Source of the DNA: Enterobacter cancerogenus
GTDB lineage: Bacteria > Pseudomonadota > Gammaproteobacteria > Enterobacterales > Enterobacteriaceae
NCBI RefSeq assembly: GCF_019047785.1
Contig: NZ_CP077290.1
Coordinates: forward strand, 868,001-932,000
Length of the DNA: 64,000 nucleotides
Direction: 5' to 3'
The position numbers and the translations under genes are program-made. Below the pieces are notes generated by a model. The model did no database searches, was not told the DNA's origin, and worked only from the letters and a program-made list of their open reading frames with translations. Shown here in pieces: positions 1 to 64,000 of this stretch (position 1 is the stretch's first letter; the number at the start of each line of letters is the position of its first letter).

Positions 1-15
1 AGCGTTAATTAACGC

Positions 16-243
16 TTATTCGTACGGGCCGTGGCTGGCGTCAATGGGCAGCAGCAGCGTGTCGAAGATCAGCGAGAACGGCAGATCGAGCACCGTAAGG
101 TAACGCCACGCTGAGTCGCGAACATCCCACTGGACGCCGGGGTAATACTGATTCCCGTGGCCCTGCCCGGGAATGGTACGGCTGATGATGCTGCCGCAGC
201 CGCTGAGCAGCATCGCCATGACCACCACTGCGATTATTTTCAT
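16..243 (-). CDS. yceK: YceK-family small lipoprotein
   Basis: A 75-residue protein with a lipoprotein signal: basic start, hydrophobic stretch, then lipobox LLSGC with the lipidated cysteine at residue 16. The rest matches the small YceK/DUF1375 family (PGVQWDVRDS, LPFSLIFDTLLLPID). It is expected to sit in the outer or inner membrane facing the periplasm; no biochemical role is known. It lies just downstream of opgH on the same strand, as in E. coli, but a terminator hairpin separates them. A GAGG Shine-Dalgarno sequence lies about 7 bases before the ATG. Confidence 0.9.
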   Translation of the reverse strand: MKIIAVVVMAMLLSGCGSIISRTIPGQGHGNQYYPGVQWDVRDSAWRYLTVLDLPFSLIFDTLLLPIDASHGPYE

Positions 244-250
244 GCCTTAC

Positions 251-288
251 CTCATAAAAAATACCGGCGATTAAGCCGGTATTTTATT
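251..288 (-). terminator. Terminator between opgH and yceK
   Basis: Nine-base stem AATACCGGC / GCCGGTATT around a six-base loop, followed on the minus strand by a T-run. It should end the opgGH transcript before yceK. Confidence 0.75.
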
Positions 289-290
289 TA

Positions 291-360
291 GTGGGTGGCG
301 CTTCGCTTACCCGCCCTACGTTTATGTGTAGGCCCGTGCAAACGTCACGCCGCCGGGCAA
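291..360. repeat. REP/BIME-like palindromic element
   Basis: Contains GGTGGCGCTTCGCTTACCCGCC, TAGGCCCG and CGCCGGGC blocks typical of enterobacterial repetitive extragenic palindromes. It sits directly after the opgH stop codon. Similar elements occur near 18931, 25051, 25618, 31571 and 44742. Confidence 0.7.
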
Positions 361-368
361 AGAAGCAG

Positions 369-4503
<4,135 letters not shown>

Positions 4504-4698
4504 TCAGGCAATCCGACAACATTATCACTGCTTTGTTCAGCTCGCTGGCTCATGGATTAAGCAAATGAAAGAACCCGCTTTTCACTTTGCGTGCTTATCC
4601 TGGAGACAGGGTGTCGGTCTTGGTGTAGGGTTGGCTCCGAATGTAACCATTATGAGTCTTAGGGATAAGGCGAAAAGTCTGAGAATGCACAAAGTTAT

Positions 4699-5835
4699 AT
4701 GAGCACAACACCCGTACAACGCGAATATTTCCTCGACTCGATCCGGGCATGGTTGATGCTCTTAGGGATCCCGTTCCATATTTCACTGATTTACTCGAGC
4801 CACACCTGGCACGTTAACAGCCTTGCACCTTCCTGGTGGCTTACGCTGTTTAATGACTTTATTCACGCCTTCCGTATGCAGGTGTTTTTCGTCATCTCGG
4901 GCTACTTCTCCTACATGCTTTTCCTGCGCTATCCGCTTAAGCGCTGGTGGAAGGTGCGCGTGGAGCGCGTGGGCATCCCGATGTTAACCGCCATTCCCCT
5001 GCTTACGCTGCCGCAATTTATTATGCTGCAGTATGTCAACGGTAAGGCGGCAAACTGGCCTACGCTTTCGCTGTATGAGAAGTACAACACCCTGGTCTGG
5101 GAACTTGTTTCTCACCTCTGGTTCCTGCTGGTGCTGGTCGTGCTCACTACGGTGAGTCTGGTGATCTTTTCCCGGCTGCGCCGCCACGTCAGCGAAAAAT
5201 CCGATGCGTTCTTTGCCAACATTACCCTCGGCAAACTGTCGCTGCTCTTTCTGGTGCTGGGCATAATCTATGCCGCCATCAGACGCACGTTGTTTATCGT
5301 CTACCCACCGATTCTGAGCGACGGGCTGTTTAATTTCGTCGTTATGCAAACGCTGTTCTACCTCCCCTTCTTCCTGATTGGGGCGCTGGCGTTTATCTAT
5401 CCGCAGCTGAAATCGCTCTTCACGACCCCTTCTCCGTGGTGTGCGGCGGGCGCGGCGCTGGCGTTTGCAGCCTATCTGCTGAACCAACGCTACGGCAGCG
5501 GCGACGCGTGGATGTATGAAACCGAGAGCGTGATTACCACGCTCATGGGGCTGTGGATGGTGAACGTGGTATTCGCCCTGGGCCATCGCCTGCTGAATTT
5601 TAAATCCAGCCGCGTCACTTATTTCGTCAATGCGTCATTGTTTATTTATCTGGTGCATCACCCGTTAACGCTGTTCTTCGGGGCGTTTATCACCCCGCAC
5701 ATTGCCTCGAATACGGTGGGCTTCTTTACCGGGCTGGTCTTTGTGATAGGGATTGCGATTGTGCTGTACGAGATCCACCTGCGGATCCCGCTGTTGCGTT
5801 TCCTCTTCTCCGGCAAACCGCAGGTTAAAGCCTGA
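4699..5835 (+). CDS. opgC: Glucans biosynthesis protein C (succinyltransferase)
   Basis: A 378-residue polytopic membrane protein of the acyltransferase-3 family. It transfers succinyl groups to periplasmic glucans, giving them negative charge. About ten hydrophobic segments run along its length (for example around residues 16-30, 47-75, 135-160, 175-195), with the family's early motif [15 protein letters not shown] near residues 10-25. It is transcribed away from opgGH across about 255 bases that should hold both promoters. A strong terminator follows. Confidence 0.93.
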
Positions 5836-5841
5836 TAGCAG

Positions 5842-5870
5842 AGCGGCGCCCATCTGGCGCCGCTTTTTTT
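5842..5870 (+). terminator. Terminator after opgC
   Basis: Perfect nine-base stem AGCGGCGCC / GGCGCCGCT with loop CATCT, then seven T. It lies between the convergent opgC and ymdB. Confidence 0.9.
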
Positions 5871-6414
5871 ATCCGATACCTAACTCCTGCTCGCGCTGGA
5901 TCAGCATCTGCCCATACAGACGCGCCGTCTCTTCATCAAAACAGACAAAAATGACCTTCTCCGGCACAGGCTTGAGCGAGAGATAGTGGTAAACCGTGTT
6001 CACGGCTATCCTGGCGGCCTCGGCTTTCGGATAGCCGTACACGCCCGTACTGATGGCCGGAAACGCCATGGTGTTATAGCCATTATCAGCCGCGAGGCGC
6101 AGGCAGTTGCGGTAGGTCTCTTCCAGTATGCTGGCCTCGTTGCGGTCTCCACCGTGCCAGACAGGCCCCACGGCGTGGATGACGGCTTTGGCGTTCAAAT
6201 CGCCCGCGAGCGTAATGACAGCATGCCCCGGCGGGCACTCGCCCTGCTGCTGGCGCACCACCTTACAGGCTTCAAGCAGCTGCGGTCCGGCAGCCCGATG
6301 GATGGCACCATCAACACCCCCGCCCCCCATTAACGATGGATTTGCCGCGTTGACGATCACGTCAACCCGTAGCGTGGTGATATCGCCCAGGACGATCTCT
6401 ATTTGTGGTTTCAT
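5869..6414 (-). CDS. ymdB: Macrodomain O-acetyl-ADP-ribose deacetylase
   Basis: A 181-residue single macrodomain. NAAN (22-25), the G-rich loop [14 protein letters not shown] (30-43, with the Asp and Gly used in catalysis) and [10 protein letters not shown] (120-129) form the ADP-ribose pocket. The E. coli protein removes acetyl from O-acetyl-ADP-ribose and can inhibit RNase III and influence biofilm. It is convergent with opgC and downstream of the curli group, as in E. coli. Confidence 0.95.
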
Positions 6415-6516
6415 ATTTCCCCCTGCTCTCCACCTTTCGGTTCAGTGTATAGCAGAGGGAATTCAATGAAAAAGGGATTTGAATGGCCCCCGGCCTGAGA
6501 TGGGGGCAAGAAAGAC

Positions 6517-6837
6517 TCAACGGTAGTCGAGTTCAACGACCGCTAATTTCTTCTCTGGATCCAGGTACTTCATGCTGACCTGCACCGTATTTGCAGACGT
6601 GTGATGTCCATCCAGGGCATCCTGATAACTGATGTGCGTTGTTTGCATCCGCCCGTTTTGAGGGCAGGTTAACGCAAATTTCTGATGTTGAGGGTTTACC
6701 ACGCAAGGGTCTTCCACGATCTGCCCGCGGAAGTGGATCACGCCGCCCTGCGCCGTGGTGGCCGCCATCGCGGGAGTTAGCGCAGCGGTACAGATAAAAG
6801 CAATGCCAGAGATGAATCGGGAAATGGACGCAGCCAT
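6517..6837 (-). CDS. ymdA: YmdA-like secreted protein with pilin-like N-terminus
   Basis: A 106-residue protein with a Sec signal of about 25 residues (cleavage after AMA). The mature part begins with GGVIHFRGQIVEDPC, resembling the first strand of type 1 pilin subunits, and has two cysteines (45 and 58) that could form a disulfide. The start at 6837 is preceded by GAGGAG; the longer frame to 6924 is not. It occupies the E. coli ymdA position between csgC and ymdB. Function unknown; a curli-linked role is only suggested by position. Confidence 0.75.
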   Translation of the reverse strand: MAASISRFISGIAFICTAALTPAMAATTAQGGVIHFRGQIVEDPCVVNPQHQKFALTCPQNGRMQTTHISYQDALDGHHTSANTVQVSMKYLDPEKKLAVVELDYR

Positions 6838-7010
6838 CGGTAGCTCCTCAATGATAAATCGTCCTTGAGGGGTTGATATGTTCCTTGGTACAGCCAAAAC
6901 GTCACTCTGATCCCTTGCGGCCACGTAGCGCCGCTCTCATGATCATAGTAATAACTCCCGGGTGGCGCCATCTCACACAAATTATTGATTTGATGAATAT
7001 TATGACGTCA

Positions 7011-7334
7011 TCACTCAGAGGACGGCCAGCGTTGCGTTAAATGTAACGATTCGCCGTCGGAGACAGTAACTACAAGCGTTACCGAGTCGAGGGCGTGAAT
7101 ATTAACGCTCAGGCGTGAAAGATCTATCGGCTGATTGGCGGGAATGTTTAAGGTATTTCGCTGCGTCGAGGTGCTGTTGCCCCCCAGTCCATGGCGGCTA
7201 AAATCAATATGTACCTGACAAAGACAGGCGTGCGTCAGGGTGACCTGCGGAATGATGGTGGTCATCTCGCCCTCTTGCGAGGTTTTGAAGGTAATTTGGC
7301 TGGAGAGCGCAGCAAGGAGGACTAAGGTGTGCAT
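7011..7334 (-). CDS. csgC: Curli assembly chaperone CsgC
   Basis: A 107-residue periplasmic immunoglobulin-like protein that blocks premature CsgA/CsgB amyloid formation. A signal-like start (LVLLAALSSQITF) leads to the mature region, which contains the paired cysteines CLC near residue 38 and the conserved ending VVTVSDGESLHLTQRWP. It follows csgA, but an intervening terminator (7347-7374) should lower its expression relative to the fibre subunits. Confidence 0.9.
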   Translation of the reverse strand: MHTLVLLAALSSQITFKTSQEGEMTTIIPQVTLTHACLCQVHIDFSRHGLGGNSTSTQRNTLNIPANQPIDLSRLSVNIHALDSVTLVVTVSDGESLHLTQRWPSSE

Positions 7335-7346
7335 GATGAACTCCCG

Positions 7347-7374
7347 AAAAAAAACAGGGCGCAGGCCCTGTTTT
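7347..7374 (-). terminator. Terminator/attenuator between csgA and csgC
   Basis: Stem CAGGGC / GCCCTG around a four-base loop, with eight T following on the minus strand. It would end most csgBA transcripts and let partial read-through reach csgC. Confidence 0.8.
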
Positions 7375-7394
7375 ATGTCGAACTGAAGTTTGTC

Positions 7395-7844
7395 TTAATA
7401 CTGATGCGCTGTCGCGTTGTTGCCGAAGCCAACCTGCTGAACAGTCACAGTAGAGCCGGAAGCTGTTTGATCAACCGCCGCACCGTTACCACCACCAAAC
7501 TGGCTCACGGTCATTGTAGAGTCTTTACCATTCCACTGATCGAGCGTTGCGCTGTTACCGAAACCGTTCTGGGTCAGGGTAATGGTGCTGTCATCGGAAC
7601 CTTGTCCGACATCCGCGCCGTTACCGCCACCGCTCTGGCTGATGCTCAGGGAAGAATCCCGGGCGTCTGATTGCAGTGCAAGAGCTGAGTTACCGCCACC
7701 GTACTGGTAAATGCTCAGGGTTGAATCAGGACCATTATTATTATGACCGCCACCATGACCCCAGCCGCCTTGATTAATAAGACCTGCCATAGCACTACCT
7801 GAAACGACGATTGCTGCAAGTGCTGCCACTTTGATAAATTTCAT
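7395..7844 (-). CDS. csgA: Major curli subunit CsgA
   Basis: A 149-residue secreted amyloid subunit. It has a 20-residue Sec signal (ending GSAMA), a Gly/Asn/His-rich N-terminal stretch that targets it to CsgG, then five imperfect repeats of the curlin type S-x5-Q-x-G-x2-N-x-A-x3-Q: STLSIYQYGGGN, SSLSISQSGGGN, STITLTQNGFGN, STMTVSQFGGGN, STVTVQQVGFGN. All carry the Q and N ladder residues needed for stacking. Second gene of csgBAC. Fibres form on the cell surface in biofilm. Confidence 0.97.
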   Translation of the reverse strand: MKFIKVAALAAIVVSGSAMAGLINQGGWGHGGGHNNNGPDSTLSIYQYGGGNSALALQSDARDSSLSISQSGGGNGADVGQGSDDSTITLTQNGFGNSATLDQWNGKDSTMTVSQFGGGNGAAVDQTASGSTVTVQQVGFGNNATAHQY

Positions 7845-7885
7845 GGTAAACCCCCATCGGATTGATTAAAGTCGCCGCGAAACAG

Positions 7886-8341
7886 CTAGCGTTGAATAAC
7901 GCGAATGGCCATTTGCGACTGTCTTTGCACTACAACTGCGGTTTTCTGCGTACCGTACTGCGTAATATTGGCTTTATTACCCGAGCCTTTCTGGATAATC
8001 ATCGCCGTGTTACCAAATGCCCCTTGCGTAATACTCGCATCGTTCGAACTGCCACTCTGCGCGATATAGGCAAAGTTATAAGTCCCTGATTGATCAACTC
8101 TCGCTCGGTTTCCTGTCCCTTCCTGGGAGACAACGGACAGTAATTTAGAACCGCCCTGCCGAACCTGAGCGTCATTATTTACGCCCTGCTGACCAATAAT
8201 GGCTGCCTGATTTAATGAGGAACGACTTAATTCATTCACCGCGAAGTTATATTCAGTATGAGCTAAATCTGAACCTGCCGCGGTGACAAACCCAGGCACT
8301 CCCAGTAATGTAAACATCATAAATAACGAACTGTTTTTCAT
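7886..8341 (-). CDS. csgB: Curli nucleator CsgB
   Basis: A 151-residue minor curlin that anchors to the outer membrane and seeds CsgA polymerisation. Signal peptide to about residue 21, then five curlin-like repeats (NQAAIIGQQGVNN, SVVSQEGTGN, AYIAQSGSSN, AMIIQKGSGN, AVVVQRQSQ). The last is degenerate and basic (ends RVIQR), the known anchoring/nucleation end. First gene of the csgBAC operon, controlled by CsgD through a box about 116 bases upstream. Confidence 0.96.
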   Translation of the reverse strand: MKNSSLFMMFTLLGVPGFVTAAGSDLAHTEYNFAVNELSRSSLNQAAIIGQQGVNNDAQVRQGGSKLLSVVSQEGTGNRARVDQSGTYNFAYIAQSGSSNDASITQGAFGNTAMIIQKGSGNKANITQYGTQKTAVVVQRQSQMAIRVIQR

Positions 8342-8456
8342 GTTGTCACCCTGGACCTGGCTATATACCCACTGTGATGTGACCTCGTGTTAACTCATTC
8401 ATCATTTTGTTAACGCGTCGTTACGGTGATGAGTATGTCCGTCGAAACATTTTAAA

Positions 8457-8467
8457 TATCTCACCCG
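8457..8467 (-). promoter_or_regulatory. CsgD binding box for csgBA
   Basis: Reads CGGGTGAGATA on the minus strand. The E. coli CsgD consensus is CGGGTGAGYTA, so one position differs. Confidence 0.65.
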
Positions 8468-8884
8468 CGCGGCTTATTTTTATTTAGGGCATCACCTCAA
8501 AGTATTAAATAAAGCCAAAAAAGCGCTGCGTTCAGATAATGTGAGTTTTTATTCTGCGACGCCGTTAAGCCCTGCATAACACCGGAGAACGCGCGGCCGG
8601 GCCTTATCCAGAGCCTGTTTACCGTTTCGCTTAACAACATCTTGTTCATGCCGTGACACAAAGCGTGTTTTCTTAAGATGATTCCCAAGGATTTTTCAGG
8701 CGTAGATTTTTTTGCTGAGTCATACCTTAACAGCAGAGAGCAACAATAAATATATCGCATTAAAATCATAGCGATACATTTATTTGTATGATTTTTAAAA
8801 ACTGTCCATAATTATTACTCTGTACAACTTTCCTATCAAATCCTCACAATTCTCCGCCTGGAATTTCACAAATTAATATTTATT

Positions 8885-8910
8885 TTTACATCTTGTTACA
8901 TCATTAACAC
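8885..8910 (+). promoter_or_regulatory. OmpR-like site upstream of csgD
   Basis: Starts TTTACATCTTGTTACATC and ends ATTAACAC. This resembles the OmpR D1 site of the E. coli csgD promoter and sits just before the likely -35/-10 area (8911-8940). Confidence 0.65.
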
Positions 8911-9092
8911 TTGCTTTAAAATTCGTAATAGCTAGATTGAAATCAGAAGTAAGCAATTCGTTTTATATTTACCTCCTGCTGGAGGTTATGGTCTGATTTT
9001 ACACACAGCAGTGCAACATCTGTCAGTACTTCTGGTGCCCTCTTTTAATTAAGAGGGCAGCTGCCAGGTGTCCTAAAAAGTGGGGTTTCATC

Positions 9093-9743
9093 ATGTTTAA
9101 TGAAGTCCATAGTTTACAGGATCATACGTTACTGTTGATCACAAAGCCTTCTTTACAAGCGACCGCCTTATTACAGCATTTAAAGCAATCGCTCGCACTG
9201 AACGGAAAACTGCACAATATTCAACGCTCTTTTGATGATATTGCCTCAGGCAGCATCATTCTTCTCGATATGATGGAAGCGGATAAAAAGCTTATCCATT
9301 ACTGGCAAGATAACTTAAGCAGGAAAAACAATAATATCCGTGTGCTGTTATTGAATACCCCTGATGAGTATCCGTTCAGAGACATTGAAAGCTGGCCGCA
9401 TATCAATGGCGTTTTTTACGTCACTGAAGAGGAAGGCCGTGTCGTTGAAGGGTTGCAGGGGATATTGCGCGGTGAATGTTATTTTTCGCAGAAGCTTGCC
9501 AGCTATCTCATCACCCATTCCGGAAACTATCGCTACAACAGTTCAGAATCTGCCCTTCTTACTCACCGTGAGAAAGAGATCCTCAACAAGTTGCGCATAG
9601 GCGCCTCCAATATTGAAATCGCCCGTTCGTTATTTATCAGCGAAAATACGGTAAAGACGCATCTTTATAATCTTTTCAAGAAGATAGCCGTTAAAAACCG
9701 GACCCAGGCGGTATCATGGGCAAACGATAACCTCAGGCGTTAA
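9093..9743 (+). CDS. csgD: Biofilm master regulator CsgD
   Basis: A 216-residue LuxR/FixJ-type transcription activator. The atypical N-terminal receiver-like domain keeps Asp59 (IILLD). The C-terminal helix-turn-helix covers about 155-216 ([34 protein letters not shown]). It switches on csgBAC and cellulose-related genes. It has a long leader and a weak GGGG ribosome binding site, consistent with heavy small-RNA control in E. coli. First gene of csgDEFG; only 4 bases separate it from csgE. Confidence 0.97.
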
Positions 9744-9747
9744 TAAC

Positions 9748-10137
9748 ATGAAACGCACGTTGAGTTGGATTGCCGCAGCGGGCATTCTGCTCGCTGCCGG
9801 GAACCTCCGGGCCGTAGAGGTTGAAGTTCCCGGGCTGTTAACTGACCACACCGTCTCGTCCGTCGGGCACAATTTTTACCGTGCTTTTAGCGATAAATGG
9901 GACACGTCGTATCCTGGAAATATCACGATTAACGAACGGCCCAGTGCACGATGGGGAAGCTGGATAACCATAACGGCCAATCAGGACGTTATTTACCAGA
10001 CATTTTTATTCCCCACCAAAATAGACTTCGATAAAAACGTTGACTTAGCACTGGCACATACTGAAGACGCTATTAATCGCCTGCAAATAGATAAAGCGCT
10101 ATTAAGCACCCGCGATTTAGCAAAAGACGAATTCTAG
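9748..10137 (+). CDS. csgE: Curli secretion specificity factor CsgE
   Basis: A 129-residue periplasmic protein that forms a cap on the CsgG channel and directs CsgA into it. The signal peptide ends near residue 22 ([12 protein letters not shown] follows). The family core is intact: [13 protein letters not shown] and [11 protein letters not shown]. Tightly packed behind csgD. Confidence 0.94.
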
Positions 10138-10160
10138 TCACCCAATATTCGGAGGCTGTC

Positions 10161-10574
10161 ATGCGTATTGCATATGCAGTGGTTTCGTTAATGCTTATTA
10201 CACCTGTAAGCTGGGCCGGGAATATGACGTTCCAGTTTCGTAACCCTAACTTTGGTGGCAACCCTAACAACGGGGCATTTCTGCTCAACGAAGCTCAGGC
10301 TCAAAACTCGTACAAAGACCCCAGCTATGAGGACTACAGCGTTGACACGCCCTCTGCGCTGGACAACTTCACCCAGGCGATTCAGTCACAGATTTTAGGC
10401 GGCTTACTCACCAATATTAATACCGGTAAACCCGGGCGAATGGTGACGAATGACTTTATTGTCGATATAGCCAATAAAGACGGACAGCTTCAGCTCAACG
10501 TGACGGATCGTAAAACGGGGAAAACATCCACCATTCAGGTGTCCGGTTTACAAAATAACGCCGCTGATTTCTAA
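10161..10574 (+). CDS. csgF: Curli assembly factor CsgF
   Basis: A 137-residue secreted protein that docks on CsgG and positions the CsgB nucleator at the cell surface. Signal peptide of about 19 residues (cleavage after SWA). The mature N-terminus [14 protein letters not shown] is the conserved part that inserts into the CsgG pore. Third gene of csgDEFG, preceded by GGAGG. Confidence 0.95.
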
Positions 10575-10600
10575 ACAACCACGAAATAAGGACAATGACC

Positions 10601-11434
10601 ATGCAGCGCTTCCTGTTAATTGTTGCAGTGTGCTTATTAAGCGGATGTTTAACTGCTCCGCCAAAAGAAGGTGCAAAACCGACATTAATGCCTCGGGCCC
10701 AAAGCTATCGTGATTTAACGCATCTCCCGTCGCCTACCGGAAAGATATTCGTCTCGGTTTACAATATTCAGGATGAAACGGGACAGTTTAAGCCTTATCC
10801 GGCCAGTAACTTCTCTACGGCTGTGCCGCAAAGCGCCACCGCGATGCTGGTCACCGCTCTGAAGGATTCACGCTGGTTTATTCCGCTGGAACGTCAGGGG
10901 CTACAGAACCTGCTGAACGAGCGTAAAATCATTCGTGCCGCGCAGGAAAATGGCACCGTGGCGAATAACAACCGTATGCCGCTGCAATCGCTGGCGGCAG
11001 CCAACGTCATGATCGAAGGCTCGATTATCGGTTATGAAAGCAACGTTAAATCCGGCGGCGTGGGTGCGCGCTATTTTGGTATTGGGGCAGATACCCAGTA
11101 TCAACTTGATCAAATAGCGGTGAACCTGCGCGTGGTCAACGTCAGTACCGGGGAAGTGCTGTCGTCGGTCACCACCAGCAAAACCATCCTCTCGTATGAG
11201 GTGCAGGCTGGGGTGTTCCGCTTCATCGACTACCAGCGCTTGCTTGAGGGTGAAATTGGCTATACCTCTAACGAACCGGTGATGATGTGTCTGATGTCCG
11301 CCATCGAAACGGGGGTTATCTTCCTGATTAACGACGGGATCGACCGCGGACTGTGGGATCTGCAGAACAAGGCCGAAGCGAAAAACCCGGTTCTGGTAAA
11401 ATACCGCGAAATGTCCGTTCCGCCGGAATCCTGA
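10601..11434 (+). CDS. csgG: Curli outer-membrane secretion channel CsgG
   Basis: A 277-residue lipoprotein forming the nonameric outer-membrane pore that exports CsgA, CsgB and CsgF. Lipobox LLSGC with Cys16. The sequence is highly conserved, including YNIQDETGQFKPYPASNFST and the GARYFGIG region. I prefer ATG 10601 (family length) over ATG 10595 two codons earlier. Last gene of csgDEFG, followed by a bidirectional terminator. Confidence 0.96.
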   Translation: MQRFLLIVAVCLLSGCLTAPPKEGAKPTLMPRAQSYRDLTHLPSPTGKIFVSVYNIQDETGQFKPYPASNFSTAVPQSATAMLVTALKDSRWFIPLERQGLQNLLNERKIIRAAQENGTVANNNRMPLQSLAAANVMIEGSIIGYESNVKSGGVGARYFGIGADTQYQLDQIAVNLRVVNVSTGEVLSSVTTSKTILSYEVQAGVFRFIDYQRLLEGEIGYTSNEPVMMCLMSAIETGVIFLINDGIDRGLWDLQNKAEAKNPVLVKYREMSVPPES

Positions 11435-11446
11435 TCCGACGCGCAT

Positions 11447-11480
11447 AAAAAAGGCGAGAACGTTATCTCGCCTTTTTTTT
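11447..11480. terminator. Bidirectional terminator csgG / ycdZ
   Basis: Stem GGCGAGA / TCTCGCC, loop of six, with A-run before and T-run after. It can serve the convergent csgG and ycdZ. Confidence 0.88.
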
Positions 11481-11961
11481 ATTCACTGAGTGCCGTGGCG
11501 TTTTGCGTTCGCTCCCGCCGGGCAGCCAGCCAGAGGCCGCTGTTTTTCATCGCATAACCAAACAGTAAGCCCAGCACCAGCGATGGCACCACCAGCTGCC
11601 AGTCACCCTGCCCTGCAAAGGTTGCGCAGGCGCCCATAAAGGTACCCGGGACAAACGACAGCAGAAGATGTTTCGCCTGAACGCACATCAAAAAGGCCAC
11701 CACGCCCGTCATGACATACCCCAGAATCTCAAGGTGAGGTGCCAGCGCGCTGCCCTTCATGATCACCATCGCCCAGACAACACCGCTCATCAACGTACAG
11801 CCTGAGATAAACAGCCCTTTCAGGCCGCCCTGAGGGCAGGCGAAATAGGCAGTGCAGCCCAGGAAACCGGCCCAGCTCAGCAAACCGAGAGACACGGCCA
11901 CCCATCCCCACAGCCCGGAGAGAATGCCTGTTGTAAGTGCAATGCAGAGTAATATGTTCAT
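11479..11961 (-). CDS. ycdZ: YcdZ, DUF1097 inner-membrane protein
   Basis: A 160-residue very hydrophobic protein with about five membrane segments, matching the DUF1097 family (GWVAVSLGLLSWAGFLGCTA, ACPQGGLKGL, GYAMKNSGLWLAARR). No function is established. I choose ATG 11961 (MNILL) because it matches the family start; the frame runs open to 12009. Convergent with csgG. Confidence 0.88.
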   Translation of the reverse strand: MNILLCIALTTGILSGLWGWVAVSLGLLSWAGFLGCTAYFACPQGGLKGLFISGCTLMSGVVWAMVIMKGSALAPHLEILGYVMTGVVAFLMCVQAKHLLLSFVPGTFMGACATFAGQGDWQLVVPSLVLGLLFGYAMKNSGLWLAARRERTQNATALSE

Positions 11962-12057
11962 GGCGCGCATATTAGCAGAAGCGCGCCATGAAAATGCGAT
12001 CATGAGCACATTATGTGCAAGATGAAATGTATCGTTGCAGAATTTATGTGATTCAGA

Positions 12058-12612
12058 TCACTCTTCGTTCTCTTCTTCCAGTTCATCCCACATTGCGGCA
12101 ATAGCGTCACGGGTCAGCGGGGCCAGCGTTCGCCAGAAAGGAGACATCGCGTGTGCTTCCACTTTGCCGAGGAAGGTGCCACACCACGGCAGCAGGTAAT
12201 CTTCAAACAGGGTCTGGATGGCGTCATTTTCATCGTCGCCCGCATGATCTTCAATCCAGGAGGCCGCCAGCAGCAGCGTCCCGATGTGGTCGGCCGGGGT
12301 ATCCGTCAGCGGCATACCGCGCTCGGATAAAAAGGCGCGCACTTCCGCTTCCGTTGCGCCTTCCTGCCACGCAGAGCGATACGGCGAAACGCGACACTCG
12401 TCGCCCACAAACAGGGCATTGAAGTCGGTTGAAATCTGCTGCATATCGCAGCTCTTCTGCAGCCGCTCCAGTAACGCATCCTGTTCCAGCGGCCAGTTCT
12501 GCGCCAGCTTCCCTTCACGAATCAGCGTGAAGAGCGGAACCAGCAGCGGATCCTGCGGCTGACGATAATAGAGCGTACCCAGCACGCGGCAGAGGATGGA
12601 AAACTCATTCAT
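12058..12612 (-). CDS. ycdY: TorD-family chaperone YcdY
   Basis: A 184-residue all-helical protein of the TorD/DmsD redox-enzyme chaperone family (LCRVLGTLYYRQPQDPLL, YRSAWQEGATEAEVRAFL, PADHIGTLLLAASWIEDH). E. coli YcdY is reported to raise the phosphatase activity of YcdX and affect swarming. The gene is 20 bases after ycdX on the same strand, supporting the partnership. Confidence 0.92.
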   Translation of the reverse strand: MNEFSILCRVLGTLYYRQPQDPLLVPLFTLIREGKLAQNWPLEQDALLERLQKSCDMQQISTDFNALFVGDECRVSPYRSAWQEGATEAEVRAFLSERGMPLTDTPADHIGTLLLAASWIEDHAGDDENDAIQTLFEDYLLPWCGTFLGKVEAHAMSPFWRTLAPLTRDAIAAMWDELEEENEE

Positions 12613-12632
12613 TTTTTTATTCCGTTACGTAA

Positions 12633-13370
12633 TTAAAGGTCGACAAATTCATCGATCGGCGCCATTCCGCGCGATTCCAGAAAATCAAGCATGCGGCGCG
12701 GGGTGACATTCAGGATCCGCTCCTCCGGGAACCCAACGTCATTCAGCACCTTCAGGCACTCGCTGAAATCGCCGAGGGTAAACGCCGTGTGTGAATCGGA
12801 TCCCAGGGCTACCATGCCGCCAGCATCCCGTACCGCCGCAGCAATGTTGCGGCAGTTAGCTTCACTGCCCTTGCGGGAGTGAACGAAAGAGGAGTTGTTT
12901 ATCTCCAGCGCCACGCGGTGTTTCGCCGCAGCCTGCGCAACCGCCTCGATATCAACAGGGTACTTCGGGTTTCCCGGATGGCTGATGATATGCACATTGC
13001 CGCTGGCAATGGTGGCAATCATCGCCGCGGTATTGGTCTCTTTGTCCTGCGGCGCAAAAACCGGCTCATGGAAGCCGGCAATAATTAAATCCAGCGAGGT
13101 CAGCATCGGGCCGGTGCAGTCAATTTCACCGTCGGTATTCTTAATGTTCGCTTCGATGCCGCGCAGTATCCCGACGCCATCCACCAGGCGTGGCCAGATA
13201 CGCATATTCACGAAGTGCCAGTAGTGCGGTGCATCAGCCATATCAGGACCGTGATCGGTAATGGCAAACAGCTTGATGCCTTTACGCTTTGCTTGCGCGA
13301 TGTAGTCATGAAGGGTGCTGTAGGCGTGAGTGCTGGCGACGGTGTGCATATGCAGGTCAACGGGATACAT
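12633..13370 (-). CDS. ycdX: PHP-domain zinc phosphatase YcdX
   Basis: A 245-residue PHP-fold hydrolase with a trinuclear zinc site. Visible ligand motifs: DLHMHT (His7, His9), ITDHGPD (near 38-44), [15 protein letters not shown] and LGSDSHTAF. The physiological substrate is uncertain. Upstream of its partner ycdY and downstream of ghrA, from which a terminator separates it. Confidence 0.94.
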
Positions 13371-13424
13371 CTTTCTCTCCTCGGCTATTTTTTCAAAGGA
13401 TAGCAGTTATCAGCGGCGAATATT

Positions 13425-13450
13425 AGCAAAAACCCGGCCAACGCCGGGTT
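13425..13450 (-). terminator. Terminator after ghrA
   Basis: Stem AACCCGGC / GCCGGGTT, loop of four, followed by TTTTT on the minus strand. It lies between ghrA and ycdX. Confidence 0.75.
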
Positions 13451-13454
13451 ACTG

Positions 13455-14393
13455 TCAGTATCCACGCTGTCTGTCGACCTGCCCGGTGACGGTTTTTCCT
13501 TTTTCAATCTCGCTGATGGTGTGGGAAATGTACGCCACGGCTTCGGCAGGCCGTGTGACCGCCGCGATGTGCGGCGTCATCGCCACCCGCGGGTGCGCCC
13601 ACAGCGGGCTTTCTTCTGGCAACGGTTCACGGCTGTAGACATCGAGCATTGCACCTTTCAGCTTACCGCTGTCCAGAGCTTTAATCAGATCGGCTTCCAC
13701 AAGGTGAACGCCGCGCGCGAGATTCATGACGTAGCTCTGGTCTGCCAGCTGGTTCAGCAGTTCGCCGTTGATGATGCCCACGGTTTCAGCAGTATTTGGC
13801 AACAGGTTTATTAACACGCGGGTGTCTTTCAGAAACGCTGGCAGCTCCTGTGTTCCTGCAAAGCTGGCTATACCCGGATAATCCTTGCGGCTGCGGCTCC
13901 AGCAGCGCAGCGGGAACCCCCATGGGGCAAGGGCTTCGGCCACTTTCGATCCCAGTACGCCCGCCCCGAGAAGACCAATCGTGAAGTTTTCCCGGGGGTA
14001 CTCAGGCAGCGGCTCCCAGCGGGCCTGCTGTTTCAACGCCTGATAGTCATCAAAACGGCGGAACCAGTGCAGCACCTGGCTAACTGCATACTCCTGCATT
14101 TGCTGACCCATGCCGGTGTCTTCCAGGCGGAACAGCGGAATATGTTCCGGCAGCATTTCCGGGTGGGCTTTCAGTTTACTGAGGATCGAATCCACGCCAG
14201 CGCCCAGGGCAAATACGGCTTTCAGCTCGCGGCCCTGCAGCATTTCTACCGGCGGGTGCCAGACCAGCGCATAGTCAGCATGATCGTTATGGCCGCGTTT
14301 CCACTCACGTACCCGCGCACCCGGCAGCGCCGCTGAAAGTGCATTAATCCAGTAAGCCGTATCAAAAGTGGGGTGATAGAAAATAATATCCAT
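13455..14393 (-). CDS. ghrA: Glyoxylate/hydroxypyruvate reductase A
   Basis: A 312-residue cytoplasmic D-2-hydroxyacid dehydrogenase reducing glyoxylate and hydroxypyruvate with NADPH. NAD(P)-binding loop GAGVLGSK at 143-150; LARGVHLVE carries the substrate-binding Arg; TPHIAAVT carries the catalytic His. Start chosen at ATG 14393, which has AGGA six bases before it and gives the E. coli length; an ATG two codons earlier sits on the ribosome binding site. The serX-like tRNA lies upstream, as in E. coli. Confidence 0.94.
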
Positions 14394-14562
14394 AGTCATT
14401 CCTGCCTTTTATTGCGCTGTTTTATTTTCATTTTCAACTGGATTGCCAGCATAACAAATTTCATCGTCATCCGCGTTGCTGATAAAAAAGACGGTTTCCG
14501 TGCATTTAGGAATCAGGTTGTCTGAAGTTTGTCTAAACGCACGACATTACTGAAAAAGTGAG

Positions 14563-14591
14563 TTGACGGCAGTTCGGCTTTTCCTTACATT
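14563..14591 (+). promoter_or_regulatory. Promoter of first tRNA-Ser(GGA)
   Basis: -35 TTGACG (14563-14568), 17-base spacer, -10 TACATT (14586-14591). A GC-rich discriminator (AGCGCCCG) follows, typical of stringently controlled stable-RNA promoters. Confidence 0.8.
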
Positions 14592-14625
14592 AGCGCCCGT
14601 CCCGACAACAACGGGATGACAATAT

Positions 14626-14713
14626 GGTGAGGTGTCCGAGTGGCTGAAGGAGCACGCCTGGAAAGTGTGTATACGGCAACGTATCGGGGGTTCGAATCCC
14701 CCCCTCACCGCCA
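14626..14713 (+). tRNA. serX: tRNA-Ser(GGA), copy 1
   Basis: An 88-base serine tRNA with encoded CCA. Acceptor GGTGAGG pairs with CCTCACC; the D-arm has GTCCGAGTGGCTGAAGGAGC; the anticodon loop CTGGAAA gives anticodon GGA (reads UCC/UCU). The long variable arm of class II serine tRNAs and the T-arm GGGGGTTCGAATCCCCC are present. It is next to ghrA like E. coli serX. Identical in sequence to copy 2 at 18393. Confidence 0.97.
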
Positions 14714-15678
14714 TATTTAAAGAAGAGCTCGCATGAAAATGCGGGCTTTTTTTTGCATGTTGCACACCACCGGGGGGATGAGAACCCCCGACCGGGGTTC
14801 GACAACGGGCGAGCGTAGCGAGTCAATCCCCCCCTCACCGCCATATTTAAGAAAGAGCTCGTACGAAAGTACGGGCTTTTTTTTGCATGTTGCACACTAC
14901 CGGGGGGATGAGAACCCCCGACCGGGGTTCGACAACGGGCGGCGGCCCGTTGGACAGACTGGGCGCGCAGCGAACAGGCTGCCCGCAGGGCGAGCGCAGC
15001 GAGTCAATCCCCCCCTCACCGCCATATTTAAAGAAGAGCCCGCATGAAAATGTGGGCTTTTTTTTTGCATATTGCACACCACCGGGGGGATGAGAACCCC
15101 CGACCGGGGTTCGACAACGGGCGGCAGCCCGTTGGACAGACTGGGCGCGTAGCGAACAGGCTGCCCGAAGGGCGAGCGCAGCGAGTCAATCCCCCCCTCG
15201 CCGTCATATTTGAAGAAGAGTTCGCATGAAAATGCGGGCTTTTTTTTGCATGTTGCACACTACCGGGGGGATGAGAACTCCCGACCGTGGTTCGACAACG
15301 GGCGGCAGCCCGTTGGACAGACTGGGCGCGTAGCGAACAGGCTGCCCGAAGGGCGAGCGCAGCGAGTCAATCCCCCCCTCACCGTCATATTTGAAGAAGA
15401 GTTCGCATGAAAATGCGGGCTTTTTTTTGCATGTTGCACACTACCGGGGGGATGAGAACTCCCGACCGTGGTTCGACAACGGGCGGCAGCCCGTTGGACA
15501 GACTGGGCGCGCAGCGAACAGGCTGCCCGCAGGGCGAGCGCAGCGAGTCAATCCCCCCCTCACCGCCATATTTAAAGAAGAGCTCGTACGAAAGTACGGG
15601 CTTTTTTTTTGCATGTTGAACTTTACCCTTGTGCGGTCTGGGCCCCTCACCCTAGCCCTCTCCCCAGGGGAGAGGGAA
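14714..15678 (+). repeat. Tandem tRNA-Ser 3'-end repeat array, locus 1
   Basis: Five units follow the tRNA: 14714-14843 (130 bases), 14844-15024 (181), 15025-15206 (182), 15207-15387 (181) and 15388-15568 (181). Each ends in the 3' end of the tRNA (AATCCCCCCCTCACCGCCA; CCGTCA in the units ending 15206 and 15387). Each begins with a terminator hairpin, at 14726, 14856, 15037, 15219 and 15400; a sixth hairpin at 15581 follows the last unit. A tail with a CCCTCACCC...GAGAGGG palindrome ends near 15678. The layout recalls the rtT repeats behind E. coli tyrT. No credible gene lies in it. Confidence 0.9.
14726..14754 (+). terminator. Terminator of tRNA-Ser copy 1
   Basis: Stem AGCTCGCAT / ATGCGGGCT with GAAA loop and eight T. 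The same hairpin recurs in each repeat unit with changed but pairing stems. Confidence 0.9.
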
Positions 15679-15681
15679 TTA

Positions 15682-16587
15682 TTACTCCTCCACCATACGT
15701 GCATACTCTTCGGTGAGAAAATCCACCAGCGTTCTGACGGATGGCAACAGCCCGCGCCGGGACGGATAAACCGCGTGGATCACTTCCCGTCTTGGTTCCC
15801 AGTCTTCCAGTACCCGAACGAGTTCACCGGAGGCAAGTTGCTCTTTCACCATCAAAATCGGCAATTGCACTACGCCCACACCCGCCATCGCCGCTTCGCG
15901 TAGCGCCAGCATGTCGGTGGTAATAAAGCGCGGCGTGAAATGGATCTCCGCTTTTGCGCCCTGCGGACCGCAGAGATCCCATTTATGTACCTGTTTACCG
16001 GCTCCCATGCTTAAGCCCGGCCAGTCGCTCAGCGCCGAGGGGGTAAGCGGTGCGCCCAGGCGTTCAACCAGCTGCCGCCCCGCCACCAGACAATGTCCCC
16101 TGTCGGCCAGCACCCTTAGAACCAGATCGCTGTCATCAAACGGACGCGGCCGCACGCGGATCGCCACATCAATCCCCTCGGCTACCGGATCGACCCGCCG
16201 ATTGGTTGCCTCCAGCTGCAGATTGATGCCGGGATAGCGCGCCAGAAAGCGTGCCAGCATTGGCCCTACGTGGACATGCAGCAACGTAACCGGACAGGTG
16301 ATCCTGACGATACCGCGCGGTTCGGCCTGCAGCGCAGCCACGGCCTCCTCTGCCGCCTCCGCTTCCACCAGCATTGCCTTACAGTGCTGATAGAACGTCT
16401 GCCCGACCTCCGTCACCGTAAACTGCCGCGTGGTACGCTGAATTAAGCGCACGCCAAGCCGCTCCTCCAGCTGAGCTATCCGGCGGCTCAGTTTCGATTT
16501 AGGCTCATCAAGCGCCCGCCCCGCTGCCGCAAATCCTCCGTGCTCGACCACTTTCACAAACCAGGCTAAATCGTTGAGATCCTGCAT
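15682..16587 (-). CDS. LysR-family transcriptional regulator
   Basis: A 301-residue LysR-type regulator: N-terminal winged helix (LAWFVKVVEHGGFAAAGRAL, KLSRRIAQLEERLGVRLIQRTTR) and a C-terminal substrate-binding domain. The start at 16587 (MQDLNDL) fits the family; the frame runs open to 16608. It is divergent from the pirin gene with about 110 bases between, the usual layout for a LysR protein controlling its neighbour. It most resembles the pirin-linked or YhcS/AaeR-like group; the effector is unknown. Confidence 0.88.
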   Translation of the reverse strand: MQDLNDLAWFVKVVEHGGFAAAGRALDEPKSKLSRRIAQLEERLGVRLIQRTTRQFTVTEVGQTFYQHCKAMLVEAEAAEEAVAALQAEPRGIVRITCPVTLLHVHVGPMLARFLARYPGINLQLEATNRRVDPVAEGIDVAIRVRPRPFDDSDLVLRVLADRGHCLVAGRQLVERLGAPLTPSALSDWPGLSMGAGKQVHKWDLCGPQGAKAEIHFTPRFITTDMLALREAAMAGVGVVQLPILMVKEQLASGELVRVLEDWEPRREVIHAVYPSRRGLLPSVRTLVDFLTEEYARMVEE

Positions 16588-16697
16588 ACCCTCTCCATCG
16601 TTCCACAAACGGAACAGTGAGTGTCATTTTCACGCTCTACCGGAATATTAGACCTGAATATAAGCTAATTACATCAACAGAACATCAGGAGTTCATC

Positions 16698-17567
16698 ATG
16701 AAACAGGTCACAGGCGTTTATACCGCACCGCGACAGCACTGGGTCGGCGACGGTTTTCCGGTTCGCTCGATGTTTTCTTATCAGACGCACGGTGAACCGC
16801 TCAGCCCGTTCCTGCTTTTGGACTACGCCGGTCCCTTTGCCTTCCCGGCTGACGGGGCAAAACGCGGCGTTGGTCAGCATCCTCATCGTGGATTTGAAAC
16901 GGTCACCATTGTCTATTCCGGCGAAGTGGAGCATCGCGATTCGACGGGACAAGCCGGCGTGATTGGACCGGGCGATGTGCAGTGGATGACGGCAGGCTCG
17001 GGCATTTTGCACGAAGAGTTTCACTCCAGCGCGTTCTCACAAAAAGGAGGGGAACTCAAAATGATGCAGCTGTGGGTCAACCTGCCTGCGAAAGACAAAA
17101 TGGCCGCACCCGGCTATCAAAGCATCACCAAAGAGACGATCCCGGTGGTGACGCTGCCGGACGACAGTGGAACGCTGCGGGTGATCGCAGGCCGCTACGG
17201 CGAGACTGACGGCCCGGCCCGGACGTTCTCCCCGCTGAACGTCTGGGATATGACGTTGAATCAGGGAAGCCACCACACCTTCCATCAGCCCGAAGGCTGG
17301 AGCACAGCGCTTGTGGTGCTGGAAGGAAGCGTCACGGTGAACGGCACCGCCCAGGCGGGTGAAGCGCAGCTGGTGGTGCTCAGCCAGCAAGGTGACACCG
17401 TCCACCTGGAAGCCAACAGCGATACCAAAGTGCTGCTGATGGCGGGCGAACCGCTGAACGAGCCGATCGTCGGTTACGGCCCGTTTGTGATGAACAGTAA
17501 AACCGAAATCGCAGAAGCTATCCGTGATTTCAACTCAGGCCGTTTTGGCCAGATCCTCTCGTCATAA
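16698..17567 (+). CDS. Pirin-family cupin protein
   Basis: A 289-residue bicupin of the pirin/YhaK/YhhW type, whose members bind Fe and in some cases have quercetin 2,3-dioxygenase activity. Metal-binding residues are visible: [10 protein letters not shown], with two His, and LHEEFHSS, with His and Glu. Start 16698 has CAGGAG in front; the longer frame to 16617 is not supported. It forms a likely two-gene operon with the hydrolase 11 bases downstream, under the divergent LysR regulator. Confidence 0.9.
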
Positions 17568-17578
17568 AGGAGAAGAAC

Positions 17579-18256
17579 ATGTCTACACCTGCAAATTTTA
17601 ACGGTTCCCGCCCGGTCATTGATGCGAATGATGCGGTCATGCTGCTTATCGATCATCAGAGCGGGCTGTTCCAGACCGTTGGCGACATGCCTATGCCGGA
17701 ACTGCGCGCCCGTGCGGCAGCACTGGCAAAAATCGCAACGCTTGCGCAGATCCCGGTGATTACCACTGCATCCGTTCCGCAGGGGCCAAACGGACCGCTG
17801 ATCCCGGAGATCCACGCCAACGCGCCGCACGCCCAGTACGTAGCCCGAAAAGGTGAGATTAACGCCTGGGATAACCCGGAGTTTGTGGCGGCGGTAAAAG
17901 CCACCGGGCGTAAAACGCTGATTATTGCCGGGACCATCACCAGCGTCTGCATGGCGTTCCCATCCATCAGCGCGGTGGCGGACGGCTATAAAGTGTTTGC
18001 GGTGATTGATGCCTCTGGCACCTACAGCAAAATGGCGCAGGAGATCACCCTGGCCCGTGTGGTTCAGGCGGGCGTTGTGCCAATGGATACCGCTGCCGTG
18101 GCCTCCGAGATCCAGCGGACATGGAATCGTGAAGACGCTGCACAGTGGGCTGAGGTTTATACGCATATCTTCCCGGCCTATCAGCTGTTGATCGAAAGCT
18201 ACGGTAAGGCGCAGGAAGTCGTGAAAAACGGCGAAATGCTCGATTCACAGCGTTAA
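17579..18256 (+). CDS. Isochorismatase-family hydrolase (YcaC-like)
   Basis: A 225-residue cysteine hydrolase of the isochorismatase superfamily. The Asp-Lys-Cys triad is apparent: D25 (LIDHQSGLF), K91 (ARKGEINAW) and C124 (TSVCMAFP). It resembles YcaC, whose substrate is unknown. AAAGGAG precedes the ATG. Together with the pirin it may act on a small aromatic or amide compound; that is inference from family and operon only. Confidence 0.88.
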
Positions 18257-18321
18257 TACCCGGTGCTGCAACCTAAGCTGATTAAGGCTTAACCGAACAA
18301 GCACAAATACAGAAAATCTGC

Positions 18322-18350
18322 TTGACCGTTTTAGCGCAACTCCCTATAGT
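18322..18350 (+). promoter_or_regulatory. Promoter of second tRNA-Ser(GGA)
   Basis: -35 TTGACC (18322-18327), 17-base spacer, -10 TATAGT (18345-18350), then a GC-rich discriminator AGCGCCCCG. The sequence upstream of the tRNA differs from copy 1, so the promoter is independent. Confidence 0.82.
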
Positions 18351-18392
18351 AGCGCCCCGTTGCCCCCAAGCGGTCAGGCAGCAAAACAATAT

Positions 18393-18480
18393 GGTGAGGT
18401 GTCCGAGTGGCTGAAGGAGCACGCCTGGAAAGTGTGTATACGGCAACGTATCGGGGGTTCGAATCCCCCCCTCACCGCCA
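18393..18480 (+). tRNA. tRNA-Ser(GGA), copy 2
   Basis: An 88-base serine tRNA, base for base the same as copy 1 at 14626, including the encoded CCA and GGA anticodon. It has its own promoter and terminator (18493-18520). E. coli has one serX at this map position plus serW elsewhere, so this looks like a local duplicate. Confidence 0.97.
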
Positions 18481-18898
18481 TATTTAAAGAAGAGCTCGTA
18501 CGAAAGTACGGGCTTTTTTTGCATGTTGCACACCACCGGGGGGATGAGAACTCCCGACCGGGGTTCGACAACGGGCGGCAGCCCGTTGGACAGACTGGGC
18601 GCGCAGCGAACAGGCTGCCCGAAGGGCGAGCGCAGCGAGTCAATCCCCCCTCACCGCCATATTTAAAGAAGAGCTCGTACGAAAGTACGGGCTTTTTTTT
18701 CGCATGTTGCACACCAACGGGGGGATGAGAACCCCCGACCGGGGTTCGACAACGGGCGAGCGCAGCGAGTCAATCCCCCCCTCACCGCCATATTTAAGAA
18801 AGAGCTCGCATGAAAATGCGGGCTTTTTTTTGCATGTTGCACTTCACCCTTGTGCGGTCTGGGCCCCTCACCCTAACCCTCTCCCCAAGGGAGAGGGA
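18481..18898 (+). repeat. Tandem tRNA-Ser 3'-end repeat array, locus 2
   Basis: Two units follow tRNA copy 2: 18481-18659 (179 bases) and 18660-18790 (131 bases). Each ends with the tRNA 3' end and CCA. Terminator hairpins start at 18493, 18672 and 18803. The tail with the CCCTCACCC...GAGAGGG palindrome (to about 18898) closely matches the tail of locus 1, so the duplicated block includes tRNA, repeats and tail. Confidence 0.9.
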
Positions 18899-18930
18899 AA
18901 ACGTCCTAACCTTTGGTAAAACCGCACCGG

Positions 18931-18966
18931 CCCCGTAGGCCGGGTAAGCGCAGCGCCACCCGGCGC
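18931..18966. repeat. REP-like element
   Basis: GTAGGCCGGGTAAGCGCAGC followed by GCCACCCGGC: a palindromic REP unit between the tRNA array and the phoH terminator. Confidence 0.75.
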
Positions 18967-18977
18967 AACAAACTGCA

Positions 18978-19008
18978 CAAAAAAACAAAGCCCGGTTCCC
19001 CGGGCCTT
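18978..19008 (-). terminator. Terminator after phoH
   Basis: Stem AAGCCCGG / CCGGGC(C)TT with TTCC loop; a T-rich run follows on the minus strand. A one-base bulge is present. Confidence 0.7.
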
Positions 19009-19024
19009 GAACACAACACGTCAC

Positions 19025-19813
19025 TCAGTAGTACGCCTGCAGCGTTCGCTGGCACAGCGCCGAACGCACGCAGTCATCTTTGGTAAAGCGTACCACCCCA
19101 ATCATCTCGTCTTCTTCAAAACGAGCCATGGCGTCACTCAGGCCGGACTTGACGCCCGACGGCAGGTCGCACTGGGTGATATCGCCATTGACGATGACCG
19201 TCACGTTCTCCCCGAGGCGCGTTAAAAACATCTTCATTTGCGCAGCGGTCACGTTCTGAGCCTCGTCAAGGATCACGACCGCATTTTCAAATGTACGTCC
19301 GCGCATATAGGCGAACGGCGCGATTTCCACCTTGCCAATCTCTGGCCGCAGGCAGTACTGCATAAAGGATGCGCCCAGTCGCTTCACCAGCACGTCATAG
19401 ACGGGCCTGAAGTAGGGAGCAAACTTCTCTGAGATATCTCCGGGTAAGAAACCGAGATCTTCATCAGCCTGCAGTACCGGACGGGTGACAATAATTCTGT
19501 CCACGTCCTTATGGATCAGCGCCTCTGCCGCTTTGGCCGCGCTAATCCAGGTTTTCCCGCATCCGGCTTCACCGGTTGCAAAGATGAGCTGTTTACTCTC
19601 GATAGCATTCAGGTAGTGCGCCTGAGCTTCATTCCGCGCCACAATTGGGGAAGTATCACGGCAGTCCCGCGCCATGCCAATTGCTTCTACGCCACTCATC
19701 TGCACAAGCGAGGTGACCGACTCTTCTTCACGCTGTTTATGACTACGTGAATCCCGTCTCAGCACACGTTTTGCTTCGCGACGAGCTTTGATCACTGCTT
19801 TTTGTCTTCCCAT
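19025..19813 (-). CDS. phoH: PhoH phosphate-starvation ATPase
   Basis: A cytoplasmic P-loop ATPase of the PhoH family, induced by phosphate starvation in E. coli; some PhoH proteins are RNA helicase-like. Walker A GEAGCGKT at about 81-88, Walker B VVILDEAQN about 90 residues later. I place the start at ATG 19813 (262 residues), with AAGGTG six bases before it. The frame stays open to ATG 20089 (354 residues, the length given to E. coli PhoH), but that extension is low in recognisable structure. It lies next to efeUOB, as in E. coli. Confidence 0.9.
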   Translation of the reverse strand: MGRQKAVIKARREAKRVLRRDSRSHKQREEESVTSLVQMSGVEAIGMARDCRDTSPIVARNEAQAHYLNAIESKQLIFATGEAGCGKTWISAAKAAEALIHKDVDRIIVTRPVLQADEDLGFLPGDISEKFAPYFRPVYDVLVKRLGASFMQYCLRPEIGKVEIAPFAYMRGRTFENAVVILDEAQNVTAAQMKMFLTRLGENVTVIVNGDITQCDLPSGVKSGLSDAMARFEEDEMIGVVRFTKDDCVRSALCQRTLQAYY

Positions 19814-20312
19814 GGATAGCACCTTGAGTTGTTGGTATTCATCACACGCGCCAGCGTCGGCACGATTATGCGCACAAACATCAGAGGGTTGGCTTCCTTG
19901 TAAGCCATTGCTTGCTTTGCCGGATGACGACACAAAACGGCTACGCGCACCATTTTGCACGTCGGTAGTAAGAGGGTGTTGCGTTGAGGGGGATAAATCT
20001 GTAGTGAAAAGATCGCTGCCGGAGTCAGAGCCTCCGCGCCGGGTGCTGCGGGTGTTACGTTTACCTTGTCCAGTACAGGACGCTACCATTCGCGATCTCC
20101 ATAGTGAATCAGTTTCACTGCCGGGAACTACCGCTGTCTTATCTTAAGTACATCAGGGATTATCATAAATGCAACATTTATTTTACCATAATGCAACTTT
20201 TAAGACTGTACCTGCAGTGGATTCAGTCTCATATAGAAATATTACAGAAAAATAACAACAAGATAGTCATCGCGAAAAATAATGTCCCTGCGAACAATCG
20301 CAGGGACGATTA
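19814..20312. other. phoH upstream region
   Basis: About 500 bases between the phoH start and the efeB stop. It holds the in-frame phoH extension (to 20089), an AT-rich stretch (20160-20280) and the efe terminator. I could not place a convincing Pho box by eye. Confidence 0.5.
20270..20307 (-). terminator. Terminator after efeUOB
   Basis: Ten-base stem GTCCCTGCGA / TCGCAGGGAC with a four-base loop, followed by ATTATTTTT on the minus strand, 6 bases past the efeB stop. Confidence 0.88.
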
Positions 20313-21596
20313 TCAGGCTTCGATCAGCCCCTGACCGAGATAGGCATCTGGCGTGCGCGGTCCAGGCAGAGCAAAGAAATAGCCACCGCCGATAGGTTTA
20401 ATGTACTCCTCCAGCGCTTCGCCGTTGAGCCGCTTCTGCACGGTCAGGAAGCCTTTCTCAAGGTCGTGCTGGTAGCAGACAAACAGCAGCCCCATATCGA
20501 GCTGGCCGGCATTTGTCACGCCCAGGGAGTAACTGTAGCCACGGCGCATCATCAGGCTGGACTGTGTTTCTGGCGTGCGCGGATTGGCGAGCCGGATATG
20601 GCTATCCAGCGCAATCACGTCCCCTTGCGGGTCGCGGGCATAGTCGGGCACGTCATGCTCGTTCTTCATGCCGAGCGGCGCGCCGCTTTGCTTATCGCGA
20701 CCGAAGATCGTCTGCTGTTCTTTAAGCGGCGTGCGATCCCAGAACTCGACGTGGAACTGAATGATCCGCACCGCCTGATAGCTGCCGCCCACAGCCCATG
20801 CCGGTTCCCCCTGGTTGGCGGTCACCCAGACCACCTCGTTCATCAGCGTGGCATCGCTGCTGTCCGGGTTGGCCGTGCCATCCTTAAAGCCCAGCAGGTT
20901 GACCGGCGTCTCTTTTCCTTTACTGCGGGCAGCGTGGTCAGAGATAAACCCTTCCCGCTTCCAGCGCACGCTCAGCAGGTCCGGCGTGTGCTTAATAATG
21001 TCCCGCAGGGCGTGGATCACCGTGTCCTGCGTATTGGCGCAGATCTGCAGCAGCAGATCGCCATGACAGAGGGCCGCGTCGAGGGAGTCGTTGGGAAAAC
21101 GCGTCATCTTTTGCAGCGAAATGGGCTTTTGTTTGGTCAGCCCGTAACGTGCATCAAACAGCGATTCACCCAGCGATACGGTGATTGTCAGATTATCAGG
21201 GGCGATAAACGGCCCCAGAATACCGGAGTCCATCGGCGGCAGGCGCGGATTTGGCGTGTCCGGGGCTGGCCCACCCGCGGTGAGAAACGCGATACGTGCC
21301 GTCAGCAGGCGGAACAAACGCTCCAGGTCGGCTTTGTCACTTGCCAGTGAATCGAAAGCCACCAGCATCATGGAGGCCTGCTGCGGGGTCAAAATGCCCG
21401 ACTGGTGCACGCCGTAAAAAGGCTGGGTCTCCATGCGGGCATCCGGTGACAGCGTGCCGGGGGCACTCTGCGGTTTTGCCGCATGTGCCACCGGACACCC
21501 TCCCGCCAGGGCAAGCGCGCCGCCGAGCGCCCCTACCCCTTTCAGTAACCGACGTCGCGACGGTTGTGCGACGTCATACTCGTCTTGCTTGTTCAT
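20313..21596 (-). CDS. efeB: EfeB deferrochelatase/peroxidase
   Basis: A 427-residue periplasmic DyP-type haem peroxidase, the third component of the EfeUOB ferrous iron system. Twin-arginine signal SRRRLLKG at residues 13-20 followed by a hydrophobic stretch. The DyP motif GFKDGTANP is at 236-244, and the haem-binding region [12 protein letters not shown] near 280. It oxidises Fe(II) and has been reported to release iron from haem. Last gene of efeUOB, 5 bases after efeO. Confidence 0.96.
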
Positions 21597-21601
21597 TCTA
21601 C

Positions 21602-22729
21602 TTAGTCCAGACCCAGCACGCCGCGCAGTTGAGCCAGATCTTCCGCCAGGGTGGTCACAGGGCCTTTCAGCGCGTTACGGTCAGCGTCGGTCAGTTTGTC
21701 GTAGGTTTCAAATCCGTCTTTGGTGCGGTACTTCGCCAGAATAGCGTCGACTTTCCTGAAATTAGCATCGACTTTCGCCAGCAGTTCGCCGTTCTCTTTC
21801 TGCAGCTGAGGACGCAGCAAATCAACAATCTTCTGCGCGCCGTCAACGTTCGCCTGGAAATCCCACAGGTCGGTGTGGCTGTAGCGATCTTCTTCACCGC
21901 TGATTTTGCTCGCCGCCACTTCTTCAATCAGGCCTGCTGCACCGCCCACCACTTTTGACGGTGGGAACGCCAGCTCGCTGATGCGTTTTTGCAGGTCCAG
22001 CACGTCGCTGTTCAACTGCTCCGCATATTTCTCCATCCCTTTGGTGGAGTTGTCGCCGAACAGAGCTTTTTCAAGGCGGTGGAAGCCGGTGAATTTAGGA
22101 TCGGCTGCTTTCTGCTCGTAGTCATCTTCGCGGGCATCGATACTGCCGTCGAGGTCGGAGAACAGCTCGGCAATCGGTTCGATACGCTCATAGTGCTGGC
22201 GGGTTGGGGCATACAGGGATTTCGCTTTTTCGATATCTCCTGCTTTCACCGCGTCGATAAAGGCTTTTGTCCCGGCAACCAGATCCGCAGTCTCTTTCAT
22301 GACATACGCTTTATACGCGGTGATGGCCTCACCCAGACTCAGCAGGGCATCCCCTTTGGCCGCGTCAGCAGTGGCTTCGCCCTTAACGATCAGTTTCCCT
22401 TTCGGGTTCGTCAACAGACCGCAGGTCATGTCATATTCACCCGGTTGCAGGTTAGCGGTCATCTTCTGGGTGAAGCCCGGCGCGATATTTTCGCGCTCTT
22501 CCACCACCATCACGCCTTTGAGGATCTCCCACTCCAGCGCCTTTTGACTGTGGTTTTGAATAATAAACTGGGTTTTACCGCTGTTAACCGTGATGGTCAT
22601 CGGTTCACACTGCTTATCATTCACGGTGACTTTCACCTGCGGAATATCAGCGGCCTGCGCGGATAATGCAGACGCAAAGAGCGCCGCCATACCAACCTGT
22701 AACGCACTACGACGAAATTGAATTGCCAT
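21602..22729 (-). CDS. efeO: EfeO periplasmic iron-binding protein
   Basis: A 375-residue periplasmic protein: Sec signal (ending SAQAAD), an N-terminal cupredoxin-like domain (about 30-120) and a C-terminal M75/imelysin domain with the [11 protein letters not shown] motif (GxHxxE). It hands iron to EfeU. ATG 22729 gives the E. coli length and is chosen over the in-frame ATG four codons earlier. Middle gene of efeUOB. Confidence 0.95.
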
Positions 22730-22772
22730 GACCTTTCCCATTTAAAAGTATGTTGTAACTAAATAATGCACT

Positions 22773-23606
22773 TCACGGCGCGATTTGCGACGGCTGAGTG
22801 CTGGGGCGCGAAGGCATAAAGAACAGCACCAGCGCCGGAATAAGGTAGAGGAAGTACACCGCCACTTCGCTGATGCTTGGCGTTTCCTGGTAGCCAAAAA
22901 TGCCTTCCAGTAACGTTCCGGTCAGAGAATGGGTGGAGAGAATGCCGCTGAGGTTAAACGCCACGTCCTGGAAGTGATTCCACAGCCCGGCTTCATGGAA
23001 GGCGCGGATCGCCCCCGCCGCCAGCCCGGCCGCGACCAGCAGAATAAACAGGCTGGTCCATTTGAAAAACGCGCCCAGGTTAAGGCGGATGCCGCCCCAG
23101 TAGAGCAGAAAGCCGAGCACGACGGCGGTTGCCAGCCCGAGCATGGCACCCAGCGGCGGCCAGATGCCGACATCCTGCTGGAATGCCGCCAGCAGGAAGA
23201 AAACCGATTCCAGACCCTCGCGCGCGACGGCGAAAAAGACCATCGCGATCAGCGCCCAGCCGTGGTGATTGCCTTTTTGCAGTGCGTTGTCCACCGCCTG
23301 CTCCAGCTGCACCTTCACGTTGCGCGACACTTTGCGCATCCAGAACACCATCCAGGTGAGGATCACCACCGCAATCACTGCGACCAGCCCTTCAAACAGC
23401 TCCTGTTCCCGCTGCGGGAATTCGCCGGTAGTTTCGTTGATAAGAATGCCCAACCCCAGACAGAGCGCGGCCGCCAGAAAAACGCCCACCCACATCACGC
23501 CAATCCAGCGTCCGCGCTGGGTTCGCTTCAGATAACTGGCGATAAGGCTGACAATCAGGGCCGCTTCAAGGCCTTCACGTAACATAATGAGAAATGGAAC
23601 AAACAT
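22773..23606 (-). CDS. efeU: EfeU ferrous iron permease
   Basis: A 277-residue inner-membrane permease of the OFeT/FTR1 family with about seven membrane segments. Both REGLE iron-binding motifs are present: LREGLEAALIV near residue 10 and AREGLESVFFL near 130. Unlike the frameshifted copy of E. coli K-12, this reading frame is intact from start to stop. First gene of efeUOB, with a Fur-like box upstream. Confidence 0.95.
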   Translation of the reverse strand: MFVPFLIMLREGLEAALIVSLIASYLKRTQRGRWIGVMWVGVFLAAALCLGLGILINETTGEFPQREQELFEGLVAVIAVVILTWMVFWMRKVSRNVKVQLEQAVDNALQKGNHHGWALIAMVFFAVAREGLESVFFLLAAFQQDVGIWPPLGAMLGLATAVVLGFLLYWGGIRLNLGAFFKWTSLFILLVAAGLAAGAIRAFHEAGLWNHFQDVAFNLSGILSTHSLTGTLLEGIFGYQETPSISEVAVYFLYLIPALVLFFMPSRPSTQPSQIAP

Positions 23607-23663
23607 GCCGACACCTTAAATGTTTATCGCGGTCAACTGATGCAAAGAAAGGTAAATTCTTTT

Positions 23664-23682
23664 GATAGTGATTATCATTACG
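23664..23682 (-). promoter_or_regulatory. Fur box upstream of efeU
   Basis: GATAGTGATTATCATTACG matches 15 of 19 positions of the Fur consensus GATAATGATAATCATTATC. It lies about 60 bases upstream of the efeU start, so iron should repress efeUOB. Confidence 0.75.
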
Positions 23683-23857
23683 GCGGAAAGAAAAACAAGC
23701 GAAATATGGGGCGTTTTGATGACGAGATGTAAACGGATCGCCGGGTAATAGTTAGCGTAGTTATAATTAAGTTTATAAGTTATAACGAAAATGCCCATTT
23801 ACGGTTAATCGGCACTGTGGCTAAATGTCCGCCTCAAAAACCAACCGTAACCACACT

Positions 23858-25042
23858 ATGTATAACATTATCCATTTCCTGCTGGCGCTGGTCATAATCC
23901 TCGCCCTTGCCTGGCTGGTGAGTTTCGATCGCCGCCAAATTCGTATTCGCTTTGTCTTACAGTTGATCGTTATTGAAATTGCGCTGGCCTTTTTTTTCCT
24001 GCACGCGCAAAGCGGCCTGTTTATTATTCGTTACGTCTCGGGATTCTTTGAATCCCTGCTGAAATTCGCGGCCGAAGGGACGAATTTTGTCTTCGGGGGG
24101 ATGGGTGAAAAAGGGCTGGCGTTTATTTTCCTCGGCGTACTGTGCCCGATTATATTTATTTCGGCGCTGATTGGTATTCTCCAGCACTGGCGTATTCTGC
24201 CGATTTTTATTCGCGTAATCGGCACGCTGCTGTCAAAGCTGAACGGCATGGGCAAGCTGGAATCGTTTAACGCGGTAAGCTCGCTGATCCTCGGCCAGTC
24301 GGAAAACTTCATTGCTTACAAAGGCGTCCTGGGCGATCTCTCCTCGCGCCGTCTGTTTACGATGGCTGCCACCGCCATGTCGACCGTTTCCCTGTCGATT
24401 GTCGGCGCCTATATGACCATGCTCGACGCCAAATTTGTCGTTGCGGCGCTTATTCTCAATATGTTCAGCACCTTTATTATTCTCTCGATTATCAACCCGG
24501 CGCGCCCGGAAGCGGAATCAGAGATTAAGCTGGAAAAAATGCATGAATCGCAAAGCTTCTTTGAAATGCTCGGCGAATATATTCTGGCCGGGTTTAAAGT
24601 AGCGATGATTATTCTGGCGATGCTGATTGGCTTTATTGCGCTGATTAGCGCGGTCAACGCCCTCTTCTCCAGCGTATTTGGTATGAGCTTCCAGCAGATC
24701 CTGGGCTACGTCTTCTATCCGCTGGCGTGGCTTATTGGGATCCCGCTCCACGATGCCTTGCACGCCGGCAGCATTATGGCAACCAAACTGGTGGCGAACG
24801 AGTTTGTGGCGATGATTGAGCTGCAAAAAATTGCCCATCAGATGTCACCGCGCGGGCTGGGCATTTTATCCGTCTTCCTGGTGTCGTTCGCTAACTTTGC
24901 GTCTATCGGCATTGTCGCCGGAGCGATTAAAGGCCTTAACGAGCGTCAGGGCAACGTGGTCTCGCGCTTCGGTCTGCGTCTGGTGTATGGCGCAACGCTG
25001 GTGAGCCTGCTGTCGGCGAGTTTTGCGGGGCTGGTATTGTAA
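23858..25042 (+). CDS. NupC/CNT-family nucleoside transporter
   Basis: A 394-residue inner-membrane protein of the concentrative nucleoside transporter family. Features: N-terminal helices, two gating domains and typical motifs ([22 protein letters not shown]). It is related to NupC/NupX but clearly not the same as either, so I give no symbol. The start at 23858 (MYNIIHFLL) fits the first membrane helix; an upstream in-frame ATG at 23825 is possible, and neither has a strong ribosome binding site. Substrate is probably a nucleoside or related base-ribose compound. Confidence 0.85.
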
Positions 25043-25050
25043 GAGGCTTT

Positions 25051-25121
25051 GCCGGGTGGCGCTTCGCTTGCACGGGCCTACGGGATTTGTAGGCCCGGTA
25101 AGGCGTAGCTGCCACCGGGCC
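25051..25121. repeat. REP pair (BIME) after the nucleoside transporter
   Basis: Two opposed REP units: GCCGGGTGGCGCTTCGCTTG and GTAGGCCCGGTAAGGCGTAG plus GCCACCGGGC. They lie between convergent genes. Confidence 0.8.
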
Positions 25122-25129
25122 TGGTTTTA

Positions 25130-25549
25130 TTAAAACTGCACGCACACCGGCTGATCGACCCGCATCACCGACTCCTGCGCGAAGCGAGATTTATAGATCC
25201 CGCGCAACGCTTCGATATTCTTTTCGCTCTGCGCATCGTGAGCATGGATTAGCATCAGCGCTTTACTCGGCTCCCGCGCCACTTTTCCGTCGTTACCCAG
25301 CCACTGACCGCGCGCGTCAAACACCGTTAAGCCGTCGCGAAAACGTGGCGTCACGTCCTGATCGACAAACTGCTGCCACTCGTTGCCGGTGATCTGCGCG
25401 CCAGCAGGACGGTTTAAGCCGAAATAGAGCGTGGTCTGCTGCATCTGGTTATCTGCTTTGCAGGTCTCCACGGCTGTGCGTTGCGCGGGCGCGTTACAGC
25501 CTGCCAGCATCAGTAATGCCGCCACCATCAACCCTGTTTTAATTGTCAT
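25130..25549 (-). CDS. DUF3574 lipoprotein
   Basis: A 139-residue protein with a lipobox (LMLAGC, Cys18) and a DUF3574 domain (TTLYFGLNRPAGAQITGNEWQQF, DGLTVFDARGQWLG). Such proteins are small envelope lipoproteins of unknown function. It stands alone between REP elements, convergent with the nucleoside transporter. Confidence 0.85.
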   Translation of the reverse strand: MTIKTGLMVAALLMLAGCNAPAQRTAVETCKADNQMQQTTLYFGLNRPAGAQITGNEWQQFVDQDVTPRFRDGLTVFDARGQWLGNDGKVAREPSKALMLIHAHDAQSEKNIEALRGIYKSRFAQESVMRVDQPVCVQF

Positions 25550-25617
25550 TGTTCGCTATCCTCATCGTTATAAGTGCAGCGATATCACCGTAACTCTGGA
25601 AAATTTGCAAGAAAAAA

Positions 25618-25650
25618 GCCGGGTGGCGCTAGCGCTTACCCGGCCTACGG
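25618..25650. repeat. REP element after putP
   Basis: GCCGGGTGGCGCTAGCGCTT followed by ACCCGGCCTACGG: a single palindromic REP unit between the DUF3574 gene and putP. Confidence 0.8.
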
Positions 25651-25665
25651 TGTGACGTGGAAAAA

Positions 25666-27173
25666 TTATTCTGCCTGCAGCTTAGACGGTGGTGCAGAGT
25701 GGTAATGCGCGTCCGCTTCAGCGAAGCGTTTTTGCATCGCAGCAGACGGTGCCTTGCCAAGCAGACTGAACACCACAATGCCGATGCTGCCGAAGATGAA
25801 GCCCGGAATGATTTCGTACAGGCCCAGCCACGCGAACTGTTTCCAGACGATGACGGTGACCGCACCGATAATCATCCCCGCCAGCGCGCCGTTGCGGGTC
25901 ATGCGCGACCACAGTACCGAGAAGAGCACCACCGGACCAAAGGCCGCGCCGAAGCCTGCCCATGCGTAACTTACCAGCCCCAGCACGCGGTTTTCCGGGT
26001 TTGCCGCTAGCGCGATGGAGACCAGCGCCACCACCAGCACCATGAAACGCCCTACCCACACCAGCTCTTTCTGGCTCGCCCCTTTACGCAGGAACGCCTT
26101 GTAGAGGTCTTCGTGATTGCGCTGGAGCAGACCAGCAGCTGGCAGCTCAGGGTCGACATCACCGCCGCCAGAATCGCAGATAGCAGGATACCGGCAATCC
26201 ACGGGTTAAAGAGGATCTGCGCCAGTTCAATGAACACACGCTCGGCGTTCTGGTTCACCGCCCCTGCCTGCGCCGGGTTGTTGTTGAAGTACGCAATCCC
26301 GAAGAAGCCGACCGCACATGCGCCAGCCAGACAGAGGATCATCCACGTCATACTGATGCGACGTGCATGGACGATGGTGTGGTGAGAATCCGCCGCCATA
26401 AAGCGCGCCAGGATATGCGGCTGACCAAAGTAGCCCAGACCCCAGCCCATCAGGGAGACGATGGCCACGAAGTTAAGCCCCTTCAGCATATCGACGTTTT
26501 CGATGCTCTTCTGCTTGATCACTTCCAGCGATTCGCCAAAACCGCCGACGGTGAAAATCACAATCACCGGCGTCAGGATCAGGGCGAAGATCATCAGGCT
26601 GGCCTGCACGGTATCCGTCCAGCTTACCGCCAGGAACCCGCCCACGAAGGTATAGATGATGGTTGCGGCGGCACCGGCCCACAGCGCGGTTTCATAGCTC
26701 ATGCCGAAGGTGCTTTCGAACAGACGTGCACCGGCTACGATGCCGGAGGCGCAGTAGATGGTGAAGAACAGCAGGATCACCACCGCAGAGATAATACGCA
26801 GGATGCGGCTGTTGTCTTCGAAGCGGCCGGTGAAGTAGTCCGGCAGCGTCAGGGCGTTATTGTTGGCTTCGGTGTGGACGCGCAGGCGGCCCGCCACCAG
26901 CTTCCAGTTGATCCATGCGCCGACGGTCAGGCCGATGGCGATCCAGCTTTCTGAAATCCCGGAAATGAAAATCGCGCCCGGCAGCCCCATCAGCAGCCAG
27001 CCGCTCATATCGGAGGCACCCGCAGAGAGCGCGGTCACCATCGGGCCTAAGCTGCGGCCGCCCAGAATATAGTCGTCAAAGTTTTTCGTTGAACGCCATG
27101 CCAAAAACCCTATCAGGATCATGCCGAGGATATAAACGAGAAATGTCACCAGCATCGGTGTGCTAATTGCCAT
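25666..27173 (-). pseudogene. putP: Sodium/proline symporter PutP, frameshifted
   Basis: The two frames together spell a full 502-residue PutP. Residues 1-354 read in one frame (26111-27173), and the remaining 148, starting EDLYKAFLRKG, in another (25666-26110). The break is at the sequence for SSAIT-EDLYK, where one base is missing near 26113 (minus strand ATCACGAAGAC, where ATCACCGAAGAC is expected). As given, the product would stop after 373 residues, after 19 foreign residues, losing the last transmembrane helices of this proline importer. All else is intact, so this is either a recent mutation or a sequence error. Divergent from putA. Confidence 0.9.
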
Positions 27174-27596
27174 TCAAATTCTCCAAATTGTCGAGCGACA
27201 ACCGTCCGGGTTGCCTTGTTATGTCATTACCGGAACGGGGTAATGAGTGTCTGTATTTCTGTTGGCCGCGCGTATCCTGCCGGAAGCAGTGCTCGCACAC
27301 AAACGATTTAACACGGCATTTACATCAAATACATCCCAGGTTTGATACGTCTTTCCTATAGGTTGCACTCGCTCACGCTTTTACGGGTTGCACCTTTCAA
27401 AACTGTTAAGTTCCGCATGAAACCGCGCCACAGGCGACCTCGCCTTCGTCATTTTTTAGCTAACCAGTCATTAACAATTAAGCCATTTGCCAGCTTGCAG
27501 CACAGGTCACATTTAACACGGTTGCACAAAGTTGCAACATGGTGGATATTTCACGCTAACGATTGAACACGCTTACAGAACAACAGGAGTTTTGGC
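27174..27596. promoter_or_regulatory. putP-putA control region with PutA boxes
   Basis: A 423-base divergent region. It contains four GTTGCA hexamers (27362-27367, 27387-27392, 27521-27526, 27531-27536), the sequence bound by the PutA ribbon-helix-helix repressor in E. coli. Two sit close to putA and two mid-region. Proline would relieve repression by moving PutA to the membrane. Confidence 0.8.
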
Positions 27597-30500
27597 ATGG
27601 GGATGACCACCATGGGGGTTAAGCTGGATGACGCTACCCGCGAACGGATTAAAACCGCGGCGACCCGCATTGACCGGACGCCGCACTGGCTAATCAAGCA
27701 GGCGATCTATAATTATCTCGAAAGGCTGGAGAGCGACGAAGGGCTGCCCGAGCTGCCTGCCCTGCTCGCCGGCGCAGCGAACGAAAGCGAAGAAACCGCC
27801 GCTGTTGTCGAAGAGACCCATCAGCCGTTCCTGGAGTTCGCCGAGCAGATCCTGCCGCAATCCGTCAGCCGCGCAGCCATTACCGGCGCTTACCGTCGGG
27901 CCGAAACCGACGCCGTGCCGATGCTGCTGGAGCAGGCCCGCCTGCCGCAGGACATTGCCGCTCAGGCGCACAGCCTGGCGTACCAGTTGGCCGACAAGCT
28001 GCGTAATCAAAAAAATGCCACCGGCCGCGCCGGGATGGTGCAAGGCCTGTTGCAGGAGTTTTCCCTCTCCTCTCAGGAAGGCGTGGCGCTGATGTGCCTG
28101 GCGGAAGCGCTGCTGCGTATTCCGGACAAAGCCACCCGCGATGCGCTGATCCGCGACAAAATCAGCAACGGCAACTGGCAGTCACACATTGGCCGCAGCC
28201 CGTCGCTGTTCGTTAACGCCGCCACCTGGGGGCTGCTGTTTACCGGCAGACTGGTGTCAACCCATAACGAAGCGAATCTTTCCCGCTCGCTGAACCGCAT
28301 CATTGGCAAGAGCGGCGAGCCGCTGATCCGTAAAGGCGTGGACATGGCGATGCGCCTGATGGGCGAGCAGTTCGTCACCGGGGAAACCATTGCCGAAGCG
28401 CTGGCAAATGCCCGCAAGCTCGAGGACAAAGGCTTCCGCTACTCGTACGACATGCTGGGCGAAGCGGCGCTGACCGCCGCCGACGCACAGGCGTACATGG
28501 TCTCTTACCAGCAGGCGATCCACGCCATCGGTAAAGCCTCCAACGGGCGCGGCATTTATGAAGGGCCGGGCATCTCCATCAAGCTTTCTGCCCTGCACCC
28601 GCGCTACAGCCGCGCGCAGTATGACCGGGTGATGGAAGAGCTGTATCCGCGCCTGAAATCCCTGACCCTGCTGGCGCGTCAGTACGACATCGGGATTAAC
28701 ATCGACGCCGAAGAGGCCGACCGTCTGGAGATCTCCCTCGATCTGCTGGAAAAACTGTGCTTTGAACCAGAGCTGGCGGGCTGGAACGGGATTGGCTTTG
28801 TGATCCAGGCCTACCAGAAACGCTGCCCGTTCGTCATTGACTATCTGATTGATCTCGCCTCCCGCAGCCGTCGCCGCCTGATGATCCGTCTGGTGAAAGG
28901 CGCCTACTGGGACAGCGAAATCAAACGCGCGCAGATGGAAGGCCTGGAAGGTTATCCGGTCTACACCCGCAAGGTTTACACCGACGTCTCTTACCTCGCC
29001 TGTGCGAAAAAACTGCTCGGCGTGCCGAACCTGATCTACCCGCAGTTCGCCACCCACAACGCCCACACGCTGGCGGCAATCTACAGCCTGGCCGGGCAGA
29101 ACTACTATCCGGGACAGTACGAGTTCCAGTGCCTGCACGGCATGGGCGAACCGCTGTACGAGCAGGTGACCGGCAAAGTGGCCGACGGCAAGCTGAACCG
29201 CCCGTGCCGAATTTATGCCCCGGTCGGGACGCATGAAACCCTCCTGGCCTACCTGGTGCGTCGTCTGCTGGAAAACGGCGCGAACACCTCCTTCGTCAAC
29301 CGCATCGCCGACACTACGCTGCCGCTGGATGAACTGGTGGCCGATCCGGTGCTGGCCGTTGAAAAAATGGCGGCGCAGGAAGGTCAGGTTGGTCTGCCGC
29401 ATCCGAAAATTGCCCTCCCGCGCGAACTGTACGGCGCAGGCCGTGTTAACTCCGCGGGCCTGGATCTGGCCAACGAACACCGTCTGGCATCCCTCTCCTC
29501 TGCCCTGCTCAACAGCGCGTTGCAGAAATGGCAGGCAAAACCGATTCTTGAGCACGCCGTCGACGACGGTGAAATGCAGCCGGTGATCAACCCGGCGGAG
29601 CCAAAAGATATCGTCGGCTACGCGCGTGAAGCCACGGAAGCGGAAGTGGAGCAGGCGCTGGAGAGCGCGGTGAACAACGCGCCAATCTGGTTCGCGACGC
29701 CGCCGCAGGAGCGTGCCGCCATTCTGGAACGCGCGGCGGTGCTGATGGAAGATCAGATGCAGCAGCTCATCGGCATTCTGGTGCGTGAAGCGGGTAAAAC
29801 CTTCAGCAACGCCATCGCCGAAGTGCGCGAGGCGGTTGACTTCCTGCATTACTATGCCGGGCAGGTACGCGATGATTTCGACAATGAAACGCACCGTCCG
29901 CTTGGCCCGATTGTCTGTATCAGCCCGTGGAACTTCCCACTGGCGATCTTTACCGGCCAGATTGCTGCCGCTCTCGCCGCAGTCAACAGCGTGCTGGCGA
30001 AACCGGCCGAGCAAACGCCGCTGATTGCCGCCCAGGGTATCGCTATCCTGCGCGAAGCGGGCGTGCCTGCGGGCGTGGTCCAGCTGGTGCCGGGCCGCGG
30101 TGAAACGGTTGGGGCAAAACTGACCTCAGACAACCGCGTGCGCGGCGTGATGTTTACCGGCTCCACCGAGGTGGCGACGCTGCTGCAACGCAACATCGCC
30201 ACGCGTCTGGATGCGCAAGGACGCCCTACGCCGCTGGTGGCGGAAACCGGCGGGATGAACGCCATGATCGTCGACTCCTCCGCGCTCACCGAGCAGGTGG
30301 TGGTTGACGTGCTGGCCTCGGCGTTTGACAGCGCAGGTCAGCGCTGCTCGGCCCTGCGCGTGCTGTGCCTGCAGGATGACATTGCCGACCATACGCTGAA
30401 AATGCTGCGCGGCGCGATGGCCGAATGCCGCATGGGCAACCCGGGACGCCTCACCACCGACATTGGGCCGGTGATTGACGCCGAGGCGAAAGAGAATATC

Positions 30501-31559
30501 GAGAACCACATTCAGACGATGCGTGCCAAAGGCCGCCCGGTGTTCCAGGCAGTGCGTGAGAACAGCGAAGACGCCCGCGAATGGCAGACCGGCACCTTTG
30601 TCCCGCCAACGCTGATTGAGCTGGCAAGCTTCGACGAGCTGAAAAAAGAGGTCTTCGGGCCAGTGCTGCACGTCGTGCGTTACAACCGAAACAACCTGAA
30701 CGAGCTTATCGGGCAGATTAACGCCTCCGGCTATGGCCTGACGCTTGGCGTGCATACCCGCATCGATGAAACCATCGCTCAGGTTACCGGCAGCGCGAAA
30801 GTCGGCAACCTGTACGTCAACCGCAACATGGTGGGTGCAGTGGTGGGCGTGCAGCCGTTCGGCGGCGAAGGCCTGTCCGGCACCGGTCCGAAAGCGGGTG
30901 GACCGATGTACCTGTACCGTCTGCTGGCAAACCGTCCGGAAAATGCGCTGAGCGTTACCCTGGCGCGCCAGGATGCCGCCTACCCGGTAGATGCGCAGCT
31001 CAAGGCCGTGCTCACGCAGCCGCTGGACGCGCTCATCAAGTGGGCCGACAAGCGTCCGGAACTGCGCACCCTGGCGCAGCAGTACGGCGAGCTGGCGCAG
31101 GCTGGTACCCAGCGTCTGCTGCCGGGGCCGACCGGCGAGCGCAACACCTGGACGCTGATGCCGCGCGAGCGCGTACTGTGCATGGCCGATAACGAGCAGG
31201 ACGCGCTGGTTCAGCTGGCCGCCGCTGCCGCCACGGGTTGTGAGGTGCTGTGGCCGGAAGACGCGCTGCACCGCGATCTCGCCAAGCAACTGCCGAAAGA
31301 GGTGGCCGCCCGCATTCACTTTGCGAAACCGGATGCGCTTCTCACCCAGCCGTTTGACGCGGTGATCTACCACGGCGACTCGGATCAGCTGCGCGAACTG
31401 TGCGAGCAGGTGGCGGCCCGCAGCGGGGCCATCGTGTCGGTGCAGGGCTTTGCCCGCGGTGAAACAAATCTGCTGCTGGAGCGTCTGTACGTTGAACGCT
31501 CGCTCAGCGTGAATACCGCCGCCGCAGGGGGCAACGCCAGCCTGATGACTATCGGCTAA
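27597..31559 (+). CDS. putA: Trifunctional PutA: repressor, proline dehydrogenase, P5C dehydrogenase
   Basis: A 1320-residue enzyme oxidising proline to glutamate and repressing put genes. The N-terminal ribbon-helix-helix (1-47, MGVKLDDATRERIKTAATRI) binds DNA. The FAD-dependent proline dehydrogenase barrel spans about 260-610 (GPGISIKLSALHPRY, HNAHTLAAIY). The aldehyde dehydrogenase domain spans about 650-1110, with catalytic SAGQRCSALRVL. A C-terminal lid domain ends SVNTAAAGGNASLMTIG. Oddity: residue 796 is Val (ALAAVNSVLAKPAEQ), where E. coli has Gly in this NAD-site-proximal motif. Confidence 0.97.
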   Translation: MGMTTMGVKLDDATRERIKTAATRIDRTPHWLIKQAIYNYLERLESDEGLPELPALLAGAANESEETAAVVEETHQPFLEFAEQILPQSVSRAAITGAYRRAETDAVPMLLEQARLPQDIAAQAHSLAYQLADKLRNQKNATGRAGMVQGLLQEFSLSSQEGVALMCLAEALLRIPDKATRDALIRDKISNGNWQSHIGRSPSLFVNAATWGLLFTGRLVSTHNEANLSRSLNRIIGKSGEPLIRKGVDMAMRLMGEQFVTGETIAEALANARKLEDKGFRYSYDMLGEAALTAADAQAYMVSYQQAIHAIGKASNGRGIYEGPGISIKLSALHPRYSRAQYDRVMEELYPRLKSLTLLARQYDIGINIDAEEADRLEISLDLLEKLCFEPELAGWNGIGFVIQAYQKRCPFVIDYLIDLASRSRRRLMIRLVKGAYWDSEIKRAQMEGLEGYPVYTRKVYTDVSYLACAKKLLGVPNLIYPQFATHNAHTLAAIYSLAGQNYYPGQYEFQCLHGMGEPLYEQVTGKVADGKLNRPCRIYAPVGTHETLLAYLVRRLLENGANTSFVNRIADTTLPLDELVADPVLAVEKMAAQEGQVGLPHPKIALPRELYGAGRVNSAGLDLANEHRLASLSSALLNSALQKWQAKPILEHAVDDGEMQPVINPAEPKDIVGYAREATEAEVEQALESAVNNAPIWFATPPQERAAILERAAVLMEDQMQQLIGILVREAGKTFSNAIAEVREAVDFLHYYAGQVRDDFDNETHRPLGPIVCISPWNFPLAIFTGQIAAALAAVNSVLAKPAEQTPLIAAQGIAILREAGVPAGVVQLVPGRGETVGAKLTSDNRVRGVMFTGSTEVATLLQRNIATRLDAQGRPTPLVAETGGMNAMIVDSSALTEQVVVDVLASAFDSAGQRCSALRVLCLQDDIADHTLKMLRGAMAECRMGNPGRLTTDIGPVIDAEAKENIENHIQTMRAKGRPVFQAVRENSEDAREWQTGTFVPPTLIELASFDELKKEVFGPVLHVVRYNRNNLNELIGQINASGYGLTLGVHTRIDETIAQVTGSAKVGNLYVNRNMVGAVVGVQPFGGEGLSGTGPKAGGPMYLYRLLANRPENALSVTLARQDAAYPVDAQLKAVLTQPLDALIKWADKRPELRTLAQQYGELAQAGTQRLLPGPTGERNTWTLMPRERVLCMADNEQDALVQLAAAAATGCEVLWPEDALHRDLAKQLPKEVAARIHFAKPDALLTQPFDAVIYHGDSDQLRELCEQVAARSGAIVSVQGFARGETNLLLERLYVERSLSVNTAAAGGNASLMTIG

Positions 31560-31570
31560 TTGTGTAAAAT

Positions 31571-31640
31571 CCCCCGGTGGCACTACGCTTACCGGGGCTA
31601 CATACGTTACCGTAGGCCGGATAAGCGCAGCGCATCCGGC
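31571..31640. repeat. REP pair after putA
   Basis: CCCCGGTGGCACTACGCTTA plus CCGGGGC, and GTAGGCCGGATAAGCGCAGC plus GCATCCGGC: two REP units between putA and the next gene. Confidence 0.8.
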
Positions 31641-31659
31641 TTTTTTGTAGGGAGAGAAG

Positions 31660-32055
31660 ATGAAACCATTACTTTTTGCGGGCGCCGCACTGCTGTTTAG
31701 CACCAGCGCACTGGCCGATGTTTGCGCCAGCGCCAACACCCAGGCGGACATGAACAGCTGTACCGCTCAGCAGTATCAGGCAGCAGATAAAAAGCTGAAC
31801 CAAACGTATCAGACGGTGATGAAGCGCGCCGACGCCGCACAGCAGCCGCTGCTAAAAAAAGCGCAGCAGGCATGGATTGTCTTAAGGGATGCAGACTGCG
31901 CGTTTGCCGCCTCGGGCAGCGCGGGGGGCAGCGTCCAGCCGATGATCGCCAATCAGTGTCTGGCGGAAAAAACCACCGAGCGCGAGGCCTATCTTGCGTC
32001 CTTAATGCAGTGTGAAGAGGGCGATTTGAGCTGCCCCCTTCCCCCGGCGCACTAA
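31660..32055 (+). CDS. Secreted DUF1311/LprI-domain protein
   Basis: A 131-residue periplasmic protein: Sec signal (cleavage after SALA), then a DUF1311 domain with the family's N-terminal QADMNSCTAQQYQAADKKLN and WIVLRDADCAF, and six cysteines in the mature part. Members of the LprI branch can inhibit lysozyme; whether this one does cannot be told. GGGAGAG precedes the start. Its stop overlaps the rutR stop by 3 bases (tail to tail). Confidence 0.85.
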   Translation: MKPLLFAGAALLFSTSALADVCASANTQADMNSCTAQQYQAADKKLNQTYQTVMKRADAAQQPLLKKAQQAWIVLRDADCAFAASGSAGGSVQPMIANQCLAEKTTEREAYLASLMQCEEGDLSCPLPPAH

Positions 32056-32690
32056 CGCACGCGGATCCCTTCGATTATCATCCGCTGGACGTTTTCAAGG
32101 GTGCTCTGGAAAAACGCCTCATCCCGCAGCGTTTTTCCGGTCACCGCTTCCACCTGGGCCGCAAAGTCAGCGTAATGCTGCGTTGAGGCCCAAATCATAA
32201 AGATCAGATGCTGCGGGTCGACCGGAGCCAGCTTCCCGGCGGCAACCCATCCGGCAATGATTGCCGATTTGTCGTCAACCAGCTGCTTTAAATCGCCCGT
32301 CAGCTCAGCCTGCAGCAGCGGCGCGCCCTGCAGCATCTCCAGACAGAACAGCCTGGACGCCTGCGGATGGTCGCGGGAAACCTCGAGCTTCAGGCGGATG
32401 TACTCCCCGATGGCGACCAGCGGTGCCAGCTCTTCGCGAAACGCTTTCAGCGGCGCGAGCCAGATATCCAGGATCTGCTTCATCACCGCCACATAGAGCG
32501 CCTCTTTTGACGGGTAGTAGTAGAGCAGATTGGTTTTCGACACCCCGGCCTGTTCAGCCACCTGCTCAAGACGCGTGCCGTGAATGCCAAACTGCGAGAA
32601 GGTCTCAAGCGCCGCGCTAAGAATGGCCTGCTTTTTGGCGCTGACGGCCAGGGAACGCTTGCCGGTTTTTGGCGCTGCGCGCGGGCTCAT
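32052..32690 (-). CDS. rutR: RutR, TetR-family regulator of pyrimidine use
   Basis: A 212-residue TetR-family regulator very close to E. coli RutR: DNA-binding helix-turn-helix (GTRLEQVAEQAGVSKTNLLYYYPSKEALY, about 33-62) and the conserved ligand domain (WLAPLKAFREELAP, WASTQHYADFAAQVEAVTG). In E. coli it senses uracil/thymine and represses the adjacent rutABCDEFG operon. Here no rut gene is present nearby. It overlaps the upstream EamA transporter gene by 4 bases (ATGA), suggesting coupled translation with that gene instead. Confidence 0.93.
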   Translation of the reverse strand: MSPRAAPKTGKRSLAVSAKKQAILSAALETFSQFGIHGTRLEQVAEQAGVSKTNLLYYYPSKEALYVAVMKQILDIWLAPLKAFREELAPLVAIGEYIRLKLEVSRDHPQASRLFCLEMLQGAPLLQAELTGDLKQLVDDKSAIIAGWVAAGKLAPVDPQHLIFMIWASTQHYADFAAQVEAVTGKTLRDEAFFQSTLENVQRMIIEGIRVR

Positions 32691-33601
32691 ACCTGCTCTC
32701 CCGGCTCATCACAGACCCGCGTCTTTTTCTTGCGCCTGAGCTTTAGCTCGCTGACCAGCACGCCCGCGATGATAAACGCCGCCCCCAGCAGCGCGAGCAG
32801 CGGCAGACGCTCGCCAGCGATGCGCCCGAAAATACCCGCCCAGACCGGCTCACCGGTATAGATAACCGTCGCGCGCGTGGGTGATACGCTGCGCTGCGCC
32901 CAGTTCATGGTGACCTGAATAATGGCGCTGAAAATGCCCAGCCCCAGGGCAACCACAACCAGCCCGGTGGACATTGGCGGAACCGACTCCCCCGCCGGAA
33001 CCATGCCGGCAAACGCCACCAGCGAGGCGGTGGCAAGCTGCACCACCGTCACCCGCTTAACGTCCACGCTTCCCGCCCAGGCGCTGATCAAAATAATTTC
33101 TGCCGCAATGGCAATGGCACCCGTGAGGGTGATCAGCTCGCCCGGCCCCAGCGCCAGCAGGTTATTTTCCGGTCCGGCCAGCAAAATCAGGCCAATAAAG
33201 GCCAGCACAATCCCGATGCAGGACATCAGCCCCGGCATCCGCCCCAGACAGAGCCACTGCAACAGCGGCACCAGCGGCACGTACATGGCGGTAATAAATG
33301 CAGATTTACTGCTGGAGATGCTCTGCAACCCCCAGGTTTGCAGGCTGTAGCCCATGGCGATGGCAATACCAATTGCCACACCGGCCTTCAGTTCTTTGAG
33401 CGTTAGCCCGCGCAGAGTTTTCAGTGAGATTAACGCCACGGCAATCGCCGCGGTGGCAAAGCGCAGACCCACAAAAAAGAAGGGATCGCTCAGGGTGACC
33501 GCATACTGGACGGCGAGGAAGGTTCCGCCCCAGAACATGGTGATCAAAATGAGAATGGCTTCCTGGGGTTTAACGGAGAGTGTAAAGCGTGAAACTGACA
33601 T
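32687..33601 (-). CDS. EamA/DMT-family transporter
   Basis: A 304-residue inner-membrane protein with ten predicted helices and two EamA repeats (ILILITMFWGGTFLAVQYAV near 16-35 and its second copy in the C-terminal half). Such proteins export metabolites or amino acids. It sits where E. coli has rutA-G and forms a two-gene operon with rutR (4-base overlap). Substrate unknown; a pyrimidine-related role would be a guess from RutR. Confidence 0.87.
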   Translation of the reverse strand: MSVSRFTLSVKPQEAILILITMFWGGTFLAVQYAVTLSDPFFFVGLRFATAAIAVALISLKTLRGLTLKELKAGVAIGIAIAMGYSLQTWGLQSISSSKSAFITAMYVPLVPLLQWLCLGRMPGLMSCIGIVLAFIGLILLAGPENNLLALGPGELITLTGAIAIAAEIILISAWAGSVDVKRVTVVQLATASLVAFAGMVPAGESVPPMSTGLVVVALGLGIFSAIIQVTMNWAQRSVSPTRATVIYTGEPVWAGIFGRIAGERLPLLALLGAAFIIAGVLVSELKLRRKKKTRVCDEPGEQV

Positions 33602-33671
33602 GCGGCACCGGCGAAAAGAATCAATGCCCTAGTGTGCGATGCCTTGCGTTCCAGTTCAATGTTACGGGCAT

Positions 33672-33698
33672 AAAAAAACCGCCGGGAGACCCGGCGGC
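33672..33698 (-). terminator. Terminator after ymdF
   Basis: Eight-base GC stem CCGCCGGG / CCCGGCGG with a three-base loop, followed by seven T on the minus strand. Confidence 0.82.
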
Positions 33699-33717
33699 AG
33701 GGAGTCAACCCGGCGTA

Positions 33718-33891
33718 CTACTTGTTGCTGCTGCCGTGGCTGTTTTTGCCCCCTTTTTTGCCAGCTTCTGATGCACGCTGAGGGTCATTTTTGAAATTAC
33801 CCCCGCTTGACTGGCCACCTTTACGACCTGCTTCTGATGCTCTGTCACGGTCTTCTGCGAAATTACCTGAACCACCACGATGGTTTGCCAT
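33718..33891 (-). CDS. ymdF: YmdF/YciG-family small stress protein
   Basis: A 57-residue hydrophilic protein, MANHRGGSGNFAEDRDRASE onward, with two copies of the KGG motif unit (GNFxxDxxRASEAGxKGG). It belongs to the YciG/YmdF/con-10-like family linked to stress and, in the YciG case, motility. AGGTT precedes the ATG by a few bases. It occupies the same place as E. coli ymdF, next to wrbA. Confidence 0.9.
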   Translation of the reverse strand: MANHRGGSGNFAEDRDRASEAGRKGGQSSGGNFKNDPQRASEAGKKGGKNSHGSSNK

Positions 33892-34878
<987 letters not shown>

Positions 34879-34896
34879 CCCAACAGGAGGACACAC

Positions 34897-35124
34897 ATGC
34901 CAACTCAAGAATCGAAAGCCCACCGCGTAGGTGAATGGGCCAGTTTACGCAACACCTCGCCGGAGATCGCCGAAGCTATCTTTGAAGTCGCAAAATATGA
35001 CGAGAAGCTGGCAGAGCAGATATGGGAAGAAGGCAGCGATGAGGTTCTGGAACTGGCCTTCGGGAAAACGGACAAAGACTCCCTGTTCTGGGGTGAGCAA
35101 ACCATCGAACGTAAAAACGTCTGA
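34897..35124 (+). CDS. yccJ: YccJ small protein
   Basis: A 75-residue acidic protein ([36 protein letters not shown]), identical in position and close in sequence to E. coli YccJ. It is co-transcribed with wrbA. Function unknown. Confidence 0.92.
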
Positions 35125-35129
35125 CAATG

Positions 35130-35153
35130 TCCCCCGCCGCGGCGGGGGATTTT
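35130..35153 (+). terminator. Terminator after wrbA-yccJ
   Basis: GC-rich stem CCCCCGC / GCGGGGG with a four-base CGCG loop, then ATTTT. It sits between convergent yccJ and agp. Confidence 0.75.
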
Positions 35154-35156
35154 CCG

Positions 35157-36398
35157 CTATTTTGCCGCGCTGTTCATTACCGCATCAAACTTATCAATCG
35201 GACAGAATCCGTCTGCATCAATAGGGCACCCTTTCAGCGCCAGGGTCACGCGCTGCGCCGGGGATGCCAGTGAAAGCACGCTGGCGTTACGCAACTGCTC
35301 CGTACTTTGGTAGACATACTCAATCTTCATCAGCTCGCGGTTGGCGTTCTTATCGTGCCAGCGCTGGAAGACGATTTTCCCGCCAATCGGCGTGCGCTCC
35401 AGCTGGTCATGAAGCTGATACGGCTGGAAATCCAGCGCCGTCAGCAGCGAGGCGATGTTGGAGTCGTGACCCACCAGCAGCGTTATTTTTGGCGAGGTGG
35501 TCCGGTCGGTGACCAGCGCCTTGTCGATATACTTCACCAGCGGTTTCGCGACGTTTTGCGCCACCGCTGTAGAGGTAAACAGCGCGTCCTGATAGCCGTT
35601 TTTCAGCTTCGACAGCACGCGCCACTGCTGGTCGGTTTTGATTTCGCCCCACGCGACCTGGTCCATCGGGAACCCTTCGTAATACTGCAGAGTGAAGGCA
35701 TCCACCAGTGAATTCCCTGTTTTCAGCGGCCCGGAGACGCCCGGCTCTTTGTCGACGTCCGCGCTGAAGGTATCTTTTGCATCCGTCAGGGAACAGATCT
35801 TCTTCTCCTTGCAGGACGGCGAATCAGCAAAGTTGGTCATCTGCTCCAGCAGCCTGTAGCTCTCGTCCAGCTGCATTTTCTGTCGTTCTGATGCCATCGC
35901 ACTGAGCGCTTTTTCGCGGAATTCCGGCGAGCTGTCGGTAATGATGGGGTTGAAGGTCGGGTCCATGGTGCCCATTTTTTCCTGATGATGCACCGGCACG
36001 TCGCAGCCCGGGAAAGCCCCGGTAATAAAGAACTGCGCGGTTGCCACGGTGCGCTGCAGGCTGTTGGCGTAGGCATACACGGTGTCGGCTGGCGGGCATT
36101 CACCGGAGGTCATCATCTTCTGCGCTGCCAGCCATTCGCGCATATAGTGGCCCATGTAGACTTCAAGCACGCCGCCCTTGGTGGTCAGCTGGCCGCCCGG
36201 CACATCCCACTCAGGCCACTGCTTCGCCGTGGACTGCTCCAGAACGCTGCCGTTATTGGCGAGCGGCGCGCGCAGGTTGTGGCGGCTCATGATTAAGACC
36301 TGTTCCAGCTGGTATCCTTCGGGCGTGTCCTGCGCCTGAGCGCCAAAGGTGACTGATACGCAACCTGCCACTGCAACAGTGAGTAGTGCTTTTCTCAT
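35157..36398 (-). CDS. agp: Periplasmic glucose-1-phosphatase Agp
   Basis: A 413-residue histidine acid phosphatase. Sec signal of about 22 residues (ending GAQAQ), active-site motif MSRHNLRAP (Arg39, His40) and the proton-donor region LLVGHDSNI near 310. It releases glucose from glucose-1-phosphate in the periplasm and also has phytase-like activity. Convergent with yccJ. It marks the right end of the E. coli-like block; what follows is accessory. Confidence 0.96.
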
Positions 36399-36488
36399 CC
36401 CTTATTCCTCACTCGGTTTTGATGTCGCGTTAAGTGTGACAGATTGATGACAATTTTCCGGGAAGCATTTCTCAAACCGCTCATAAGA

Positions 36489-36992
36489 TTAGAAAATCGC
36501 GATCCCCATGGCCGCAGCAACGTATAACGCTGCCCAGACGCAGGCTGAAATCAGGCTCACGAGATACACTTTGCCGGCGTTCAGTCGTAGCATACCGGCG
36601 GTCAGCGGGACGATATAGCGCAGTACCGCCAGAAAGCGCGCGGTGAACAGTACCAGGACGTCGTTTTTCTGCAGCCGGTGCTGCACGCGCAAAAACGTAT
36701 CGGCATGTTTTGCGGTGAGCCGCGTAATGGTGCGCGTGTTCCCCATCCGCTGGCCGAGGTGGTAATTGAGCACCGATCCCAGGGCGGCACCCAGCGCGAC
36801 GGCGAGCCACGCCAGCCCCGGATGCAGGCTGGACAGGCCCGCAGCAATCCCAGCGATCAGCATTACCGAGGCGGGCGGAAGCACGGAGGAGACGATCACC
36901 GTCGATTTAGCCAGCGCCATTGCAAAGAGCAGCGCGAACAGATGCGCCGGGTAGTGCGCAAAATGGTTCAGCAGATTGTCCAGCCACGCCAT
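36489..36992 (-). CDS. DedA-family membrane protein
   Basis: A 167-residue membrane protein with four or five hydrophobic segments and the DedA/SNARE-associated signature (GAALGSVLNYHLGQRMG, TARFLAVLRYIVPLTAGMLRL with its key Arg residues). DedA proteins take part in membrane lipid or proton homeostasis. It is shorter than the usual 200-250 residues, so possibly a minimal member. It lies between agp and the oxidase gene on the same strand. Confidence 0.82.
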   Translation of the reverse strand: MAWLDNLLNHFAHYPAHLFALLFAMALAKSTVIVSSVLPPASVMLIAGIAAGLSSLHPGLAWLAVALGAALGSVLNYHLGQRMGNTRTITRLTAKHADTFLRVQHRLQKNDVLVLFTARFLAVLRYIVPLTAGMLRLNAGKVYLVSLISACVWAALYVAAAMGIAIF

Positions 36993-37064
36993 GCTTCACT
37001 CCGGATCGTTGTTTCGTCAGTCCTGCTATTAGAAACGAACGTGCCTGAATGGCGTCTAAACCGC

Positions 37065-38384
37065 TTAGACCTCGAGCCCTGCCCGGTACTGCCCCCACCT
37101 GAGTACCGAGTTAACGCCCACAGAGAGGAACGGCTCCGGCGGCGTCTTATTCGGCCCCGGCGAGGCGGCAAGAAAATCAATCAGCTCATTGCGCTCGCCG
37201 GCAATCATATCCGCCAGCAGCTTGCCGGTAGCCGTGCCGCGGGTGATCCCCAGGCCGTTACAGCACAGCGCGCCGTACACGTTTGGCGCAAGCTGGCCGA
37301 AAAAGCCCTCGTGATTCTCCGACAGGCAAATCGCACCGCTCCAGGAGTATTCAAAATCCACCTGTTTCAGGGTCGGGAAGCGGCGTTCAAAGGATTTACG
37401 GTGGTTGGCGATAAACCGTTTCAGGTGCTGCTCGCGCGGGCGACCATCCGGATGGAAGCTGAAGCTGTTACGCACCAGGATGCGGTTGTCCACCGTCCGG
37501 CGCACGGTACTGCCAAAGGGATGCGCCGGGATCACCCCCCAGACCGGCTTGCCGCCGAGCTGAGATTGCTCATCAGCGGTCAGGGGCCGCGTCAGGCTAC
37601 CGTACAGGAAGGTTGGCAGCAGGCGTCCGCGCAGAAAGCCAAAGTGCGACGCAAAGGCATTGTTCGCCAGAATCAGCGTATCTGCCGTGATGCTGCCTTT
37701 ATCATGCACCAGTGTCACTTTGTCGCCGTAGTTAATCGACGTAATGGGCGTGTACTCATAGAGCGTGACGTTCGCGGGCAGGCTGTTTGCCAGCCCCTTT
37801 ACCAGCGCCGAGGGTTGCAAAAGGATGGTGCCAGGAATATAAAGCGCCTGTTTGTAATACGACGTGCCGATGTGGTCGGGAAGATCGTGGCCCGCAATCA
37901 TCTGCGTTTCCCGGCCAATCTTCTCCAACCCCCTGCGATAAGCTTCCAGAATCGCTATCCCCTGCTCGCCTACCGCCGCCTGGTATTTCCCGGACTCGGA
38001 CATCTGGCACGCAATACCGTGCTCCTGAACAACCTCACGCAGATAGTTTTGCCCCAGCGTGTTGAGCCGGAGGATCAGGTTTGCCGTTTTGACATCGCCG
38101 ATGTAGTCCTTCGCCCCAATGTCGTGCGGGACGTCGATGGCAAAGCCCGCGTTGCGACCGGACGGGCCAAAGCCCACCTCCTGCGCCTCAATCAGGACAA
38201 TTTCATCATCGGGGAAATTCAGCGCCATCTGTCGAGCGGCGGCAAGCCCGGTTAATCCGGCTCCAACGATCGCCCAGCGGGCATGTTTTTGCCCTACATG
38301 GGCAGGACGAGGGATGCGCGATGGACTGGTGTGATACCACCCTGGCAGGGCGTCATCGGCGGGCAGTGAGGTGATCTTTTGCAC
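37065..38384 (-). CDS. FAD-dependent amino-acid/amine oxidoreductase (DAO family)
   Basis: A 439-residue flavoprotein of the glycine/D-amino acid oxidase family. FAD-binding GAGLTGLAAARQM near 42-54, SGRNAGF (compare SGRNGGQ of PuuB), and a C-terminal FAD motif NGLGITRGTATGKLLADMI. It likely oxidises an amine or imino acid to an imine/aldehyde. It has its own promoter region (260 bases) with a GTATAC-centred site like that in front of the lyase gene. With the GntR, aldehyde dehydrogenase and lyase genes it looks like one catabolic route. Resembles gamma-glutamylputrescine oxidase but belongs to a different branch. Confidence 0.85.
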   Translation of the reverse strand: MQKITSLPADDALPGWYHTSPSRIPRPAHVGQKHARWAIVGAGLTGLAAARQMALNFPDDEIVLIEAQEVGFGPSGRNAGFAIDVPHDIGAKDYIGDVKTANLILRLNTLGQNYLREVVQEHGIACQMSESGKYQAAVGEQGIAILEAYRRGLEKIGRETQMIAGHDLPDHIGTSYYKQALYIPGTILLQPSALVKGLANSLPANVTLYEYTPITSINYGDKVTLVHDKGSITADTLILANNAFASHFGFLRGRLLPTFLYGSLTRPLTADEQSQLGGKPVWGVIPAHPFGSTVRRTVDNRILVRNSFSFHPDGRPREQHLKRFIANHRKSFERRFPTLKQVDFEYSWSGAICLSENHEGFFGQLAPNVYGALCCNGLGITRGTATGKLLADMIAGERNELIDFLAASPGPNKTPPEPFLSVGVNSVLRWGQYRAGLEV

Positions 38385-38489
38385 GTGATTTACTCCGGTA
38401 CGCTGTCATTTTTTCTTTTCGCTTACGACCACTAAGCGTTGCTGAAAAACATGGTAGCCAGACTGGAATAATGAATACGTGATGTATAT

Positions 38490-38504
38490 CTCATGTATAC
38501 AACA
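38490..38504. promoter_or_regulatory. GntR-type operator-like site before the oxidase gene
   Basis: CTCATGTATACAACA. The ATGTATACA core matches the perfect palindrome at 41911-41924. Such GTATAC-centred sites are typical for FCD-type GntR regulators. Confidence 0.6.
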
Positions 38505-38644
38505 AGTATAAAAATAGTTAAATCTAGGTTAATCTTGGGCGTAGAAAAGCCCCCGATGAACGGCGAATAAAGGAAAAAAATGTCGTGAAAAACGCCCGCC
38601 AGCGGAGGCCGCGGGCGGAACGTCAGGTGAGATTAATCAAATAT

Positions 38645-39322
38645 CTACACGCGCTCATCGGCCTTCAGCCCCTGCGGCGCAATGAAGATCTCCATGTTTT
38701 CCCGGGACAGCTCCCAGTGTTCAAATACCAGATCGACTACCGTCTGTTCATCGCGTGCTTCCAGCGCGGCGATAAACGCATCGTGATGATCGGCGGCCAA
38801 CAGTAACCGCCGCTCCATGTCCTCATTTTGCGGACGGAAAAAGGTGTGGCCGATACGGCAGTGGTCTATCAGCAAACGGCCCAGGCTCGGCTGCAGATAG
38901 GGGTTCGCCGCCATCTCGCCCATGATCTCGTGAAAGCGGTTGTTCTCCAGCGCCAGCGCGTCGGCATCCTGGTTTTGAACCGCTTTGCGAAAGCGCTTTT
39001 GCGCCTCTTTCAGCGCCTTTAACTGCACGGGCTTGTAATGCTGAACCGCCAGGCGCCCCACCGCGGCATAGATCATCGGGGCCACGAGGAAGAAGTTGCG
39101 CAGCGTAGCGTGGCTCATGGGGATCACCCTTACGCCCCGCTTTTCGACAATCTCGAGATACCCTTCCCCCGCAAGGCGCTGAAACACTTCGCGCACCGGG
39201 GTGCGCGACAGGCCGTACTGCGCCGTCAGGCTGGCTTCATCCAGCAGCGCATCGGGATCCAGTTCCATCGTCAAGATAAGCCGCTTGAGATCCTCATAAA
39301 GCGCAGCTTTGCCCGTTCTCAT
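38645..39322 (-). CDS. GntR-family regulator, FCD type
   Basis: A 225-residue regulator with a winged-helix DNA-binding domain (YGLSRTPVREVFQRLAGEGYLEI, about 36-58) and an FCD ligand domain (VAPMIYAAVGRLAVQ, ENNRFHEIMGEMAANPYL, DHHDAFIAALEARDEQ) with the usual Asp/His metal-binding residues. FCD regulators usually sense small carboxylic acids. It lies inside the catabolic gene group on the same strand, between the dehydrogenase and the oxidase, and likely controls both through the GTATAC sites. Confidence 0.9.
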   Translation of the reverse strand: MRTGKAALYEDLKRLILTMELDPDALLDEASLTAQYGLSRTPVREVFQRLAGEGYLEIVEKRGVRVIPMSHATLRNFFLVAPMIYAAVGRLAVQHYKPVQLKALKEAQKRFRKAVQNQDADALALENNRFHEIMGEMAANPYLQPSLGRLLIDHCRIGHTFFRPQNEDMERRLLLAADHHDAFIAALEARDEQTVVDLVFEHWELSRENMEIFIAPQGLKADERV

Positions 39323-39390
39323 TATCGCCTCCTGAAACTGCCTGTAATGCTGATTAACCTACAGATAAAGGCGCGCGACGGCAAATTTCC

Positions 39391-40890
39391 TCAGTCATCC
39401 TCGTCAGAAACGTCAATCCAGATGGTTTTCAGTTCGGTGTACTGATCGAGCGCGAAGGCTGACTTATCGCGCCCGCCAAAACCGGACTGCTTATAGCCGC
39501 CAAATGGCGTCGTGGCGTCGCCTTCCCCGAAGCAGTTCACGGTCACCGTCCCGGCGCGAATAGCGCGGGAGACGCGAACGGCGCGATTGAGTCTGCCGGT
39601 ATAAACCGATGCAGCCAGCCCGTAAGGGGTGTCGTTCGCCAGCGCAACGGCTTCGGCTTCGGTTTTAAACGTCGTGACGCACAGCACAGGGCCGAATATC
39701 TCCTCGCGGAACAGCGCGCTTTCCGGCGTAACGCCGTCGATCACCGTCGGCTGCACATAAGCGCCCTTCTCCGTACTGCCGCCGTGCAGCACGCGCAGCC
39801 CTTCCTGACGCGCAATATCAAGATAGCGGCTTACCTTACTGAAGTGTTCCGGCGAGACCATCGTTCCCAGACGGTTGTTCGGATCGAGCGGATTGCCCAT
39901 CGTCCAGGTGCCGATCTGCTTCGCCAGCTCTGCCAGCAGCGCCTCTTTTATCCCTTCCTGTACCAGCAGGCGCGACGTGGCAGAACAGTTCTCGCCCATG
40001 TTCCAGAACGCACCGTTAAGCACATGCCCGGCAACCGCCGCGACATCATCGGCATCATTAAACACCAGCGCCGGATTTTTGCCGCCGCACTCCAGCACGA
40101 CCTTTTTCAGGTTAGATTCGGCGGCGTAATGCAGGAAACGACGCCCGGTTGCGGTCGATCCGGTAAAGCTGACCATGTCGATGTCGGGATGCAGCCCAAT
40201 CGGCTCCCCGACCGCCTTGCCGGTTCCGGTGACGATATTCAGCACGCCCGCCGGAACGCCCGCCTCATACGCCAGTTCCGCCACGCGCAGCGACGTCAGC
40301 GAGGTTTGCTCTGCCGGTTTAACCACGACGGAGCAGCCTGCCGCCAGCGCCGGACCGATCTTCCAGGCGAGCATCAGCAGCGGGAAGTTCCACGGCAGGA
40401 CGCAGCCCACCACGCCAATCGGCTCGCGCACCACCAGCGCCAGCGCGTTGCCCGTTGGCGCGGTGTGGTCATACAGCTTGTCGATGGCTTCCGCGTGCCA
40501 CTTCAGAACATGAATAGTTTCCGGCACGTCCACCGCCAGGCACTCGCTGAACGGCTTGCCGCTGTCAAGGCTTTCCAGCGCCGCCAGCGACTCACACTCC
40601 TGCTCCATCAGCGCCGCCAGCCTGAGCAAGACCGCCTTGCGTTCGCCCGGCGTCTGCTTGCGCCAACTGCCTGACTCAAATGCACCACGCGCCGCGCTGA
40701 CTGCCGCGTTCACGTCGTTTTCATCGCAGGCGGCGATAGCGGCCAGGGGTTCACCGGTCGCCGGATTATAGGTTGTCAGGGTTTGGCCGGAATGGGCCGC
40801 GGTGAAACGGCCATTGATAAATGCGTTATCCGGGATCTGAAGATGGTCCGTAAGGCGCATCACGTCCCCGAGCGTCTGAAGCTTGTTCAT
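39391..40890 (-). CDS. NAD(P)-dependent aldehyde dehydrogenase
   Basis: A 499-residue aldehyde dehydrogenase with general base Glu267 (LECGGKNP), nucleophile Cys302 (GENCSATSRL) and PWNFP (167-171). It is nearest in style to gamma-glutamyl-gamma-aminobutyraldehyde and betaine-aldehyde dehydrogenases, but differs from the PuuC encoded at 54160. It sits 9 bases after the lyase gene, so they share a transcript. It would oxidise an aldehyde made by the lyase or the flavin oxidase. Substrate unproven. Confidence 0.9.
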   Translation of the reverse strand: MNKLQTLGDVMRLTDHLQIPDNAFINGRFTAAHSGQTLTTYNPATGEPLAAIAACDENDVNAAVSAARGAFESGSWRKQTPGERKAVLLRLAALMEQECESLAALESLDSGKPFSECLAVDVPETIHVLKWHAEAIDKLYDHTAPTGNALALVVREPIGVVGCVLPWNFPLLMLAWKIGPALAAGCSVVVKPAEQTSLTSLRVAELAYEAGVPAGVLNIVTGTGKAVGEPIGLHPDIDMVSFTGSTATGRRFLHYAAESNLKKVVLECGGKNPALVFNDADDVAAVAGHVLNGAFWNMGENCSATSRLLVQEGIKEALLAELAKQIGTWTMGNPLDPNNRLGTMVSPEHFSKVSRYLDIARQEGLRVLHGGSTEKGAYVQPTVIDGVTPESALFREEIFGPVLCVTTFKTEAEAVALANDTPYGLAASVYTGRLNRAVRVSRAIRAGTVTVNCFGEGDATTPFGGYKQSGFGGRDKSAFALDQYTELKTIWIDVSDEDD

Positions 40891-40899
40891 CTTTTCTCC

Positions 40900-41802
40900 T
40901 TACGCCGACGTTACCGCCGCCACGTTGCGTTTAACTTCAGTAATCACCGCTTTCAATTGCGCTTTTTCTGCTTCATTCAGATCCTGTAACGGCGCGCGCA
41001 CCTGACCGGATGTCAGGCCGTTCAGTTCGCAGCCGTAACGGATGGACTGTACAAACTTGCCGCCGTCCAGGAAATGCATCAGCGGCATCATGGCCGCCAT
41101 GATCCGACGACCTTTGTCGAAGTCTTTCTCCACCACGCAGGCCTCATACAGCGCCACGTGTTCACGCGGAATGAAGTTAGACCCGGCGCACACCCAGCTG
41201 CGTGCGCCCCAGGCGAAGAATTCCAGCGCCTGATCGTCCCAGCCACAGGAGAGCGCAATATCAGGGAATGTGCAGGCCAGCAGGTGCAGGTTGTTAAAAT
41301 CGCCCGAGCTTTCTTTAATGGCGACCACGTTGGACGAGCGGCTCACCTCACGGAAGTAGGTTTTACCCATGGTGATCCCCATCCGGCCGGGATAGTTATA
41401 GAGCATGATCGGCAGCTGGGCGGCTTTATCTACCGTCAGCGCATGATGGGCGTTTTCCAGCTCGGTCGGCAGCGCGTACGGCGGCGAGGTCACCAGAATC
41501 GCATCGGCCTTGATTTCGCGGGCGTGCTTCGCATAGTCCACCGCGTCTTCGGTGCGGGTTGCCCCCGTGCCGACAATCAGCGGGAGTCGGGTGCCAATCA
41601 CCTGACGCGCATGTTCGGCCAGCGCCTTACGCTCCTGCGCGCTTTGGGCATAGTACTCACCTGTTGAGCCGCCGATGATGATGCCGTGAACGCGAGCCTC
41701 AATCAGCGACTCCAACACCTCGGCGAAGCGCGCAAAATCAATGCTGCCATCGGCCGCATAAGGGGTAATTGCCGGGGTGTAAATACCTTCAAATGTTAAC
41801 AC
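40900..41802 (-). CDS. DapA-family lyase/deaminase
   Basis: A 300-residue class I aldolase of the dihydrodipicolinate synthase family. Schiff-base Lys163 (AIKESSGD), Tyr135 (YNYPGR) and GGSTGE (44-49) are all present, so it should be active. The family includes aldolases, dehydratases and imine deaminases. I choose GTG 41802, which has GGAGG five bases upstream and gives the usual length; the frame stays open to ATG 41898, but that adds an unlikely tail. First gene of the catabolic operon, with a palindromic operator-like site about 110 bases before it. Confidence 0.88.
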   Translation of the reverse strand: MLTFEGIYTPAITPYAADGSIDFARFAEVLESLIEARVHGIIIGGSTGEYYAQSAQERKALAEHARQVIGTRLPLIVGTGATRTEDAVDYAKHAREIKADAILVTSPPYALPTELENAHHALTVDKAAQLPIMLYNYPGRMGITMGKTYFREVSRSSNVVAIKESSGDFNNLHLLACTFPDIALSCGWDDQALEFFAWGARSWVCAGSNFIPREHVALYEACVVEKDFDKGRRIMAAMMPLMHFLDGGKFVQSIRYGCELNGLTSGQVRAPLQDLNEAEKAQLKAVITEVKRNVAAVTSA

Positions 41803-42185
41803 GTTAACCTCCAGAGAAATGCGCGACCCTCGGGTCGATACGGCAGCCCGCCAGGCTGCGTTTGTTAAAAATTTGCACATTGGCGTGAAGGAGGTCAATA
41901 AATGAATATTTTATGTATACATAAGAAATACAAAATAAATACGCTTCTGTTGTATATTTCTACGCACAATAAAAATAAAAACATTAAATATCAATGTATT
42001 AAAAGTTATTTTTCGTCGTAGTAATTTTCTACATGATTTCAGATAACGATCACATTCCGGAATTTTTGGCGTCCTGGACGTATTTACAGCGCTCCGACGG
42101 CGGCATAGTTTTAAGGCAAGATTTAACCAGAATTTAACAGCCAGCCGCCCTGGTTGTGATCCAAATGTAAACAGAGGTACAGGGT
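41803..42185. promoter_or_regulatory. Divergent region between lyase operon and yddG-like gene
   Basis: 383 AT-rich bases holding both promoters and the palindrome at 41911-41924. No gene or RNA is visible. Confidence 0.6.
41911..41924. promoter_or_regulatory. Palindromic GntR-type operator
   Basis: TTATGTATACATAA, a perfect 14-base palindrome about 110 bases upstream of the lyase start. Its core recurs before the oxidase gene (38490-38504), so it is probably the site of the neighbouring GntR regulator. Confidence 0.68.
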
Positions 42186-43103
42186 ATGCCCCAGAAGAAA
42201 GCCACGCTCATCGGATTACTCGCCATCCTGCTGTGGAGCGCGATCGTTGGGTTGATTAAAAGCGTGAGCGAAGGCTTCGGGCCGGTGGGCGGCGCGGCAC
42301 TGATTTACAGCTGCAGCGCGGTACTGCTGCTGTTCACCGTTGGCTTTCCGAAGCTGCGGCAGTTTCCGCCGGGCTATCTGATCCTCGGCAGCATCCTGTT
42401 CGTGTGCTACGAACTCTGTCTGTCACTGTCGCTGGGCTTTACCCACTCGGGTCGGCAGGCCATTGAAGTCGGGATGGTGAATTATCTCTGGCCGAGCATG
42501 ACCATCCTGCTGGCGGTGATCGTCAACCGGCAAAAAACCCGCCCGCTGATTATTCCGGGGGTGATTTTAGCGGTCGCAGGAATATGCCGGGTATTAGGCG
42601 GGGAACAGGGATTTTCGTTCAGCGAAATGACGCGCAACGTCATGGAAAACCCGCTCAGCTATGGACTGGCCTTTAGCGGTGCCATTATTTGGGCAATATA
42701 TTGTGTGGTTACCAAAATAATTGCCAAAGGCAGTAACGGGATCACCCTGTTCTTTATGTTAACCGCCCTGACATTATGGGTGAAATACCTGACGTCGCCG
42801 CAGCCGGAATTTGTGCTTTCGTGGCACGCCTGTATTAGCCTGCTGCTGGCCGCCATCGCCATGGGCTTTGGTTACGCCGCCTGGAACGTCGGTATTCTTC
42901 ACGGCAACGTGACGGTACTGGCTGCCGCTTCGTATTTTATTCCGATTATCTCGGCGGTGCTCGCCGCGTTTATGTTGAACTCACATCTGACGCTCTCCTT
43001 CTGGCAAGGAACCGCGATGGTGAGCCTGGGGTCGCTGATGTGCTGGTGGTCTACCCGCAGCGTGGCCGCAAAGAAATTACCCGTCATCAATGAAAGTAAG
43101 TAA
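42186..43103 (+). CDS. YddG-like EamA transporter
   Basis: A 305-residue, ten-helix DMT transporter close to YddG, the aromatic amino acid exporter (ATLIGLLAILLWSAIVGLIK at the start, GMVNYLWPSMTIL, GYAAWNVGILHGNVTVLAAASYFIP). It is divergent from the lyase operon and may belong to the same regulon, exporting a substrate or toxic intermediate. A yddG orthologue elsewhere in the genome cannot be excluded, so no symbol is given. Confidence 0.87.
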   Translation: MPQKKATLIGLLAILLWSAIVGLIKSVSEGFGPVGGAALIYSCSAVLLLFTVGFPKLRQFPPGYLILGSILFVCYELCLSLSLGFTHSGRQAIEVGMVNYLWPSMTILLAVIVNRQKTRPLIIPGVILAVAGICRVLGGEQGFSFSEMTRNVMENPLSYGLAFSGAIIWAIYCVVTKIIAKGSNGITLFFMLTALTLWVKYLTSPQPEFVLSWHACISLLLAAIAMGFGYAAWNVGILHGNVTVLAAASYFIPIISAVLAAFMLNSHLTLSFWQGTAMVSLGSLMCWWSTRSVAAKKLPVINESK

Positions 43104-43349
43104 GACCTTAATAATAAAAAAACATCTTATCCGACCATCCTGCACCGGAGGAGTATTGATAATGAAAAACTCTCAATAACAGAAAAGCCCGTTTATTCAT
43201 CACGCTTTACTTATTTTACCTGACCGACATTTATACCGTAATCGTTTGATTAACGGCACCGTCTGCGTGCGCCTGTAATAAGCCTCCATCGCTTTTAAGG
43301 ACTGTTACAGCCGTTAATTCAACGACGTCGGGGAAAGACAGGAGTTACC

Positions 43350-44735
43350 ATGTCAAAGACCATTTCTGTAGAAGATGTTCCCCTTAATCGTTTCCACCGA
43401 CTGCTGACCGTGCGATCGGGCGGCGGATCCTTTGTCGATGGCTACGTGCTAAGCATCATCGGCATCGCGATGATGAAAGTCTCGCCCGCACTGGGCCTGA
43501 GCGCCTTCTGGGAGGGGCTGATTGCCGCCTCGGCGCTGATCGGTATTTTCTTCGGGGGGTTTATCGGCGGCGCGTTGACCGACCGACTCGGCCGCCGCGT
43601 GCTCTATTTCGTTGGCCCGACGCTGTTCGTGGTCTGCTCCGTGGCGCAATACTGGGTGCAGAGCGGCGAGATGCTGTTTGCCCTTCGCTTTATGAATGGC
43701 GTGGCCGTGGGGATTGAGTACCCGGTAGCAACCGCCTTCCTGGTGGAGTTTCTGCCAAAGAAAAATCGAGGGCCTTGTCTCGCCACCCTGACTATTCTGT
43801 GGTTCGCGGGGGCGGCAACCGCCTATCTGACGGGCGAAGCCATCCTCAGATTTGGCGGGCCTGACGCCTGGCGTCTGGCGCTTGCCAGCACCGCCGTTAT
43901 TGGCGTGCTGCTGTTCCTGGTCCGTTTGGGTACCCCGGAATCGCCGCGCTGGCTGATGAGTAAAGGGCGTCATGCAGAGGCCGAAGCGATTATTCGCCGC
44001 GTCTATGGTCCCGGTTTTGGTCTGGATAACCTGCCCGTGCAGGCCGAGAGCAAAAACCTCTCCTTTGCCAGCCTGCTGCATTCCGGCTATGGCAAACGGA
44101 TGGCGTTTGTCACCGTCTTCTGGACCTGCTCCGTCATCCCTGTTTTCGCCGTGTACGCCTTTGCCCCAAAAGTGCTGGACGCGCTGCACCTGACCGGCGG
44201 CTGGGCATCCTACGGCTCGGTTGCCATTACCCTGCTGTTTGTGGTCGGCTGCGTTATCGCTACCCGCCTGGTAAACATCCTTGGCCGCCGTAGGCTGCTG
44301 CTGCACAGTTTCCTGTGGTCGGGTCTGGCGCTGCTGCTGCTAGGGTTGTTGCGCGACGGCCCCTCTGCGGTGATCCTGCTGATGTTTGGCCTGTACGCCC
44401 TGTTCATTGGCGGCGCACAGGTGCTGCAGCTGGTCTACCCGAACGAGATTTTCCCCACCGAAATCCGCGCGGGCGCAGTCGGCGTTGGCACTTCGCTGTC
44501 GCGTATTGGCGCGGCCGTGGGGACCTGGCTGGTGCCGGTATCACTGCAAAGCCTGGGCATAGGCCCGACGATGTATATTGCGGCGGCCATCACCTTCTTT
44601 GGCCTGGTAGTGTCATGGTTCCTTGCACCTGAGACCGCTGCCCGTAGCCTGGAAGATGCCTCATCGCTTGAAGAGACCCCCCCGCGTGACAAGGTCTCCA
44701 TGCAGGCGGTCATGCCGAAACGGCAGAGTTTCTGA
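43350..44735 (+). CDS. MFS transporter, sugar-porter/AAHS type
   Basis: A 461-residue, twelve-helix major facilitator. Motifs: DRLGRR (around residue 76), GVAVGIEYPVATAFLVEFLPKK with the sugar-porter style acidic loop, PESPRWLMSKGR at the middle loop and NEIFPTEIRAGAVGVGTSLSRIG. Likely a proton-coupled importer for a small organic acid, polyol or amine. It may supply the catabolic genes to its left, but a 246-base gap separates it from the yddG-like gene. Confidence 0.87.
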   Translation: MSKTISVEDVPLNRFHRLLTVRSGGGSFVDGYVLSIIGIAMMKVSPALGLSAFWEGLIAASALIGIFFGGFIGGALTDRLGRRVLYFVGPTLFVVCSVAQYWVQSGEMLFALRFMNGVAVGIEYPVATAFLVEFLPKKNRGPCLATLTILWFAGAATAYLTGEAILRFGGPDAWRLALASTAVIGVLLFLVRLGTPESPRWLMSKGRHAEAEAIIRRVYGPGFGLDNLPVQAESKNLSFASLLHSGYGKRMAFVTVFWTCSVIPVFAVYAFAPKVLDALHLTGGWASYGSVAITLLFVVGCVIATRLVNILGRRRLLLHSFLWSGLALLLLGLLRDGPSAVILLMFGLYALFIGGAQVLQLVYPNEIFPTEIRAGAVGVGTSLSRIGAAVGTWLVPVSLQSLGIGPTMYIAAAITFFGLVVSWFLAPETAARSLEDASSLEETPPRDKVSMQAVMPKRQSF

Positions 44736-44741
44736 CGTCTT

Positions 44742-44771
44742 ACGCCGGGTAGCGCTGCGCTGGCCCGGCAC
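44742..44771. repeat. Short REP-like palindrome
   Basis: GCCGGGTAGCGCTGCGCTGG followed by CCCGGC between the convergent MFS and GlxA-type genes; it may also act as a terminator. Confidence 0.55.
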
Positions 44772-44781
44772 GCAAACTGCG

Positions 44782-45795
44782 TTATTCCCTCACCAGCTTC
44801 TCAACTTCCCGACGCCGTTTGCGAAACGAGCTGGGCGTTTCGCCGTACTGCTTGCGAAACCACGCGATCAGATGCGAGGCGTCCGAAAAGCCGGTGGCGG
44901 CAGCGATGGCCGTAATGCTGTTGCTTGAGTCTGCCATCAGCTTACGGGCCTGCTCAAGGCGCAGGGTGCGCCAGTAAACCGCTGCGGAATGGCCGGTGCA
45001 CTTGGTAAAAATCAAATTGAGCTGGCGGAAGGTGACGCCCGCAAACGTCGCTACGTCGCTCAGCGGGATCGGTGAATCAAGATGATGTTTCATAAAGCCG
45101 ATCACCTTGCTCACCAGTTCGTTTTCATACACGTCCGGGGCGTTGAGTGGGGCTTTCTGCTTCGCCTTACCGGCGGGCTGACTGGCGTCGTCCACCAGCA
45201 GATATTTCAGTACCTTCTGGGAGCGAACCAGCCCGCAGTGCTGACGGATAAGATCGGCCGCCAGATCGATCGCCGTGCCGCCGGGACAGGAGATAATGCC
45301 GCCGTCCTTGATGTAGGTTTTGTCGATGACCGGAATCGCCCTGGGGAAACGCATGCGGAACTCGTCGCGGGTGGTGAAGTGGATCGCGCAGTGACGCCCG
45401 TCCAGCAGCCCGGCGTTACCCGCCACAAATGCCCCGCTGCACAGGGTGATTATCGGGATATTCCTCGCGTGCAACTCGCGCAGCGCCTGCAGCAGCCAGG
45501 GCGGCGGGTTGCGCGTCTCCTCAAGCAGCCCGCCCGCCACCACAAAGTAGTCCCACGCTTTACTGAAATCGAGCGTCGCCGTCGGGGAGACCGGCAGCCC
45601 GCAGCTGGCCGTGACCGGCTGGTTATCGCAGGTCATCCACTCCCAGCGGCAGAATATCTGGCGACTGGAGAAGGATTCATCTGCCGCAAAGCGCAAAGAC
45701 TCCACCAGCCCGGCAACGGATGCCAGGGTGAACTGGGGCATCAGCAAAAAACCGATGGTCAAATCCGGCTTCGGTCCGGCGTGGAGTAAGGACAT
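44782..45795 (-). CDS. GlxA-family AraC transcriptional regulator
   Basis: A 337-residue regulator. The N-terminal DJ-1/PfpI-like domain (about 10-200, with the nucleophile-elbow LCSGAFVAGNAGLLDG) is followed by a C-terminal AraC double helix-turn-helix (about 235-330, SDVATFAGVTFRQLNLIFTK, IAAATGFSDASHLIAWFRKQ). Such proteins activate catabolism of amines or amino acids such as carnitine, choline and arginine. Its ATG overlaps the stop of the MarR gene by one base, so the two are coupled. Targets are not evident. Confidence 0.9.
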   Translation of the reverse strand: MSLLHAGPKPDLTIGFLLMPQFTLASVAGLVESLRFAADESFSSRQIFCRWEWMTCDNQPVTASCGLPVSPTATLDFSKAWDYFVVAGGLLEETRNPPPWLLQALRELHARNIPIITLCSGAFVAGNAGLLDGRHCAIHFTTRDEFRMRFPRAIPVIDKTYIKDGGIISCPGGTAIDLAADLIRQHCGLVRSQKVLKYLLVDDASQPAGKAKQKAPLNAPDVYENELVSKVIGFMKHHLDSPIPLSDVATFAGVTFRQLNLIFTKCTGHSAAVYWRTLRLEQARKLMADSSNSITAIAAATGFSDASHLIAWFRKQYGETPSSFRKRRREVEKLVRE

Positions 45796-46259
45796 TAGGT
45801 TGGCTCCTGCAATCCGCCCAGCTTGCTCAGCAAGCGCTTGAGGTCGGCGATGTCCTGCGCGTCCAGCCCCGCTGCGATAGTTTTTTCGGCATTTTTCGCC
45901 TGCTCAATCATCCGGGCGAGCATCGCTTCGCCGTCGGCGGTCATCGTGACCCGCTTGCGGCGACGATTGGCAGGGTCGGTCTGCACGTTGAGCAGTCCGC
46001 TTTTGGTCATGCGATCGATGACATAGGTTCCGGTGGCTTTATCAAACCCCGCCCGGTTGCCCAGCGTTTGCTGGTCGCAGACGGTTTCTTCGGCCAGCAC
46101 CACCAGTATGGCGTATTGCACCGCAGAAAGCCCGGTATCAACGCACTTTGACCAGCACGTCGAGGAGTACTGCCCTGCCCGACGCATCAGATGCATTAAC
46201 GAACTGTCACCGTGTGGCCATAGCGGCGCGGCAAGAATGAGATCGGGCTTTTCTGACAT
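45795..46259 (-). CDS. MarR-family regulator
   Basis: A 154-residue MarR-type regulator with the winged helix in the middle (QQTLGNRAGFDKATGTYVIDRMTKSGLL, then the wing DPANRRRKRVTMTADG). MarR proteins near aromatic-acid decarboxylases usually sense the phenolic acid. It is divergent from the UbiD-type decarboxylase with 130 bases between, and the inverted repeat at 46294-46318 fits its operator. Start at 46259 is chosen for its GAGAG site; the frame runs open to 46304. Confidence 0.88.
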   Translation of the reverse strand: MSEKPDLILAAPLWPHGDSSLMHLMRRAGQYSSTCWSKCVDTGLSAVQYAILVVLAEETVCDQQTLGNRAGFDKATGTYVIDRMTKSGLLNVQTDPANRRRKRVTMTADGEAMLARMIEQAKNAEKTIAAGLDAQDIADLKRLLSKLGGLQEPT

Positions 46260-46293
46260 CGGCTCTCTTGACTCCAGATAACGACAAACATAT

Positions 46294-46318
46294 AGTTCGA
46301 ACACAAACAGTTTGAACT
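46294..46318. promoter_or_regulatory. Inverted repeat, candidate MarR operator
   Basis: AGTTCGAAC and GTTTGAACT (8 of 9 pair) separated by seven bases, within the MarR / decarboxylase divergent region. Typical placing for autorepression and control of the decarboxylase. Confidence 0.6.
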
Positions 46319-46389
46319 TAAACTATAAACCTGAACGGACTTTATCGCATTCTACAGGATGTTTCCATGCCAGGCCTGAGGAGTGCCGC

Positions 46390-47844
46390 ATGAAATATTA
46401 TGATGATTTAAGAAGTTTTATCACTGCGCTGGATGAGATGGGCGACATTGCGCACGTTACTCGTGAAGTTGATTGCGATTATGAACCGAGCGCGATAACC
46501 CGCCGCAGCTACGAAACTCAGTCTCCTGCCCCGCTGTTCCACAACGTTGCGGGAGTGGCTCCGGGCTTTCGCCTGTTTGGTGCCCCGGCGAGCCTCTCCT
46601 CCCGCGCCGACATGCCCTACGCCCGGGTTGCCATGTCGTTAGGGCTGGCCCCCAACGCCAGCGGACCCGAGATTATCGAAGCCCTGTCGGCAGCGCGCAG
46701 CCAGCCCGGTATCCCGCCCGTGCGTGTGGGATCCGCCGACGCCCCCTGCCAGCAGAATATTTTACGCGGTGACGAGGCCACGCTGGACCGCTTCCCAATC
46801 CCCTTTGCGCATGATAAAGACGGCGGTCGCTATGCTAATACCTGGGGCTCGCTGATCGTCAAAACGCCAGACGGCAAATGGGTCAACTGGTCGATTGCCC
46901 GGGTGATGAAGGTTGACGGTAAGCGCATGGTAGGGCTGATCGTGCCAAGCCAGCATATCGGGCAAATCTGGACCGAATGGGTCAAACGGGGGCAGCCGAT
47001 GCCCTATGCGCTGGTTCAGGGGCCCGCCCCTGCCATCTCCTGCGTCTCCGGGATCCCCATTCCGGCCCACGCCGATGAGGCTGACTACATCGGCACGCTG
47101 GCAGGTGCGCCGGTCCCGGTGGTCAGGGCCGTGAGTATCGATCTGGACGTGCCGGCTACCGCGGAAATTGTCATTGAAGGGCACGTCTCCATCGAGCGCG
47201 ACTGCCAGGAAGGCCCGTACGGGGAGTACGGCGGTTATCTCGGCGAAGGTTCTTCGGCGCAGCCCACCTTCCACGTCGACACCATTACCCACCGCGATGA
47301 CCCGATCTGGCCGATGTCGATCACCGGACGGCCAACCGATGAGTCTCATACCCTGTGGGCCATGGGGCTGGCTGCCGATGCGTTAACCCATCTGCGCGAC
47401 GCAAACCTGCCCGTCAAAACTGCCTGGATCCCGGAGGATTCAACCGTGCACTGGCTGCTGGTAGTGATGCCGCAAAACTGGCGGGAACGTCTGCCGGGCA
47501 TGACCAGCGATGCGCTGTCACAGCGTATCGGTGAGGTGCTGTTTAGTACCGACGCGATGGTCTTTATCCCGAAAGTGTACGTGGTGGATGACGATTTCGA
47601 CCCCACCAATCTGCGCGAGGTGGTGTGGGTGCTGTCGACCCGCGTGCATCCTGTTGGCCGCCGCGCGGTGTTTCACGATCGGCGGGTGATTCGCCTGCCC
47701 CAGTGCTACGACGAAGAGGAGTACGTCGCGGGCAAAGGGCCGAAAGTGGTCTTTGATACCCTGCAAACCACTCGCCATCTGCATGCCTCTTTTGACCAGG
47801 GTTATCCTGCGGAAATTCGCCAGCGCGTACTGGATAACGAATAA
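46390..47844 (+). CDS. UbiD-family (hydroxyaryl-acid) decarboxylase
   Basis: A 484-residue prenylated-FMN-dependent decarboxylase of the UbiD family. Conserved stretches: MKYYDDLRSFITALDEMGDI, WGSLIVKTPDGKWVNWSIAR, ERDCQEGPYGEYGGYLGE (catalytic Glu region) and TGRPTDESH. The closest style is the C subunit of reversible 4-hydroxybenzoate/vanillate/protocatechuate decarboxylases. Those usually stand with a UbiX-like B and a small D gene; neither is here. The enzyme would depend on prenyl-FMN from a UbiX elsewhere. Start ATG 46390 fits the family. Confidence 0.87.
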   Translation: MKYYDDLRSFITALDEMGDIAHVTREVDCDYEPSAITRRSYETQSPAPLFHNVAGVAPGFRLFGAPASLSSRADMPYARVAMSLGLAPNASGPEIIEALSAARSQPGIPPVRVGSADAPCQQNILRGDEATLDRFPIPFAHDKDGGRYANTWGSLIVKTPDGKWVNWSIARVMKVDGKRMVGLIVPSQHIGQIWTEWVKRGQPMPYALVQGPAPAISCVSGIPIPAHADEADYIGTLAGAPVPVVRAVSIDLDVPATAEIVIEGHVSIERDCQEGPYGEYGGYLGEGSSAQPTFHVDTITHRDDPIWPMSITGRPTDESHTLWAMGLAADALTHLRDANLPVKTAWIPEDSTVHWLLVVMPQNWRERLPGMTSDALSQRIGEVLFSTDAMVFIPKVYVVDDDFDPTNLREVVWVLSTRVHPVGRRAVFHDRRVIRLPQCYDEEEYVAGKGPKVVFDTLQTTRHLHASFDQGYPAEIRQRVLDNE

Positions 47845-47990
47845 GTGAACAATCAACGCCTCTACGGAGGCGTTATTAAACCGCACATCAATCATCTTAA
47901 AAAATATATTCTTTTAAACGCTTCATAAACGTCATTTAAATTCCACAGCACGCCGTTAAAAAATGCGTATTATTCCCCTCGATTTACAAC

Positions 47991-48152
47991 GATCTCGTTA
48001 TGGCGAGGCTCCTGTACAAATACACGTTATCGCTCTGGTGGGTTCGAGAGAACCGGCACAGGGTAAAACAGGCACTGTCGAATCAAGGCTTTGTCAGTAT
48101 AACTTCCCTTGCGGGATACGGTGTACAGTGCTGAACCCAGGACGTGGGGATC
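47991..48152 (+). promoter_or_regulatory. M-box (ykoK) magnesium riboswitch
   Basis: The leader of the MgtE-type gene contains GCGAGGCTCCTGTACAAATA and then CACGTTATCGCTCTGG, close to the M-box core (GGTGAGGCTCCTATACAAAC...ACGCTACTGCCC). GATCTC (47991-47996) can pair with GGGATC (48147-48152) to close a P1 stem around about 160 bases, the normal M-box size. Past it, ATCTCT (48150) could pair instead with AGAGAT (48187) before a T-rich stretch, a possible switch; I could not settle the mechanism by eye. Confidence 0.8.
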
Positions 48153-48216
48153 TCTTCTTCGACATGCCCTGTCTTGCTCGCCCCTGAGAGATTTTATTAT
48201 TCAAAGGGAATTCACT

Positions 48217-49218
48217 ATGTCTTACGCTATTCACAATCACTCTCTGGCATTCAATGACAGCGCCGTTGCGCAATATATGAATACCGACTTTATTGTTCTC
48301 GATATTTCATTAAGCGTGGCGCTGGCACGCGCGCATTTTTTCGAAAAATTAAAAGACGATGATATTCCGTCGCATATTTTTATCGAAGACAGTGGCCGCC
48401 TGGCGGGCATGGTTGCCGTGCGTAAATTATTACAGGCCGCCGATACGGAGCAGCCGGTAAAAGGGCTGATGATTTCACAGTTTGTGCAGGTAAAACCGGA
48501 AGATGAGCGCGCTGATATCGCCGGGCTGTTGGCCCACGGTAGCGCAGATGTCGTACCCGTGGTCACCCATGGCAAGCTGGTGGGCTGCCTGACCGAGCGC
48601 GAAATTGCCCATCTGCTGGAAGACGATGTCACCGAGGATGCCCAGCTTCAGGGTGCCACCCTGCCGCTGGAAAAGCCCTATCTTGAGACCAGCGCGTTCA
48701 GTCTGTGGAAGAAGCGCGCGGTCTGGCTGCTGCTGTTGTTTGTGGCAGAGGCTTACACCAGCACGGTGCTCCAGCATTTCGAAGAAGCGCTGGAGTCCGC
48801 CATCGCGCTGGCGTTCTTTATTCCGCTGCTGATCGGCACCGGCGGGAACAGCGGGACGCAGATCACCTCCACGCTGGTACGCGCCATGGCGCTGGGGGAA
48901 GTCGGGCTGAAGGATGTCGGACGCGTGCTGCGTAAAGAGATGACCACCTCAATGATGATTGCCATCACTATGGGCATGGCGGGCTGTTTCCGCGCCTGGA
49001 TGATGGGTATCGGGGTCGAGATTACGATCATCGTCAGCCTGACGCTTGTCTGCATCACCCTGTGGAGCGCGATTGTCTCCTCGGTGATCCCGATGGTGCT
49101 TAAGCGCTGCGGTATCGATCCGGCGGTGGTTTCCGCGCCGTTTATCGCCACGCTTATCGACGGCACCGGTCTGATTATCTACTTCAAAATTGCGCAGTAC
49201 ACGCTGGGCCTGGAGTAA
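48217..49218 (+). CDS. MgtE-type magnesium channel, short form
   Basis: A 333-residue magnesium transporter: a CBS-domain pair (about 15-135) then the five-helix MgtE domain (about 165-333) with the pore motif PLLIGTGGNSGTQ and DPAVVSAPFIATLIDGTG. The N-terminal helical domain of classical, about 450-residue MgtE is absent, so gating must rely on CBS only. AAAGGGAA precedes ATG 48217. The M-box leader supports magnesium as substrate. E. coli K-12 has no direct counterpart. Confidence 0.88.
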   Translation: MSYAIHNHSLAFNDSAVAQYMNTDFIVLDISLSVALARAHFFEKLKDDDIPSHIFIEDSGRLAGMVAVRKLLQAADTEQPVKGLMISQFVQVKPEDERADIAGLLAHGSADVVPVVTHGKLVGCLTEREIAHLLEDDVTEDAQLQGATLPLEKPYLETSAFSLWKKRAVWLLLLFVAEAYTSTVLQHFEEALESAIALAFFIPLLIGTGGNSGTQITSTLVRAMALGEVGLKDVGRVLRKEMTTSMMIAITMGMAGCFRAWMMGIGVEITIIVSLTLVCITLWSAIVSSVIPMVLKRCGIDPAVVSAPFIATLIDGTGLIIYFKIAQYTLGLE

Positions 49219-49270
49219 TGGGTGAACGGCGCGCGCCTTTTTCAACGACGGCGCGCGCCATGGGGAGCAA

Positions 49271-50662
49271 TCAGGAATCCCAGGCCTGCTCAACCTTGGC
49301 GGCCTGATACTGCGGGGGTGGCTTACGGAAGCGTCGGGTCAGGTAGGTCAGGTACAGAATACCCACTGCGGCCCACACCAGCCCCAGCGTCAGGGACGTC
49401 GCTTCAAGGTTGATCCACAGCACGCCGACCGTTGCTGCGCCGATCAGCGGCAGCAGCAGATAGTGAAAACGATCTTTCCACGTTTTGTTGTAGCCTTTGC
49501 GCCGCCAGAAGTGGTTAAACACCGACAGATTGACGAAGGTAAAGGCCACCAGCGCACCAAAGTTGATCAGCGCCGTGGCGGTGACGAGATCAAAGAACAG
49601 CGCGGAAAGCGCAACGACGCCAACCATCACCACGTTCAAAGCAGGCGTGCGCCACTTCGGGTGGATGTAGCCAAACACGCGCTCCGGGAAGACGTTGTCG
49701 CGCCCCATGACATACAGCAGACGAGAAACGCTGGCGTGCGACGCCAGCCCCGACGCCAGCGTATTAACAAACGTGGTGCAGAGGAAAATCGACTGGAACA
49801 GTTTGCCGCCCACGTACAGCGCAATTTCCGGCAGCGCCGCGTCGGGGTCTTTGAAGCGACTAATGTCCGGGAAAAAGAGCTGCATAAAGAACGAGGCGAT
49901 GATGAAGATCAGCCCGCCGTACAGCGCGGTCAGGAAGATCGCTTTCGGAATGACCCGCGCGGCGTTCGGCGTCTCTTCGGAGAGCGTCGTAACGGCATCA
50001 AATCCAAGGAACGAGAAGCAGACGATGGTTGCCCCGGTGATGATCGGTATCAGATGGGCGTTCTGGCTGATAAACGGCTGGAGCGACCAGACGGTCCCCA
50101 CCCCCTCGCCGTTGTGCAGCCCGTGCACCACCAGCACCACGAAGACCACCATGATCGACACCTGCACCAGGACGAACAGGGTGTTGAAGTTGGCAACGAG
50201 GCTCACGCTTTTCAGGTTTGCCAGCGTCAGGATCGTGACAAAACCAACCACCCAGATCCACTGCGGCACCTCCGGGAACATGGCGGAGAGATAAATTTTC
50301 GCCAGCAGGACGTTGATCATCGGCAGGAACAGGTAGTCGAGCAGCGACGACCAGCCGACCATAAAGCCTACGTGCGGGCCAATTGATTTTTGCGCGTAAG
50401 TGTACGCCGATCCCGCTTCCGGGAACTGGCGCACCAGCTTGCCGTAGCTGATGGCGGTGAACAGCACGCCCGCCAGGGCCAGCAGATAAGAGGCCGGCAC
50501 GTGGCCGTTACTGATGCCGGAGACAATCCCGAAGGTGTCGAAAACCGTCATGGGCGTCAGGTAAGCCAGCCCCATCATCACCACCTGCCAAAGCTTTAGC
50601 GACTTGCGCAGGCGGGGTTTTTCAACGGCAGACGGGGCGTTCAGAGAGGTATTAGTCGCCAT
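49271..50662 (-). CDS. puuP: Putrescine importer PuuP
   Basis: A 463-residue, twelve-helix APC-family permease, very close to E. coli PuuP ([63 protein letters not shown]). It takes up putrescine by proton symport for the Puu pathway. It is downstream of puuA on the same strand but 359 bases away, so it may have its own promoter. Confidence 0.95.
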
Positions 50663-51021
50663 AGACCTGACCTCCCATGCTTAGGGTTGCGTGTCGGGGC
50701 ATGCGCCTCAGGACACACCTGCCTGGCAAGGGAGGAAATAATAAAAAGGGAGAGAGAACGTCGCAGCAGGACAGCGCGGTCTGGCATTCAGGGCGAAGGA
50801 GAGCGTGGCCTCCCTCACCTTGCGGATATTTAAACATCTGCATCATTTCATTTCCTCGTCACACACAGTGTCGTTAACTGAAGCCCCGTTGCCGCCTGCG
50901 CTCCTTAACGCGACACCCGGGAAATGGCTGGATCACCAGCAGTTTTTTCGGCCAGGCTCCGCGCAGACCGTATGATGCTACTTATTAGACTGTCTCAACT
51001 GGCCCCTCGCGGGGCACGTTA
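50663..51021. other. puuA-puuP gap
   Basis: 359 bases with no convincing gene; probably the puuP promoter region. No terminator, repeat or PuuR-like box was found by eye. Confidence 0.5.
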
Positions 51022-52440
51022 TCAGGCGTTTTTCAACATCCACTCAATTTCGGTTTCTGTGATAAGACGCTCAAACTGCAGCAGTTCATCGTTTTTGCAG
51101 GCGTGATAAACATGGCAGAAACGCTCGCCCAGACGTTCGCGCAGATCGTCGTTTTGCATAAACGTCCACAGCGCGTCGCTCTGGCGGATAGGGAACGGCA
51201 ACCCGTCCTGCTCAAGCCCGTTACCTTCCACTTCTTCCTGCAGCGGTAAATCATTGTCCAGCCCGTGCAGGATCCCGGCGAAAATAGCGGCCATCACCAG
51301 ATACGGGTTAGCGTCCGCTCCCGCCACGCGATATTCGACGCGATGGTTATGGCGATCGCCACACGGAATGCGCAGGGCAACCGTGCGGTTGTTATGCCCC
51401 CAGGACGCCTGGGTTGGCACATACATCCCCGGCTGGAAACGGCGATACGAATTGACGTTGGGTGCCAGCAGCGCCATCGATGCAGGCATCAGGTCGATCA
51501 TCCCCGCCAGCGCCCGCTTCAGCAGCGCGGAATCTTCCCCGTCTTTATCAGCCAGCACGTTCTCGCCTTTGCTGTTTTGCATGCTGATGTGGATGTGCAT
51601 CCCGCTTCCCGCATGCTCTTCGTACGGCTTCGCCATAAACGTGGCGTGCATCTTATGTTTTTCCGCCATCAGACGCACGAGACGTTTTAAGGCCAGCGCA
51701 TCATCGCAGGCATCAAGCACGTTTTCGGTATGGTGAAGGTTGATTTCAAACTGCCCCGGCGACGCTTCCGCCACCGCGCCATCGGCGGGGATCAGCTGGA
51801 GCTGCGCCAGCTCGTCAATGTCGTTCAGCACGTCGGCAAAGTGGTTAAGGTTGTCGACGGAATAGACCTGGCTCTGGGTATTACGCACGTCGGTACCCGG
51901 CGCGCACGGTGGCTGGAGATACCCTTCGGCGTCGCGTTTGCGATCGAGTAAATAGAACTCCAGCTCTACCGCTACCACCGGGAACAGACCGCGCTGGCGC
52001 AGCTGCTGCCAGAGTCGGTTGAGAACGTTCCGTGGCTCAACGTCAAAGGGAGCGCCATCTTCATCAATCATCGTCAGCTGAACCTGACCAATATATTCAG
52101 GGTCGGCAGCTGATGGGGTTAAGGTGCCCGGCACCGGGACGCAGGTGCAATCCGGCTCACCCAGCTCTTGCCCTAATCCGGCCTCTTCCACCACATTACC
52201 GAGAATGTCCATGGCAAAGACCGACGCCGGGAAGTAGCAGCCTTTTTCCAGCTTGCTCAGGCCAGCAACCGGAATGCGCTTGCCGCGGAAACACCCGTTC
52301 AAATCGGTAAGCAGTACGTCGATAAACTGGGTATTCGGATAGTTTTCCAGATAGCGCTTCACCTCCTGGCTAAATGCGCTGCCCCGCCTCTCTTCCGACT
52401 GCTGCACAAAGTTCTCAACTTCTACGATATTGGTTTCCAT
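51022..52440 (-). CDS. puuA: Glutamate-putrescine ligase PuuA
   Basis: A 472-residue member of the glutamine-synthetase fold. It joins glutamate to putrescine with ATP, giving gamma-glutamylputrescine, step 1 of the Puu pathway. Visible motifs: ATP/metal site VVAVELEFYLL, GSGMHIHIS and NSYRRFQPGMYVPTQASWGHNNRT with the glutamate-binding loop. Divergent from puuD; PuuR-like boxes lie between them. Confidence 0.96.
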   Translation of the reverse strand: METNIVEVENFVQQSEERRGSAFSQEVKRYLENYPNTQFIDVLLTDLNGCFRGKRIPVAGLSKLEKGCYFPASVFAMDILGNVVEEAGLGQELGEPDCTCVPVPGTLTPSAADPEYIGQVQLTMIDEDGAPFDVEPRNVLNRLWQQLRQRGLFPVVAVELEFYLLDRKRDAEGYLQPPCAPGTDVRNTQSQVYSVDNLNHFADVLNDIDELAQLQLIPADGAVAEASPGQFEINLHHTENVLDACDDALALKRLVRLMAEKHKMHATFMAKPYEEHAGSGMHIHISMQNSKGENVLADKDGEDSALLKRALAGMIDLMPASMALLAPNVNSYRRFQPGMYVPTQASWGHNNRTVALRIPCGDRHNHRVEYRVAGADANPYLVMAAIFAGILHGLDNDLPLQEEVEGNGLEQDGLPFPIRQSDALWTFMQNDDLRERLGERFCHVYHACKNDELLQFERLITETEIEWMLKNA

Positions 52441-52483
52441 GATTTACCACCGTTTTGGGTTTGCGTTCGCGGACTTCGACTGT

Positions 52484-52498
52484 CAAATATAATGTCCA
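52484..52498. promoter_or_regulatory. PuuR-like box, puuA side
   Basis: CAAATATAATGTCCA matches 12 of 15 bases of the E. coli PuuR site AAAATATAATGAACA, about 45 bases before puuA. Confidence 0.6.
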
Positions 52499-52652
52499 TA
52501 CTATCGAATCTGTATGCAAACAAATTGTTTGTCAAATGTTAAATTAAGTTTGCAAATGGCAGATCCCACTGCTAGATTGAGAAAATATTGAACGAAATGG
52601 CCGTTTAATATGCGAAACCGGCCTAAATTTAGTCCACTTTGTGAGGGCGATC

Positions 52653-53417
52653 ATGGAAAATATAATGTACAAGCCAGTTATTGGCGTGGTGATGTGTCGA
52701 AACAGGCTTAAGGGTCATGAGACCCAGACCCTGCAAGAAAAGTACCTGAATGCCATTATTCACGCAGGCGGATTACCGATTGCCCTGCCCCACGCGCTGG
52801 CCGAGCCAGAGCTGCTTTCTGTTTTACTCTCAAAGCTTGACGGCATTTACCTGCCGGGCAGCCCCAGCAACGTGCAGCCGCACCTTTATGGTGAAAACGG
52901 CGATGAGCCTGACGCCGATCCCGGGCGTGATCTTCTGAGCATGGCGTTGATCCGCGCCGCGCTCGAAAGGCGCATCCCCATTTTCGCCATCTGCCGTGGT
53001 TTACAGGAACTGGTTGTCGCCACCGAAGGGACTCTGTATCGTCGTCTTTTCGATGAGCCAGCGCTGCTTGAACATCGCGAAGATCCTGAACTGCCGGTTG
53101 AGATGCAGTACGCGCCCTCTCATGAAGTACAAGTTCAGGAAGGAGGATTACTTTCTCAGTTGATACCGGGCTGCAACACGTTTTGGGTAAACTCGCTGCA
53201 CGGACAAGGAGCAAAAACGTTAGGGCCACGGCTGCGTGTGGAAGCACGTTCCACAGACGGGCTGGTGGAAGCGGTCAGCGTAAATGACCATCCTTTCGCG
53301 CTTGGCGTACAATGGCATCCCGAATGGAACAGTAGCGAATACGCCCTGTCGCGTATGTTGTTTGAGGGTTTTATCACCGCCTGTCAGAGCCACATTGCTG
53401 AAAAACAGCGGCTTTGA
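52653..53417 (+). CDS. puuD: Gamma-glutamyl-GABA hydrolase PuuD
   Basis: A 254-residue class I glutamine-amidotransferase-fold hydrolase releasing GABA from gamma-glutamyl-GABA, step 4 of the pathway. Nucleophile Cys114 (FAICRGLQE) and catalytic His/Glu in GVQWHPEWN. ATG 52653 has GTGAGGG upstream and gives the E. coli length. First gene of puuDRCBE. Confidence 0.95.
   Translation: MENIMYKPVIGVVMCRNRLKGHETQTLQEKYLNAIIHAGGLPIALPHALAEPELLSVLLSKLDGIYLPGSPSNVQPHLYGENGDEPDADPGRDLLSMALIRAALERRIPIFAICRGLQELVVATEGTLYRRLFDEPALLEHREDPELPVEMQYAPSHEVQVQEGGLLSQLIPGCNTFWVNSLHGQGAKTLGPRLRVEARSTDGLVEAVSVNDHPFALGVQWHPEWNSSEYALSRMLFEGFITACQSHIAEKQRL
52657..52671 (+). promoter_or_regulatory. PuuR-like box inside the puuD start
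   Basis: AAAATATAATGTACA overlaps puuD codons 2 to 7 and matches the E. coli PuuR consensus AAAATATAATGAACA at 14 of 15 positions. A third partial copy, AAAATATTGAAC, lies at 52582-52593. Confidence 0.72.
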
Positions 53418-53442
53418 CCACTACAGTTAAGGAAATGCAACT

Positions 53443-54000
53443 ATGAGCGATGACGGACTGGCGCCAGGGAAACGTCTGTCTGAGATCCGCCAACAGCTGG
53501 GTCTCTCACAACGCCGTGCCGCCGAACTGTCTGGATTGACACACAGTGCCATCAGCACCATAGAGCAGGACAAAGTCAGTCCTGCCATCAGTACGCTGCA
53601 AAAGCTGCTGAAAGTCTATGGGCTATCGCTCTCGGAATTCTTTTCTGAACCCGAAAAGCCTGATGAACCGCAGGTGGTTATCAATCAGGACGATCTTATC
53701 GAAATGGGCAGTCAGGGCGTTTCGATGAAACTGGTTCATAACGGAAACCCGAACCGTACGCTGGCGATGATTTTTGAAACTTACCAGCCTGGAACCACAA
53801 CCGGGGAGAGAATCAAACATCAGGGTGAGGAGATAGGCACCGTTCTGGAAGGTGAAATTATGTTGACCATTAACGGTCAGCACTATCACCTGGTTGCAGG
53901 GCAGAGCTATGCCATTAATACCGGCATACCGCACAGCTTCAGCAACACCTCGGCAGGGATTTGCCGAATTATCAGTGCCCACACCCCCACCACATTCTGA
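53443..54000 (+). CDS. puuR: Puu pathway repressor PuuR
   Basis: A 185-residue repressor: N-terminal XRE helix-turn-helix (about 10-62, LGLSQRRAAELSGLTHSAISTIEQ) and a C-terminal cupin ligand domain (GEEIGTVLEGEIMLTINGQHYHLVAG). It represses puu genes and responds to putrescine. Lies between puuD and puuC as in E. coli. Confidence 0.96.
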   Translation: MSDDGLAPGKRLSEIRQQLGLSQRRAAELSGLTHSAISTIEQDKVSPAISTLQKLLKVYGLSLSEFFSEPEKPDEPQVVINQDDLIEMGSQGVSMKLVHNGNPNRTLAMIFETYQPGTTTGERIKHQGEEIGTVLEGEIMLTINGQHYHLVAGQSYAINTGIPHSFSNTSAGICRIISAHTPTTF

Positions 54001-54159
54001 TTTCAGACCCGCCCCGACGATAACGCCTTATTGTCGGGGCTTATAAAAAGCCCTATTGACGGTATTTAACAGGTCATCACCTGGGACGCCCTGCGGCCTT
54101 TTGACGCCTGTTATCTGCGACCGCCTTTATTTATCTGATTGCGACAGGAAGGAGTGAAT

Positions 54160-55647
54160 ATGCATTTTCAGGACCTGACCTACTGGCAGGATAAAGCGAA
54201 AAATATCCACATCGAAACGCGTTTATTTATTAACGGCGAATATTGCGATGCCGCCGATAATTCCACGTTCGACACGCTGGACCCGGCGGCGCAAAAGACG
54301 CTGGCGCAGGTGGCACGCGGCAAACAGGCCGATGTCGACCGGGCGGTTGAGGCCGCGCGTGCGGTCTTCGATCGTGGCGACTGGTCGCAGGCCTCTCCTG
54401 CCCGACGTAAAGCGGTGCTCAACAGCCTTGCAGACCTGATCGAGCGCGACCGCGAAACATTAGCGCTGCTGGAAACGCTGGATACCGGCAAGCCTGTCCG
54501 TCACAGCCTGCGGGACGATATTCCCGGTGCCGCGCGCGCCATTCGCTGGTACGCCGAAGCGGCCGATAAGGTGTATGGCGAAGTTGCGCCCACGGGGAAT
54601 AACGATCTGGCCATGATCGTTCGCGAGCCGGTCGGCGTGGTGGCGGCCATTGTGCCGTGGAATTTCCCGCTGCTGCTGGCCTGCTGGAAGCTCGGCCCGG
54701 CGCTGGTGGCGGGCAACAGCGTCATCCTCAAGCCTTCTGAAAAATCGCCGCTGACGGCTATCCGGCTGGCAGCGCTGGCGAAAGAGGCCGGGCTACCGGA
54801 CGGCGTGCTCAACGTGATCAGCGGTTTTGGTCACGAGGCGGGCCAGGCGCTGGCACTGCATCCGGACGTGGAGGTGATGACCTTTACCGGCTCAACCCGC
54901 ACCGGGAAACAGCTGCTGAAAGATGCGGGTGACAGCAATATGAAGCGCGTCTGGCTGGAGGCGGGTGGTAAGAGCGCCAATATCGTTTTCGCTGATTGCC
55001 CGGATCTCGACAAAGCCGTCAGCACCACCGCAGCGGGCATTTTCTACAACCAGGGTCAGGTCTGCATCGCCGGTACACGCCTGCTGCTGGAGGAGAGCAT
55101 CGCTGACGCGTTTCTCAGCCGCCTGAAAGCCGAGGCGCAGAACTGGCAGCCGGGCAACCCGCTGGATCCTGACACCACCATGGGTACGCTGATTGACGCC
55201 GGTCACGCCGACGCGGTGCACGGTTTTATTCGCGACGGAATGAATAACGGCACTCTGCTGCTCGACGGGCGTAACAGCGCCTGGCCTGCCGCCGTTGGTC
55301 CCACCCTGTTTGTCGACGTCAAGCCCGAGGCGGCTATCTGCCGGGAGGAAATTTTTGGCCCGGTGCTGGTTGTTACCCGTTTTAAAACTGAAGAGGAGGC
55401 GCTGCGCCTGGCGAACGACAGCCAGTACGGCCTTGGCGCGGCGGTATGGACGCGCGATCTCTCCCGCGCCCACCGCATGAGCCGCCGTCTGAAAGCGGGA
55501 TCGGTCTTTGTGAACAACTACAACGATGGCGATATGACCGTCCCCTTTGGCGGCTATAAGCAGAGCGGAAACGGGCGGGACAAGTCCCTGCACGCGCTTG
55601 AAAAATTCACCGAACTGAAAACCATCTGGATTGCCCTGGAGCCTTAA
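54160..55647 (+). CDS. puuC: Gamma-glutamyl-gamma-aminobutyraldehyde dehydrogenase PuuC
   Basis: A 495-residue aldehyde dehydrogenase, step 3 of the pathway, oxidising gamma-glutamyl-gamma-aminobutyraldehyde with NAD(P). Glu267 (LEAGGKSAN) and Cys302 (NQGQVCIAG) are the catalytic pair. ATG 54160 follows GGAAGGAG and gives the E. coli length. puuB starts 2 bases after its stop. Confidence 0.96.
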   Translation: MHFQDLTYWQDKAKNIHIETRLFINGEYCDAADNSTFDTLDPAAQKTLAQVARGKQADVDRAVEAARAVFDRGDWSQASPARRKAVLNSLADLIERDRETLALLETLDTGKPVRHSLRDDIPGAARAIRWYAEAADKVYGEVAPTGNNDLAMIVREPVGVVAAIVPWNFPLLLACWKLGPALVAGNSVILKPSEKSPLTAIRLAALAKEAGLPDGVLNVISGFGHEAGQALALHPDVEVMTFTGSTRTGKQLLKDAGDSNMKRVWLEAGGKSANIVFADCPDLDKAVSTTAAGIFYNQGQVCIAGTRLLLEESIADAFLSRLKAEAQNWQPGNPLDPDTTMGTLIDAGHADAVHGFIRDGMNNGTLLLDGRNSAWPAAVGPTLFVDVKPEAAICREEIFGPVLVVTRFKTEEEALRLANDSQYGLGAAVWTRDLSRAHRMSRRLKAGSVFVNNYNDGDMTVPFGGYKQSGNGRDKSLHALEKFTELKTIWIALEP

Positions 55648-55649
55648 TC

Positions 55650-56930
55650 ATGACTGAACATACCACCAGCTATTACGCCGCCAGCGCCAATAAATATGAA
55701 CCCTTCCCGACGCTGAGCGAATCAATCAGCTGCGACGTCTGCGTGGTCGGCGGCGGTTACACCGGCCTCTCCTCTGCCCTGCACCTTGCCGAAATGGGCT
55801 ACGACGTGGTGCTGCTGGAAGGGGCGCGCATCGGCTTTGGCGCCAGCGGGCGCAACGGCGGCCAGTTGGTTAACTCCTACAGCCGCGACATCGACGTTAT
55901 CGAGAAAACCTACGGTCCCGATACGGCCCGCATGCTGGGCAGCATGATGTTCGAAGGCGGGGAGATTATTCGTGAGCGTATTCAGCGCTACCAGATCCAG
56001 TGCGATTATCGCCCCGGCGGCCTGTTCGTGGCGCTCAACCATAAACAGCTCGAAACACTGGAAGAGCAAAAGGAGAACTGGGAGCGTTACGGCAACACGC
56101 AGCTGGAGCTGCTTGACGCCAGCGCTATCCGCCGCGAGGTGAGCAGCGAACGCTACACCGGCGCGCTGCTGGATCGCAGCGGCGGGCATATCCATCCCCT
56201 GAACTTAGCCATCGGCGAAGCGGACGCAATTCGTCTGAACGGCGGACGCGTCTACGAGCAGTCTCCGGTGACCCACATTGCGCACACCAGCCCGGCGGTG
56301 GTCTCCACGGCTAAAGGGCAAGTGACCGCGCGCTACGTTATCGTCGCCGGTAACGCCTATCTGGGCGATAAAGTAGAGCCGGACCTGGCGAAGCGCAGCA
56401 TGCCCTGCGGCACGCAGGTAGTCACGACCGCCCCGCTCTCTGACGATCTTGCCCGTTCGCTGCTGCCTAACAACTACTGCGTGGAAGACTGTAACTATCT
56501 GCTGGATTATTACCGCCTGACCGCCGACAACCGACTGCTGTACGGTGGCGGTGTCGTCTATGGCGCGCGCGATCCCGAGGACGTGGAGCGTCTGGTCATG
56601 CCGAAACTGCTGAAAACCTTCCCGCAGCTTGAAGGCGTAAAAATTGACTATCGCTGGACCGGCAACTTCCTGCTAACGCTGTCGCGCATGCCGCAGTTTG
56701 GCCGCCTCGACAGCAACATCTACTACATGCAGGGCTACAGCGGGCACGGGGTGACCTGTACGCACCTCGCCGGTCGGTTGATTTCAGAGCTGCTGCGCGG
56801 CGACGCCGAGCGTTTTGATGCCTTTGCCAACCTGCCGCATTACCCGTTCCCCGGCGGACGCAGCCTGCGCATTCCGTTTACCGCCATGGGTGCGGCGTAC
56901 TACAGCCTGCGCGACCGTCTCGGCGTGTAA
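55650..56930 (+). CDS. puuB: Gamma-glutamylputrescine oxidase PuuB
   Basis: A 426-residue FAD oxidase of the DAO family, step 2 of the pathway, making gamma-glutamyl-gamma-aminobutyraldehyde, ammonia and peroxide. FAD site VVGGGYTGLSSALHLAEMG near 32-50, SGRNGGQ, and C-terminal MQGYSGHGVTCTHLAGRL. Operon member between puuC and puuE. Confidence 0.96.
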   Translation: MTEHTTSYYAASANKYEPFPTLSESISCDVCVVGGGYTGLSSALHLAEMGYDVVLLEGARIGFGASGRNGGQLVNSYSRDIDVIEKTYGPDTARMLGSMMFEGGEIIRERIQRYQIQCDYRPGGLFVALNHKQLETLEEQKENWERYGNTQLELLDASAIRREVSSERYTGALLDRSGGHIHPLNLAIGEADAIRLNGGRVYEQSPVTHIAHTSPAVVSTAKGQVTARYVIVAGNAYLGDKVEPDLAKRSMPCGTQVVTTAPLSDDLARSLLPNNYCVEDCNYLLDYYRLTADNRLLYGGGVVYGARDPEDVERLVMPKLLKTFPQLEGVKIDYRWTGNFLLTLSRMPQFGRLDSNIYYMQGYSGHGVTCTHLAGRLISELLRGDAERFDAFANLPHYPFPGGRSLRIPFTAMGAAYYSLRDRLGV

Positions 56931-56969
56931 TTTCCTTCATCGACTGGCGTTTTAGAAAGGGTCTTTATC

Positions 56970-58235
56970 ATGAGCAATAATGAATTTCATCAGCGTCGAC
57001 TCTCTGCCACGCCGCGCGGCGTGGGCGTAATGTGCAATTTCTTTGCCCGCTCGGCCAGGAATGCCACGCTCACCGATGTGGAAGGCAATGACTATATCGA
57101 CTTTGCCGCCGGGATTGCGGTGCTGAACACCGGCCATTGCCACCCTGAACTGGTAAGCGCGGTGGAAAAACAGCTCCAGCAGTTTACCCATACGGCGTAT
57201 CAGATTGTGCCCTACGAGAGCTACGTCTCCTTAGCCGAGAAACTTAACGAGCTGGCGCCTATCCCGGGCCCGGCGAAAACCGCCTTCTTCTCAACGGGGG
57301 CAGAAGCGGTAGAAAACGCGATTAAAATCGCTCGCGCCCATACCGGCCGCCCTGGTGTGATTGCCTTTGGCGGCGGCTTCCATGGCCGGACCTACATGAC
57401 CATGGCGCTGACCGGCAAAGTCGCGCCTTATAAACTGGGATTTGGCCCCTTCCCCGGCTCCGTTTACCACGTTCCGTACCCTTCTGAACTGCACGGCGTG
57501 ACCACCCAGGATTCCCTCACCGCGATTGAACGCCTGTTCAAGGCCGATATCGAGGCGAAACAGGTGGCAGCCATTATCTTCGAACCCGTGCAGGGTGAAG
57601 GCGGTTTTAACGTTGCGCCAGCGGAACTGGTTGCCGCCATTCGCCGCCTCTGTGACACCCACGGCATTGTGATGATTGCCGACGAAGTGCAGAGCGGCTT
57701 CGCCCGCACCGGCAAACTGTTCGCCATGGACCACTATGACGACAAGCCCGATATCATGACGATGGCGAAAAGCCTGGCGGGCGGCATGCCGCTTTCAGGC
57801 GTCGTCGGTAAAGCGGACATCATGGACGCTCCTGCGCCGGGCGGCCTGGGCGGTACCTATGCCGGGAACCCGCTGTCGATAGCCGCCGCGCATGCGGTGC
57901 TGAACATCATCGATAACGAGGCGCTGTGCGAACGTGCCCGGCAGTTGGGCGACAGATTGAAGTCAACGCTTGAGGAGATCAAAAGCGGCTGTCCGTCGCT
58001 TGCCGCCGTGCGTGGCGTAGGGTCGATGATTGCCGCCGAATTTTTTGACCCGACGACGCGCGAACCTTCCGCCGCCATTGCGCAGCGGATCCAGCAGAAA
58101 GCGCTCGAGAAAGGGCTGCTGCTGCTGACCTGCGGGCAGTACGGCAACGTTATCCGCTTCCTCTATCCGCTGACCATCCCAGACGCGCAGTTCAGCCAGG
58201 CGTTGGGGATCCTGCAGGAGGTCGTTCGCGACTAA
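56970..58235 (+). CDS. puuE: 4-aminobutyrate aminotransferase PuuE
   Basis: A 421-residue class III aminotransferase turning GABA into succinate semialdehyde. PLP lysine K267 (MTMAKSLAGGMPLSG), DEVQSGFARTGK before it, and STGAEAVENAIKIAR for phosphate binding. Last gene of puuDRCBE. In E. coli it is followed by the psp genes, here by two tRNA-Ser genes. Confidence 0.95.
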   Translation: MSNNEFHQRRLSATPRGVGVMCNFFARSARNATLTDVEGNDYIDFAAGIAVLNTGHCHPELVSAVEKQLQQFTHTAYQIVPYESYVSLAEKLNELAPIPGPAKTAFFSTGAEAVENAIKIARAHTGRPGVIAFGGGFHGRTYMTMALTGKVAPYKLGFGPFPGSVYHVPYPSELHGVTTQDSLTAIERLFKADIEAKQVAAIIFEPVQGEGGFNVAPAELVAAIRRLCDTHGIVMIADEVQSGFARTGKLFAMDHYDDKPDIMTMAKSLAGGMPLSGVVGKADIMDAPAPGGLGGTYAGNPLSIAAAHAVLNIIDNEALCERARQLGDRLKSTLEEIKSGCPSLAAVRGVGSMIAAEFFDPTTREPSAAIAQRIQQKALEKGLLLLTCGQYGNVIRFLYPLTIPDAQFSQALGILQEVVRD

Positions 58236-58252
58236 GCTGGGCGTTAGAAACG

Positions 58253-58287
58253 AAAAAACCCTGTGATATTGCTATCACAGGGTTTTC
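58253..58287. terminator. Bidirectional terminator, first tRNA-Ser(UGA) / puuE
   Basis: Stem CCCTGTGATA / TATCACAGGG with TTGC loop, A-run before and T-run after. It serves the minus-strand tRNA and probably also puuE. Confidence 0.85.
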
Positions 58288-58292
58288 GAATT

Positions 58293-58380
58293 TGGCGGAA
58301 GCGTAGAGATTCGAACTCTAGAACCCTTTCGGGTCGCCGGTTTTCAAGACCGGTGCCTTCAACCGCTCGGCCACGCTTCC
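58293..58380 (-). tRNA. tRNA-Ser(UGA), downstream copy
   Basis: An 88-base serine tRNA on the minus strand with encoded CCA. Acceptor GGAAGCG, long variable arm, anticodon loop CTTGAAA giving UGA (reads UCA/UCG). It is identical to the other copy and has its own promoter (-35 TTTACA 58416-58421, -10 TATAGT 58393-58398, 17-base spacer). Confidence 0.96.
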
Positions 58381-58458
58381 AAAGTGAGGCGCACTATAAA
58401 CATCTATTAGCGCGTTGTAAAGCAACATTTTTTCTATTTTTCGATTCAGGGTCAAAAA

Positions 58459-58497
58459 AGCAAAAAGCCCCGCGATATTGCTATCGCAGGGCTTTCA
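58459..58497 (-). terminator. Terminator of second tRNA-Ser(UGA)
   Basis: Stem GCCC(C)GCGATA / TATCGC(A)GGGC with TTGC loop. It is the duplicate of 58253-58287, with paired base changes that keep the stem. Confidence 0.82.
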
Positions 58498-58501
58498 AAT
58501 T

Positions 58502-58589
58502 TGGCGGAAGCGTAGAGATTCGAACTCTAGAACCCTTTCGGGTCGCCGGTTTTCAAGACCGGTGCCTTCAACCGCTCGGCCACGCTTCC
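58502..58589 (-). tRNA. serT: tRNA-Ser(UGA), upstream copy (serT position)
   Basis: An 88-base serine tRNA identical to the copy 209 bases away, anticodon UGA, CCA encoded. Promoter -35 TTTACA (58625-58630), 17-base spacer, -10 TATAGT (58602-58607). E. coli has one serT at this place beside yccA. Confidence 0.96.
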
Positions 58590-58734
58590 TAAGTGAGGCG
58601 AACTATAAACACCTGCCCGCGCCCTGTAAAGCATCAGCCTTATCGTTCGCCTGAAAAATAGCCAAAATGCGTTTAATCGGTTGAATAGACGACAAATCGG
58701 CCATTTTCTCAGCACAAAATCCTCCCGCTACGGC

Positions 58735-60363
58735 TTAGTGCTTCTTAATGTACATATCTTTGGTGTAGTAGTACCCGAGCTTATCCGGCGTAAACCCGCC
58801 GACCCACGGCTTCACCAGGTGCGTACGAACGTAGTGATAAACCGGTATGGCTGGCACGTCGCGGCTCAGCAGATCTTCCGCCTTCTGATAAAACGTACCG
58901 CGCTCCTCCGCCGTTTTGGCCTTAGCGGCGCTTATCATCGCCTGGTCATACTCTGGATTGCTGTACTGGGTGGTATTCTGGCTATCGCCGGTCCGGAAGT
59001 TGTTCAGGAAGGTGGAGGCGTCGTCGTAGTCTGCAATCCACGCGTAGCGCACCGCGTCAAAGTTGTGGGTGTGCATGGTATCCAGCATGGTTTTCCACTC
59101 CTGGTTTTGCAGCTTCGCCTCCACGCCGAGATTTTTCTTCCACATTGAGCTGGCGGCGATTGCGATGCGCTGATGCGATTCGGAGGTGTTATAGAGCAGA
59201 TTAAAGCTGAGGGGATGATCGGCATTAAATCCGGCCTCTGCCAGCAGCTTTTTCGCCTCGGCAATGCGCTTGTCCATCGGCCAGCTGGCATAATCCGGGT
59301 TCTTTAACGTCACGCCGCCGATATCCGGCTGGCTGATAAGCCAGGCGGGACGCTGCCCCTGCCCCAACACCTTCTCCGCAATGATCTCTTTATCCAGCGC
59401 CAGGTTCAGCGCCTTGCGCACGCGGGCATCGTTGAACGGCGGACGAGCGGTGTTGAATTCGTAGTAGTAGGTTGCAAGCTGCGGCGAAACGTCCAGCTCG
59501 CTGCCCAGCGTTTTTTTCAGCAGCGCAAACTGGTTGATCGGGACCGTATAAACGATATCGATTTCGCCCGCCTTGTAGCGGTTGACGTCCGAAGCCTCGG
59601 AGGTAATGGGCAAATAGGTGACTTTATTGATGACGGTATGGGCGTTATCCCAGTAGTGTGGGTTGCGCTCAGCGATGATGCGTTCGTTCACCACCCACTG
59701 CGACAGTTTGTACGCCCCGCTGGTGACAATGTGCTCAGGTTTAGTCCACTTCTCGCCGTAGCGTCCCACCAGCACCTTATCAATCGGCACCAGCGACGGG
59801 TGCGCCAGCATCGCCAGGAAGGCCGCGTTTGGCTGGTTTAAGGTCACCTCGAGCGTGGCATCGTCAATCGCCTTTACGCCCAGCGTCTCGGGAGACTTTT
59901 TGCCTGCGGCAATGTCGGCAGCGTTAGCAATGTGCATGCTGCCGGGATAGCTGGCGTAAGGTGACACCGTTTTTGGGTCAACCAGACGCTGCCAGCTCCA
60001 GACGACATCCTGCGCGGTGATGGCCGTACCGTCGCTCCAGGTGATGCCCGGACGCAAATGGAACGTCCAGACGGTGTTGTCTTTATTGTCCCATTTTTCC
60101 GCCAGCCGCGGCTGGATCTCGCCCTTCGGAGAAACGCTTACCAGCCCGTCGAATAAATCGCTGATAATATTGAATTCGACGTCGCTTTCCACCTTATGTG
60201 GATCCAGCGACGCCGGTTCATTACCGTTGTTGCGGACCAACTCCTGCTTTTGCGCAAGCTCAGTCCCTGCCGGCACGCTGGCGGACCAGGAGGGTGCGCT
60301 CGCACCGAGAAGCGCGGCGGTGACCAAAGAGAGTGTAAAGATATTGCGTGTTTGTGGTTTCAT
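58735..60363 (-). CDS. OppA/MppA-like peptide-binding protein
   Basis: A 542-residue periplasmic binding protein (SBP family 5). Sec signal ends near SWSAS. The body has ELVRNNGNEPASLDPHKVES, TWSDGTAITAQDVVWSWQRLVDP, VNERIIAERNPHYWDNA and the family ending VKPWVGG...TKDMYIKKH. It resembles both OppA and MppA, so the ligand is probably an oligopeptide or murein peptide. No transporter genes are adjacent; it likely uses a shared Opp/Dpp permease. Start at 60363 has AAGGCGAAGGA before it. E. coli lacks this gene here. Confidence 0.88.
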   Translation of the reverse strand: MKPQTRNIFTLSLVTAALLGASAPSWSASVPAGTELAQKQELVRNNGNEPASLDPHKVESDVEFNIISDLFDGLVSVSPKGEIQPRLAEKWDNKDNTVWTFHLRPGITWSDGTAITAQDVVWSWQRLVDPKTVSPYASYPGSMHIANAADIAAGKKSPETLGVKAIDDATLEVTLNQPNAAFLAMLAHPSLVPIDKVLVGRYGEKWTKPEHIVTSGAYKLSQWVVNERIIAERNPHYWDNAHTVINKVTYLPITSEASDVNRYKAGEIDIVYTVPINQFALLKKTLGSELDVSPQLATYYYEFNTARPPFNDARVRKALNLALDKEIIAEKVLGQGQRPAWLISQPDIGGVTLKNPDYASWPMDKRIAEAKKLLAEAGFNADHPLSFNLLYNTSESHQRIAIAASSMWKKNLGVEAKLQNQEWKTMLDTMHTHNFDAVRYAWIADYDDASTFLNNFRTGDSQNTTQYSNPEYDQAMISAAKAKTAEERGTFYQKAEDLLSRDVPAIPVYHYVRTHLVKPWVGGFTPDKLGYYYTKDMYIKKH

Positions 60364-60632
60364 TTCCTTCGCCTTATTGTCTGTATTCTGACGATCCCGC
60401 AATAACTCTTAGCGCCGCGGCTGTAATAACGCAATATTTTTCAGTAACCTATAAGAGCCCGATCTGGATAAAATCTTTAAAACGCCGTTCATTCTGCCAA
60501 ATGCCATTTTTGTAGAATAAATAACCAGCCACGGCGCTAAGGCGCTGAGTAAAGATGGGTAAAACCATTTTGAGTCTGGCGTCCCGTTTCCTATTCTTGC
60601 CGTTAATTACATCTGTCATAAGAGAGTGACTC

Positions 60633-61292
60633 ATGGATCGTATTGTAAGTTCTTCACGCGACCGCACATCGCTACTCAGCACGCATAAAGTGCTGCGCAA
60701 CACCTATTTCATGCTCAGCCTGACGCTGGCGTTTTCCGCTATCACCGCCACGGCCAGCACCGTGCTGATGCTGCCGTCTCCGGGTCTGATCCTGACGCTG
60801 GTGGGCATGTACGGTCTGATGTTCCTGACCTACAAAACCGCTGACAAACCGGTGGGAATTTTGTCCGCGTTCGCCTTTACCGGCTTCCTGGGCTACATTC
60901 TGGGGCCGATTCTGAACGCCTATCTGTCGGCCGGTATGGGTGACGTGATCGGCATGGCGCTGGGCGGTACCGCGCTGGTGTTCTTCTGCTGCTCAGCCTA
61001 CGTGCTGACCACCCGGAAAGACATGTCCTTCCTCGGCGGGATGCTGATGGCAGGTATCGTGGTGGTGCTGATTGGTATGGTGGCGAACATCTTCCTGCAG
61101 CTGCCTGCCCTGCACCTGGCTATCAGCGCGGTGTTCATCCTGATTTCATCGGGTGCCATCCTGTATGAAACCAGCAACATCATTCACGGCGGTGAGACCA
61201 ACTACATCCGCGCTACCGTGAGCCTGTATGTGTCGCTGTACAATATCTTCGTCAGCCTGCTGAGCATCCTGGGCTTTGCAAGCCGCGATTAA
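60633..61292 (+). CDS. yccA: YccA, FtsH modulator
   Basis: A 219-residue, seven-helix BAX-inhibitor-1 family membrane protein. In E. coli it is a substrate and inhibitor of the FtsH protease and counteracts jammed Sec translocons. The cytoplasmic N-tail ([20 protein letters not shown]) is the FtsH recognition end. The helical part ends [25 protein letters not shown]. Confidence 0.95.
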
Positions 61293-61311
61293 TCAACAGT
61301 GCTATGAACTC

Positions 61312-61338
61312 AGCCCCGCTTATGCGGGGCTTTGTTTT
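61312..61338 (+). terminator. Terminator after yccA
   Basis: Stem AGCCCCGC / GCGGGGCT, TTAT loop, then TTGTTTTTT. Confidence 0.85.
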
Positions 61339-61379
61339 TTGGTACACTGCCGCGGTTTTTGACTGACGTGTGAAAGGCT

Positions 61380-61709
61380 ATGTTGAACTTTGAAGGTAAA
61401 GAGATCGAAACCGATAACGACGGTTATCTCAAAGAGAGCGGTCAGTGGAGCGAAGCGCTGGCGGAAGTGATTGCCGAAAAAGAAGGCATTACCCTCTCCC
61501 CCGAGCACTGGGAAGTGGTGCGCTTCGTTCGCGAGTTTTATCTCGAATTTAACACCTCACCCGCAATCCGTATGCTGGTGAAGGCGATGGCGAACACATT
61601 TGGTGAAGAGAAAGGCAACAGCCGTTATCTGTACCGTCTGTTCCCGAAAGGCCCGGCCAAGCAGGCGACCAAAATTGCCGGCCTGCCAAAACCGGTGAAG
61701 TGTATTTAA
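61380..61709 (+). CDS. tusE: Sulfur relay protein TusE
   Basis: A 109-residue DsrC/TusE protein passing persulfide sulfur from TusBCD to MnmA for 2-thiouridine in tRNA. The acceptor Cys is the penultimate residue (KPVKCI). Core [20 protein letters not shown] is intact. It overlaps the convergent acyP by 4 bases. Confidence 0.95.
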
Positions 61710-61987
61710 TAGCGAATACCGAAGTCAGCGTATTCCCGGTCGGGTTGATGCGGTTGCGTTAAGACTTTATCAACCCGGGCGCTACGCGGCCCGCCCGCCT
61801 TCAGCCAGGCTATCAGGGTTTCCACCCGCTCCGCCTCGCCACAGGCTAAAACCTCCACGCTGCCGTCGTCCAGATTGCGCGCATAGCCCGTCAGCCCAAG
61901 CTGGAGTGCTTCCCGCTGGGTGCTGTAACGAAACCCGACGCCCTGAACCATGCCGTGAACCCACGCGATTGTGCAGACTTTTGACAT
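61706..61987 (-). CDS. yccX: Acylphosphatase
   Basis: A 93-residue acylphosphatase hydrolysing carboxyl-phosphate bonds. Phosphate loop VQGVGFR carries the catalytic Arg; [17 protein letters not shown] holds the catalytic Asn. Start at 61987 (MSKVCT) matches the family; the frame extends to 62020. Convergent with tusE. Confidence 0.94.
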
Positions 61988-62080
61988 CTTCCTTCCCCTT
62001 ATCCGTCTGGCGCGTTGCATTTCCTCACTGAACTCGGGAAAATGGCGGCCATTTCATTGGAATCGACAGAATAGCAAATT

Positions 62081-63271
62081 ATGAGTGTACGTTTAGTGTT
62101 AGCCAAAGGGCGCGAGAAGTCATTACTGCGCCGTCATCCCTGGGTCTTCTCCGGCGCGGTTGCCCGCATGGAAGGCAAAGCCAGCCTCGGTGAGACCATT
62201 GATATCGTTGACCATCAAGGGAAATGGTTAGCGCGCGGCGCATACTCGCCTGCGTCTCAGATCCGCGCTCGCGTGTGGACCTTCGATAAAGATGAAACCA
62301 TCGACATCGATTTCTTTGTTCGTCGCCTGCAGCAGGCGCACCAGTGGCGCGAGTGGCTGGCACAGCGTGACGGGCTGGACAGCTATCGTCTGATTGCCGG
62401 CGAGTCCGATGGTCTGCCGGGCGTGACCATTGACCGCTTCGGCAACTTCCTGGTGCTGCAGCTGCTGAGCGCAGGTGCGGAATACCAACGTGCCGCGCTG
62501 ATCAGCGCCTTACAGTCTCAGTTCCCGGAATGTGCCATTTACGACCGCAGCGACGTGGCGGTGCGTAAAAAAGAGGGCATGGAGCTGACGCAAGGCCCGG
62601 TCACCGGCGAACTGCCACCTGCCCTGCTGCCTATTGAAGAGCACGGCATGAAGCTGCTGGTGGACATCCAGGGCGGGCATAAAACCGGTTATTACCTCGA
62701 CCAGCGCGACAGCCGTCTGGCGACGCGCCAGTACGTTGCCAACAAACGCGTCCTGAACTGCTTCTCCTACACCGGCGGGTTTGCCGTCTCTGCGCTGATG
62801 GGCGGCTGTGCTCAGGTGGTGAGCGTGGATACGTCTCAGGAAGCGCTGGACGTGGCAAAGCAAAACGTCGAGCTGAACAAGCTGGACCTGAGCAAAGCCG
62901 AGTTCGTGCGTGACGACGTCTTTAAGCTGCTGCGCAAATACCGCGATCAGGGCGAAAAATTCGACGTCATCGTGATGGACCCGCCGAAATTCGTTGAGAA
63001 CAAAAGCCAGCTGATGGGCGCGTGCCGTGGGTATAAAGACATCAACATGCTGGCTATTCAGCTGCTGAATCCTGGCGGCGTGCTGTTGACCTTCTCCTGC
63101 TCGGGGCTGATGACCACCGATTTATTTCAGAAAATCATCGCGGATGCCGCAATAGATGCGGGTCGTGATGTACAATTTATAGAGCAGTTCCGTCAGGCAG
63201 CAGACCATCCTGTGATCGCTACCTACCCGGAAGGGCTGTATCTGAAAGGGTTTGCCTGTCGCGTCATGTAA
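62081..63271 (+). CDS. rlmI: 23S rRNA m5C1962 methyltransferase RlmI
   Basis: A 396-residue SAM-dependent methyltransferase: N-terminal PUA domain (about 1-75), central EEHD domain and C-terminal Rossmann domain with [15 protein letters not shown] (SAM motif I), DPPKFVENK (motif IV) and TFSCSGLM with the catalytic Cys. Confidence 0.96.
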
Positions 63272-63301
63272 CTTGAAAAGAGAAATATTGCCCGCACATA
63301 G

Positions 63302-63649
<348 letters not shown>

Positions 63650-63655
63650 CGCTGT

Positions 63656-63684
63656 AAAAAAGCCCGATAACCGGGCTTTTTTTA
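63656..63684. terminator. Bidirectional terminator hspQ / yccU
   Basis: Stem AGCCCG / CGGGCT with A-run before and T-run after, between convergent hspQ and yccU. Confidence 0.85.
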
Positions 63685-63686
63685 TA

Positions 63687-64000
63687 TTACTTTGTCAGCC
63701 CCAGTCGGGGAATTTCAATTGCCGGGCATCTGTCCATCACCACTGCCAGCCCCGCCTCGCGCGCCAGCACCGCAGCCTGTTCATTGATCACACCCAGCTG
63801 CATCCACAGCGTTTTTGCCCCGATGGCGATTGCCTCCTGCGCTACACCCCATGCCGCCTCAGAGTTGCGGAAGACATCAACCATATCCACTTTCTCCGGC
63901 ACGTCGGCGAGCGACGCGTAACCCTGCTGGCCCAGCAAGGTTTTACCGGCGACCTTTGGTGAAACCGGAATAACGTGATAGCCCTGATCCAGCAGGTATT
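63687..64000 (-). CDS. yccU: YccU CoA-binding protein, cut by window end
   Basis: The C-terminal 103 codons of the 137-residue CoA-binding-domain protein YccU. The visible part begins [20 protein letters not shown] and includes [34 protein letters not shown] and [15 protein letters not shown]. The start lies beyond base 64000. It has a Rossmann-like fold; its metabolic role is not established. Confidence 0.92.

Follow-up and report, generated by a model that had tools for sequence, protein, structure and literature searches.

An array of RtT-type tRNA-linked repeats behind tRNA-Ser(GGA) at the serX position of Enterobacter cancerogenus

Repeats known as tRNA-linked repeats (TLRs; Rudd 1999) have been described in E. 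coli K-12, and the available text of PMC8144298, the only paper found to treat the TLR family as such in an open-licence literature search, traces the family to 1978 and gives it no known function. By that account TLRs lie directly downstream of a tRNA or rRNA gene, number one to five units per locus, and have as their hallmark a 3′ end whose last 18-19 bp repeat exactly those of the upstream gene; K-12 holds a total of 22 at ten loci, three of them in rRNA operons (PMC8144298). The TLRs of the rRNA operons, RrA, RrB and RrF, are located between two terminators, and a stringent-response claim for tyrT was retracted (PMC8144298). The corresponding Rfam family is RtT (RF00391), rttR of E. coli tyrT. 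In the parts available of three further papers, a tandem GA motif is noted in RtT RNA (PMC7657543), rtT is likened to attenuator-like BIME repeats (PMC2965389), and a 175-bp rtT VNTR is listed in Salmonella (PMC2658671). Another RNA released from behind a tRNA, 3′ETS-leuZ, acts as a sponge for RyhB and RybB (PMC8144298); it is set beside the present array by description only.

The window analysed here, a stretch of 64,000 nt from E. cancerogenus (NZ_CP077290.1, positions 868,001 to 932,000), carries two arrays of such units. An earlier note had singled out the larger as a candidate for an undescribed RNA element. Judged by sequence, it is instead a TLR array, or Rfam RtT array, and is thereby placed in a decades-old and common family, which removes a false lead for a new element. 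Contributed here are the antisense T-arm in each unit, a covarying helix, and inheritance in place with the tRNA. No priority is claimed for them; the antisense T-arm has no mention in the available text of PMC8144298.

Anatomy and family of the two arrays

The larger array follows a called tRNA-Ser(GGA) gene at 14626..14713 on the forward strand, as are all features of both arrays. The gene occupies the serX position adjoining ghrA, the neighbour being identified by similarity and K-12 gene order. A sigma-70-like promoter candidate for it (TTGACG, 17 nt, TACATT) lies at 14563..14591; one was found against a chance expectation of 0.6, which is weak alone, and its location suits the tRNA gene. 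The five tandem units reported behind this tRNA, each with a terminator hairpin, are confirmed, with lengths of 130, 181, 182, 181 and 181 nt. The extent previously given, 14626..15678, holds at its start; the array with its last terminator ends near 15617, and 15617-15678 belongs to other flanking sequence. Tandem Repeats Finder (TRF) scores of 1389-1419 over the array, together with repeat families of four to five copies, place it far beyond chance.

Every unit starts with the tRNA 3′ flank, that is TATTT, then an 8-pair hairpin with a GAAA loop, then a T run. Next come an antisense T-arm (an inverted copy) and a half copy of the T-arm, which reads GGGGTTCGA except in units 4 and 5, where it is GTGGTTCGA. 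A core made up of small hairpins, shortened in unit 1 according to folds, leads to the final tail, which copies tRNA residues 59-76, the last 18 nt. Unit 1 (14714..14843) is the short one, its core partly absent, with a terminator stem at 14727-14746 and its T run, the antisense T-arm at 14772-14791 and the tail at 14826-14843; its match to the RtT model (14757-14843) scores 34.4 bits, below the gathering score of 45. Unit 2 (14844..15024) has its terminator stem at 14857-14876, antisense T-arm at 14902-14921 and tail at 15007-15024, and scores 43.5 bits, again below gathering. Units 3 (15025..15206; terminator stem 15038-15057, antisense T-arm 15084-15103) and 4 (15207..15387; terminator stem 15220-15239) score above it, at 46.2 and 45.4 bits. 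Unit 5 (15388..15568; terminator stem 15401-15420, tail 15551-15568) scores 43.4 bits, below it. A further copy of the tRNA 3′ flank (15569..15617), with its stem at 15582-15601 and a T run from 15602, supplies the sixth such terminator hairpin and closes the array. A simple terminator scan listed five of the six array hairpins in reverse-strand form only.

All five units were said to end in the tRNA 3′ end with CCA. The tail copy is indeed present in all five, at 18/18 identity in units 1, 2 and 5, 17/18 in unit 4 and 16/18 in unit 3, but CCA is lost in units 3 and 4, which end in GTCA; the other three end in GCCA. The antisense T-arm, which the earlier note did not record, is a stretch of 20 nt that in units 1-3 is 90% complementary to tRNA positions 14684-14703, and is slightly altered in units 4 and 5.

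Also missing from the earlier account were two further units behind a second tRNA-Ser(GGA) (18393..18480). The first of these (18481..18659) is 179 nt long, with a tail one C shorter, and scores 44.5 bits, just below gathering; the second is a short unit of 131 nt (18660..18790) scoring 35.6 bits, also below. The short unit thus comes first in the serX array (14714-14843) and last in the second array (18660-18790), each being about 50 nt below its neighbours. A similar hairpin-like stretch, CCCTCACCCTA-CCCTCTCCCC, is seen 3′ of both arrays, at 15640-15678 and 18861-18900. Between the two tRNA genes, at 15682-18256, lie what we take from their translations to be LysR-type regulator, pirin-like and isochorismatase-like genes. 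The two tRNA-Ser(GGA) genes both bear arrays, with 3′ flanks that resemble each other, and it looks as though a tRNA gene had been duplicated together with its array.

The likeness to the rtT repeats of tyrT that was first proposed is right, and it is more than a likeness. The RtT covariance model matches all seven window units end to end, with left arm and tail in common, and the GCCCGNAGGGC hairpin is shared by the full-length units; two of the seven reach the gathering score (46.2 and 45.4 bits) and the others score 34.4-44.5. The middle of the serine core does not align to the model. As in the description of TLRs (PMC8144298, available text), the window units lie directly behind a tRNA gene, in groups of five and two per locus, with tails that copy the upstream tRNA, the 18-bp identity being exact in units 1, 2 and 5. 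The corresponding K-12 locus is serX, where three units have tails 181 nt apart. Against the TLRs of K-12, the window has two loci, of five and two units, behind two tRNA-Ser(GGA) genes, with two units about 50 nt short and two tails without CCA. Of nine K-12 tRNA loci viewed, six had units, 17 in all by our own count, compared with 22 TLRs at ten loci in the available text of PMC8144298. At serX of E. coli 504237, three units are labelled 'RtT sRNA' in the RefSeq annotation and are interrupted by an IS66-type insertion. The RtT matches, this RefSeq label and the TLR description in PMC8144298 together lead us to reject the claim of an undescribed element. Nor is the kind tied to a tyrosine tRNA, as had been supposed, since the serX, lys, arg and proK loci of K-12 bear such units. 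The Pseudomonas repeat R178, considered as possibly of the same kind, was set aside, the available part of PMC2718517 giving no tRNA link for it.

RrA, RrB and RrF are assigned to the same family (PMC8144298, available text), and a similar core is found in the rrnB T1-T2 interval. Their tail copies the 5S rRNA end and they bind CsrA, whereas the window array stands at a tRNA-Ser locus and so lies outside their type. In E. coli rrnB (around position 2379 of the stretch viewed, L235), the T1-T2 interval holds a TLR-like core and repeats the AACTGCCAGGCATCAAAT found at the 5S end, in agreement with that text. The last 18 nt of annotated rrfB found a best tail copy of 13/18, and thus none by a rule of 15 of 18. 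The 5S copy is missed by this rule because the common stretch extends beyond the annotated gene end.

Spread, copy number and inheritance

In the same genome, 14 RtT matches (E up to 10) were obtained among the 150 of 265 first-look candidates that were scored. All lie at seven loci behind tRNA genes (Ser twice, Tyr, Pro, Lys twice, Arg), and seven of them are in the window. The exact core motif GGCCCGAAGGGCNAG occurs six times in this genome, each time inside a unit behind a tRNA. Under strict filters, and with the own genome counted in each search, 68 of 119 genomes of the family gave RtT matches (E up to 0.01), as did 39 of 197 in an order sample (E up to 0.001; nine of the 39 from the own family) and 66 of 369 in a class sample (E up to 0.001). 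Among 14 named controls, E. coli was the sole match in the family, order and class searches; at E up to 10 four matched, E. coli alone above the cut-off. Distant BLAST matches appeared in 5375 of 5426 E. coli genomes, a figure that is no count of arrays because the matches include the tRNA gene itself. In a plasmid collection 15 records matched, four of them chromosome-sized (4.8-5.4 Mb).

Independently of the Rfam tail, 407 CCA-bearing tRNA genes, in stretches chosen for RtT hits together with K-12 serX, were scanned for copies of their tails downstream at 15/18 or better; the underlying locus sample comprised up to 30 loci per search and 100 chosen stretches. It found 281 copies, or 260 without duplicates, from 104 genomes, of which 204 were exact. 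A core hairpin of the CCC-GGG type is present in 241 of the 260; in the Gammaproteobacteria sampled, the tRNAs ahead of these represent seven amino acids and 14 anticodons. The 19 copies dropped include mislabelled ones (antisense Arg calls, Ala) as well as some genuine units whose cores are altered.

Conservation of the array behind serX, a check set out in the earlier note, is mixed. Among the best 80 of 164 ghrA-serX loci, four are without a tRNA-Ser and the remaining 76 hold 87 tRNA-Ser genes. Arrays occur at 37 of these 76 loci, and 48 of the 87 genes have no unit, 22 have one, 13 two, two three and two four, so that copy number at the site ranges from 0 to 4 in the relatives; tRNA genes were not counted as units, and eight of the 48 unit-less genes had less than 190 nt left to search. 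At these loci 42 of 62 tails are exact. Another serine tail type, ATCCCCGCC.., is copied exactly by its own units in 12 of 12 cases, and for ACCCCTCTC.. three copies are at 17/18.

Core similarity was compared over 107 representative family cores. Its mean was 0.760 for the same tRNA in different genomes, 0.695 for different tRNAs in the same genome, and 0.696 where both differed, and the nearest neighbour of a core lay behind the same tRNA in 98 of 107. As the cores group by tRNA and not by genome, the units are inherited in place with the tRNA, with no sign of jumping. Similarity continues beyond CCA, at 8.93 of 12 nt against 3.95 in random pairs. Identity ends at CCA in 22 of 180 first units, and recombination in those would therefore rest on 18 bp.

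Tails, left arms and helices

The tails follow their host tRNA closely. Of 100 RtT hits checked, several of which derive from one array and are therefore not independent, 92 had a called upstream tRNA; the tail matched it at 18/18 in 70 of the 92, and the own tRNA outscored every other-amino-acid tail of the set in 83. The 22 imperfect tails include two misassigned ones (L003 and L084, whose hits overlap their own tRNA-Lys) and several truncated ones (e.g., L077, L096, L100 and L123), and of the eight hits without an upstream tRNA, L110 and L119 overlap a tRNA, L078, L106 and L124 lie near a contig start and L086 beside Ns. Wherever the tails of an isoacceptor vary from genome to genome, the base in the unit agrees with its own tRNA in 1362 comparisons, with the other tRNA in seven and with neither in 27; being pairwise, these counts do not number separate events, and the 15/18 rule biases them toward the own base. 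Tracking of the tRNA is as good in the acceptor part of the tail, which is unpaired within the unit, as in the paired part. Mismatches over the 241 units are spread over all 18 positions, with 4, 3 and 11 at the last three against 1-9 elsewhere, as copying predicts. Tails are exact in 160 of 194 first units, 34 of 50 second units and 10 of 16 later ones. In the acceptor part, 15 of 30 mismatches still pair with the tRNA 5′ strand, compared with 7.7 expected; this excess is not used here, since a C-to-T change bias could produce the same.

The left arm forms a helix with the first 8 nt of the tail. This helix shows covariation, with 81.9% of cells paired in 88 units against a maximum of 74.3% in 300 shuffles. 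RNAalifold on the 88 aligned units gave only 4 pairs (−4.6 kcal/mol), probably on account of gaps in the variable core. Five helices, picked out by hand, were then scored by counting pairs against the 300 shuffles. Three of the five hand-named helices exceed all shuffles. The two that do not are the CCCG-AGGG hairpin, which is nearly invariant, and the last hairpin, which is 31.6% paired and probably misaligned. The left arm is also antisense to tRNA residues 47-66, with at least 16 of 20 positions paired in 104 of 149 units against two of 149 shuffled. Units behind Arg(acg) are without the antisense half (median 12/20 in six). In three units behind Ser tRNAs outside the order (L218, L219 and L111), the antisense is of the GGATTC type through the T-loop complement, not GGATGAGAA.

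These regularities, namely tail and left arm that follow the own tRNA, inheritance in place and frequent absence at serX, provide a family frame for testing, and the three units behind serX make E. coli K-12 a ready laboratory model.

Possible roles of the arrays

The explanation we prefer, with a moderate degree of confidence, is that of a recombination-prone array reached only by leaky read-through, which would offer backup termination and structured, processed RNAs without an essential role. Transcription would end mostly at the first terminator, and each further unit would add one more; rare read-through transcripts may fold into structured RNAs that tRNA 3′-processing enzymes would cut loose. 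Units would be gained and lost through recombination between the repeated tail-plus-terminator segments. Because any recombination across an altered tail would harm the tRNA, tails would remain identical to it, and the left arm would follow through selection for its helix. The array is probably tolerated, and useful only as backup termination, a role already suggested for it that fits the sequence at the serX array. The anatomy, the family membership, the tracking of tail and left arm and the variation in copy number, on which this explanation draws, are all read directly from the sequence.

Several observations sit less easily with a tolerated array. Recombination between tail-plus-terminator repeats fits most of the evolutionary data, but not the higher exactness of first units; the fall in exactness from first to later units is unexpected under plain copying and would suit a role of the first unit. 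Likewise, covarying helices over several families speak for an RNA function, and Northern signals are reported, in available texts, for RtT RNAs in Actinobacillus (PMC4986893) and for the rRNA-operon TLRs of E. coli (PMC8144298). Backup termination is not general, because by our terminator rule none of 62 Tyr first units has a terminator separating it from the tRNA. The tail copy of RrB has been suggested to serve RNase E cleavage (PMC8144298, available text), which would account for a shared signal, but not for acceptor letters that match each individual tRNA.

Alternatively, the units might be trans-acting sRNAs, cut from read-through RNA by tRNA-processing enzymes, that would bind partners such as CsrA or Hfq and signal tRNA or rRNA transcription, a role proposed for RrA, RrB and RrF. 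These three yield a defined RNA of 173 nt on processing and bind both CsrA and Hfq (PMC8144298, available text), the core in the rrnB T1-T2 interval is similar, and the covarying helices span several families. However, the same text gives predicted CsrA-binding scores below 0.01 for all 19 tRNA-operon TLRs, modest phenotypes for RrA, RrB and RrF, and the retraction at tyrT noted above (PMC8144298), and 48 of the 87 tRNA-Ser genes of relatives do without a serX array. On balance a regulatory role of this kind seems unlikely.

A read-through switch is a testable idea, not a result, and we regard it as improbable. Most units hold full replacement strands for the tRNA 3′ domain, namely the antisense T-arm, the T-stem 5′ half, and the T-stem 3′ half with acceptor and CCA. 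The unit's antisense T-arm could capture the tRNA T-arm while the unit tail takes the place of the tRNA 3′ strand opposite the 5′ acceptor strand. The tRNA would then be refolded, would carry the core in its T-loop, and would be discarded or otherwise processed. If true, this would account for the agreement of all 18 nt of the tail with the host tRNA across Gammaproteobacteria, even where the tail is unpaired in the unit, and for the left arm being antisense to the T-arm (104 of 149 units against two of 149 shuffled). The tails are most exact in first units, as would also suit it. At sites where T-stem and half copy differ, the left arm fits the tRNA only at 129, the half copy only at 20, both at 34 and neither at nine (125 tRNA-only against 21 half-copy-only under another window rule), although residue 49 makes up 94 of the 129 and, being G in every Tyr, Lys, Pro and Ser tRNA tabulated, may be constant, not tracking. 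The Arg(acg) units, moreover, are without the antisense half, and the tRNA is made first and can fold first.

Folding gives little support to such a switch, since the swap is also chosen with the left part shuffled. Minimum free energy (MFE) folds place the 5′ acceptor strand on the unit tail in 144 of 149 units, but this preference was dropped as evidence because shuffling the left part changed little: the swap was favoured in 137 of 141 shuffled and 141 of 141 real units, and in another run of 132 units in 129 shuffled and 128 real. After the multiloop terms had been corrected by hand for the 141-unit comparison, 121 shuffled and 134 real units favoured it, and the preference exceeded that of the left-part-shuffled unit in 96 of 141.

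It had also been proposed that mature-like CCA ends of the units titrate RNases or CCA-binding factors, which we consider very improbable. CCA is kept in 224 of 241 tails, tails that had been preselected at 15/18 or better. Against this, two of the five serX tails (units 3 and 4) end in GTCA, the last three positions mismatch as readily as the others across the 241 units, and read-through RNA would be a minority beside the tRNAs themselves. The similar cores behind tRNAs of seven amino acids would fit a mobile element that inserts at tRNA 3′ ends and duplicates the end as it does so, but this reading was rejected as scarcely credible on the grouping of cores by tRNA across genomes (0.760) over genome (0.695) and on the lack of any match in 50,697 phage records at E 1e-5, the exact core motif moreover lying only in units behind tRNAs in the own genome (6/6).

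Elsewhere in the window, a tandem pair of tRNA-Ser(TGA) genes (58293-58589) has a 209-nt period and a terminator-like hairpin behind each gene, without an RtT match. A match to Rfam Ysr251, a Yersinia sRNA, lies at 19030-19223, antisense inside a minus-strand ORF (19025-20089) that, by E. coli gene order, we take to be PhoH-like. Other Rfam matches in the window are to the ES056 sRNA and the M-box magnesium riboswitch (8945-9040 and 47987-48156).
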